From Haplosporangium gracile (taxonomy: Eukaryota; Mortierellomycota; Mortierellomycetes; Mortierellales; Mortierellaceae): a stretch of 54,508 nt of DNA. Both the position numbers and the translations under genes were made by a program. Below are positions 1-54,508 of this stretch, one piece after another. A model generated the notes under the pieces. That model worked only from the letters and a program-made list of their open reading frames with translations. It did no database searches and was not told where the DNA came from. Numbering within the stretch: position 1 is the stretch's first letter; the number at the start of each line of letters is the position of its first letter. The stretch lies in the NCBI GenBank assembly GCA_015499985.1, contig JAAAUF010000180.1:1-54508 (forward strand), read 5' to 3'.

Positions 1-347
1 TTTAGGACCGGACTGCGACTGGTGGATGGCTCTTGGAAGAGTTTGGTATATAGCTTCTTTCACTATCGAATGGCTCCCTTGGGCTTTTTACTGGAAAAAT
101 AAAACTGCGTGCGAAAAAAGGATTGTTTTCTTATATGCTTTGCCTTGCTTTTAGTACTGATGGTAACCTTTGATGTGTAGAGATTCCAAATGGAGTTGTC
201 AAAATGAATCGTTGTATAGCATTATATTCTTTCTTAAAATCATATTTTATTCCTAATAAAAAAATAATGAAGAAACTGACCCTCCTTTTTCCTCCTCCTT
301 TCCGTCGAGAAAATTTCCGACACTTACCACGCTGCTTAAGTCATCTC
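1..347. other. 3' flank of the monooxygenase gene
   Basis: No convincing gene is seen here. The stretch is AT-rich with several A/T runs near positions 240-270. It lies downstream of the stop codon of the minus-strand monooxygenase at 348, so it probably holds that gene's 3' UTR and end-processing signals. Confidence 0.4.
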
Positions 348-2496
348 TCAAACATGAGTGGCACCAGGAATAGCAGCAGCAAAAACCTTGGATCGACGCT
401 GGACAGTCATAAAATGCTGAGGTCGAAATCTACGCAGTCTCCACCAGTAATGCGTACAGGTACTCCACCAAAGAGCAGTGACTTTGCCCTGCTCGTTCTG
501 GTACCAGGACTTGCAGTCCGAGGACCAGACCATGCCCTTCATCTTTTCTTCGACCTCGTCGACAAAATCCTTACAGGCCTTGGGCGTAGCTTGGATGGAG
601 GAAAGGTTCTTGTCCATCATGTGCGAGATCGCCATGATCGCGTATTCGCAAGCTGTTTCGACCATGAATAGGACCGAGTTGTGTCTATTTTTGTTTGTTT
701 GTTTGTTTTAAAAGTTTTGAAAGGAAGAAAATATTAGGACGAGCAATCTTTACTTTTTTTTGTTATCATAAACGTTTGCGTGAAAGTAGGTGTCAGGCAA
801 AGGATGACATTACCCGAGTCCAGTGTTGGGTCCGAGGAGGAAAAACATGTTAGGAGTCTCGGCAGCGGTGATACCATAATAAGTCTTGGGATCCTTACCC
901 CAAACCTTAAAAAGGTCACATTTGTTCTTGCCAATCACAAACCCTTCCGCGAGGATATCCTGGACATGGAATCCAGTCGCCAAAACTAACGCATCTACCT
1001 CTTGATGAGACCCATCGCTCAGCGTTAAAGTCTTGCCCTTAACTTCCGTGATGGTTGCCGTATGAACGCTGACGTTCTTCCTAGCCAGGGCCGGGTAATA
1101 ATCCGACGAGACGACAATCCGACGGCATCCCAGGATATGGTTGGGTGTCAGTTTCGCACGGAGTTGCTTGTCACGGATCTGGTAAAACCGATAGGACCAG
1201 GCGAGAAGCATGGCGATGCGACGGGTGAGGGCGTGTTGCCATTTGGTGCTGAAGACGCGAATGATGAACTCGTTGCTCCAGTAGGTCAGTTTATAATAGA
1301 GGAAGTGGACAAAGGGGATGTATTTGAAGAAGAATTTCCAGAGAGCCGAGTTACTGGCGTTCCTGCGGGGGACGATGTAGGTTGCGGACCGTTGGTAGAA
1401 TTCGAGTTTTTTGACCTTGTCGACAATCGCGGGGACCACTTGGATTGAGCTAGTGGAAAGAGTAAGATGTCCATATAAATATAAGAAAAATGCGTGCTTT
1501 TAACATTTATCTTTTTTAAACCTAATTACAAAAAAAAAAGTGTACCTGGCACCACTGCCAACGACGGCGACATGCTTGTTGGTCAAATCATAATCATGGT
1601 TCCACTGGGCGGTATGCCATTTGGGTCCCTCAAAGTCATCAAACTGTTTAGGAATCTGAGGCACCCTCAGAGGTCCCATTCCAGAAAAGACGATATCGGC
1701 ATTCATCTGACCGGTCTCTCCAGTGTTGTGGTTGATCCAGTCAAGGACCCATTGCTGCAGGTCCTCGTGCCATTCTGCATGGGTGACCTCGGTCCTGAAG
1801 CGGATCTTTTCGTAAAGGCTGTACTTTTTGGCGACTCTGCGTTGGTACTCCCAGATCTCCTGCTGTCCCGCATATCTAGGTGGCAAAGGATGGAGAATAT
1901 TAAAACAAATAAAGTAGAGGGTGAGAGAGATGGTACGCAAAGATGCATGACATATAATAACCAAAAAATAAAGAGCCGATCAGGGGCACGGAAATAATCG
2001 AGAAACAAGCAAACGAGGGGATGGAGTATATGGGCTTACATCTTGCTCCATTCATAATTGGGCTCGAATGAGAATTGGTAGTTGATAGACTTGACATCAC
2101 AGGCACAGCCAGGGTAGGTGTTGGACCACCAAGTGCCACCGAGTTCTGGTTCCAGCTCGAAGATGGTGTACGTCTTGAGGTTGAGCTGGGTCTGGAGACG
2201 AATAGCGGCACACATGCCCGAGAATCTGTCGAAGTGTTTATTCAGCAGCCATTGCAACGAAAAGAGAGAGCGACGTGACGTTAGAAGGAGAGGTCGAACT
2301 GGTGATGCATGAGTTGTATCGAAATTGCACAGAGGATACAATGGAGACTGATAATGGCGATTGGCGTTGAGATTGTTGAGATTGTTGAGATCTCCTTCTG
2401 TCTGAGTTACAGTATTTTGGAGTAGACATTTTACCCAGCACCGATGATGCAAATGGTTGGCGTCGTGCCGTCCTTGTACGTCTTGGTCAGTCCCAT
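348..2496 (-). CDS. Flavin-containing monooxygenase, Baeyer-Villiger type
   Basis: Five exons read on the minus strand: 2496-2435, 2225-2040, 1875-1546, 1449-814 and 684-348, giving 516 residues with every junction GT-AG and in frame. The N-terminus carries the FAD-binding GxGxxG motif (IIGAGFSG, about residues 17-24) followed by FELEPELGGTWW, typical of flavin monooxygenases. Near residues 165-185 is an FxGxxxHxxxW fingerprint (FEGPKWHTAQW), the signature of class B Baeyer-Villiger enzymes, and then a second nucleotide-binding motif VVGSGASSIQ for NADPH. The motif ATGFHVQ later in the chain also fits. Such enzymes insert oxygen into ketones or oxidise heteroatoms using NADPH and FAD; the substrate cannot be read from sequence. 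A broken tandem copy lies directly upstream at 3318-5422. The ATG at 2496 is chosen because its short first exon aligns with the start of that copy. Confidence 0.9.
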
Positions 2497-3317
2497 TATC
2501 GTCTGAGGAGACAGTTTTGTTAGGAGGTATTTTCGTGAAACAATTGGTCGGATGAGGTGAAGGCAGACGACGGTGAACGAGGAAACGGCAAAAGGAATGA
2601 AGTGAGATGGGGAGTGTGAATGACGGAAAGAAAGCGTCGTTTGGAAGAGACGGTTCAGTTTTTTGTATTTATGCAAGGGAGCGCGCAACCTCCGTTTCTT
2701 ACATTATATCCGTTCCTCACATACCATACTTCCTTGCCTTCTTACCTGGCCTGCGCGCACTGTTTTCTTGCCGCATAAAAACTTGATCGAATTGAGTGAG
2801 CCGCACTCGAACTGTGCCATTTCCCCCACACTTGCGCTTTTAAGTTGTCCTCACGAGGGAAGGAGAAAAGAACTCTTATCGCTTCACAGGACAAACAGGT
2901 CTGTCTCTACGTCTGTTTCGGTTCGCTCATAAATTAGATCTAGTGCTTCCTTCTTTTCATTGCTTCAAAATGATATCCGTGCGCTCGGTTGACCTTTTAT
3001 TTTGAATGTTGATTCAGATGTTTGAGGGAGAAAAGCGAGGAAGCGAGTGCGGCCATCCAGATACATACTTTAGCTTTTACTCTTTTTTATCCTCCCAAGC
3101 GTGAGGCCGAACTTACTTCAGGACTCTTTGTTGAATATCGCCTGCTTATTGTGAATAGCCCCATAGCGCGTTGACTGTCGCATACTTCATATCTTTCTTC
3201 GGTCTGCCGTGTTCCTTTTCTCACTGTCGTTTTGATTTTGTGCATTCTAACTGAGTAAGAGTTTAGTTTTCTCAAAAGCCATACTTACTACCAAAAAAAT
3301 GCACTTTAATCCCTTTT
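2497..3317. other. Spacer upstream of the intact monooxygenase
   Basis: This 0.8 kb spacer separates the two monooxygenase copies. No supported gene is present; short open frames on both strands have no recognisable domain. It presumably carries the promoter of the intact copy and the decayed 3' end of the broken one. Confidence 0.4.
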
Positions 3318-5422
3318 TTATTCCTCCAAAAGACGATAACCACCACGGCCCCTAAACAACTCATCACGGACGGCAGCGGACTTGGATTGCTGAACAGGCA
3401 AGAAATGCTGAGGTCTGAATTTACGCAGTCTCCACCAGTAATGGGTGCAAGAGCTCCACCAAAGAGCAGTAATCTCGTCTTGCTCGTACGACGTGCACTT
3501 TGTGGACCAGACCATGCCCTTCATCTTTTTCTTGACCTCATCGCCAAAGTTCTTGCAGGTCTTAGGGTTATTTGAATGGAGGAGAGATTCTTGTTCATCA
3601 TGCGCGAGATCGCCATGCCTGCGTAGTCGTAAGCCGTCTCTTGATCATGAATAAAACCGAGTTATGTCTACTTTTCTTGTTTGTTTGAGAGTTTTGAGCG
3701 AATGGAAACATTAGGACGGACAATGATTTGTTCTTCACACAATCTGCAGAGAAACATTCGACCAAAGCAAACAAAAAGGGTTGACGTTACCCAAGCACGG
3801 AGTTGGGTCTGAGAATAAAAAATATGTTAGGAGCCTCGGCAGAGGCGATTCCATAGTAGACCTTGGGAGCTTGGCCTCAAGCCCTAAAGAGGTTGCACTT
3901 GTTCTTGCCAATCACGAACCCTTCAACGACGAAATTCTGAACACGGAACCCAGTTGCCAGAATTAAGGCATCCACCTCCTGTTTAGACCCATCGCTCAGT
4001 GTCAAAGTCTTGCCCTTGACATCTGTGATGGTCGCCGTATGAACGTTGACGCTCTTCTTGGACAGGGCCGGGTAATAGTCCGACGAGACCGCAACCCGAC
4101 GACAGGTCAGAGCATAGTCGGGTGTCAATTTCGTACGGAGTTGGTGTCACGGACCTGCCAGTACTGGTGGGCCCAGGCGACGAACATGGCGAAGCGCCGG
4201 GAGAAGATGTCTCGCCATTTGGTGCTGAAGTTGTGGAGGGTGGACTCTCTACTCCAGTAATTCAGTTTGTAGAAGATGAAATGGACAAAAGGGACATACT
4301 TGAAAAGGAACTTCCAGAAGGCACTGATGTTAAAGTTACTGCGGGGCATAACCCATGTCGCCGACCGCTGATAGAACTTGAGTTTCTTGACCTTGTTGAC
4401 AATCGCAGGAACTACTCGGATTGCGCTTATTGGATAAAGGAGTTGTATAGAAGCGAGCAAATTGAGATTAGAATGAGTGGTCCTGGAGCGCAGACGGAAA
4501 AAAAAGGAGTCGGGAGAGAGAAGTTTTTTTTTACCTGGTTCCGCTGCCAATGACAGCGATGCACTTGTTGATGAAGTCATAGTCATGGTTCCACTAGGAG
4601 GCGTGCCACTTGGGTCCCTCAAAGTCATTAAACTGCTTGGGGATCCGAGGGAGGCGAAAAGGCCCTGTTCCAGAAAAGACAATATCGGGATTCATCTGAC
4701 TGGTCTCTCCAGTGTTGTGGTTTGTCCCAGTCAAGGACCCATTGCTGCAGGTCCTCGTGCCTTTCTGCATAGGTGATCTCAGTCCTAAAGCGGATCTTTT
4801 CATAGAGGTTATACTTGTTGGTGACCCGACGTTGGTACTCCCAGATCCCCTGCTGGCCCGCAAATCTTAAAGAGTATGACAGATAAAAAGGAACGAGGGA
4901 ACGAGGTGGTGCGTTCACATGCATGGAAACCAAGAATTAGTAACAGAAAATAGATAGTAAAGGAAAGAGACGAACGGGAACAGGAAGGATCGAAAGCAAG
5001 CAAGAGAAGGGCAGAATAGCTTACGTCTTGCTCCTTTCATAATTGGGCTCAAACGAGAACTGGTAGATGATGGATTGGATATCACAGGCACAACCTGGGT
5101 AGATATTGGACCACCGAGTGCCACCGACTTCTGGTTCCAGCTCGAAGATGGTGTATGTCTTAAGGCTGAGCTGGGTCTGAAGACAAATAGTGGCACACAT
5201 GCCCGAGAACCTATCCAAGAGCGCATTCAGCAGTAGCCAGAGAGTAGACTAGACGTAAAGCAGTTGAGTGGATGAGATGGAATGAAGCAAGCAGATGATG
5301 TTGAGGTTTCTGACCGAGTTAAATTAGACGATAAAATTACGCAAAAGGAAGAAACCTTACCCAGCACCGATGATACAGACGGTTGGCGTCGAGCCGTCCT
5401 TGTAAGTCTTGGTGAGTTCCAT
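3318..5422 (-). pseudogene. Broken tandem copy of the flavin monooxygenase
   Basis: This copy matches the gene at 348-2496 exon by exon. The first two exons (5422-5361 and 5210-5025) have the same lengths, 62 and 186 bases, as in the intact copy. It retains IIGAGFSG, the FEGPKWHA part of the monooxygenase fingerprint and ALILATGF. Lesions visible against the intact copy are: a one-base insertion near 4720-4726, where the intact copy reads DWINHN; a stop at 4594-4596 replacing the Gln before the fingerprint Trp; a one-base deletion near 4140-4147; a stop at 3877-3879 replacing a Trp (TGG to TGA); and a one-base deletion near 3568-3574. Splice sites remain largely canonical, so loss of function looks fairly recent. 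Sequencing error could explain one lesion but hardly five. If transcribed, the product would end soon after the FAD-binding region. Confidence 0.88.
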
Positions 5423-6206
5423 TATCGACCGAGGGGAGAGTTTGTTCTGTTGGAAAGTGTTTGCGAAGAGCTGGTCGAATGAAGCGAAGGCAACACGATG
5501 GTGAATGGAGGATTTAAAAAGGGAGTGGAAGTGAAATGGGGGAACGTGAAAAACGGAAAGGAAAGGATGTTTAACGAGACAATTCACTCCTCGTATTTAT
5601 ACAAAACAGAACGGCGCATCGTTCTTTTTCTCATGCATTGGACCTAGTCCTTGCCCCCTATCCATTCACCTTTCACCTGGCCTCTTCGCACTGTGCTCTT
5701 TTTTTATAAAAAAATGCGGTTGCGTGCGGCAATGCTTGTACGGTACCATCCTCTCAACGTTTCCGATCTTTTTTTTTCTCACGAGGCAAGAAAAAAAGGG
5801 TGCTTATTGTCGCGCAACGCCCTGGTAAGTATCCTCACACATCCTACATGTGCTCAGAGGATAGTGCTTCTTTGTCTTTGAGTAAGAAGCGAGTGTGGGT
5901 CATTGTTATGCAAAATCCTGGGCACGTTTTTCTCTCGCAAGTGTGAAGCTCTTTATGGACAAGCTCTTTTAGCTTCTCGACGCGTCGATAGTCACGTCTT
6001 CCGTTTCGTTCTTGTTACTGTCGTTTTTTAGCCACCGCACGTGCACGGTACGATAAGGTGACTGTTTCTTGTCTCCTTTTCTCCGTACCCCTTTGACGGC
6101 TTGCGGCCCTCCGTTCTCATTTATTCGCACTCCTCCGCCATCCTTCTCAGCTCCACCCTTTTCCTTCCACTTCACTCCCTTCATCCCAATAACAGCCATA
6201 CCAACC
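5423..6206. other. Divergent promoter region
   Basis: This is the space between the start of the minus-strand monooxygenase pseudogene and the plus-strand EF-hand gene. It is rich in T and TC tracts. A pyrimidine-rich leader at about 6070-6206 is typical of a fungal 5' UTR. No gene was recognised. Confidence 0.4.
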
Positions 6207-7138
6207 ATGCGCCCAGAAGACATCAAGGAAGCCTTTGCTCTCTTCGACCCCCAGAACACCGGCAGAATCGAGCCCTCGGTCTTCCAAAACTTCCTCAATG
6301 TAAAAAACTCATACTCATTTTGTCAGAGGCTGTCCTTTCGCCCTTTTTTCTCACGCTACATATCGCGTTGTGATACTTTTCTGCAACTATGTGTTATTGT
6401 ATCCCAGACTCACTTTTCTGCATTCATTTGCAACTTATCTGCTGCAGCGACACCGCAGAGCACCTTCGAATAACTAGTGCCAAAGGGCGTCAGTTTTGCT
6501 GATGAAAAGACTGCTAAAAAAAACTCCGCCCACTTTCTCAACAACTGACACTCTCTGGCTTTCTTTCTCTGACCTTGCGATAGACTTTGGGCGACGAGGA
6601 ACTCAAGCAATCCATCCGCATCCCTAACCATGCCATTGACCTCAAGGAGTTCACTGACCTCATGAACCGCTACAACAACGACACCTCCAAGGACCCCGAA
6701 GAGCCCTACCGTCGTGCTTTTCAGTCCATCAACCGTGATGGCTCTGGCGCCATCTCCTCGCAAGAGCTCCGTGCTGCCATCCAGTCCTTGTTGGGACCCA
6801 ACGTTCTCTCTGAGGTTCGTTTTTTTTATCATCTTATTCTAGAATGTCTTCATTCGTATCTGTTCCTTCTTTTTGATTTTGGAAGTGTCGCTCTTATTTT
6901 ATTTTGATCCTTGTATCTGCTATTTGGGTCCTCTCTTATATCGATTGCTCAGTGTCTGCAGCATATACTAATGCGTTAGCATACTTTTTGCTCCTCATTT
7001 TTTCAATCCTTCTAGGCCGACATCGATGAGATCATCACAGAGGGAGACGTCTCGGGCGACGGTCGCATTACACTGGAGGAGTTCTTGAAGATCATGCAGA
7101 AGAGCGAGAAGAAGCACCGCGGTGAGCACGTCTTGTAA
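6207..7138 (+). CDS. Calmodulin-like EF-hand protein
   Basis: Three exons, 6207-6299, 6584-6814 and 7016-7138, give 148 residues, the size of calmodulin. Exon 1 begins with MRPEDIKEAFALFD, the start of EF-hand 1 (loop DPQNTGRIEPSV, a degenerate calcium site). The second hand is poor, ending in IDLKEFTDLM. Hand 3 has the loop NRDGSGAISSQE and hand 4 has DVSGDGRITLEE, with D/D/G/E positions in order, so these two are the likely calcium-binding sites. The protein is probably a calcium sensor or a myosin light-chain-like subunit; it is too divergent to be conventional calmodulin, and centrin or a calmodulin-like paralogue are alternatives. The ATG follows a CCAACC context. An AATAAA lies about 90 bases past the stop. 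Confidence 0.88.
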
Positions 7139-7229
7139 CTTGGTACCAGATACATAGCCTAAGTCCAGCAAATGAGAACAAATCCTTTTTTACTTATTTT
7201 ATTTTGCTACAGAAATTTGAATGGAACTA

Positions 7230-7235
7230 AATAAA
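7230..7235 (+). terminator. Candidate polyadenylation signal
   Basis: An AATAAA hexamer 92 bases downstream of the EF-hand gene stop codon is a plausible cleavage and polyadenylation signal. It lies only about 17 bases from the stop codon of the convergent minus-strand gene, so the two 3' ends nearly touch. Confidence 0.5.
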
Positions 7236-7251
7236 CATCACTGAACGTGAG

Positions 7252-9570
7252 CTATGATGGTTGTTGTTGTTGTTGTGGAAGGAGCCGGCTAAGCAGCATC
7301 TTGGTCTCCAACTGAGGCTGGATCCATTCTGCAGCAACAGCCCAAAGAATGAGAGGTGGTCGGATAAGGGTTTCAATCCTCTTCCATTTTTGTATCTGCA
7401 CATATGACTTTTTCGGCACTGCCTTCCTTCTCGCCGCCTCTCTACTGAGTGGTGGCTGGGGGGGAGCCGGCCCAATCGCTATCAAAGGCGATGTAGCCGC
7501 GTATAGCATTAACGACTGCTGCTTCCGAGGGCGGATGGTGCAGGTATCGAGCCATAGCTTCTCTTCCGTTGTCGCCCGCTGAGATCGATCCAGATCAATA
7601 CTCTCAACGTGGCCCTTTTGTGGCACGATCGCAATAGCGGCCTTTTCCTTGCCTATATCCTTGGCCTTCTCCTTCTTCTTGTTCGGCAGTAGGCTCATTG
7701 ATGAACTCGAAGCAGTCAGGTCTGGAGCAGGGCCAGACTTGTATGTGAGGTTGCCTCGCCGTGCTACTATCCGCAGCACCTTGTTCCGACGTTCCTCGTG
7801 AGGATCTGCTGGCTGAGTCACACTGTCCCTGCTGTCTCGTCTTCCAGCAAATGTCGCGCGACCTTTACCATTCTCACAGCCACTTCTGTCCCTGCTCGAC
7901 CCCTTCAACCCTAATAGAGTCCACATCACATCCTCCTGATCACTACCGAGTCGCAGCTCAGCAACAGACGTCCCGTCGCCTATCGTGCATTCCATCTCAA
8001 CCTGCGTCCGCCACTCTCGCGAACTGCACCCAAACATACACCTCTGGGACCTATAGTCGTTCTCACACTCAGCGCAAACAGCCCGAATTTGGACACGTTT
8101 GATGGCGTTGATCCTGCAAATGTGCCGAGCTATGGTATTGCATCCAGTCATTGGGCCAGTCCTGCCGTCAGATGACGATGGTGTTCTCGGCATGGATGTG
8201 GCGGATAAGGCTGCTATAGGAAGGGAGCACCACACATTGGATATGTAATCAACCGTGTCGAAAGGGCCTAGGCGAGAGATCCGACTGTCCAGAATGCCTT
8301 TCCATCTCTGTGCTGGAACAAGGAACTTCAATGGGTCGAGTTCCCCAGAGTGGAGAACCTGATGCGACCAAGGCTTGAGCAGTGGTGCGGAAGAGTTGTC
8401 AACGCCTTGTTCGTCCCTCTTTGTCCGTTTCTTGTCCTTTGGGCTCTCCGTTATCCATACCACGTTTTCATCAGAGTCATCGTCCAGTACCACAGTGCTC
8501 GATCGCGACCTCTTCTGCGCCTTGCTGGGCGTCGATCCCTTCTCGCAGGTTGATACAGTGCCCGACCGTGATCTCTTCTGCGCCTTGCTGGGCATCGATC
8601 CCTTCCCGCAGGCTGGTGCAGTGTCCGACCGTGATCTCTTGCGCGCCCTGCTGGACGTCGATCCCTTCCCACGAGTTGGCACAGCGGTGGGAGTTGACTC
8701 CTTGGCGGGCACCGGTTGTTTCCTGACTGGTATTTGGTCATCGGGTAATTTGGTCCGCATGCCCTGGTGAGTGGGAGATATCCTGTAAGAGGTTGTGTCT
8801 GCTATGCCCACACATGTCACAACCCTGGAGCATGCCAATTCCTGCTGCAGCATCAACGCCTCAGTCACCTCGACAACATCACCGCGCTTAAATGAGCGAG
8901 CGAAAGCTAATCCACCTTGCTGAGATGCGAAGTGGAGTAAGACTGCGACAATGGTCATCGGGAGTGTATCCTCGAATTGTTCTTCTGTCTCAGACCGCGA
9001 TGCGTTAGATTCGGACCATGATACACAGGATGATGCTCCGTCGTTGCCTTCCTGATCGTTATTGCTTGGTTGGGGTGGGTGCTCGTTAATTGCGGTGCGT
9101 GGCGCTTGCATCTCCTCCTCGTCGTCAGAGTCGAGGATAACGACGACATGATCCTGTTTGTTCCGCTCCTTCAGGTTCTTGTTGTTAGCAGGCGTGGGTA
9201 GAGTATTAGACGCGCTCCTGGAAGCAGGTCGCCGAGCGGAAAGATCTACAAGATCATCGACTGCAGTCTGCAACGGGCCAAGCCAAACAACTTGGTCCGG
9301 AAGAGAGCCATCGCCGCGTGCCTTGAACGTTGATAGGGCGGCTGGGTGAAGAGGAAACCCGTCTAGTCCCTGATCCAGCTCCTGATCCAGTTCCTGATCT
9401 TGTTCTGCTGCCAAACGAGAGATCCGCGAAGGGTTGATGGAGTGGACCACTTGTCCAACAATACTGAGGATGTCGCCCTGTTGGTGATCGAAGTCCTGGG
9501 CAGCCGAAGTTGAGGAAGAAGCCTTGAGAAAGAGGTCGTGGATGGTCAGGGGGCGTGGATCGGTCGACAT
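7252..9570 (-). CDS. Unrecognised 772-residue protein with zinc-ribbon-like segment
   Basis: A single uninterrupted reading frame of 772 residues, starting at an ATG that also lies just inside the divergent promoter. I do not recognise it with certainty. Visible parts are: an N-terminal stretch with ILSIVGQVVHSI that could be an OB-fold strand; an acidic linker (DSDDEEE); three tandem 20-residue repeats with the core PSKAQKRSRS at roughly residues 295-357; a conserved-looking block with LVPAQRWKGILDSRI; then a Cys cluster around residues 495-520 (CAEC and CMFGC) followed by CTIGDGTSVAEL. Cys pairs of this spacing inside an OB-like strand pattern recall the zinc ribbon of replication protein A large subunit and telomeric CTC1/POT1-type proteins, but this is only a hypothesis. 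The C-terminus ends in a short Gln run. Basic repeats suggest nuclear localisation. Confidence 0.65.
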   Translation of the reverse strand: MSTDPRPLTIHDLFLKASSSTSAAQDFDHQQGDILSIVGQVVHSINPSRISRLAAEQDQELDQELDQGLDGFPLHPAALSTFKARGDGSLPDQVVWLGPLQTAVDDLVDLSARRPASRSASNTLPTPANNKNLKERNKQDHVVVILDSDDEEEMQAPRTAINEHPPQPSNNDQEGNDGASSCVSWSESNASRSETEEQFEDTLPMTIVAVLLHFASQQGGLAFARSFKRGDVVEVTEALMLQQELACSRVVTCVGIADTTSYRISPTHQGMRTKLPDDQIPVRKQPVPAKESTPTAVPTRGKGSTSSRARKRSRSDTAPACGKGSMPSKAQKRSRSGTVSTCEKGSTPSKAQKRSRSSTVVLDDDSDENVVWITESPKDKKRTKRDEQGVDNSSAPLLKPWSHQVLHSGELDPLKFLVPAQRWKGILDSRISRLGPFDTVDYISNVWCSLPIAALSATSMPRTPSSSDGRTGPMTGCNTIARHICRINAIKRVQIRAVCAECENDYRSQRCMFGCSSREWRTQVEMECTIGDGTSVAELRLGSDQEDVMWTLLGLKGSSRDRSGCENGKGRATFAGRRDSRDSVTQPADPHEERRNKVLRIVARRGNLTYKSGPAPDLTASSSSMSLLPNKKKEKAKDIGKEKAAIAIVPQKGHVESIDLDRSQRATTEEKLWLDTCTIRPRKQQSLMLYAATSPLIAIGPAPPQPPLSREAARRKAVPKKSYVQIQKWKRIETLIRPPLILWAVAAEWIQPQLETKMLLSRLLPQQQQQPS
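8498..8685 (-). repeat. Three coding tandem repeats of about 60 bp
   Basis: Three near-identical units of 60 bases inside the 772-residue gene encode 20-residue repeats containing a serine, basic RSRS-type core. They are in frame, so copy number can change without breaking the gene. Confidence 0.85.
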
Positions 9571-10064
9571 GGACGGAGGGGTAAGGAGTCAAAGTCCGTT
9601 GGGTTAGCGTCGCATGGAATGAGGTGTTGTAGTTTCAACTAATGCTACAACAGAGTCAAATGAAGCTGAACCCAGTTGGTGACCTAGGGGCTGAGACAAA
9701 ATCTCCCCCTCCACTTAGGCTCGACTCCAGCCATCGATAGGTGCCTGCAATTCTTATTCCTAAATTTGGTCATAAGGCATTCGAGCATAAGTAGAGGAGA
9801 TCTTGTCTCAGCCCCTCGTCAGCGAAAATTACAAAATTGCAGACGAGGTGGCTGGGTTCAGAGCTTCGCTTCAAAATGGTGGCGCCCTTTTTTGTTGTTC
9901 TTTTTCTGCTTTCTAACTTTACACTTCAACTTTCACCATTACGAATGTTACCGCACTTCGCTCCCCTCATCCACCCACCCTCCTCTTATTCTCACAACAC
10001 CCCTCATACCACACCGCCTCAGACAGGAGCGCACACTGCAGCTAACACCCAAGAACACCAGCCT
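9571..10064. promoter_or_regulatory. Divergent promoter with inverted repeat
   Basis: This is the 0.5 kb between the minus-strand 772-residue gene and the plus-strand poly-Q gene. Its central part is the inverted repeat at 9657-9875. The last ~120 bases before 10065 are pyrimidine- and CA-rich, as expected of a 5' UTR. No clear TATA box was seen. Confidence 0.45.
9657..9875. repeat. Large imperfect inverted repeat
   Basis: The arm at 9686-9706 and the reverse complement of 9796-9816 agree at 20 of 21 positions. Pairing continues inward with gaps (left to about 9722, right from about 9778). It also continues outward after an extra ~30 bases in the right arm: CTGGGTTCAG at 9852-9861 matches the complement of 9664-9673. 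The whole palindrome spans about 215 bp, sits between two divergent genes, and could fold into a long hairpin in DNA or RNA. A degenerate foldback or miniature transposon is one explanation. Confidence 0.75.
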
Positions 10065-10852
10065 ATGGCGTCACCTGTCAATCTGGATGGCTCCCCCAAC
10101 TCCTCCATGACCGGTCAAAACTCTGGCGACGCTCAATTCGACAAAACAGACACCATCGGGATCCTCAAACAGCAGCTGGTCAAGATTGCAAAGAACAAGC
10201 ACAAGAAGCTGTTCAAGGATGTCGAAGGCGTTCTTCAAAGTAAATACCTAGTTTTTGAAATCTCGTTTTTTTTTGTTCGACAGCTGCAGTTTGTGGAAGC
10301 CTTTTATGCCCCACAATATTGATTGATATGCGGACTTGATTTATTGCTTTAGCGTACACCTCTGGAATGGAGTCGGACTTGATATACATCATTAACGAGT
10401 ACACCAACATCAAGAGCGAGTTAGACAAGCTCACCAAGGAGAACATGCACCTTAAGACCGCCAACGCAACTCTGAGCGAACAATTAATTAGCGGCCAGCC
10501 TGATAAACAAGAATCCGCCAGCTCCGTGCAAGACAAGGCTACAATCGAGAACCTGCAGTTGGAACTCGACATCACCACAAAGGAGCTTTCTAGAGCATTG
10601 GAGGACGTCGAAAAGCTCAAGGCACAGCAGTCGCAGATGCAGGTGGCTATCCAGCACAAGGACGTGGTCAACCACCAACTGGCAGCAATCGTCAACACTC
10701 GCCAGATGAATCTCAACCTCAAGCAGAAGGAGAATGCAGAATTGACCGCACAATTAATCGAGACTCGGGCCAAACTCGTGCAGGCAGTGGATTTCGTCGA
10801 CCAATATTACCCTGTTCTGAAGCCGGAGACCATGGAGAGGAAAGCAATTCAC

Positions 10853-10899
<47 letters not shown>

Positions 10900-12607
10900 A
10901 TCCCCGCATTCGGCTGTACTAGTACAAATGCTCAAAGGACCGGTTATGGGACATTTCAGCCAAGGTTCTTCGACATCATCAACCTCGCCTTCACCGCTTC
11001 ATCCAACTCGCATAGCCTTCCAATCACCAGAAAAGACTGCCACTCCAATCCACCAAGGAAAAGTGCCCCAACCTAGTGCTCCATCAATGACAGTATCATC
11101 AACATCTGTCTCATCGACTCGCCAAATGCCTCCAGCTCAACTGGGGATTGTCAGCCCAGCATTGGCCACCCCACTAGTATTTCCTCCTCCAACAGGCAGC
11201 AGTGATGTGTCGACAGCAAGCTTACTCCAGCAAGTCAGGAGCCAAATGGACAAGAATTCCACTCAGAGACAGGGACAGGATCGGAAATTTGAGGATATGA
11301 AGCGACAAGCAGCGATCGACTGGCGGGAAAAGCACCAGCAACAAGTCCTACAGCAGTTTCAATCCGAATCCACCGCGCTAGGCGCACCTCAGTATCCGAG
11401 CCAGCAACCTGTGCCGCCTGTAACTCAACAACATCAGCACCGGCAACAACAGATTCAGCAACAGAAGCTTCAGCAGCAAAATCTTGAGCAGTTTCAACAA
11501 TTAAAGCTCCAACATCTTCAACAACAGCAGCTACAACACCAGCAACGGCACCTTCAAGACCAACAAAAACGACAACAACAACAACAAGAGCAGCAGCGGC
11601 GCCCACAAGAGGAGCCCATCATACGACAGTATCAGGAGCAGCAAAAACTCGGGTCCATAAATCCACCAACGGCACAGGATCGGAATATCGGACCATCTTC
11701 GTCACAACAGCTTATGGGGTCGCAGCACCTACAGTTATGGGCTATCCGGCCAGAACAGGAGCTAACATTACGCAGAACATCGAATGCGGGCGCGGTTCTT
11801 GGAAACACGGTTTGTCCAGCGGCGCAAGTATTACATCCCAGGTCGAGCTTGGCCCCTGCATCCTCAACAACTGTAACAGCGACAACTGATCCGGTTCTAC
11901 TCTTATCATCATCATCAACGTCAACTGGAGGTCCAGCATCCCTCGCAACGCCAGTATCGGCTGAAGGAACAGGATCGAGGACTTCGAATTCAGAGCCAAC
12001 ATCGATGTCAACTAAAACCACTGATCCCACGGGACGCACGGTTAAAAGTGCCACCGCATCACCATCACCGGAGCACGTAGCTGCACTAGCGGCCGACGTG
12101 TTAATAATAGAAGAGGTGGCTGAACCAACGACAACAGAGTCATCGACGACAGTAGCGGTACAGGCACCGCCATCCCCCTCAACAGAAACGCTCTTGTCCA
12201 GCATGATCAGCCATTCACCGTTTGAGCAATCTCCGAGTCTAACACAGGGCTCGACCGGCATCAGGAAGAGAAGCTACGAGTCTGCAATCCTGCTAGAGGA
12301 GACTGAAGATAACGGCGAGAGCACCGACACTGATGTAGGACATGACGACGACGAGGGGTTCTCCCAGTCTACACCTCTCGACTTTGACTTTGACCACGAC
12401 TGGGCTCCACAACTACCGCTCCGGAAGCGGTTGCAAACACCGGCCAGCGAGTTCAAGCATGAGTCTGGGAAATGGTACCTCTCCTCTGTCCAGATTCCAG
12501 TGTTTTCTCCGTTGCACTCCAGTACTGTTGTCGACACCGAGACCCTTCAACGACGCCGAGCTGTCATCAAGATCGACGACGACGACGACGTCGATATTGA
12601 GAACTGA
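10065..12607 (+). CDS. Poly-Q, coiled-coil low-complexity protein
   Basis: Two exons, 10065-10239 and 10353-12607, give 809 residues. The N-terminal ~210 residues look like a long heptad-rich coiled coil (KSELDKLTKENMHLK and similar). Next come a run of about 15 glutamines near residue 225 (a CAG tract at roughly 10855-10896), a Ser/Thr/Pro-rich linker, a second Gln/His-rich helical stretch near residues 380-480, and a disordered Thr/Ser tail ending in an acidic DDDDDVDIEN. No enzymatic domain is recognisable. Coiled coil plus poly-Q suggests a scaffold or transcription co-factor, but that is inference. Upstream in-frame ATGs exist in the same open frame; 10065 is preferred because the sequence before it looks like an untranslated leader. 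Confidence 0.7.
10855..10896 (+). repeat. CAG trinucleotide tract
   Basis: An almost pure CAG run encodes the poly-glutamine segment of the coiled-coil protein. It is expected to vary in length between strains. Confidence 0.9.
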
Positions 12608-12783
12608 AGGCGACAATGGCGATAATGAAGTCCTCGTTACTGGTATTGCCCACTCATTCGCTGACACCAATAACGGAGTTCGGCCCTCGTCGTCACCATC
12701 GCCCCAGTGTAAAATCCATTGTGGATGAAATCTGAACCACGCTGATTAGCATTCCCTTTTTGCTTATTGCCTAAATGTACATA

Positions 12784-12789
12784 AATAAA
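12784..12789 (+). terminator. Candidate polyadenylation signal
   Basis: An AATAAA about 180 bases past the stop of the poly-Q gene, followed by a T-rich stretch near 12807-12815. It falls in the convergent 0.3 kb shared with the 3' end of the Sla2 gene. Confidence 0.5.
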
Positions 12790-12905
12790 AGAGTTCTTGA
12801 GTACTCGTTGTTTTTCATTGTCATCTACGCGATCAAATTCTATCGCAAGTCTTCTTTTTTTCTTTTTTTTCTTTTGACATTATCTATCAATCCTACGTGC
12901 TAAAT

Positions 12906-15900
12906 TTAATCGTCGCCCTGGTGGTACGAGACCTTTCTCATTTCACCAAGGACTCTCCTGGCAAGAGTAAGTTCCTTCTCAAGCTTAAGGATCTCGACCT
13001 GCTGACCCATCTCCCGGATCTTGAACTCGTGAGCGTTCATGGCCTGGTAGTCGACCTCGGCTTCACGGGCCTTCATCTCCCTCTCCATGATGGCCTTGAC
13101 GGCGCGGACAAGAGCTCTAGAAGCCTCTGTCACAGCCTTGGACGCCCTCTCGAGATTATCCTGAGCCTTGGACATAAAGTTGGCCTTGACACGGGAGGCG
13201 GCGACCAACTGAGCAGTGGCGGCAGCGACCTCGTTCGAGGCGACCAAGAGCTGCTCCATCGAGTGGGTCTTGGAGATCACACCGTCGGCAGTCTCGACCA
13301 AGAGGGTGGTGGCCATGGCGACGGCCTTGGCCGCAGAGATGAGACCCTCAGTCCAGCGGTTGTTCTTCTTGTAGAAGGCGGCGTTGGTCGATGATCCTCG
13401 GCCCTGAGCAACAATCTCCTGCTGCGAGATGGTGGCGCACTTGATCAAGTGACCAATGGCCTGCATCATCGCCATGGCGCTCTCCAAAATTGACGCGTTG
13501 ACCTGCAACTCGATGGCGGAGAGGCCATCGTTCTTGGGCTTGGCCATCAAGGCCTGAAGGCGAGCCGTGGCCTCCTCAATCGTACGGGCTGCGTTACCCA
13601 TCTCCAACTCGACCATGTCGCCCAGATCCAGCTTGGTAGGATCAAGCTGGTTGTTCTTGGGGATCAAGTTCTCAGCAGCCTTAGCCAAATGCTCCAAAGC
13701 CGATTGGACAGCCTCGTTCGAGCGAGTGATGGTCCTAATGCTTCCCTCAGGGGAGAGACCGCCCAAATGGGACGACATGACGTTGGTGAAGAACTCCTGG
13801 GTGGCGGTGGCGGACAACTTTGTCTGGTTGACAATATGCTCGGCATCCGCATCCTGCTTAGCCAAACGAGTGATGCCCTTGGCGTTGATCATCACGTCTG
13901 AGAGGGTCTGCGAAAGGTTCAAGGCCGAGCGGATGGCCTCAACTTGGTTGACATCGCTTGAGGCAGATGACCTGAGGTACTGCATCAACGACAGCTCAAA
14001 CTCGGTAGAGGCAGTTTGAGCCTTCTCGATCATCGACAACGTGAACTCGGGCGTGGCAGTCTGATTTCCGAGCTGGGTGGGCGACTCCAAGTCATAGATA
14101 CTCTCCTCAACCTTGCTGATGCAAGTCTCCAAGATCGAATCTAAGATTGTCGAGTGACAGCAACAGAAGCGTTAATAAACGGATTCAATTAAGCATAATA
14201 ATAAAAAGCTCATTTTTCAGTGTCGCTTGAACAGAAAGGAAAGAGACATACCGAGAATCTGCTGGAGCTTGCGCTTGTGAGCACTCATCATGGTGTCAAG
14301 GCGACCCTGAAGTACGGACGAGTGCTCATTCTGGCCATCCCTCAAAGTAGCCAACTCCAGCAAGGTCTCATCCAAGCCACTTTCAAGAACAGCCTTCTCC
14401 TCCTCGTTCTCAATCTGGATCCGCTCAATCTCAGCCCTCTGATCCTCCACCTGGCGCATCAACGAGTCAATCTCGCGTTGGCGGCGCTAATTGTTTCCAA
14501 CAACAATGGCGATGGTGTGTCAGAAAATTGGTTTAGCAGATTTTCCCAAGAAAGTCCATATAATACCAAAGGCATCTAACAACAGAGACTTACGTTGGCA
14601 AGATCCTCGAGGTCCTGTTTCTCCTTGTTGAACTTAGCAACCATGGATCCCACCTCAGAGCTCTTAGAACGTCCAAGGTCCTCAACACGACCGTTGGCCA
14701 TCTCAAGATCTCTCTTAAGACGAGCAATCTCATCGTTCTGGGTATTCTGCCATCTCAAGAGCTCGTTCTTGGCACGGTCTCTCTCGCGGACCATATCGGC
14801 CATCTGCAAGTTCTTGTCCTTGATCTCTTTCTGCATCTTCTCCATCTTGTCAACAGCCTCCTGGGCAGAGTTGGCCTTGAGCTGCACAGTCTTGAACTTG
14901 CCCAAAAGGTCCAAGTGCTCCTGACGCAGTTGAGAGTACAGCTTGGCAAGAGCCTCATACTTGGACTTCCACATGTTGATTTGCTCTGCATCCAAGAAAA
15001 ATTAAGGAAAAGGTATGGGATACGCTTGATGAGCGCAAAGCTTGAAAAAAAAAATGCTCTGAAAAACAGCGAGAAATAGGATCATACCTTGAATACTCTG
15101 AATCATAGCATCCTTGGATGCGAGCTGCTGCTGAGCGTTCATATTGATCAACTGCATCTCCTGCTCTAGACCCTTGACTCTCTATTGGTAAACGACATAT
15201 CCCAGAAAAAATGTTTTAGAGACTTGCATTTGACGTATCATTCATTAGTCAAACAGTGATTAACCATAGGGGAGACTTACTCGGTCATACTGGTCAATGA
15301 GCATCTGGTCGCGCTCGTACTGTCCGCGAAGAGCCAAAACATCTCTCTCCAACTCAGCAAGTCGACCTTCGGCCTGACGCTGCATCTGCTCGCGCCCCAA
15401 CTGCTCCCTCTGAAGACGCTCGCGCTCCATCTGTTGACGCTGCTGCTCCTCAAAGTTCTGCTGAAGACGAAGTGCCTCCATCTGTTGCTGCTGCTGCTCC
15501 ATCTCACGTTGCTGTTGGAGACGATTCTGTTCAAGCTCGTACTCGCGCTGCTTCTTAGCGATTTCCCGCTGTTGGGCAGCCCAGTCAGGCTCAGGTGTCT
15601 GTGGCGGTGTATCCTTGATAACGGGCTTGCGGTTGGGGGTCATGGGCGGGGAGTCGGATCCCATAAGGTTTGGTGGATCCTGAGGCAGCTTGGGAACGCT
15701 AATCAAGCTGGTAAGGTACTTCAAGTTGGAGCATTCATAGTAGAACTTGATCAGAGCATAGTGCTGAGAGTTATAACGCTGTCTCAAGAGAACCAGTCCC
15801 TCGGGATCGTTGGTGCCTATTTTATGGTGTTTTCAGTATTTTTATAAAAGGTTAAAAGCAAGAACGCCTCAATTGGTTTTCACAGCGGACAAATGGCCAG

Positions 15901-17576
15901 GACGCGAGAAAATTGTGTAAATCATGGAATCCTTACGCTTGTACATGGCGCGCAACATGCTGGTGGCAAACTTGTAAATGGCATAAGTCTCCTCGACAAG
16001 AGGAACAAGGGCGGCGATCCTGCACTCGTTGTTGGATGAGGGACGGAAGTTGGCAAATACGAGCTTTTGGAACTGGTCAATCTGATCCTGCAAGTTCATC
16101 AGGTCCGTAATGGTCTCGTATCTAATAATAATGAAGAAAATCGAGTGAATTAGATCTCTTGACTCTTCGCTTACGTCATGTCAATGTCAATCAAGTACGG
16201 AGGATCCAGTCCATTTAGTGACAGCGATCCTGAATGACAGAACTTACCCCTCGTTGGGATCGTCAATGCCCTTCAAAGAAATGTACTCCTTGTAGTCAAA
16301 GTTGCCGTTAAATTCGGGATGGTTGTTGTGGTATCGCAGCTTGGAGTGCAAAAAGTCGACGTAATTGCGAATCAACGTACTATAGCCTGGAGATAAAAAT
16401 ACACACCCACACGCAAAAAATAAAGTTAATTCGTCCTTCTATAGAAAGGGAGAGAGGCAATCGTTCGTCTGTCATCCATGCGCTTTGCAGTGTTTTCTAT
16501 TTGTTCTCCTTTCTGGGTTGCCAGTTGCCGATCCCTTACCTCGACCGTCATATTGCGAAGTGGAACGGGCACACTGGTCCAGCCAGTCTGACTGATTCTG
16601 AGCATCCTTCAACGCCTGTTGTCATTGCATGGTTCAAGGTACAAATATCAAGAAAAATAGATTTATGTTAGCTGAGAGCACTTCACTTATATAAAAACTG
16701 GGATTGTGTGTTGTCGAACAGATAATGGGTATTTTTTATCGTTTGCCTGCTCCTCGGGCGGACAGTCAAGTGGAAGTGCGGATTATGAGAGCCAGGTTTT
16801 CATTTCACGGTCCTGCCTTCCGCTGTCTCTCCTTTTTCTCCCCTCTCCTTTTGCATGCATTATCAACAACGCGCCCAAGTGACGAATTAAATAAAAGACA
16901 AAGCATTCGAAGGCACGATCCACGTTTTTCCTGTTCCCGAACAATTGTTAGCCTTTCATTGCCTTTTTCTCTTTCTTTTTCTTCGCCCTGGTCCGTGTGT
17001 TGTTTGCGAAACAAGACACATGGAGGAGGAGGTGTTTGATTCTCACACTTCCAGCCTTGATTTTGATCCTCTCACATAGAAAGAAAAATAAAAGGCCTTT
17101 CTCTATTTTCTGGAGCCCTTCCATCGAATGGTGAAACATCAACTTACCGTAGGGTGTCCATCACGGATAATTTTGTGGACCGAGATCAGCGCCTTGAAGG
17201 TCTGGACTTCGTCACCCAACATGGGTTGTGTGCGGAAGCCCTGCCACACAGACGACGACGAGCGGTAGTCCCATGTGTAGACAATACAAGCTGATTGCAA
17301 TAACGATTATGATATTTATATAAAAAAGAGAACATGAGTCGACTCATTCTTATTACTCAATTCTGTTACGATAGCATACTGTTGACGGTCTTTTCGATAG
17401 AATGATCAATTCCTCCCAACAAAGAAAGTGCTGGATAAAGTGTTTTTTTTTTTTTTTTTACCTCTGACGTGCTTCTGTTTGGGGGCGGTCTCTTCGGCAC
17501 TGGTGGCCTTCTTGATATGAAGAACGAGCTCAGTCTCGGCCTTGTCTCTGTCGACGGGGCGGGCACCAAAGGACAT
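12906..17576 (-). CDS. SLA2: Sla2/End4 endocytic adaptor (HIP1R family)
   Basis: Ten exons on the minus strand (17576-17462, 17290-17148, 16615-16540, 16386-16248, 16121-15937, 15816-15281, 15181-15088, 14985-14594, 14486-14252, 14140-12906) join in frame to 1049 residues, close to human HIP1R (about 1070) and yeast Sla2 (968). The first ~270 residues form an ANTH domain (KKATSAEETAPKQKHVRACIV, then YSTLIRNYVDFLHSKL), which binds PtdIns(4,5)P2 at the plasma membrane. Residues ~290-640 are Gln-rich coiled coil, for dimerisation and clathrin light-chain contact. The C-terminal ~220 residues are the talin-like I/LWEQ actin-binding module (ILESAMAMMQAIGHLIKCA, NNRWTEGLISAAKAVA). The protein couples clathrin coats to actin during endocytosis. 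It may end slightly differently if a downstream exon exists, but the stop follows the expected end of the module. Confidence 0.95.
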
Positions 17577-18113
17577 TGTGAATGGACGCGAAGATGAGAA
17601 GAGGGTATTGGCAAGTTTCCTGTCGTAAGTGTGCTAAGTGTGAGAGGGGCGGGTGAGAGGGATTAGATGGTACGGAATGTGTGTGTGTGTGGAGTGAAAG
17701 TGATGACGGCGGCGGCGAAGGGAGAGTAGAAAACGAAAAGAGGGAAGAGTGTGTCGTGCTCACTTTCGAAACGGCCGTTGGTTTCTCTCTCTGTCTTCTT
17801 TTTTCAGGGCGGGCTACGAGATTAAGAGATTAAGGGCATCGCATTCCATCGTCACGCAGACAAGCTTGAAAGATACGGCAAGTGTTTCCGATGATTGCAA
17901 GAGAGCACGAGTTGAGTCGGAGAACGCGGGAAAAAACCATATTACAGGTTTCTTCAATTATGTCCATGGTAGCAACATTCGTATACACATAACCATCTGA
18001 AAGAAAGAAGTACGACGTTCTGTTGTGTATCTTTTATCCGAATATATGCACAACGTGATAGGAGAGGTAAACCACCATCCCACAGTAGCGAGACGGCAAA
18101 AAATCAAAGGGCC
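17577..18113. other. Upstream region of SLA2
   Basis: This lies between the SLA2 start codon and the stop of the Prp6-like gene, both on the minus strand. It contains a short GT microsatellite at about 17680-17692. No gene was found; it is the expected SLA2 promoter and 5' UTR. Confidence 0.4.
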
Positions 18114-18488
18114 CTATCGACGCTCCTTGTCAATCTTGTCAATGACCTCCTTCAACGCAGCCGCCGTCTTTCGATGGCCCCGCTTCTCAGCCTCGACAGC
18201 CTGTTGTTGCCAGCTCGGTGCGGAGACCTCGGCGCAGTGAGCCCCTTGACCTGCCGGGTTTTTGAAGACCCTTACCCCTCTCTCAAGAATCGTCTTGATG
18301 CGAATGACATCCTGATTCCAGTGTTCCTCCACCTCTGCGGCAAGGACATAAATCTGGTAGGTGCACAGGTTTGACTGGCGGGCGTCTGCAAAGAGGCGTC
18401 GACGTGTGCTGGCGTCCTCTTGGTTGACCGCCTTGTTGTAAAAGTCGTCTGCTGTGAGACCTGTCTGTGGGTATCCAACGTTCGACAT
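18114..18488 (-). CDS. Small Prp6-like HAT-repeat protein
   Basis: A 124-residue frame from the ATG at 18488 to the TAG at 18114. The segment with IYVLAAEVEEHWNQDVIRIK, then TILERGVRVF and SWQQQAVEAEKRGHRKTAAA, resembles one to two HAT/TPR repeats of the U4/U6-U5 tri-snRNP protein Prp6, where the family reads IW..AAKLEE, ..II.RA and ..W...AEE.E+.G. Full Prp6 is about 900 residues, so this would be either a stand-alone fragment copied from it or an unrelated small HAT protein. The frame remains open upstream for 74 codons, but that part looks like promoter sequence. There is no intron. The upstream neighbour, on the other strand, is the U2 snRNA gene. Whether the product is functional is uncertain. 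Confidence 0.6.
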   Translation of the reverse strand: MSNVGYPQTGLTADDFYNKAVNQEDASTRRRLFADARQSNLCTYQIYVLAAEVEEHWNQDVIRIKTILERGVRVFKNPAGQGAHCAEVSAPSWQQQAVEAEKRGHRKTAAALKEVIDKIDKERR

Positions 18489-18814
18489 GATTTTCTTATT
18501 TCTATTGAGCTGCTCGTGTATGTGTTTCCTTGTCTGTGTCTTTTGGAAGTGGCTGGTTGTGAGGTTGTGGGAAGAAAAGTGTTGAAAGTGAAGGAGTGTG
18601 TTGAGCGTCAAGAACAGCTGCTCTTGTGACCGCTGAAATGATGTCACTACGAAATTAGCTAAACAAAAGGCGACCATCGACTTGAACCCCCATGAAAAGA
18701 AAGTAAACATATGTAGCCAGCCGTCTCGAAAAATTTATTCTTATTCTTTACTGCAGTCACAAACCTTTCGTGGAGTATAAAAAAGACTCGTAACCGCGAA
18801 CTTATTTGCTCTTT
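18489..18814. promoter_or_regulatory. Divergent promoter: Prp6-like gene and U2 snRNA
   Basis: This 0.33 kb lies between the minus-strand Prp6-like gene and the plus-strand U2 gene. The U2-proximal end carries the TATA element at 18776. The rest would serve both transcription units. No further motif could be named with confidence. Confidence 0.5.
18776..18783 (+). promoter_or_regulatory. TATA box of the U2 snRNA gene
   Basis: TATAAAAA begins 39 bases before the proposed first base of U2 snRNA. The distance fits a TATA-driven RNA polymerase II start, or a start a few bases earlier than proposed. Confidence 0.65.
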
Positions 18815-18999
18815 ACCCGCTCTAGCTTTTTGGCTAAGATCAAGTGTAGTATCTGTTCTTATTATTCTAATCGAATAATATGGTGGCCACGGCCACCAAT
18901 CGATTAATTTCATTTTTGAACCGCGCTGATCAAGCTCTGGCTTGCTATCTTGACCGGCACTGGTGTCCTCGGTATTGCACTACATCCGAGTTGTACGCC
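18815..18999 (+). ncRNA. U2 spliceosomal RNA
   Basis: The core matches U2 snRNA: TTTTTGGCTAAGATCAAG at 18826-18843 followed by GTGTAGTATCTGTTCTTA. It includes GUAGUA at 18846-18851, the branch-point-pairing sequence. Elements in order: stem-loop I (UAGC/GGCUA), stem-loop IIa (ATTATTC 18861-18867 pairing with GAATAAT 18873-18879), a perfect stem IIb (TGGTGGCC 18881-18888 with GGCCACCA 18891-18898), an Sm-like site around ATTTTTG at 18912-18918, a stem III, and stem-loop IV closing CTCGG/CCGAG at 18968-18972 and 18986-18990 with the loop TATTGCACTACAT, close to the canonical U2 loop. The length of about 185 nt matches animal U2 (~188). The 5' and 3' ends are estimated within a few bases. Confidence 0.95.
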
Positions 19000-19249
19000 G
19001 AACTCTTATTTCTCTTTTCCAATTCAATAATGAACTATCCTTTTTTGAATATCTCTTGTTTGATTTCATTACATCCATATTTTTTCATAACAACTCGTCA
19101 TTTCATTTCATAACATAACATATCGTATCTGCATGAACTGATGCACGAGCTGGTGCCGATCAATGATAAGATACATCTGGGTATGTGCACTTGCGTTTAT
19201 GTTTGTATGCTGAATCTAAAATGCTGTGTGAAGAAGGAGCCGGCTCTTT

Positions 19250-20703
19250 CTATTCGATGATTTGAAGCTCCTGGGTGCGTCCAGCAGCGTACTTGTCTTT
19301 ATAGCGCTCCCAGATGGCCAAAACTGCATCGATGTACTGCTTCTGAAGCTCATGCAACTGCTCCGATGTAGGGCTGCCCTCAACCTTTTCCACATGGATC
19401 GGCTTGCCAATAACGATGTACACTGGTTTTCGCCTTGGCAAGAGTCCATACTCGTCTAAAAGCAAGTTAAGAGAAGCGAAAACTAAGTAAGATGTAATAA
19501 CGACAAAGAGTACAAATGAGAGACATAACTGGTCTTGAACCTTACATTGAAAGACGCCTCGTCCATTGAACATAGGGAGAGTGAATCCGAAGGTTTTCTT
19601 AACAAGCTGTTGGAATCGGTAAGTCTTACTGGTGCGGTTGTTGTTGAAACTCTCATAGAGGTCATTCTCGCCAAACGCCAGCGTTGGTACCAGGCTTGCT
19701 CTATTATAGTGCAAAAGAGAGATGATGACGATGACGATTTCGGCGTTAATTTCACTGAAGTGTCAGCCTGCTTCGAGTCTACTCGGATAAACTGAGAGCA
19801 CCAACGCAAATGAAGGGGGAAAAAAGTGAATGCAAAAGAAATACAAGTCAAGAGGAGGGAGGTGTTAGGAAGCTTGAGCTGAGAATGGTTCCTTACCCAG
19901 TGACAAGGGCCAGTTTAATAAATCCAAGACGCTTCTTGAGGGTCAAGTCCAGAGTGCCAGGCTTGGATGCCAAGCTCTCCTGTGCGCCACCGACAACAAT
20001 GACAATCGAGTTGCCTGGGCCAGATCGAAGGTTGTACTCGCACGACTGTCTGGAGACAGAGGCACATCCGTGGGCCAAAATGTAATCACGGTAGAATGGG
20101 ATGTTGAAATTGGTCTGCAGCGTCATCAGGCGAGGCTTAATTCCTGGGAAACGTTTTGAAAAGTTGAGGCCCTCCGTGCCGAAGGTGCAAAAAGCGCCCA
20201 TTGAGATGATTCCATGAGGATGATATCCAAAGATGTAGTTCTTGGATGGATCCAAGTCTCCTTCCTACAAATAGTTTATAGAGTAGTACGATGGTAGTGG
20301 GTATTAGAAGATCAGTCATCCTAAATACTGCTCAAACTGTTCTTGAGTGTACTAAAGGGCAAACGTCTCCTCTCTTCCTTCCTTCCGTGTGTCCCACTTG
20401 GTCCATTCATGCATATATTTCTTTCTACTTTACCTTGATGAGTGTCATGGGGTAATATTCTGCAAAGTGTCTCCAGAGTCTCCGGTTACGCAACCATTGG
20501 ATTCTTCTTCCGCCTCTTTCCGGCGCCTTGTCAAACATGAGGACCCAGGTGAGATAGGCGATGACAAATGGCCAGAGGTACTTGTAGGTGCAGAGGAAGA
20601 AGAACAATGCGAGAGAGACAACAATGGCCGAGATCCAGGTGAGAACGGCAAGCGTCTGCAGCCTGCGCTTGAAGGGCATGCGAAGTGGCGCAAAGAGCGG
20701 CAT
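19250..20703 (-). CDS. DGAT2: Diacylglycerol O-acyltransferase type 2
   Basis: Four exons, 20703-20434, 20264-19897, 19700-19546 and 19455-19250, encode 332 residues, the usual size of fungal DGAT2. Two hydrophobic segments near residues 20-55 form the membrane hairpin. The catalytic HPHG motif follows (FGYHPHGIISMGAF, near residue 105), then RxGFIKLAL-type and VPTLAFGENDLYE motifs, and near the C-terminus GKPIHVEK. The enzyme transfers acyl-CoA to diacylglycerol, the last step of triacylglycerol synthesis, at the ER and lipid droplets. The ATG giving MPLFAPLRMP is preferred. A monoacylglycerol or wax-type acyltransferase of the same family cannot be excluded. The 3' end converges on the U2 gene with a 250 bp gap. 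Confidence 0.93.
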
Positions 20704-22450
20704 GGTACTGTAGTTGTAGTTATTTAGTGCTTCCTTGTGAGTATGTCGGGAGCTGTGCGTTTTTGTTGTCAAGACGGGATGAGAAAGAGAGAGTCCGTCC
20801 CGATGAGAGATGAGAGGAAGAGAAAAGGTCGTTACTAATGTGGTGCTTAATGAGTATCGTTAATCGCGGTGTTCCTGGTGGAGTCCTGACGAGGGTATTG
20901 GTTGGGTGTTGGTGTTAGTGGTGAGTGTGAGAAGAGTAAAGGAGAGAAAAAGAGAGAGTTTAAAGAGAGAGAAAAAAGCAAAAAAGAAGAGGCGAAAGAA
21001 AAAAAGAGTCAAGGAGGATACAATAAATGGCGGCCACTGCTTTTGTTTAATTGTTCTGACACGAGCCCTCTTCATCCCTTGCGTGCTCTAGGCATGTGTT
21101 CTTTCCTTTCATTATTATCGTTATGTTGACTGTCTTCAACCATGTCCAAAACGGAGTTGAGAGTCAGTGCCAGTGCGCTCTTTTTTTTTTTGCTCTCCCC
21201 TCTCTTCCTCACCCCCTATCCCTCCTCTGCTCCTCTCTGTCCCTCTCACTCATTTCACATCCCGAAAATAACATGCTACATGCGCATTATGTTCTCACGT
21301 CCCTCATTTTCTCGACGGCGAACCATAAGAAATACTGGCATGATGATGATGATGATGATGATAATGAGGTGCGGAGATAGCAAACAACAGAGTTCCTCTT
21401 TTCCTCTCTGCGTACCCATGTGAAAAGATTGCTTAATGTTATCTTCACATACCCTCTCCTCGTGTGAACAGGCCAGCACCTGTCCCCCTCCCCCTGTTCT
21501 GTGTCGGAACACTCCTTTCGGCAATACAATTGGCACATTTGTTCGTCTGATTGCTATCACTTTTATCACCTGTGTTTGACGTTTGCCTTTATTGCGTGCC
21601 TAACGGCAGCGATTGTCGCACTGATTCATGTTCATTATTAGTATTCTTAAACCAACATATCGTTCTTGGCAAGCGAGCCTTCATAACGTTTGTTGAAATG
21701 TTCGCACCACCCGTTTTATCGCCTTGCGCATTCCAGCACAGACTCCTCTCGCATCCCCTTGATCAATCAACAGGCTTTGGCCATTTTTGAGGTTTTTTTA
21801 TTTATTCAATTCAAACAGTGACCTTCCGCTCTACGATTATTCACAACTTACCTGCAACGAAGTTCAAAACGGCTCATGAAAATTTAGTTTTTTTTCTCAA
21901 TCATTCAGCACCTTGGGCAGCCAAGAAAGATGTTAACAACAGGGCGAGGTTGTGCTTTTCATTCCCCTTCATATGGCGCACTCACTCCATAGTTCTCATC
22001 CGAGACATTTTCTTAACTTTCTTGTATGCCTTGATAATCACTACACATTCATACGCTGTTGTCCAGGGACGCATGCACCGATTAGCATGCCAATAACAAC
22101 TCTCCTCCTCAAACGTCGGCACTTCGCCCAATTGCTTCCTCTTGTCATACTGGTCGGTCCATCATGGTCACTGCCTGCTCCTCCTATCCTTATATACAAA
22201 TCTAAGCTTCCAGAGCGTAAAAATTATGTTCCTGAGAACGTCCGATGTCCCGCAGAAATGAAAAAGAGAAGGGGGAAAAAGAAGATGGCCACGAAGAGCC
22301 TTGTTGCCCAAGAGAATTATCCAAGCTTTAAAAGCATGGTTTATTACTACTCTGCAACAGCGAATGGAGGGGAGGGGGATGATGTGTTTCCTTGGTAAAA
22401 TGTATAATTTAAGCCTCCTATGAACACAAAGCAGCAAATACCATGTTAGA
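20704..22450. other. 1.7 kb without a supported gene
   Basis: This is the largest unassigned stretch. It holds the DGAT2 promoter, a purine-rich tract at about 20925-21010 and a GAT microsatellite at about 21341-21361. The rest is ordinary sequence with only short frames that show no domain. No tRNA-like B box, snRNA or transposon hallmark was seen on either strand. The left part is DGAT2 5' flank and the right part is uL11 3' flank. Confidence 0.4.
21341..21361. repeat. GAT/ATC microsatellite
   Basis: About seven consecutive GAT units (ATC on the other strand) in non-coding DNA upstream of DGAT2. Confidence 0.8.
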
Positions 22451-23005
22451 TCACCATGCCTTTACACAAGCAACAAAAGCAGCAATAAGAAATATAAAAG
22501 AGACATGGGAACTTACGGGAATCTCAACCTCACCAGCATCGATGGAATCACCAAGGTCCTTGGGGTTCTGGCCATCGACGGTGCATCCGACGGAGAAGGC
22601 AGTTCCGAGGATCTCCTTAACGGTTCCGGAGAGCTCACGGGCCAAGGACTTGTGGCGCATGATGCGAGCAATCTCGATAACATCATCGAGGGAGATGTTA
22701 CCGTTGTGCTTGATGTTCTTCTCCTTCTTGCGGTCACGGGGGGCCTCCTTGAGGGCCTTGATGACGAGGGAAGAAGCCGAGGGGACGACCGAGACGGCAG
22801 CCTGACGGTTCTGGATGGTCAACTGGACGGTGACACGGAGACCCTTCCAGTCCTGGGTGGCCTTGGCAATATCTTCACCGACCTTCTTGGGCGAAAGACC
22901 GAGAGGACCGATCTTGGGGGCAAGAGCAGAGGAAGCTCCGACCTCTCCTCCGGTGGCACGGAGGTAGATGATCTTGATCTCATTGGGGTCCAGCTTTGGT
23001 GGCAT
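22451..23005 (-). CDS. RPL12: 60S ribosomal protein uL11 (L12)
   Basis: The main exon 23005-22517 encodes 163 residues, with [20 protein letters not shown] at the start and [16 protein letters not shown] near the end, unmistakably cytosolic uL11 (eukaryotic L12). A GTAAGT donor right after ...EVEIP and an AAG acceptor at 22460 define a 57-base intron. The last exon, 22459-22451, then adds only Ala-Trp and the stop, for a total of 165 residues, exactly the family length. uL11 sits at the base of the P-stalk, binds the 28S GTPase-associated centre and recruits translation factors. Because the intron is a multiple of three and contains no in-frame stop, intron retention would give a product 19 residues longer. 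The upstream region contains a repetitive GGAT-rich tract. Confidence 0.95.
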
Positions 23006-23549
23006 GCTGTTTTAGGAAACAAGTGGAGTTCTTGGTTAGTTCATCTACTGTTTTTTCAAGCATAAGATCAGATCTAGAGCGGATGGGTGAATGAGTGCAG
23101 GATGCATGGAGTTATCGATGGTAGTGTCGAAAATGAGCCTGGGGACAGTGAGATGGTGCAGAGTGAGAAGATGATGACGGATGGATTGGATGGATTGGAT
23201 GGATGGGGGCTGGATGGATATCGATGAATGGATGTATATTTGGATGTCACACATACTTGATATATTTTCTTGGGAAGGGAAGAAGAGAGGGAGAGCTCAA
23301 TTTTTCACTCCGTAGGCGCTTTTTTGTCTCCTTTTAGGAAAGATTTTTGGTGGCGCCTTTTCTTTTTTTTTTCCTCTTTTTCAATCACAGCAAACAACAA
23401 AAAAAAAAGAACTTACACACTTCACCTTTTTCACACACACACAACTCAACTTACAATTCAACTCGATGCATGGATTGGAAGAAGTGGTTTTATTACCATG
23501 TGAAATGACAAAGGAAGGGATAAAAGAAAAAAGGAAGAGACGTCGCCCA
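23006..23549. promoter_or_regulatory. uL11 upstream region
   Basis: This is the promoter and 5' UTR of the uL11 gene, and downstream flank of the quinone oxidoreductase pseudogene. A GGATGGATTGGAT-type repeat occupies about 23179-23235. T-rich and A-rich runs lie at 23362-23410. No gene was recognised. Confidence 0.45.
23179..23235. repeat. GGAT-rich imperfect tandem repeat
   Basis: Short units of the type GGATGGATTG are repeated with variations upstream of the ribosomal protein gene. It could be a simple repeat or contribute to promoter architecture; sequence alone does not say which. Confidence 0.6.
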
Positions 23550-24688
23550 TTGGATCTTGAGGTGCAACCTGCCGGTCGTTTTGCGACCCTCAAAGTCCTA
23601 ATGAGCCTGCTGAATATTCTCCATGGGATACACCTTATGGATCGCAAACTTCAACTGGCCCTCTCCGAATGCTCAAGAGCATCCCCAATCAACTCATCAA
23701 ACTCTTCACGGGTCATAATATAATTGTACACCGTCGTCCAGGTCACCTTGACATTCTTGCTCGCCAGACGCACGAGATTCAGGAGTGGGATCACGCCACT
23801 AACACTGCCAAACAACATCAGGGTTCCCAAACGGCGGACAATGTTCGAGCTCGACTCGAAAGTCGCCTGGCCGACGCTGTCGAACACGGCGTGGACTCCT
23901 TCACCGTTGGCAAGTTCGCAGACCTTCTTCTCAAGGGCCTCGTAGCCGTTGTTGATGAGGACGATATGTTCTGCACCGTAGGCGCGGGCAAGAGCGGCCT
24001 TCTCTTCGGTCGAGACGGTGCCGATGACGTGAGCGCCGAGAAGACGGCCGGGCTAGGAGAGGAGGAGGCCGACTCCTCCGGCGGCGGCGTGGACGACGAT
24101 CTAGTCGCTTTTCTGGACGGTGTAGCCTGCGGACCAGTCCAGCAGCTGTCAGACTCTGAGTATCTCGAAAAAAAAGCTTTCTACAACTTTATCCCTGTCT
24201 TTTTTTCCACTATTGTCATATATTGATAGTACATTAAAAGTCAAAACGGAACTAACAGTCTTGAGGGAAACGTGGTCAGGCAACTTGACAAGGGTGAACC
24301 GTATCTTGACAAGGGTGAACCGTATCTTGACAAGGGTGAACCGTATCTTGACAAGGGTGAACCGTATCAATGACAGCGTAATCAGAATACGTACTCTGAC
24401 CCATAAATGCAACCCGATCTCCAATCTTGACTCCTTGGACCTCAGATCCAACCTCGGCAACCTCTCTGGAGCCCTCACGACCAGGGATCAGGAGGTAGAG
24501 GTGGGATAATTTTCCGGGTCGCTCATAGATGTCAATGTAGTTCACACCGGCATAGGCTATCTTGACGAGGACTTGGGTGGATTTTGGGATGGAGCGGGGG
24601 ATGGTGGGGGTAGCAGGGTGGGTAGCAGGGTGGAAACGTCGCCGTGCTCTGCGATTCGGATCATGCGTGCGCTAGAGTTGACCATCAT
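23550..24688 (-). pseudogene. NADPH:quinone oxidoreductase pseudogene
   Basis: Minus-strand fragments together cover a zeta-crystallin/quinone reductase of the medium-chain dehydrogenase family. They are an N-terminal MIRIAEHGDVSTL, then KIAYAGVNYIDIYERPGKL and GDRVAFM, the NADPH-binding HAAAGGVGLLL, GAHVIGTVSTEEKAALARAY, VFDSVGQATFESS and a C-terminal EGRKTTGRLHLKI. They do not form one frame. Visible lesions: a frame shift near 24590-24620 beside a duplicated CTACCCACC-type stretch; four copies of a 21-base unit with a further frame change at 24284-24367; stops at 24101-24103, 24053-24055 and 23598-23600; and another frame change near 23655-23675. The NADPH site itself is intact. The functional ancestor would be about 330 residues and would reduce quinones using NADPH. 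Sequencing error cannot plausibly explain so many defects. Confidence 0.87.
24284..24367 (-). repeat. Four perfect 21 bp tandem repeats
   Basis: CTTGACAAGGGTGAACCGTAT on the plus strand is repeated four times without mismatch. It is embedded in the quinone oxidoreductase pseudogene, where normally one copy would encode the segment around DTVHLVKLP. The identical copies point to very recent expansion. Confidence 0.95.
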
Positions 24689-26126
24689 TGTAGAAGAGGA
24701 GGGGGAGGGGTTTCAAAGAGAGGGGAGGAGTGAATTTTTTTTGTAGAAGAGAAAGTGTTGTGTTGATGCTTGTTTATTACTGATAAAGTTGAAAAGGTAG
24801 TAGCGCGTCGCTGGTATATATGAATAAGGTCTGTGCGATCAGGACACGCCACTCGCTTCTCGAAAACTGTGCATGCGTAGAATTGCCAGCAATGAGCAAT
24901 CAAAAATCATTAGAAACCAAACAAACAAACCAGCAATGAACAAAATGTCGCGATTTTTTTCCCCCTTTCTGTCCACACGTAAATAATAAACACAACAAAA
25001 TCCGACAACAGAACCAACCACAAACGCTCGGGCACGTGGCATCATAACGATGAATAATTCAACGTTTAGGAGGAGGAGGAGTCTCCACTATGGGGGTTGT
25101 TCTTGGTCCGACAGACTCAGGCTGCGCTCTCGACCGCGTTGTCGTCAGTCATTGTTGCACCAGTCAAAACAGCAGATAGTAGTAAAAAGCTGTTCCAGAG
25201 TCCGTCTCACAAAAGCTCTCATGGCTCACGATAGAGCTGAGAACCAGAGCGCGGACCCGCATCACTCCGTGAACTCAGAACACTTCTACAAAACGCAACG
25301 TGTACACGCATCCAGCAACACCTGCTTTGTGCTGTCGTGGCGGTCAAGCTAAGCGCAGCGCCTCTGTCTTAACAGATAATATCTACCGGCCGCCTGTAAA
25401 GAAGCCGAGCCCCCAGTCCCGATGTAGGTCTGGCTTGGTAGTGTAGAACAACAAGACATGGCTTGCTGCTCCACAGTGATCCAGAGTCACTTCATGGATG
25501 TGTGCGAGCTTTTGAAAGATGTACCGCACGAGCGGCCCTTTGGAATCCAGATTGTGTAAGCGTTCTTGGTCTGCCTTTCAAATCTGGAACGACCCCCTAT
25601 GTTTCTGCTTCTTGCTTACTTTGCTCCATCCCATCTCTCAATGAAGGCGAGAAAATTTTGGAGTATATACTGTCCACAAGACCCCTACTTTAAAATTCCT
25701 TTTCACATAGGAATCAAAACCCTCACTCGCTTCACATTCCTTAATCTCTCAACTCGATTTGTAAGCCCTTGAAACTTTTTGCCCACACAGCAATCAACCG
25801 AGCTGAGAGTGAAGGAAGGGGATCCAGGTCTGACCGACCAACAAGATTCGCTATGTAAACCTTCGCCAAAAGTCTTTAGCCGCTTGAGAGGAAACGCTCC
25901 TTCGAACAGACCATTCACAAAAAAAAAAAAATAATAATAAAAGGAACGCGTTTTATTGTCGACTTTTCTTCTACACAAATCGAATCGTAGAAAAATGTTG
26001 CAACCAGCATATCTCGCTCGACTTCGCACAAAGGTACAGCATATCACAGAAGTAAAGAGAGGACGATCTTTCACTAGTCAACGTAGCACATAGGAATAAA
26101 AAATTGAACCTTTTTATTGTTCAAAT
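24689..26126. other. 1.4 kb without a supported gene
   Basis: No recognisable gene on either strand, only short frames without domains. The left end is the former promoter of the quinone oxidoreductase pseudogene; the right end is the 3' flank of the Nudix gene, with an A-rich run at 25919-25931. I saw no terminal repeats or transposase motifs. Confidence 0.4.
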
Positions 26127-27397
26127 TCAATGCTCCTCCTTAAAAGTAGGCCACTTCTTACACCCCGGGAACTCAAGCTTCCTATTCAACCGCTGAGCAA
26201 TCTCAAGGTAATCCGGCTCGTTCTCGGGCGTCAATACAGCATGACGGATCATGAAGTGGAGGCAGACACACGCACAGTTAGGCTTGAACTCTCCCGATCG
26301 GATTGATTCCAGGACTTCATCCATGGACCAGAGACGGAAGTTCTCGACCTCCGTATCGCAGGGTGTTGGAGTAAAGTCCGCCGGTAGTTCCAAATCATAT
26401 ACGATCTGGAGGAGTTTGTAGGAAGACAAGAAAAAGAGAGAGAAGACAGATATTAGCGTGCAAGATCTTTTCCCCCTTTGTTCTAGTAAAAATGCATGCA
26501 TGCAAGTCTTTTCATATTGTACTACAAACAGAGAAAGAAAAAAAAATCCCTCCCTTACCTGAGTCTCAGGCTGGGTATCCGTCTCATCTTTCGACAACTT
26601 GATATAACTAATCGTCCCCACGGGCATAGCGTTTCTCGCAATCTCAATAGGAATCGTAGCCTCCTCCATCGACTCCTTCAAAATCGTATACGCCGGAGAA
26701 TGCCCAAACCCCATCCCTCCCGCTACCATATTATCCAACATCCCTGGGTAGGTTGGTTTCGTAGCCGATCGACGAGCAACCCACATCTTGACTTGGTGGG
26801 GTCGGGGGCCCGTACGAATATATCCGTTCATATGAACTCCATAGGCATGGACTCCGAAGATCCCGCAGGCTGAACGTTCGATGGCTAGGGCTGCGCCACT
26901 CTTTGTTGTGAGAGGGTTTGTGTTGTGGGTATAGACGCCGTAGAGTTCGTCGCGCCAGCCGGAGAGGGATGGGAATGATTTGGCATCTTTTCTCCAGATA
27001 TCCTGTTATAACAAAGTGAAAGAAAAATATGTGAAACGATTAGAATTATTGAATTATTTAGGGAGACTGATTAAAAGTTGTTTGATCACGCACAGGGGCG
27101 GCTGTAATAGCCACATACCAGCATCTGTGCAATGGCGTCAGAACGCGATTCATAATCCGCCAACCAAGGCATAAACGAAATAGTCGTCTCCGTGATATGG
27201 AAAGCAGGTCGGTCTTGCTGGTTGAAAGCAATAATATGGGGAACTACCGAGGAATGAATCCGGCCACAGGGGATTTCGTCAACAATGAATGTCAGGAACG
27301 AGAGTCGCTCCAGTCGCGGGTCTGAGGGGTAAGGAAAACTGTCACATCTGTTGACGACGTCAATCAGACTGAGTTGTTGTCGTGTTGGTGTGGTCAT
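26127..27397 (-). CDS. DUF4743/Nudix hydrolase, thiamine-diphosphate type
   Basis: Three exons, 27397-27119, 27002-26559 and 26405-26127, give 333 residues. The first ~140 residues match the DUF4743 module (FVDEIPCGRIHSSVV-like, then DELYGVYTHNTN), and residues ~155-290 form a Nudix fold with MWVARRSATKPTYPGMLDNM and a Nudix box. This two-part architecture is that of yeast YJR142W and plant Nudix 20/24 proteins, reported to hydrolyse damaged forms of thiamine diphosphate to the monophosphate. The Nudix box reads GGMGFGHSPAYTILKESMEEA: the REUxEE glutamates are present (KESMEE), but the first Glu after GxxxxG is His. Catalysis may still work, since that residue is peripheral. The start at 27397 gives MTTPTRQQL. 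An inverted AATAAA lies just after the stop, at 26113-26118. Confidence 0.9.
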
Positions 27398-27567
27398 TGT
27401 CAAGAGTGTGTTGTAAGCAGTTGAGGAGAAATTGAATGTCGAACGAAGGAAGGAGACATGTTCCCGCCTCCCACAGGAACGGTTGGGCGCAACCTTCTTT
27501 GCACTTAAGGGGGACTATTGAACCCCAGCGAAAAATTAACCGAACAATGTATGTTTATTTTAAGCAG

Positions 27568-30500
27568 CTACTCACTCTTTCTTTGCTGCTCCTCCCTAAT
27601 CACCGCGGCAGCATCGGCAGCCGACGACCCCTCCAGCTCCTCAAGGGTGGGCAAGAACTGCAGCGGTGGGTTTGTATCCGGAGAAGGTGTCGAGACCGAG
27701 AATGGGGCCAGGGCACGTCTGGCCGTCGCAATTCGAATGGCCAGATGCAAGCATGACATATCGACCGCAACAACCTCCCACGCAAACTCGATCCCGTGCA
27801 TCAACTGGATACCCTTGACGATCCGCTGCGCAATCTGCTGGTTGATCATGATGAACTTCTCGTCCACAGTGCAGGGCATCGTGTCTTCGTCCTCGTTGAA
27901 ACACCGCTGGATATAGGGTAACAGCGCCTGGCTGATCGATCCCACAGAGATGTCCTTCGAGTCTTCATAGTTAGGCACTAAAAAAGAGATGAAGCAAGAG
28001 AGAAGGAGAGGTCTGAGTAACAATGGCAAAGGACCGTGACAGATGTAAGTACGATTAACACGTAGAGGAGTAGACTTACAGGCGATCTCGAAGGGCGTGG
28101 TATGCGCCATGACGTTGTATCGATCATGATGATGGTATCTGAACTCGAATGTTCCTTGGAACCACGGCAACTTGTCTCCCGAGAAGATAGCCCGCCCACG
28201 ACAGATCTCCTGATCATTCACCCAGACGACCTCTTCTTCCGAAACATCGCCATCTCCCAATCCGGCATGATCGCCATCCCGTCCTGGATCTTCACTGCCC
28301 TCTTCCAGTCCCTTATCACGGATTACAAAGAGGTAGCGACCGTGCGATGCAACGTTGGTAACCTTGTGGGTTTGGTTGCTGGAAGACTTGTAAATGCCAA
28401 TCCAATCCTTGGTACCGTGATTCAAGGGCGCCGTCCATGAGATGGTCAGTTTCTCTCCCAGTTGGAATGTGGGCACTCCCGAGGCATTCAGTGTGGGTTG
28501 CTTATCCGTTTCCAGTTTGACTGAGTACTGCGACATATCATACACACCCATGTCATCCCAAGTACGTCTATATACAAGGTTTAGAATAGAAAGTGTTAAC
28601 TTTGAGTTCGTCATATCTCCTACATCACAAGCGGTGGGTGCAAAGCGCGCCAGATACTTACACAACAAAGAGACGATCCTTAGAGTTTTCGAGCAGCGTC
28701 TTAGAGTTGGAAACAATCTCCTGGATCTTGGGCGCGACACTTTGGACAAGACCAGTGGTACCCTCAACAAACTCCTGAGCCCTTCCCAACACATCCTGGA
28801 TCTCAGGGGTCTCTTCCAGTTTGCCACGAAACTTTGACACCTCTTCCTGGAACTTTTGCGGAAGGGTAGTCGCTGCCTTGACGGTCTTAACAACTCCTGC
28901 ATCTTTGCGGACCTTGTCACCATAGATCTTGCGCATGTGGGGAGACTCGACGTAGTGCAAGAACAAAAAGTTGGAGATCTGAGAGAACATGGCCAGTATG
29001 AAGATGGACCAACTGTTGCAGATCAGCGTCATGCCCCAGAACGCCGCATGTCCCATCACCTTCTCAGGGTTGTTCACAAATCTATCCATAGAGGTTGAAA
29101 AAAGGCAAAGAGGGTTAAAGATTTGAGCCTCACCGATAGTGCTTTTGATTATACCTGCTAGTAAGTGCCCATGTTACCTGTAGATGCCGGTGTAGAAGAG
29201 ACCGCTGGATGACTCCTCGATAAAGAAGTCACCATAGAACCAGCCAAAGTCACCCAGGACCTCAAACACCGAGACAGAAGCCCAGATGTGCAGAGCAATC
29301 AACGCAAGTCCAAGAACATGGCGTAACAGAACCGTTCCATAAGTCCAATCATCAGGGATTGAGTACATCTTGAATGCCGCCAAGAAAAAGGTCGCATAGG
29401 TCATGGAATTGGAAAGGTTGAAAATACTTTTCCAGCTCTGGAACGCATCCTGAACGGTGCCCCCGTGCTTGATAAAGTGTTTCGTATAAAACTTGTTGAC
29501 ACTCTGCATTCTTAAAACAGTACCCAGGACATAGGAATGGAAGATTCGCCAGAACAGCGCCTGCATTACAATCATGAATGTGATGAAACTGGGACCCATG
29601 TTTGAGATCAGCAACGGCACAACAGTCGCATAGATAATGATGAGTGCCACAAAGATGTCGGTCGATCGGAAGATGTCAAAGTTTTTAAAGACGATGAGGT
29701 CTCGTCGGAAGAAGGTGCTGTACATGTCCTTGGATCCGCAGGGTACAAGAGTTGCTGCATGTTCCATATTGGGCGTCGCGCTGCCGCCACTGATGCTGCC
29801 GGTCCTGGTTACCGTTGAAGTGGATGCATTGCCGGCGTTCAATGCCTGCTCGCTCAAGATTGCTGTGCGCTTCTTGTGAACCAAAGGAGGATTGTACGTC
29901 TTGTCAATGTCTAAAAGAGCCCAAGTGTCATACTCATGTTATTCGCCGTGGATCATACAACACTCAAATCGTCGCCTGGTGACAGCTATCATCATTTGCA
30001 GGCCGACTTACGAGGGTTTTCGACGAGTGTCAGGAAGGCAAACTGGGCAGCGTGGGCAAAAAGCGAGATGAACAGAACCATGTAGGATGCGGTCATCAAC
30101 GAGATTCCGTAGTATCCAGCATATCCGACCGAGTACATGGGGTGTGGCGCCATCTCGAACACGCCATCGAACGTCAGCGACTGTTCGATCAAAAAGAAAA
30201 AGTCGCCCCAGTCTATGTACCATTGTTTGTGTATGTGTAAACAAAAAGAATGCGCGTTAAAAGCGGAGTTCAGGCATATTGTGTAATTTTCCTCGCGTGA
30301 ATGGATGACAAACGGCTGAGCTGTAAAAAATCACGACATAGGCCATAGGCCCAGACTTACACCAGGCGAAATCCTTGACGACTCTATGGGCATCCAGCTT
30401 GACCCAGATATTGAAGAATACCAGGACAAATCCTCCAATCCAGCGCAGCAGGTTGCTAAAAAACCCAGCGCCTTCAGGGACAGTGAACCAGGAGAGTGCG

Positions 30501-31613
30501 AAACAGATGTAGGTCGTAAAGTCGTTCATCAAGATTAGATCCACCAACTGTCTGTACAGCAGCCATGTGTTGAATTCAATGGGGGCCGTCTATGTGACAA
30601 ATCAAAAATAGTGAAAAAGGGGGTCAATGATCCAAAGAACCAAAAGGAAAAAAAAAAAAAAACTAACAAAAAACCGAGATGAAGAAGTTTGAGATGGATA
30701 GGTTACCTCAAAGTCATAGTCGGATTCCATTTTACAGGTCAGTTCATCCTTGAGCCAGTCATACCAAGGGCTTCCACGGTTCTTGTCAAAGATCCTCTTC
30801 TCCCTCGCCAGAGCGACCAGCCCACGGCGGTTGCTCTGCATCTTGAGTAGGTAACCCAGTCCAGCATTGTAGCCCGCCCTCCAGAAGACAAATAGGATCA
30901 AGAAGAGCCACTTCTTGATCGATGTAGGCAGGGTGAGGAAGAGTAGGACCTGGACTCCCATGACGACAAGCGTGATGATGTCAAAAACAGACTTACGCTT
31001 CGACATGTTAAAGATCTCTGTGACCATGTCCTTTGTCGCGGGCACTCTGAAGACTAGAAAAAGATACGATACACAGTCATGGTCATCCTGTCAGTTGTCT
31101 GCCTTGTGTGCTCTTTTTATTTTCTCACGAGGTATTATGCAATTCCCTTCTTTTCCTTGCAGGTTCCATGTGAACACTAACAATAGATAAGACAGCAATG
31201 CAACCTGCACCAAAACATCTCAACAACCCAACAGATCAACGTAATAAATAATGAGAAACAATAGGAGGCCTGCCCAACCACAAAGAGAAGAAAAGAAACT
31301 TACCGGTGCCATTGGGCGTTTTGCCATAGGCCGTCTCAGCAGACTCCTTGACAAGGTTTTCTTTTTGAGTCTCTGTCAGCTTGCGACCCAAGGGGAACCT
31401 GGTCAAGTCGTCGCTTAGCACTCGACTGTGCCCACTTTCGTTTTTTTCAGGATCTGCATCAAAGCCGTTGCTGAAGGCCGAGTTGGGTGAGAGCGTTGTG
31501 GAGGAGGAAGGCTGGTGGTGGTGATGTTTGTTGGCAGACGAGAGACCGGTCGATGTTGAGAGGTCGTGTTGGTCGTCTCCAGCAGCCTTGCGGTTGCGAA
31601 GTTCTGTGTCCAT
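27568..31613 (-). CDS. CHO2: Phosphatidylethanolamine N-methyltransferase Cho2
   Basis: Eight exons (31613-31304, 31053-30707, 30589-30361, 30212-30012, 29910-29178, 29081-28662, 28567-28080, 27977-27568) join in frame to 1045 residues, a little longer than yeast Cho2 (869). A disordered N-terminus with a His run is followed by many transmembrane segments organised as two halves. The SAM-related motif [16 protein letters not shown] (near residue 320) and the later [29 protein letters not shown] are diagnostic of Cho2. The long cytosolic C-terminus starts around residue 610 and includes [17 protein letters not shown], the fold found in fungal Cho2 proteins. Cho2 is an ER enzyme that performs the first SAM-dependent methylation of phosphatidylethanolamine toward phosphatidylcholine; Opi3 does the rest. 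All introns are 65-160 bases long and GT-AG. Confidence 0.95.
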
Positions 31614-32030
31614 TCGTGCGGGATCGAAGGACGGGAATGCAGAAAGGAAGTAGCGCTTGGTCGGTCGTTAACGATACGAAGAAGAAGGGGCAGCTTTGTT
31701 TTGGTTAGTGTCTCGCAAGAGTTGTCGTTGGCTCTTTGTCTGGTCTGTGCTATTACGGGATGGTAAAGATCAGTTGAATGACCTTTTTTGTCCAAGTGTT
31801 GAATGAGTGAATGAAGAACGCAGGTGAATGCGACTTTTTTTCAGGAAAGGAGGACAGAAATAAGGATAAGGGTAAAGAAGAAAGAGAGCGAGGAGCTGAA
31901 AAAGAAAGCGCCTTTTATCATAGAATATTCTGAACCACCCACATCCATTGCTTTTATTCAATTGGCTACCGATCGCCCTGAGGCTGAGACACTCGAAAAA
32001 ATAACGGACGCGTCAAGAAAAGCGTATATT
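31614..32030. other. Spacer between CHO2 and the 5-phosphatase gene
   Basis: This is the CHO2 promoter on the right of its start codon and the 3' flank of the 5-phosphatase gene. It is purine-rich around 31850-31915. No gene was found. Confidence 0.4.
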
Positions 32031-35000
32031 TTACATATCTGAGGATAGGATCCTTACAACCTGGGCAAGGTCGCCACCTTCACGATCCAGAACACCCTCA
32101 ACTCGAGAGTCATTCCATCCCCACGACCTCAGCCAAGCCAGCTTCTTGATGCGAATCTCCTTCTCCTGAACCTTGTACCACCCCTCCTTCACCTGCTGCT
32201 CAACTACTCGTCGCTGTGCCTCGTCGATCCGTTTCACTCCCACCACGAATCCTCCGCTGATGGGTCGGTGGTCCGAAACGCGGCACTCGTTGCGCTTGTA
32301 AAAGAGTTGCCTCACATGGCGACCTCTCCACAGGATTCGATCACACCAAGCTGGGGTTCGGTGTTTGGACGAGGTATCATACGTGTCTGTACCAGGGTCG
32401 TACTTGTAGGTGGGTGCAAACCGCAGTTCGCTCTCGTTGAAGGCGCGAAGCACGAACTGAGGGTTTTTTTGCTTCTGTTGCAGCAGCTGGTCATGGGCAT
32501 GCAAGTGTGACCATTCCTGCGCTTGGACCCGGGAGACCGCCTCGCTGAACTTGACATCGATACGGTAGTTGAGATCGCCCGAGAGGAAGCAAATCTCGTG
32601 GTCCATTGCCATCGTACCGTCTCCGAACCAAAAGACCTCTGGGTGAACTGTCCCTGACGAAATGGCGGGGTTAGGATGGCAGAGTTTCTTGAGGACATTA
32701 GCCGCGTCCGTGTTACGCTGTCGGGTATGCGATTGCCCTGCTGCCAAATGGCAGTTGACAAAAGAAATGGATGTGTCGTCGATGATAAATCTCGTCGCGA
32801 TTCCACCCTGAAAAAATTAATAAGGAGGAAAAAAAAACGTTATTAGTTACGCTTCAACAGAGTATATTGAAAAAGGGAAAATGCCGACAAGTGTGCGCTA
32901 CCTTGTTGCCGTGGTATCCCTTCAGACCAGTCTTGACCATGTCGACATGAGTCCATTCGTTGCGGATGTTCTCCCATTCCTTATCGCGAACAAAGACGCA
33001 ACTGAAAAGACCAACAAGGTTGGAGCACTCCAGTAACTTGAAGTTAATACCCATTGGTGCATAGAGTTCCCGAATCTTGGTAGTCAAATAAATCTGCCAA
33101 CGCTTGTACTGCTTGGAGATAGTCTCCGTCTCTGCCCGTTTCGATCCCTTCAGCAACGATTCTACGGAGCGATGAGAGTTATATAAAATAAAGTGTCAGA
33201 AAGCTGATTGCCTCCAGGAACTAAGAACTGCACAAGAAAAAAAAAAACAACTTACTGGCGGTCATCTTCTTGCTCTCGAGATCAACAATCTCCTGGAATC
33301 CGACGCTAATAATATCGGGTGGTCCTTCTTGGTCCATGCCAAGAAGCCATGACTCGAACAACTTTCTGTCGGCGCCACCATTAGCGTCCTGCGCGGTCGG
33401 TTTCGAGGCGTCGATATTCCATGAGCAAATCAAAATCTTGAGATCCCTCCAGTGACAATACTCCTTGCTTCTGTCCACCATTCCTTTGGCTACGGAATTA
33501 AAAGAGAAAAGCGAGAGGGGAGTTAGTTAATAGAGTTAATTGCCAAACCGATAAGTCATTCAACAATAACAGCTGACAGAGAGGAAATGCAGCATAAAAA
33601 GGAAAACTTACTCAAGCGGTCTTTGGCCATGAGTCCGTCCCAGATTTTGATCTCGCCATTCTCTGCGCAACTTCCAACTTGGTGTCGACCGCCAAGAATC
33701 AGGCCTTCCTCGTCAAGTTGCAGACAAGAGACTCCCGACTCCTTGTGCGCCTGCCAGTCCTTCATGACAACGGGCACTTCAGGACGGAGATCAAGGACAT
33801 AAATCTTTCCTGTGGCGAAACCAGCCCAGAGATACGAGCCGACGCCCAGCAGAGACATGATCCTGTAGGCGTGCACATTGATAATCCTAATCTTTTCACG
33901 AGTCTCAATCGACCAGAGAATGACTTTGCCGTCCTCGTGTCCTGAGAAAACTTGACCGCTTCCCGCAATGGTCGCCAGACAAGTCAATGGGCCGACGCCG
34001 TAGGGTATATCCATGGAAGTTGGTGCCAGTTTAGGTCTTCCTGCATCAGGTCCAACGCGAACCACATGAACCTTGGAGCCATCCGACGACCACAACATAT
34101 CCTGGACAGCAACGGCGCAGATCTGCTTGACTGGGATGGTGAGCGATTGGAGGGGCGATTGGATGGTGGGTCTGCCCAGCATCCCATCCTCGGGCCAGAC
34201 AAAGACCGATCCTGTGTCGTCGACTGTCCAGACCTGGCCTTTACAGCGGATGATATGGGTGACACAGCCGCCCTTATGAGTCGCACGCTTCTTTTCCACG
34301 ACCTCCCTTGTCCGGGTGTCGATGACCTGCAGAGATCCCTCGTTCCATCCTGCCCAGAGGTACTGGCCAAGCGAATCCGGTCGTCGACTTTGTGTGAACA
34401 TGAGCGCCGTGGGTTTGTTATCCTTCTCGTGGCCATAAGAAGAAACATTCTCTCCTGTCAAGAGCGAGTAGACACGGATGTTGGATGTTGCCGTAGCGAC
34501 CTGTTCATGCGATATACTGAAGGCCCGGACGCCATGTGATTTCTGTCCAATGTCGTGAATATCAACCGAATCCGAGAACAGCGGGAGACGACGATTTGAT
34601 CGTGAATAGTCTGGGAACACGCCATCGGTTGGTGATGCTCCAGAGGCTGCTGGTTGAGTAGGTTGGTGAGGTGACGCAAAGGCATTGTTCCTTCCAATTT
34701 CCGATTCCAACTCGACAACCTGTCCCAGAGATAAGAGTGATCCTGAGTCCTGAGGTGGTTGGGGTCTCTTGCGCATGGAAGGTTTAGGAGGAAGGGCAGG
34801 AGCGACCTCCTGGTCGGACAATGCGCCTGAGGACCGCCCAAGATATCCTTTGGCGTTTGGACGAGCGGGGAGTGAGGGTGGAGTAGGCGGTTCCTTGAAG
34901 GTCCTAGCTCGAGTTGGTCGTGGCGAAGCATCCACAAAGCTTTTGAAGGGATTGGAGGGTGTTGCGGTAGACTGATATTCTTCGACGTCGTCATAGTCCT

Positions 35001-36729
35001 TATCAGAGTCATCGCTTGTCTCGTCTGAATCTGACTGGGAATCACTCAACTCTGGTTGCTGCTGCTGGGCGAATCCACGTTCGGGCACAGGACTCGTGGC
35101 AGCGCCAAAAGGAGACGCGGACGAGGATGAGGAAAAGACACGTTTTGGTGTTTGAGGAGCAAGATGGTCGTACGCCTGTTGAGGGGCCGTCAGGTTACGG
35201 AATCGAGACGCGTTGGCTGACATGCCGCTCTCACCCGAAGAGGAAAAGAGAGGCGAGGGACCTTTGGGCTGTTGCGTTTGCGAGTTGTGGTGGTACTGCT
35301 GCTGCTGAGGAATAAGAGGTGGGGCAAGTTGGACACTTGTGCGTCTTGGCGGCGGAGGGACAGGCTGCGAGGGCGAGGCCATGGCAAGACTCTGGGCAGC
35401 AGGAAAGGAAGACGGGAGAGGAGGAACGCCCGAGATTCGTTGAGAGGCTGAAAAGAGGTTTTGGCGCGCGGGTGTAGGAGTCGCATGGTGTTGAGCTTGA
35501 GTAGGCTGCTGGAGTGACGAGACTACACCTGCGAGGGGAGAGCGTGACCTTGGAGGAAGTGAGGGGACTGAGGATGGATGGATAGGAGGGGGCGAGCTGA
35601 CCGCGTTCGAGCGTGGGCTGATCGAGTGAACACCACCGTGTTGAGGGATAGGTGAGTGAAGTAGAGGTGAGGGAGCAGGTGGGATCTCCTGGAGTCGCGC
35701 TGTCAACAAGGACGACTGATTGTGGGCTCTGGGAATGAACGAAGGCGACGTTGCTGGCACAGGCACAGGCACATTTGGGGCCAAGGGTGAATGTGCTGGC
35801 GGGATAGAGGCAACATTGGAAGGGTCGCTAAAGGGATTGTCTTCCTGTTCGGCGTCGTCATTGTGGTTGTTATGATTGTTGCTATGTGTCTGGTGGAGGC
35901 TCTGATGATCGTCGTCGTGCTGAGAAGGATTTTTGGCGGTGTTGAAGAGGAGCTGCTGCTTGGCGGCGATGGACGATGACGCTGCTGTAGGCAGGAACGA
36001 GGTGGAGCCGGAAGATCTCAGGTGGGCAGGAGAACTTGGAATGGTCTGACTCCGGAGATGCGGGTGCAGATGCGCGTTAGCAGGTGTCGAAGAAGACAGG
36101 GAAGCAGAAGAAAATGTTGCAGACGGGGGGAAGGAGGCGATGTTTGTAGAGGTTGGCGAGCTGGCTGAGGAGCCAGGGTTGGAGGGAGTAAAGCCGTTTT
36201 GATGGTGCAAAGTATTATTGTTGATGTTGCCGCTGTGCTGGTAACGGATAGGATGTTGCTGTTGTTGCTGCTGGTGTTGGTGTTGGTGCTGGAGGAACGA
36301 AGGGGATGTGGAGGAGAAGGACGGTGACGTCGAAACGGCAGAGGAGGATGGGCTGGTGGCCTGGTGAGGGTGGGTCGAGGAGGAGTAGGTGGAGGGGCGA
36401 GGGGCGGGGATGGGAGCAGTTGAGGTGAAGGAGCTGGATGCGACGGTGGCGATGGCCGCTGCAGCGAGAGATATGGGCTTGCGCGGGGGGAGGGGCGACT
36501 GCAGCGACGATGGTTTGGGTGGCGGGGAGGGAGCCAGGGCAGCTTTATTGTTTGCAGGAATATTAGGGTTGGGGGAGGCAGGGGCAGGGAATGAGTTGGT
36601 GGAGGAAGGGAGGATGACGGTGGAGCGACGAGAAGGAGGGACGGGTGGAGGAGGGGCACGATTCGCGATTCCTGTTGTTGCTGTTCCTGTTGTTGCTGTT
36701 GATGTTGACGTTGTGATTGGGTTGTCCAT
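32031..36729 (-). CDS. WD40-inositol polyphosphate 5-phosphatase
   Basis: Four exons, 36729-33612, 33489-33256, 33161-32902 and 32807-32031, give 1462 residues. The first ~720 are Pro/Ser-rich disorder with a short Gln/His run near residue 160. A WD40 region follows at about 730-1035 (GVRAFSISHEQVATATSNIR, LWAGWNEGSLQVIDTRT, HEDGKVILWSIETR). The catalytic IPPc domain then spans about 1050-1390: SWNIDASKP, GFQEIVDLES (magnesium-binding Glu), GNKGGIATRF across an exon junction, FVNCHLAAGQ, SGDLNYRID, PAWCDRILWRG and SDHRPISGG. All catalytic motifs are present. The enzyme should remove the 5-phosphate from phosphoinositides or inositol phosphates. The order WD40 then IPPc resembles plant 5PTase12-14 (FRA3) more than yeast Inp51-53, which carry Sac1 domains. 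The start is the ATG giving MDNPITTST. Confidence 0.92.
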
Positions 36730-37481
36730 GGCTGATTTGATTGATAGATTGTATTTTTTGGGTTCGAGAAAAATGACAGTTAAGAGTGAGTATAAGAGTG
36801 CAAGGGTGTGCGCTTGATGAGAGTATAGAAGGTATAGGATGAGATGAGAGTGAGGATTTGCAGTGATGGAGAGAAAGAGAGAGAGAGAATAGGAAAAGGA
36901 AAAGGAAAAGAAAAGAAGACAAGGAAGAGAGGAGAGAGAGCAGAGAAGAAAGAAGAAAGAAGAAAGAAGGAAAGGAAGAAAGAAGGAAAGACAGGAACAA
37001 CGACGGATGTGTAAAAATAAAGAAGACAAGAAGCTTGTTGCATCATATCGCGCACTAAACGAACTATCTTTCTCTTTCTCTGTCACTCTGCCATCAAGTA
37101 GAGATGAGATCCAAGAGAGGGGCAGCAGGTAGTGCATCTTTTTTTTTTTTTTTTTTTTTCCTCCTTTTGAATACTAAGACCACAGACGCTCATCCTCCTT
37201 TATTGTCTTTTCTTCCTTTCTTCCTTTCTTCCGTTCTTCACTCTTCTCTTCCTCTTCTTTCTCTTCTTGTTATTCCTTTTCTTCTTCCTTCATCATCATC
37301 CTTCACTTCCTTTTTTATTTTGACTCATTCCCTACTCTATTGCTCATTCATCATCCCCTGTCCATTGTCTCTCCTTCCTTCGTTCCTACCTTCCTCCTTC
37401 CTCACTTCACCTGCATTCATCCCGAGTGGACGCACTCACTCGCTGAAATCACACTCCTATTATAAACCAAGCGCCCACACG
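36730..37481. promoter_or_regulatory. Divergent promoter, 5-phosphatase and F-box genes
   Basis: This 750 bp separates two divergent start codons. The strand coding for the 5-phosphatase has a pyrimidine-rich leader (a GA-rich tract on the plus strand at about 36860-36990). The F-box side has a T run at 37138-37159 and TTCC-rich repeats at about 37205-37420. The symmetry suggests two T-rich 5' UTRs around a shared promoter core near 37000-37130. Confidence 0.5.
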
Positions 37482-40400
37482 ATGGATACCAGACACCCCC
37501 ACCCCTCAACAAAAGCCTCCCACAACAACAACAGCAACAACAACAACAACAACAACAACAGCAACAGCAACACAAACACCCGTCATAATAGAAGTAGTTA
37601 CAACAACAACAACAACAACACAATCAACAGCAACGGCAGCAGGAATAGTAATAGCACAAACATCACAAACAACAGCAATAGCACAAGCGACGACGAGGCC
37701 GTCTACCCTTCTCCTGCACCGTCCCCTCGTCCCGGACTCCGGCTATCGCTCCATCTCTCCAACAACAAGGTCAACGTCACCTCCCACTCGTCCTCGGCAA
37801 CTGCCCTCCCTTACTCCTCCTCCACTCCTCGCCACTCGGCCTCTTTGTCCTCAGCTTCTTCAGGGCATGCATACACATGCGGATATGGACATGGGCATGG
37901 ATATGCACATGGATATGCCCAGCCTCAAACTAACAACCACAACCACAACAATAACAGCATCAACCACCATCACAACAACACCCCTTCTTCTTCTTCCTCT
38001 TCCCCTTCTTCCTCGTCTTCCTCCTCTCCTCCGACATCATTCTTGAGCGACTACAAGAGGATATCATCCTCTTCTGCTTCCTCAAGAATGTCCACCGCCA
38101 ACAATGGCTCAATCAGTCGACCTCGGTCACCCACTTCTTTAACTTCCACATCCAACAACGCCTGTTGTGCACACTGTGCCTCGTCGTCATCTTCCCCGTC
38201 TTTATCTGCTTCCTTTGTATCTTCATTGAGAGCCTCAACCCCTATACTAGCCGACACCGTCAGCGCCCACTCAACAGCACCATCACCACCATCCATGGCA
38301 CAGACAACAACAGCGACAAACCTACCAACTCCTCCGGCTGATACAGTCCCTTCTTTGATCCTTGCGTTCCAAGGATTGGACCTGTCGGCTCAAATGGCCT
38401 TCCTCAACGACATTGTCCTCCACTGCACCACCCCTCAGCTCGCCCATCTCACCAACGTTATCGCTCCAATGCTCAAACGCGACTTTTTGCGCGACTTGCC
38501 CCTGGAACTCGCACATCACATCCTCTCCATGATCGATGAGCCAAAATCCCTCGCCAGAGTCTCCCAGGTCTCCAAGTTTTGGCACCAACTCGTCGAGACC
38601 GAGGACTGGATTTGGCGAGCTCAATGTATCCGGCAGTTCGGTCCGACCTCGTGTTCATCCTTACCCAGTCCGAGAGCACATATGGTACCCCCCACATCGT
38701 ACCTCTACACCACCAGTCCGACCTCTCTTGATGCTGTTTCGAGCACCTTGAAATCCCTCTCGCTCAACAACCACTGCAACTCGTCCAGCTCAACGTCAAG
38801 CTCGCCGGCATCTCACAGATTATCCCTTGGCCCTGGATCTATAGGATCCTCTGCCGCCTCGTCCGCTCACCCCTCTCCTGCGTCCATGAAACCAGGCGAC
38901 CTGTCTTTCCTTGCAGCAGCAGCAGCCACTACCCCGGCCGCGTGTTCGCCCGCCATCATTGGGTCTCCGAGCAGTAGTAGCAACAGCGCTATATCAGCAA
39001 CCACTTCGACTGTCCTGTCGTCGATGCTACTCGCCAATCAGAGTTCGCTCGCGTCTCCAGGCACATCCGGTCATAGTGGCAGTAGCAGTGCCAACCACAG
39101 TCGGGGTGCCAGTCCAGTGTCAACCGTAACAGTATTGCGGACATCCATGCCATCACGCCTTGCATTGACCTCTCTGACACCACAGTCGCCGTCGACGCCA
39201 ACAGCCGCGACTGGATCCTTAGCCTCTTCACTCTCGTTTTCTCCAGGATTTGCCTTGTCGGCTCTGTCGTCTCTGGACAATCAGTCGGCCATCTTGACGG
39301 CCGCTTTGACGATGGATGATGACTTCTTGAAGCAGCAGCAGCAGCAACAAAGAGCACAACAACAGGAGCTTCAGGAGCTGCAGGAGCAGCGGCAACTTCA
39401 ACAGCAGCAATATGCCCGACAGCTCAAGATGGCCACCTCCTACAAGGCGTACTTTAAGCGGCGCTTTATGATCGACCGTAACTGGATCTCGGGACACCAC
39501 AGTCTGATCTCGTACACGACCCCCGAGACAGGAGTTGTCACCTCGCTGCAGTTTGACCACCACCATATCGTTGTAGGATGCGATAACAGCCGCATCCAAA
39601 TCTTTGAGACGACGTCAGGTCGTTTGATTAGGACTCTACAGGGTCATTTGGGTGGTGTTTGGGCCTTGGAGTTTGTCAAAGGCGTTGGCCCCACAGGCGA
39701 GAAGATGTTGGTCTCGGGAGGCTGCGATCGGTAATGCTCCAAATTCAATTCATCCATTTCTGTTTTGTTTGTTCTTAGGTTGTGACCTACGTTTGTTTTT
39801 TTTCTTTCTTCTTTACGCTCTTTGTTTGTCTGTGGTTATTTTCCGCTTGCTTCCCTGTTCACCTAACCCCTCTTTCGTCATCCATGCTGCCAGTTGTCAT
39901 CGTCTAGTGTTCTTTTTGAGTTTTGGTCGCTTTTAATTTTTATTATATTTTTCAAAAAACGATGATATCATGACATGATCCTTATTTTTTCCAAATCCCG
40001 CTAATTAATTACTTTATCGTCTTTGTTTCTGTGTTGAACCTGCGTTTTTAGCGAACTTCGCGTCTGGGATATGAACACGGGCAAATGTCGTCTTGTGATG
40101 CCAGGACACACAGGAACCATCCGATGCCTCAAACTGCACCAGTTACCTGTCGCCGACAATAGCAGCAACAGCAGCAGCACTGCTAATAATACCAACAACA
40201 GTAATGGCTATGATTATAGCGACGGCGGCTACAGCTATGACCGACGCTATCATCAGGATCCGCAAGACTACTACGGACAGGAAGGCGATGACGGCGCCCC
40301 ACCCATGATCAAACGGAGGACACAACACCAATACCACCCACACCGGCCCTACCTAGCCATCACGGGCTCTCGCGATGCGACCTTGCGAGTATGGGATCTG

Positions 40401-41225
40401 CAGACGGGCGAGAACAAGTTTGTGTTGCAGGGTCATCGAGATTCGGTTCGGTGTATTGAGGCCCACGGCGATCGACTGGTCTCGGGGTCGTACGACTGTA
40501 CAGCTCGAGTCTGGTCCCTCCTCACGGGCGAGTGCGTCTTGATCTTGCAGGGTCATTTCCAACAGATATACTCGATTGCCTTTAATGGCGAGTATATCAT
40601 TACGGGATCGCTTGATTCGACCTGTCGGCTCTGGTCGCCCGTTACGGGCGCCTGTATGGCCACCCTGCAGGGGCATACTCAGTTGGTGGGCCAGCTGCAG
40701 CTCTCGGGCGATAGTTTGATGACAGGTGGAGGGGATGGGTTCATGTACCTTTGGAATCTGCGGACATTTGAGTGCCAGTACCGAGTTCAGGCGCATGACC
40801 AGTCCGTGACCAGTCTTTGTTTTGATCCCAAGAGGATTGTTACGGGAGGGAACGATGGGGCCGTCAAATTGTGGGACCGTCAGACGGGCAAGTTTGTTCG
40901 GTTGCTAACGAAGACTGATGCAGCTATCTGGAGGGTTGCGATCTGTGAGGAGCGGGTGGTAATATGTATGCAGAAGAATGGGCGGACGGCGATGGAGGTA
41001 ATGTGCTTTGACTCGGAGGTGCCTATCTTGCCCTCGCCTCCGTCTGTCTCTCAGTTCGGTGGTGGTGGTGTGGGTGGTACCAATGGTGGTCATCTGGTGG
41101 CTGGTGGTGGCGGCGGTGGTGGTAATGGTGGTAGTAGTGGACTTTACTCGTCTGTCATGACCATGCCTACCGCGGCTTCTGTCCAGCATGAAATCCAGAG
41201 TACCGTCATCCCCCCTCGACTCTGA
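37482..41225 (+). CDS. F-box/WD40 substrate receptor (Cdc4/Fbxw7-like)
   Basis: Two exons, 37482-39730 and 40052-41225, encode 1140 residues. The first ~330 are Asn/Ser/His-rich disorder (AAC tracts at 37530-37620). An F-box follows at about residues 333-380 (DFLRDLPLELAHHILSMIDE, then WIWRAQC), which binds Skp1. After a Ser-rich linker and a Gln-rich helix comes a C-terminal WD40 propeller from about residue 683 (TSLQFDHHHIVVGCDNSRI, SGGCDRELRVWD, then at least five further clear blades ending in WD or LW). The exon junction lies inside the second blade, and an Asn/Tyr-rich insert precedes the third. This architecture is that of SCF ubiquitin ligase receptors such as Cdc4, Met30 and Fbxw7, which recognise phosphorylated substrates; which one cannot be decided. 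The ATG at 37482 is chosen over 37104, whose extension is translated poly-T and TC leader. Confidence 0.9.
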
Positions 41226-42076
41226 GGCGCCTGAGCCACAAAGTGGTTTTAGTAATTGAACCCACTGTGCCTTTTTTATGAAACATTCCAAGCATCCAGT
41301 ATACTAAATCTACCCCTGTTGTACCTCGAAAGGTACACTTGACTATGTCTCTGTCTCTGTTCGTTTCGTCTATTTCTTTATTTTATTGCAAATCGCCTTC
41401 ACCAGAATTGTCCATACGAGCTACGAGCGGCTGTCCCCAGAAACCATTTCACGATTACCTTTTTTTTTTTCTCTTTCGAAAGTTTTCTTATCTGTCAGGG
41501 AACACAGGCACACATAAAGATCAAAGCAACCATTTCAATGACACCACTCCCCCTCCCTTTCCATTCCTCTTGCTTGTCTCTCATCCCCCTCCCTCTTCTC
41601 TCCTTCCCCCTTCCTCCTTCTCTCCTTCATCAGTTGGACCTAAAAAATCCTTTGTACACTTTTCTTCCAAGTGACGTATGTGCCCTTAGCATTCCTCAGA
41701 GGAATTAAAAGAATACAGAAACCACGCGCATAATTTTGGCCACCCTAAAAATACATTTCTTTCTATTCAGCCAGTGTCTGTAGCTTGAAATTCGTCACCT
41801 CCTCTGTTCACATCACTCTACCATGCAAATGCGCAACTCCTCTCCCTTCTGCAAGTGTGCCTCCGAAGAAATCTACGCATTTCCTTTCAGAACTTTCCTT
41901 GCATGATTTTAAACACCAGGGCGTTTTCTTTTTTTTTTTTTTTNNNNNNNNNNCCAATCGCTCCACTCTATGAACGCGTGGCTAATATGAAATTTAAAAG
42001 CAAAATTGCAGATCTCACTTTGAAACGTAATTCACTTCTCCTTGCCTTTTTTTTATTCTCTCTTCCTCTCTCGTCA
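41226..42076. other. Convergent 3' region with assembly gap
   Basis: This 0.85 kb lies between the 3' ends of the F-box gene and the CLEC16A gene. It contains pyrimidine-rich tracts (41460-41635) and the run of 10 N at 41944-41953. No gene was recognised. Confidence 0.45.
41944..41953. other. Assembly gap of 10 N
   Basis: Ten N characters directly follow a T homopolymer of about 14 bases. The gap is probably an estimated or minimal-size gap caused by the homopolymer, so the true sequence length here is unknown. Confidence 0.95.
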
Positions 42077-45000
42077 TTACGAAGAGATGATGGATGCAGC
42101 TCTGCTAGAGGTAGGGACCTGCTCAACAGCGACGTCTACTGCAGCTACAGCCTTCAGACCAAGAGTCTCCAAGATCTTGATCACCTGCTCGTCCGACTGG
42201 TGGGCTGGATGACTTGGGTCCAAAATACTCACAGGTTCCACCACTGCCGCTGTCGTTGCCGCCGCTGCTTCCTTCTCGGTCTCAGTGTCCTCGACCCCTC
42301 CTACTTCAGTGTCATCTTCTTCCCCAACGACCACAGAAGTCGCAGATATCGAAGCACTCGACGCCGCCGAGACAGTCCGCTTCATGTTCACAGGAAGAAC
42401 AGCGCTCGACCTGGACTTGACAGACCTCATAGACGACGCCGCTGACGAGACCGCCGACGAACCAAGTCCTCCTCCTCCGCCAGAGATTGTCTCTCCACTA
42501 CCACCACCAAGGCCGACACCCAAGGAAGAAGAAGCATTCGACACGGACCTGAAAAACGGATTGGCAGCCAAGGGGTCGACTACCGACTTCTTGATCTTGG
42601 CGCTGCTCTTCCGGATCACCTCACTGACACTGTTGCTAAGCGGGTCCAGATGTGTCGCAAACATCTCATTCATCTCGTTCATGAATAGGTGTGATCCTCC
42701 TGTCATTCCAAGATGGTGTTGTTGTTGCTGTTGCTGGTTTGTATGTGCCGCTGCCTCCAAAGCTGCTGTGGCTGTCAAAAGAGTCCGCGACCCAATGACT
42801 CGTCCAGACGCAGTTCTAGTTGCAGGCTGAGAGAGCATTGCCTGCGCCTGCGCCGCAGAGGAGGAGGACATCGACGAGAGGGACGACGTCGACGATGATG
42901 CTGAAGAAATCGTCGAGTTGGCTTGGGTCGAGGGTGAGGAGGTCAGCGATGAGCCAACAGGCAAAAGGCCACCTGCTACTGCTAATTTAGCACCCAACCC
43001 CTCTGCATCAGGACCTACAACAATGGCAGTTGTAGATGTTGTCGTCGCGGTTGTTGCGGGTGCCTTAGTGGGAGTCAAAGAACCACCCAAATTGCCAGTC
43101 GATATATTCCCGACGCCCAAAAAGTCGCTCGGTCGACGATCCAACATTCCTGGTCTAATACTATCGGTAATAGAAATTGTCGGCGAGTCCGATTTGATGG
43201 CGGCTGCTTGAACAGCAGCTCCAGCCAAAGTTCCCAAAACAGTTGTCGCCGAGAGCGGACCATAGCTTGAGTGCAAAATCGCTGCAGTCGCAGCCGCAGG
43301 GTTCCGACACAAGAGCTGGCGACACTGGATCAAGATGTGAAGCCACTTGATGTACCGAACGACCATGGCCTCCAGTCGATTTAATGCAGTAGGAGAGGGT
43401 CGGTGAGGTTGAGGTTGGGGGGATGGCTGCTGGCGAGAGTCTACAGCTGTTGGACCTTGCATCTTGGACTTGATCTTGCTTTTCATCCTCGTTCGCCTTC
43501 CTTCCTTGGTACTGGATCCTGATGAGCCGTTGCTTTTTGGAGGCAAGTCGATGGATCCTTTCAGCGTCTTATCATTGTCGCCCACAAGCAGCTTGTCAGG
43601 AGTCATGCTTGTGAACTCTGGATCCAAATCAAACAATTTGACAAGATCCGGGTCGGGATTCAAATCAAGCTCGTTCTCTAAGTCTCTGTCTGGCCCATAG
43701 ATCACCGATGACTCTGCAATGACATTTACAACCTGCTTATCCATGCCCACTGGTGACACAGAATGTGTAAATATAAGCAACGTTAGAAGCATTGTATCAC
43801 AAATCTTCTACCACATCATTTCAAAAGTAAAAGTTGAAGTAACACTTACGTTTGGACTCGGCCAACGATCGCTCGACACGTCCGGTCAACATTCCCAGAG
43901 GTTGATTCTGAGTTCCTGCCTGACCAGTCGCGCTACCCTCGTTACTCTTCTTCTTCTTTTCCAATGCTCTGATGCCTTTCTGAACACGATCTCGGGCCTG
44001 CACTTCTGCCAGGGCCAGCCTGTACAGTCGTGCTTCGCCCAATTGACTCTCTGCTGCCGCTTGCTGAGCTGCCTGCACTGCCACGGTCTCCTTTGCCGCG
44101 CCTCCCTTGGTATATACAAATTCAATCAACAGTTCTGCTGCCACCTGGATGGTCAGGACACGGAACCGGTGAGCTCCCGATTCAGGCTGCCCGCAGATAA
44201 TGTCGACAAGTCGATCCATCAGATCCTCACGGTTTTGAATAATCGGAGCCACCTGAGTCGAGGCCGATTCCTGGATCGAAGTACTATCGTCCTGCTGATG
44301 CTCTACTGAATGTCGTGGTGGGAGAGGGGGTGGTTTGATCGGGTCCTGCTCAAGACTCCTAGTTTCGCTCGCAATAGCCGGTCGCGGCGATACGCCCTCG
44401 TCTTCCTCGTCAGTGGAAGGATAAATGGATGCGCCTTCCCGGTCTTCCTTGGACGTGAAGACAGGTTTGAGCTCCTGTACCATCGCTGACGCATGAAAGT
44501 GCCTCATCATCGAATGTTCATCTGGTCCCGAAGACAAAGCGGGTCCCAACTGTGAAGAGGGCTTGCTGCTCCTGCGCCCGCTCGATCTCGGTTTCTGTTT
44601 GTTCTGCGAGTCTCCTTCCGTAGAGAAGTTCCTGGACATGAGTGACGACATGTTGCTTGAGGAAGGTAAGCTGGTCGACAGTGGTCCTGTTCCAGTTCGC
44701 CGACGGTTTGAAGAAGAAACTGGAGGTTCAGCTAACTGACTGTCAGCGCATGCCAACAGCTCTTCTGTCTCTCGCGATTCCTCATCAGCCTCGTCCGTCT
44801 CAAATAAAGGCGACTCGGTCCTGGTTCTCATTCTCGCCGCCGTTGCTGATCCTGCCGGTCCAAAAAGACTGCCGGCAATGGACGACGAGATGCCCTGACC
44901 TGGCGGTGGTGTCGCCCATGCAATAGATGAAGCGACGCCGGCGCTATTTATGCTCAAGATAGAATCCGAAGATCGGTCCCGTAACATAGGTGTTGCTCCT

Positions 45001-48000
45001 GATTGGGTCCGAGACGGCGAAGATGACGATGACATTAAATTGCCCTAGAAATCAAAAGTCAGGCATCTTATCAGGACTTTACATCTTCTTCGGACATTAA
45101 CGCTACATTAGCATTCAGTGCATATCAATTTACCATCAGCATCTTGCTCTTGAGTAGCCGCTGTGGGTAGATATCAGTACCCAAAAGCACATCGGACATG
45201 ACTCCTATAAAGGTAAAGTTGCAACGCGATTAGTTTCTGCATGACAACGGCAGGTAATTCCTGTTCTGAATGAACTAGATGTGACAGCTCACCTGGATTG
45301 CGTCCTGCAAGGTAAACGAGCAGTAGCGCCGGGAGAACCAAGCGGTCGGAATCTACTTGACTCAAATACTCATAGATGGCAGTTTTGAAAGGGTTCTGTT
45401 GCTGAGTTGCTCCTGACGCGTGCGATGGTACCAGGGGGTGTTGGTGGTTGAAGCGTGTCGTTGGTGCACTGAGTGTTGGCATGAACGACTCAAAGCTGGC
45501 TGGACTTGTTCCCAACAATCCGAATGACTGAAATTTAGAAGTGACGGGACTAGAAGGTCGACTCGAGTCCGGCGAGATCGTCAAGCTTCCAAGGACAAGT
45601 GGCGCTGGCGAGTGGCGCAGATTAGGGGTGTGTGCGCCATGTGAGTACGTGGCATAATGTTGATTGGAAAAGAGGGTCGATGTCAGCGCCGAGACGAGAG
45701 GTGCATGCTTGAGGACATGGAAGGCATGAAGCATCAGTGATATAGCAACGAGTGGCGTTAACTTTGCACTCTAAAAGGTATCGACAATGAAGAACGAGAT
45801 GTTAGTCTTACGAAAAGACTCGCCGCTCCACCAACATTTGGATGATAATAAAGTTCCGTAGTATCCCTTACTGTTGAGCTCTTGTTTCCGTTAGAGTTGA
45901 AGCTAGCTGAAGGGTGCAGACTGTCCAAATACATGGGCCGCAAAAGTCGGTTCAAAAGGTGCGAGATCAAGATCTTGTTGATTTTGGGTACATCTAGCTC
46001 GATTATATCGTTCACGTAGTAGAAACAATCCATGTGCTCCGCGAGATAGTAATTCATCCTTGAAAACTCGCCCTCCCTATATATTAATTTGGAAAAGTAC
46101 AATGTAAGAAGCGCGTTCCTTCTGTTGGATAATCCGTAGATGCGCGGAATTAATTATTTGTCTTGGAAATAATGAGCACGTCTTTACCCTGGATGCAGAA
46201 GCATATCGTTCACTGTGGTTCCATAGTTGCCGATGAACCAGACGAGATTGGAGAAATAAGTCGTCGTTGTACGGTCCAAAATGAAATCCTGCATCTGTCG
46301 ATCGTTGACGCTGTACACATTGAGTGTGATGACACGGACAGCAATCCTGATCATAGATTCCTCATGGTTGAAAAACTTGATGGCTTCCGAATACAGTGGA
46401 AAGTCGTCTAGATGCTCGTTGAAGAAGAAGTAGATGGTGTCCTTTGATAGCTTGAAAGAAAGGGTCCGGAGGAGGTAGATGTAGTAAGCGAGGATTTCGT
46501 CGTTTGAAAAGTCGTATCGGAGACCAATGACCTGGTTGACATAGTTGTTGGACAGCAAGAAATCTATTTGCCAAGGTCAAATTGAAGTTAGGCACATGCA
46601 CTTCGGAGGTCGGGATGTTACACATGCCAACATAATGCTTTGGCTTGAACACTTACACAGTGATTGCCTTGACCGAACGTTTTCAAACATAATATTGAGT
46701 GTCTGAAGGACTTGTACAATAAGTGTTCCATCGTCTTTGCTTTGAAGAATCTTGAGAAAGTGCCAATGAACATTCTGCTCGAAAAAATGCCTACAAGGAT
46801 TGAAGTCATATGAAAGGGTCAGGTTAGATTTCTGAACGGGCAATCGCCCCAAGAAAACAGCGTGAGTACTGGACGGAATAAAGAGTAATGATCATATTTG
46901 TTATTGCTCCCTATTTCCTCCTGCTCCTGCACTCGATGTGATGTGATGTATAGCCCCTCCTTCTTGTTTCTGTCCCCCTTCCTGTCTGTCCTTCGTGGCC
47001 CTTCTCCTTTCTGAGTCCCCTGTTCCTGAATACAACAAATAAAGCGCTCCTTTTGTGGCGTGCATTGGAAATTGATCTCTTTCTTGCCAAACAATAAACG
47101 ACAGCAGAAGTTATTTCCTTACTCAAGTAGGGAGGGATCGTGCTGGTCTCCCCAGATCAAGAGCTGCGTCAGCTCCTTTAGACAGCTGACGATACTCTCT
47201 TCGTTCGCATCCCCTGGAAAGTGTTGTAGTTGCGCACAAAGCGACCTATTTATAATGACATTCGAACGGATCAAGGAGTAACGAAAAACTGTTAACAAGG
47301 AGCAAGAAACGACTGATAGTGAGCAAATGGTCATTACCATGCCAAAATGAAAAGAAAGTGAGCTATCGAGATCAGTGAGAGAGTACGAGCGTTTGAAATT
47401 GGAGAGAAGGAGGGGAGGACCGGGGGGAGCTCGTTGGAAGAGTGTAGAATGCACGGTGTAGTGTGGTTTTTGCCAAAGACGAAAGAAGCAAAGAATGAGT
47501 AAGAAGAGAAGACAAAGGCTTCTGTTGTCATTCCTAGCTCTTTTTGACATTTGCCCGCACATTGCAATAGTGTGTGTGTGCGTGATATGAGGCCATGGTG
47601 ATGTTAGTGACATAAGAACCGTAAAGAGCGAATGAAAACCTCGTTTGTGCACAAATAAGTCCTGTTTGTGGATGAATCGCATCCACTTCAAGAACGCAAC
47701 ATTCATATCCGCGCAAATCTCTCTCACTCTCGTTAACCCCCTCTCCATGCCGGGGTATACCGTGAAGTTGACGTTTCTGAGGTATGCAATGGAGCGTCAG
47801 TGACATCCTGGTGGTGGAGCAGTAAAGAGTATTGAGAACAAGCCGTGGGGATCGCATATGTCGCATACGGTGCGAGTACGAGTCGCCACTTGTCGCCATC
47901 CTTTGGTCCTTGGTCTACATCCACATCCACATCCACATGCATATCACAGAACTAAGGACACCGGACTGAGGCATTATTATTGATCCGCTTAATGGCGTGT

Positions 48001-48192
48001 AAATGTATGTGTATGTGTGTGAATATCGAGTGCCATGTGGCAAGGACCTTCGAAAAAGAAAGTAGCAAAAGAAAAGGGGGAGGGTAAGACGAAAAAGACG
48101 AAGAAGAAAGGGAAAGGGCGTAAGGAAGCGTACTTTAGGTTCTCGAGACTGAAACGTTCTGGCTTGGGCTTGTTCCACAGCAGGTTGAACAT
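42077..48192 (-). CDS. CLEC16A/Ema homologue, FPL-domain protein
   Basis: Nine exons (48192-48134, 47245-47123, 46790-46657, 46563-46188, 46076-45812, 45770-45293, 45204-45134, 45044-43850, 43749-42077) join in frame to 1457 residues. The N-terminal ~260 residues match human CLEC16A closely: LTQLLIWGDQHDPS, VQVLQTLNIMFENV, YFLLSNNYVNQVIGLRYDFS, IYFFFNEHLDDFPLYSEAIK and FFNHEESMIRIAVRVITLNV, which is the FPL domain. Animal CLEC16A and fly Ema act on endosomes in lysosomal trafficking, autophagy and mitophagy, partly as an E3 ligase scaffold. The C-terminal ~850 residues are Ser/Thr/Ala-rich and poorly conserved. Intron 1 is about 890 bases, ten times the usual size here, but joining exons 1 and 2 directly restores the human alignment without a gap. 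Short unseen exons in it cannot be excluded. Confidence 0.9.
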
Positions 48193-49195
48193 GCCGGGTT
48201 TATATTGTCAGCACTTGGACGCTGATGTCGAAGGAATGAGAAGGATGAAAAGAGGAGGAGAAGGAGAGGGGGCGAGGAAACGATGAAAAAGAGTTAGTGA
48301 ATGGATGAAGAGGAAGAACAAACGTAAAATACAAAAAGGGAAGGAGGAAAAAAAAAAAGAAAAAGTTTGTGACAGAAAGAAATAAAAAAAAAATCGTGCG
48401 AATGGAGACGACGAGAGAGTGAACAAATGGCTAAAGAAAACCTACACAAAGCGAGTGAGATGATAGAGAAGGATGGTTGCGAGTATAACTGTGAGGCTGG
48501 GTGGTGTATCGGTGGAGTATGTACATGGATGGGGTGAGCGGAAAGGAAAGGGTAAAGCAAAAAGGAAGGAAGCAAGGGAGTAAAGTAAGGAAAGAAAGAA
48601 GTAAGAGGAGCGAGCACAGAGAACATGAGAGGAGGAAGCGGAAAAGGAGAGACAATCTGAAAGGACTGGCATGAGCAAGCCGTACATGTTGGTACGGCTC
48701 AGCCTGAAATGCCCTTGTATCTCATTGAATTCATATCAGTCGCCTTGATGCCCTCTCTGGTCACTTTCACAACCACCTTCGCATTTTAATCCCGTTGCTT
48801 GTGTTGGAGAGGACTAGGTGGGTATCGCCCCAGGCTGGATACTCTTTCTCCCTAGCCGGCATATCTCGTTCTTTGAAATGAGTGTTGAAGCACACACGTC
48901 CACACGTACAGCCCTGTCTTGCTCAATCGACATTTTTCGCAGTCCCCTCCCTCTGGCATCTCTTCTGCCCTCTTTTCCTTTTGTTCCTTCAACTCTTCTC
49001 TTCCCAAACTCATCAACACCCCCACACACACCCTTGCCACTAAACCACCACACCACTGCGACAGCATCACCTTAGAAGGCAGCAGAGCCACTCCATACAC
49101 ACGCAATATAAAACAAAAGCAGCCTAATAACAGCCTGCTTCCCATCCGTTCTCACTCTCTTTACACCACTCTCACTAGCCCTAAAAAACGCCACC
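48193..49195. promoter_or_regulatory. Divergent promoter, CLEC16A and UBP8 genes
   Basis: This 1 kb spacer lies between two divergent start codons. Its left half is strongly purine-rich on the plus strand (48230-48660), which is the pyrimidine-rich 5' leader of the minus-strand gene. Its right end is pyrimidine-rich before the GCCACCATGG context at 49196. No coding sequence was identified. Confidence 0.45.
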
Positions 49196-52100
49196 ATGGC
49201 AAACATCCCTGGTTCCCCTCCTCCCATTCCAACCACAAAACTGCTCACCCAGGACTTCTTTCCTGGAGACCACTCGGCCGCCCATGGATGTCCTCATCTC
49301 AAACCTGTCAAAAGGTCTGGTGAGATCCTCAGCAACTACCAAATCCTTGCTCGCTACAGTCTTCATTTCAAGCATCGTCACGCTCTCGGTATTCTTCCTC
49401 CCAAAAAGCGATCCAAAAGCGGACCTGAGGCAAGTCTATACAATACTCAACAAGGAAGTTTTTTCATTTAGTAAAATTGGATACGGGACGGGACACCTTG
49501 ATTTGTGCAAGAAGAAGCACACGACCATTAGTTTGTTGTCAATTGATATCGGCCTCCCCTGTTTCTGAAATGAAAGCATCAAAGAAAAGAAAAAAAGACG
49601 TTGTTCAGTCACTACGCAGGAACGTTGATCATTACGTTTATTGTGCGTTGGGAGCCCAGCATCAGGAGTTTCAAGGAGGCTGTGTATCACAGGAGAGCAG
49701 GACATTGGCTATCAACCGAACTCTTGACAATAGCGGGCGGCTATTGTTACTAAACAGATCCTTAGGATCTGCAAATCGCCACCGTCCTGGAGACGACGCA
49801 CCATTTTTGTTTACAAGTCGATGGTTAGAGCCATTTTGGTTGCATCATATTAACCCGCTACACTTCACGTTATGTCTATAATAGGACTCTGCAAAGCCAA
49901 TACCACAGCTGCCCATCCCTTCTTGTATGACCTGCGAGACGACCATGGGAAGGATTCACGCCTGTCTCCAGTGTGTTTATGTTGGCTGCTGGAAGGGAGG
50001 CCACTCTCAGAGTCACTCACAGGAAACTGGACACACGCTATGTGAGTCTTGTCTCGTGTCTCAACTTCTTAATTTGTAAACGCATTTTCGTTTCAAGCAC
50101 GCTCATTCAACCTCTATTCATTTTTTTTCAAATGTTCCCGACCAGCCATGGAGATAAGCCGATGTGGCCTCTACTGCGGTCAGTGCAAGGACTTTGTTTA
50201 TGACCGCGATTTTGACGGTATCCACAACAGCGAAGTCCTGAGAAACTCAGAGATCGTCTCCATGGTGCAAGGTACGAAACAGTTGCACATAGATCGTCAG
50301 TGACGATATCAGAATCAGATGAGAGTGCCTGATATTTGTTTGTCATTTTATTACCTTAGAACCAGGTCAAAAGCGGCCTCGATTCTCCAAATGGCATGCA
50401 GGAAACAAAGAGGCCGCGCTAATCAAGGCAGGATCAAAGTTGCAGGCGTGCCAAGGTATAATTATATATCATATTCTGAAATGTCGATTTTGTGCGTAGT
50501 TTGAAGTTGGTCTTGCTCATCATTATGCTGATGCTTCTCTCACATAGGTCTTCGAGGACTTCGCAATATGGGCTCAACATGTTTCATGAACGTGATCCTT
50601 CAGTGCTTCATCCACAACCCATTGTTGCGAGGCTACTTCCTGAGCGATCAACACAGCTCCAAGAGATGCGAAATCAAGAGTGAATGTATGGGCTGTGAAA
50701 TGGATCAGCTCTTTACTCAGGTACGCAAAAAATAATAATTTTTATGTACATGATGTTATTTGGTGGCGTCAAAAAGAGCTGGTTTTGTAGAACATGAGGC
50801 TCATATCAATACCCAATCTTGTATTCGCATTTAGTTTTATTCTGGAGTGAAGACGCCTTATGGTCCTTGCAGCTTTCTTCGCACCATGTGGATGTCTTCT
50901 TCAGACTTGGCAGGATACGCCCAGCAGGATGCACATGAGTTTTTCATCAGCGCCCTTAACCAGATTCACGCGAAATCTCCAAGTAATTCGCCCCTGCCAG
51001 TTGTATTAATTTGAATCAAAACTACAGCTCGTACAATGAGCGGATCCGATCGCTGACACGGCATGCCTTCTCATATGTGTTCTAGCTTCCAAGCTCCATC
51101 ATTGCAGCTGTGTTATCCACAAGACTTTTGCCGGTCTCCTGCAGTCGGACGTGACATGCTTGAACTGTGCCAACGTGACATCCGCGTTTGATCCTATCTT
51201 GGACATTTCTCTTGACCTGCGGCCCACAAAGCGGAGTAAATCGATGAGCAAGGTCCGAGGGTTGAACGACGAACGCCATGACGGACCAAACTCTCTGGCA
51301 GACTGTCTTGACCGGTAAGCTGCCTTACATATGGTTCTTTAATTTTATGTTATTCAGGCTCTCTTCAGCAAGAGCCTTTAGCTAATCGTTGCCGCCAACA
51401 TTCGAATATTAGATACACTCATCCGGAAAAACTGGGTACAAACGAATACAACTGTAGCAAGTGCGGCAAGACAGGACAGGAAGCAACCAAGCAACTATCC
51501 ATGAAGGTCCTTCCCCCTGTTCTGAGCTTCCAGCTAAAGGTACATCGGATGATACCATTCCTACCTGATTGTACACATGTTGAGGGCATTGGGATACGCC
51601 ACTCAACATTATTGTTTGCATTCTCATTTTTTCTAGCGGTTTGAACATTCGATGGGTGCGTCCAAGATTGAGACAAAGATCAAGTTCCCGGCGCAACTGG
51701 ACATGACTCAGTACACGACTTCGACCCGCAAATCAAAAAAATCAAAGTTGCAGAAGATCAACGGCGGATCAGGATCTGAAAACGGATCACCTTCCAACGC
51801 TTCGACTCCTTCGTCCACAACCTCCTCCAACGCGGGTTTGGAGCCTATTCCAACCTACGTTTACAACCTCTTTGCAGTTATCAACCACCAAGGAAAGATG
51901 GATACTGGTCATTACACTGCCTTTGCCAAGCATCGTGGAGAGGTACGCATAGTGTTCTGTTGTCCCGAATTGAAAATCACTCCTCTTTGTTTTGTATTCG
52001 TTTTGGTGGCTATGAGTAGGTTACTGACGAAAATTGCTTATGCCATTGTAGTGGTTCTCCCTGGATGATCACAAGGTGACTTTGGCAACCCAAAAGGAGG

Positions 52101-52288
52101 TCCTTGATAGCAAAGCGTAAGTGTTGGTTCAAACGGGAGCTGATAATATGACAAGAAGTTGTTGCAGTTGTTGGCTTGGACGGAAGGACTAACCCAATTT
52201 TGGAAAATCGGAAATGGTGATTAGGTATATGCTGTTTTATGTCAAGCAAAACTTGGACTATGACTATTCCAGCACCACCAGAGACTAA
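49196..52288 (+). CDS. UBP8: SAGA ubiquitin hydrolase Ubp8 (USP22 family)
   Basis: Eleven exons (49196-49429, 49885-50041, 50146-50271, 50360-50455, 50548-50720, 50835-50982, 51086-51314, 51413-51539, 51637-51942, 52052-52116, 52225-52288) give 574 residues; USP22 is 525 and Ubp8 471. The N-terminal ZnF-UBP domain has GCPHLKP, CMTC, CLQCVYVGC, the His-rich GGHSQSHSQETGH and GLYCGQCKDFVYD; in this family it anchors the enzyme to the SAGA module through Sgf11. The peptidase domain begins with GLRGLRNMGSTCFMNVILQC (catalytic Cys). It has zinc-knuckle pairs (CLNC, CSKC) and ends with TGHYTAFAKH (catalytic His) and EWFSLDD (Asp). The enzyme removes ubiquitin from histone H2B. Intron 1 uses a GC donor (GAG|GCAAGT) and is 455 bases. 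The start codon has a strong Kozak-like context. Confidence 0.95.
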
Positions 52289-52545
52289 GAGACAAAGAAA
52301 AAGGACCCTATATAAAGACTTTGTAGCGTTATTATAATACATTCGCATTGCTCGGCCTCTCTTGCTGACGCTTTTATGCATTTCAGTCATAGGAAAACAT
52401 CGTGTGTGGTCTTTTTTTGATCAGGTTTTTATTTTGAAAGGGGAATAAGTGTACATTGATGTTGGAGAAAAGAAAAACGCAGAAAACAAAGCTGTGGGTG
52501 GGTCTATGCTGAAATGTTGATGATAAAATAGGACCGATGAGGCAT

Positions 52546-53593
52546 TTAAAACCACTTGCGGTTGAAAAAGCTCTCGAAGGGAGACTCAGCCGAGGGGATA
52601 ATCGATCTACAGTAGATATAACAAGAGTTCAGAAAAGACGGTTAGTTTTGGTCCGGGGTTATCTCTAAAAGATTTCGTGAGCTGGATTGAAAACTACACA
52701 GCTCATATCTCTCTGGCTTCCTTTTTGTCTCCCACTCCACTCTTCTGCTACAAGAAAAAAAAAAGCAAGTACCTCGTCGAGGAAGAGTACTCCCTCTTCT
52801 CAGCCTTGAGCCACCTTCCGTTCAAACGACGAGCAGTCTTGGCGTTATTCCTGGTGTTCTGACCACGAACAGGCAAGCCCATAGCATGGCGACGGCCAAC
52901 ATAAGAACCGATGGAACGGTGGTGCATAATATTGGCGCGGATCTGCTTGCGGAGGTCGGACTCGATCTTCATGTCCGAGAGGAGGGTCGAGAGCTGGTTG
53001 ACCTGGGGTTCGGACAGATCGGCAATCTTGCAGGTCTTGTGGATCGAGAGCGTTGCAAGGACTTTCAGGGCGGTCTTTTGACCGATGCCGTAGAACAAAG
53101 GAAGAGCGTATTGCTATGGGTAGAAATTGATCCGGGATAGGATGTGTCGTTTAGATGTCTGTTGTATGAAGGCTTATCGGTAGCAGCCTGATATATAGGT
53201 GTCGTTGGTATAATGTGTGGTCCTGGGTGTTGTGTTTGTTGCGCCTGTGTCTGAAGCTTGTAGTCATAGCTTTGCCCACACGTTGCCCTAAGCCTTTCAA
53301 ATATCATTTGATCGCTCCTCGAACCCTTCCGGACGTCTTTGACAATAATTCACTCGTCTCTGTTTTGACGCTATAAATTCCGTTCCTGAATCCTGGTCCA
53401 AAGCATCCTATGCTTCCTTTACAGGCCTTTCTCCGAAATCCTGATCTCCTCCGTCTGAAAGAAAAGTGTCACGAGGGGTTGCAGAATCCTGAATGGTGAG
53501 CTAGAGGATAGATCCCGGTTGTTGGCTAGTTGGTGAAATGAAACTCACCACCAACTTTTGGTCAGGCAGGTTGACTCCGAGCAAATGCAACAT
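52546..53593 (-). CDS. Mitochondrial ribosomal protein uS13m
   Basis: Three exons, 53593-53549, 53113-52773 and 52606-52546, encode 148 residues. Exon 1 gives MLHLLGVNLPDQKLV. Exon 2 has YGIGQKTALKVLATL (the helix-hairpin-like start of S13), then RSIGSYVGRRHAMGLPVRGQ and NTRNNAKTARRLNG, all hallmarks of bacterial-type S13. Exon 3 supplies the end NRKWF. Compared with cytosolic S18 (about 152) the motifs are of the bacterial/mitochondrial kind, as in yeast Sws2. It contacts the decoding-site RNA and tRNA in the mitochondrial small subunit; import from the cytosol is implied. The first intron is 435 bases. The promoter lies within the 200 bases that also form the 3' end of the Fanzor-like gene. 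Confidence 0.9.
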
Positions 53594-53794
53594 CTTGTCA
53601 AGTTGGTGTGAATATAAAAGAAAGTAGTGAGATCAAAGGGGGAAGGCAGGAATCCCTCAATGCCTGGTTACAGGACAATGGACACCATAATTACGTCACC
53701 GAAGTGTGTAATTGTAGCGCCCCCTATAACCATAACTCGACCCATGTATTTGCTTATACACATATGGATCTAAATATACTAAAATAGGAAATAA
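53594..53794 (-). promoter_or_regulatory. uS13m promoter and Fanzor 3' flank
   Basis: These 200 bases lie between the stop of the Fanzor-like gene and the start of uS13m, both on the minus strand. They contain TTACGTCA at 53691-53698 (TGACGTAA in the minus sense), a perfect CRE/ATF-type site, and a small possible hairpin at 53644-53665 (AGGCA ... TGCCT). In Fanzor elements the guide RNA lies just downstream of the protein gene, so this flank is also where one would look for it. Confidence 0.45.
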
Positions 53795-54508
53795 CTATAC
53801 TGTTGCTGGTTTTTTCGGTTGACTCCCATCCACCCCCTCATCCGTCGCCTTTCGCTTGACCCCCCTCTGCCTACCAGACCCCCCAGGGCGAGGACGCGGC
53901 TTGAAACTGCGTTCGCTCTGCATCCAAGGATAGTTGCCGTCAGTGTCCTTGGGCTGGAGGTAGAGTGGCCGCTGTTGCTCGAGCAAGTGTCCTCGGATGG
54001 CATTACACATGTTGTGGCCGGCCATGATGTCGCGGTGCATGTACTTTTGACACTTTGGACAATAAAGTCGCCGTATGTCAACTTGACCAACGAACTCTCT
54101 ACAAGTCGGGCATTTCTTCGAAGTGTAAAACTCATTGACACCAACGACAATATAGCCAAGAGATCGGACCTGAAAAATAGGGGGAGTAAAGAGCGGAAAG
54201 ATAGTTAATAAGTGTCTCTTTCAGGGTTAGGAACACAGCTGTAATTTACACACTTACTTTTTGGATAAAATACGACTGAAAGGACTCATGCAAAGATGAT
54301 AATCTGATCTTGGAAGAAAACTTCCCAAGACCCACACCAATAACGACCTTGTTGTCCTCGTCCCTCTTGGCCCCTGTCGATCCTCCAACAAGCTGTAAGA
54401 GACGATCGACGATCAATCTATACTCCTCTGCTCGAGCCTTTCTAGCGTTCCACTTGTGCTTCTTCAGGACAACACTGCCATAGAACGAATCGAGATCGAC
54501 CTCCACCT
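53795..54508 (-). CDS. Fanzor/TnpB-like RuvC nuclease, C-terminal part
   Basis: This gene runs off the right edge of the window, so only the last ~207 residues are visible in two exons, 54508-54258 and 54169-53795, with a canonical 88-base intron. Numbering within the fragment: VVIGVGLGKFSSK (about 48-60) is the strand where TnpB has its RuvC-II glutamate, here replaced by Gly. VNEFYTSKK carries a Glu at 96. Zinc-ribbon pairs CPTC (103/106) and CPKC (120/123) follow. MHRDIMAGHNMCNAI contains the RuvC-III Asp at 130 and the TnpB-type DxxAxxN motif. This order, with the Glu moved next to the zinc ribbon, is what has been described for eukaryotic Fanzor nucleases, relatives of TnpB and Cas12 that use an RNA guide. 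The tail is basic (PRPRPGGSGRQRGVKRKA), suggesting a nuclear signal. A plain TnpB-like transposase relic is the alternative. Confidence 0.85.

Follow-up and report, generated by a model that had tools for sequence, protein, structure and literature searches.

The window, that is, the whole stretch of 54,508 nucleotides of Haplosporangium gracile DNA analysed here (contig JAAAUF010000180.1), carries at its 3' end, on the minus strand (54508-53795), two exons and one intron that upon splicing give a product of 207 amino acids without an internal stop codon (Table 1). The contig ends before the RuvC-I part of this gene, its wedge and a possible N-terminal nuclease domain are reached, the window copy consisting of the C-terminal part alone. 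Just past the inferred right end of the element, an intron-containing gene (52748-53640, minus strand) was assigned by eye to a uS13-type ribosomal protein, and the element lies close to the 5' end of this gene. A multi-exon gene at about 49900-52300 on the plus strand was read by eye as a ubiquitin-specific protease (STCFMN.., GHYTAF motifs).

Table 1. Features at the 3' end of the window (positions of the 54,508-nucleotide stretch).
Feature	Position	Strand	Basis or remark
Penultimate exon, part visible in the window	54258..54508	-	open at contig edge; codes helical segment and GVGLG strand
Intron, 88 nt, GT..AG	54170..54257	-	splicing joins the exons as in gene models of relatives
Last exon including stop codon (53797-53795)	53795..54169	-	TNB/RuvC-III part and basic tail
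Relocated catalytic Glu (Ealt) of VNEFYTSKKC, spacing ExxxxxxC	54131..54133	-	codon in window; column conserved in relatives
Four-cysteine zinc ribbon CPTC...CPKC	54050..54112	-	inside PF07282 match, residues 73-136
RuvC-III Asp of MHRDIMAGHNM	54029..54031	-	codon in window; column conserved in relatives
Basic tail, candidate bipartite nuclear localization signal (KRK..KK)	53810..53857	-	assigned by eye
First 3'-UTR hairpin, candidate omega RNA scaffold part	53739..53770	-	folding; comparison with copies
Long terminal hairpin, UUCG loop	53666..53731	-	3' arm ends at inferred right end of element
CGGTGACGTAAT, conserved right-end core	53690..53701	-	35 exact genome matches
First flank bases past element end, candidate guide	53650..53665	-	analogy with SpuFz1

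The spliced product contains VNEFYTSKKCPTC..CPKCQKYMHRDIMAGHNM and a basic tail, KRKATDEGVDGSQPKK, which from its general pattern we take to be a putative nuclear localization signal. The zinc ribbon and MHRDIMAGHNM motif on which the original prediction of a Fanzor-like nuclease was based are indeed encoded in the minus-strand letters, and the Pfam model PF07282 (Cas12f1-like TNB) matches the window protein with an E value of 2.5e-13 and 50.4 bits at a cut-off of 26.3. Taken with the 87 exon-level matches in the same genome (see below), this match is not due to chance. RING, C1 and HypA zinc-finger identities were considered as well and all stayed under the Pfam cut-off. The proposed spliceosomal intron is supported by gene models of relatives, which are spliced at the same place, as in P0037 (between ..YFVQK and ARSLGY..).

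In the first exon, the window copy (C275) differs from C94 at 4, 5 and 27 first, second and third codon positions, respectively (83 codons), and from C1058 at 3, 7 and 13. For the last exon the corresponding differences are 16, 16 and 35 to C94 (114 codons) and 19, 15 and 26 to C1058 (119 codons). Thus, substitutions fall mainly on third positions in the first exon, arguing for constraint at the protein level, with a weaker bias in the last exon. Joining the contig C588 to the window was attempted and rejected, as the first 86 bases of C588 and the last 86 of the window agree at only 80/86 positions, which is far from identity; over the same stretch of the window 77 bases match in C1058, 76 in C94 and 69 in C678. 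At the protein level, 24/28 residues agree between C588 and the window. C588, somewhat closer to the window in DNA than these three, was treated as a further copy, although its bases 1-86 may also represent an imperfectly resolved extension of the window; no contig continues the window with certainty.

Fanzors are a family of eukaryotic RNA-guided nucleases. According to Yoon (2023), their RuvC-II Glu has been relocated to an ExxxxxxC position ahead of the zinc finger with loss of the canonical site, and a RuvC-I DPG motif is near exclusive to them. Bao and Jurka (2013) give the Fanzor1 motif as D-X(125,275)-[TS][TS]XX-[C4 zinc finger]-X(5,50)-RD. The window reads TSKK-C4-RD and matches this motif as far as visible, the D of the motif lying outside the window for this copy. 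In line with the original prediction, Gly occupies the canonical RuvC-II position (GVGLG), as it does in all 41 relatives that have a residue there (gap in 8 of the 49 aligned), and the Glu beside the zinc ribbon, seven residues before its first Cys, is found in 37 of the 41 non-gap relatives, three others having K and one G; the remaining eight of the 49 have a gap. The RuvC-III column holds D in 40 of the 49 and a gap in 9. The RuvC-I Asp is kept in 49/49 aligned relatives. In the 35 relatives with all three catalytic residues, the RuvC-I D and Ealt are 170-264 residues apart, and most of these have TS three residues past Ealt. The residue following the RuvC-I Asp is L in 27, G in 13 and A in 9 of the 49 relatives, and none of them reads DPG; the DLG, DGG and DAG variants possibly mark separate lineages. 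For SpuFz1, D383 and N385 are reported as metal ligands, implying D-x-N, so that DPG is a common hallmark and no strict requirement.

By structure, a long relative is matched best by solved Fanzor1 structures, the identity in these alignments being 14-15%. With single sequences as well as with profiles, no sequence-level match to the Fanzor1 structures was obtained, Fanzor1 being reached by fold alone; besides chance-like rows, these searches of structures returned LaTranC, the mimivirus TnpB-like L79 and weak Cas12-type rows. In the search with a TnpB profile, as originally suggested, the NCBIfam model guided_TnpB matched at the TNB end only, the best of three proteins reaching an E value of 1.5e-9 and 37.6 bits, under the cut-off of 100. 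BFVD returned viral Fanzor-like and XPG-type proteins, listed without aligned ranges and bearing nothing on a fusion. Neither a loss of the RuvC-I Asp nor an unrelated zinc-ribbon protein as best match was encountered among the relatives. Taken together, these results support the assignment of the window gene to a Fanzor1-class family, and with the catalytic residues kept in relatives the Fanzor-like reading holds up to the level of this class. It does not extend to a standard Fanzor, as many long relatives have an additional RAD2/EXO1/FEN1-type domain and the family reads D[L/G/A]G in place of DPG.

In the genome of H. gracile (37.5 Mb, 1157 contigs), in which copies were to be counted, 87 protein matches at the level of exons were obtained with E<=0.001; by a count made by hand they are spread over 54 contigs. 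The relatives comprise 167 distinct proteins listed, from searches giving 76, 14 and 146 matches (120 of the last 146 listed); P0001 among them is a 100% match to the genome copy C129. Named hosts among the matches listed are exclusively Mortierella, Linnemannia, Podila, Haplosporangium, Dissophora, Benniella, Entomortierella, Actinomortierella, Gamsiella and Gryganskiella. Haplosporangium is placed in the Mortierellaceae, and we take the ten genera to form this one fungal family. The apparent restriction to Mortierella-type fungi is as found by a search reaching only proteins that share exact 5-residue words.

In many of the long relatives, an N-terminal domain of the type of the metal-dependent 5' nucleases RAD2/EXO1/FEN1 precedes a Fanzor1 effector that is complete, the two being connected by some 175 linker residues. 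The N-terminal domain has the RAD2/XPG/FEN1/EXO1 fold at about 15% identity. XPG and Fanzor parts are on one gene model in 64 of the 167 relatives listed, and XPG is followed by Fanzor on one strand in at least eight H. gracile contigs (C129, C718, C578, C749, C425, C441, C630, C360). For at least four more (C508, C472, C44, C841), XPG is present and no Fanzor catalytic match is among those listed; these counts are lower bounds, 36 of 166 candidates having been scored. In C508, the XPG match (10913-11632) and a right end (10623-10738), both on the minus strand, are separated by less than 200 bases, leaving no room for a Fanzor part, and this copy looks like an internal-deletion derivative. The metal-binding acids of FEN1 we take to be numbered D34, D86, E158, E160, D179, D181 and D233. 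Among 38 relatives that are 31-49% identical to P0030, the corresponding positions hold Asp in 26/28 (D34-like, non-gap) and 34/34 (D86-like, non-gap), Glu in 38/38 (E158-like), Asp instead of E160 in 38/38, and Asp in 34/38 (D179-like), 38/38 (D181-like) and 36/37 (D233-like, non-gap). In C129 and C749, the XPG exons are open and by eye contain all seven acids. Four of the six XPG-bearing H. gracile copies read are interrupted, by stops in C718 and C578 and by stops or frame shifts in C425 and C441.

We infer that the window copy has, or had, this N-terminal nuclease domain. The strongest alternative, to which we assign a little less than an even chance, is that what the window holds is a 5'-truncated relic in decay that lacks the second nuclease, fusions being confined to some members of the family. 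No XPG match was obtained with seven N-terminal queries in any of the five close H. gracile copies that have at least 1.8 kb of upstream DNA (C1058, C588, C678, C453, C618). Of the 20 copies fetched in total, 6 showed XPG and 7 that have upstream DNA did not; the other 7, which lie at contig edges, could not be judged. The window protein's four nearest relatives among those listed are divided as well: P0051 (81% identity, partial) and P0039 (75%) are without XPG, whereas P0037 (83.5%) and P0030 (69%) have it. Given the five close copies and this split, the window copy may lack the domain. Decay is seen in related copies, the last exon of C1058 containing stops and C94 (L042, 2157-2498) having lost the stretch with the RuvC-III Asp, in an open frame with both zinc knuckles kept. 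On the other hand, the 207 codons of the window are open with intact motifs, and the codon-position bias of the first exon indicates constraint. Furthermore, the right end of the window is 98% identical over 53-64 nt to those of C942, C1046 and C26, indicating that the subfamily of the window has moved recently.

The right end was analysed by comparison of copies and by folding. Downstream of the stop codon, a conserved tract of the type ..CGGTGACGTAATTATGGCGCCCATTGTCC.. is present in 16 of the 20 copies compared (the window and 19 others with fetched 3' part) and was not found in C453, C217, C880 and C425. This tract is followed by unique flank. C487, C555, C372, C95 and C92 share with C507 a right end that shows no difference over 54-88 nt, their flanks being unrelated. 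The 12-mer CGGTGACGTAAT has 35 exact matches genome-wide as compared to 4 for the reversed control pattern, and at least one of the 35 (C272), which was set aside, is unlike an element end. The contigs C26, C67, C92, C95, C372, C555 and C714 start or stop within the right-end motif, 17-20 nt into it. A collapse of near-identical copies during assembly would produce this, and the youngest copies may thus be missing from the assembly. C441 (L047) contains two right-end-like tails in tandem at oriented position about 5318-5380, which suggests that one element end was inserted beside another.

The last 125 nt of the element in the window fold with -38.6 kcal/mol (z -3.66), and none of 200 shuffles was as stable. 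For 24 right ends, end points were picked by eye and the sequences folded. In 18 of them, pairing reaches the end or stops no more than about two bases before it; C482, C1022, C718 and C355 fall 4-6 bases short, and C630 and C652 are without the long hairpin. Base pairs were then counted in two alignments covering 17 of the 24 ends, each structure being taken from one member, which favours the unslid register. In the window-type alignment (8 sequences), 74.6% of cells are paired as compared to 31-50% after sliding; its covariation score was reached by 1/500 shuffles and its number of pairs changed on both sides by 26/500. In the second alignment (9 sequences), the corresponding values are 79.9% paired as compared to 33-53%, 14/500 and 8/500. 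At the level of sequence comparison, covariation thus lends moderate support to the right-end hairpin. The stem of the first hairpin changes in sequence in C678, C457 and C618 and by eye still pairs there, less well in C705. A search of Rfam with 53400-54508 returned nothing at E<=1.

In PMC10432273, the omega RNA of SpuFz1 from S. punctatus is described as a 75-nt scaffold between the stop codon and the right-end repeat plus a guide of 14-15 nt from the flank. By analogy, the layout of right-end hairpin and flank in the window fits such an RNA and constitutes a candidate guide-RNA scaffold. That the hairpin is instead a DNA signal for transposition, comparable to Helitron-like or IS200-like ends, and no RNA scaffold seems unlikely to us. 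In its favour, the 3' arm of the hairpin at the same time forms an inverted repeat with at least one left end: when left ends were searched for with an inverted copy of the right end, one clear case (C618) was obtained next to weak ones in C880 and C441. Neither a target duplication nor a transposase superfamily was assigned from this search. Palindromic ends are, moreover, common in mobile DNA. Against a signal of this type speak the position and size of the hairpin, which match the SpuFz1 omega RNA, and the additional upstream hairpin that by eye pairs in spite of sequence change. The right-end hairpin may also be both DNA signal and RNA scaffold.

What is observed comprises the sequence and its homology, the fold, the catalytic residues kept by relatives, the spread in many copies and the structure of the right end. 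On this basis we regard it as probable that the window contains the 3' part of a mobile-element Fanzor1-class gene, that many long family members are fusions of an XPG-type nuclease with Fanzor1, and that RNA from the right end guides cutting. The omega RNA would be the right-end transcript, consisting of 3' UTR, terminal hairpin and first flank bases, and the Fanzor part directed by it would cut flank-matching DNA, that is, empty sites after excision or in a homologue without the element. The fused EXO1/FEN1-like domain might trim the break at its 5' ends or flaps, or else mature the guide RNA, and end processing would favour repair that copies the element back. The guided cutting of flank-matching sites is predicted from what is known of the family; the processing of break or RNA by the fused nuclease we infer. 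Only as a tentative proposal, to which we lean somewhat less than not, can it be put forward that transposons of the Mortierellaceae encode a single-chain 'cut and resect' enzyme in which a Fanzor and an active EXO1/FEN1-type 5' nuclease act together in RNA-guided homing.

The N-terminal domain could also be a passenger or structural module, the protein being an ordinary Fanzor1 with an XPG-like part that merely binds DNA or RNA. EXO1/FEN1 folds also bind DNA, Pfam XPG_I exceeds its curated cut-off in just 2 of 7 relatives scanned, and 4 of the 38 sequences lack Asp at the D179-like position. We nevertheless consider a passenger role rather improbable, as the FEN1-type acids are otherwise kept, including those that are invariant or nearly so at the E158-, E160-, D181- and D233-like positions. 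That the fusion is an annotation artefact of adjacent genes, for which an NCBI model with an unrelated domain (at least P0026, prefoldin PF02996) and the dependence of the junction on intron-containing gene models without cDNA could be cited, is highly improbable in view of the same order on one strand in the H. gracile contigs, the single models in the listed proteins and the linker-bearing segment of C129, which runs open into the Fanzor N-terminal part.

With the Fanzor1 proteins SpuFz1, PpFz1 and GtFz1 the Mortierellaceae family shares the Fanzor1 fold and the layout of Ealt, zinc ribbon and RD. It differs in the extra N-terminal nuclease, in the RuvC-I variants and in the length of its long members, 1,100-1,400 amino acids, whereas Fanzor1 proteins mostly have 600-700 according to PMC11423790. 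The RuvC-TNB core is common to TnpB of IS200/IS605 and Cas12f; in contrast to these, the present family is eukaryotic and intron-containing and has Gly for the canonical RuvC-II Glu. Unlike the RAD2/XPG, EXO1 and FEN1 5' nucleases, the Mortierellaceae domain is fused to a putative RNA-guided nuclease on a mobile element. Fanzor1 elements of the MuDR type from Rhizopus, Phycomyces and Mucor likewise represent Fanzor1 in early-diverging fungi; as far as consulted, their account (Bao and Jurka, 2013) describes no second nuclease. In the open-licence literature we found no earlier fusion of a Fanzor or TnpB with XPG, FEN1 or an exonuclease and no paper that names a Fanzor together with Mortierella or Mucoromycota, a prior mention being possible.

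The significance of these results rests on the family and less on the fragment in the window. The right-end hairpins are candidate guide-RNA scaffolds, for which the flank would be the predicted target. The fusion is a natural counterpart of engineered nuclease-exonuclease fusions and suggests that steps after the guided cut matter to the element. A Fanzor fused to a 5' nuclease of the DNA-repair type, with its acids kept across many species, is a direct clue to why transposons keep Fanzors.
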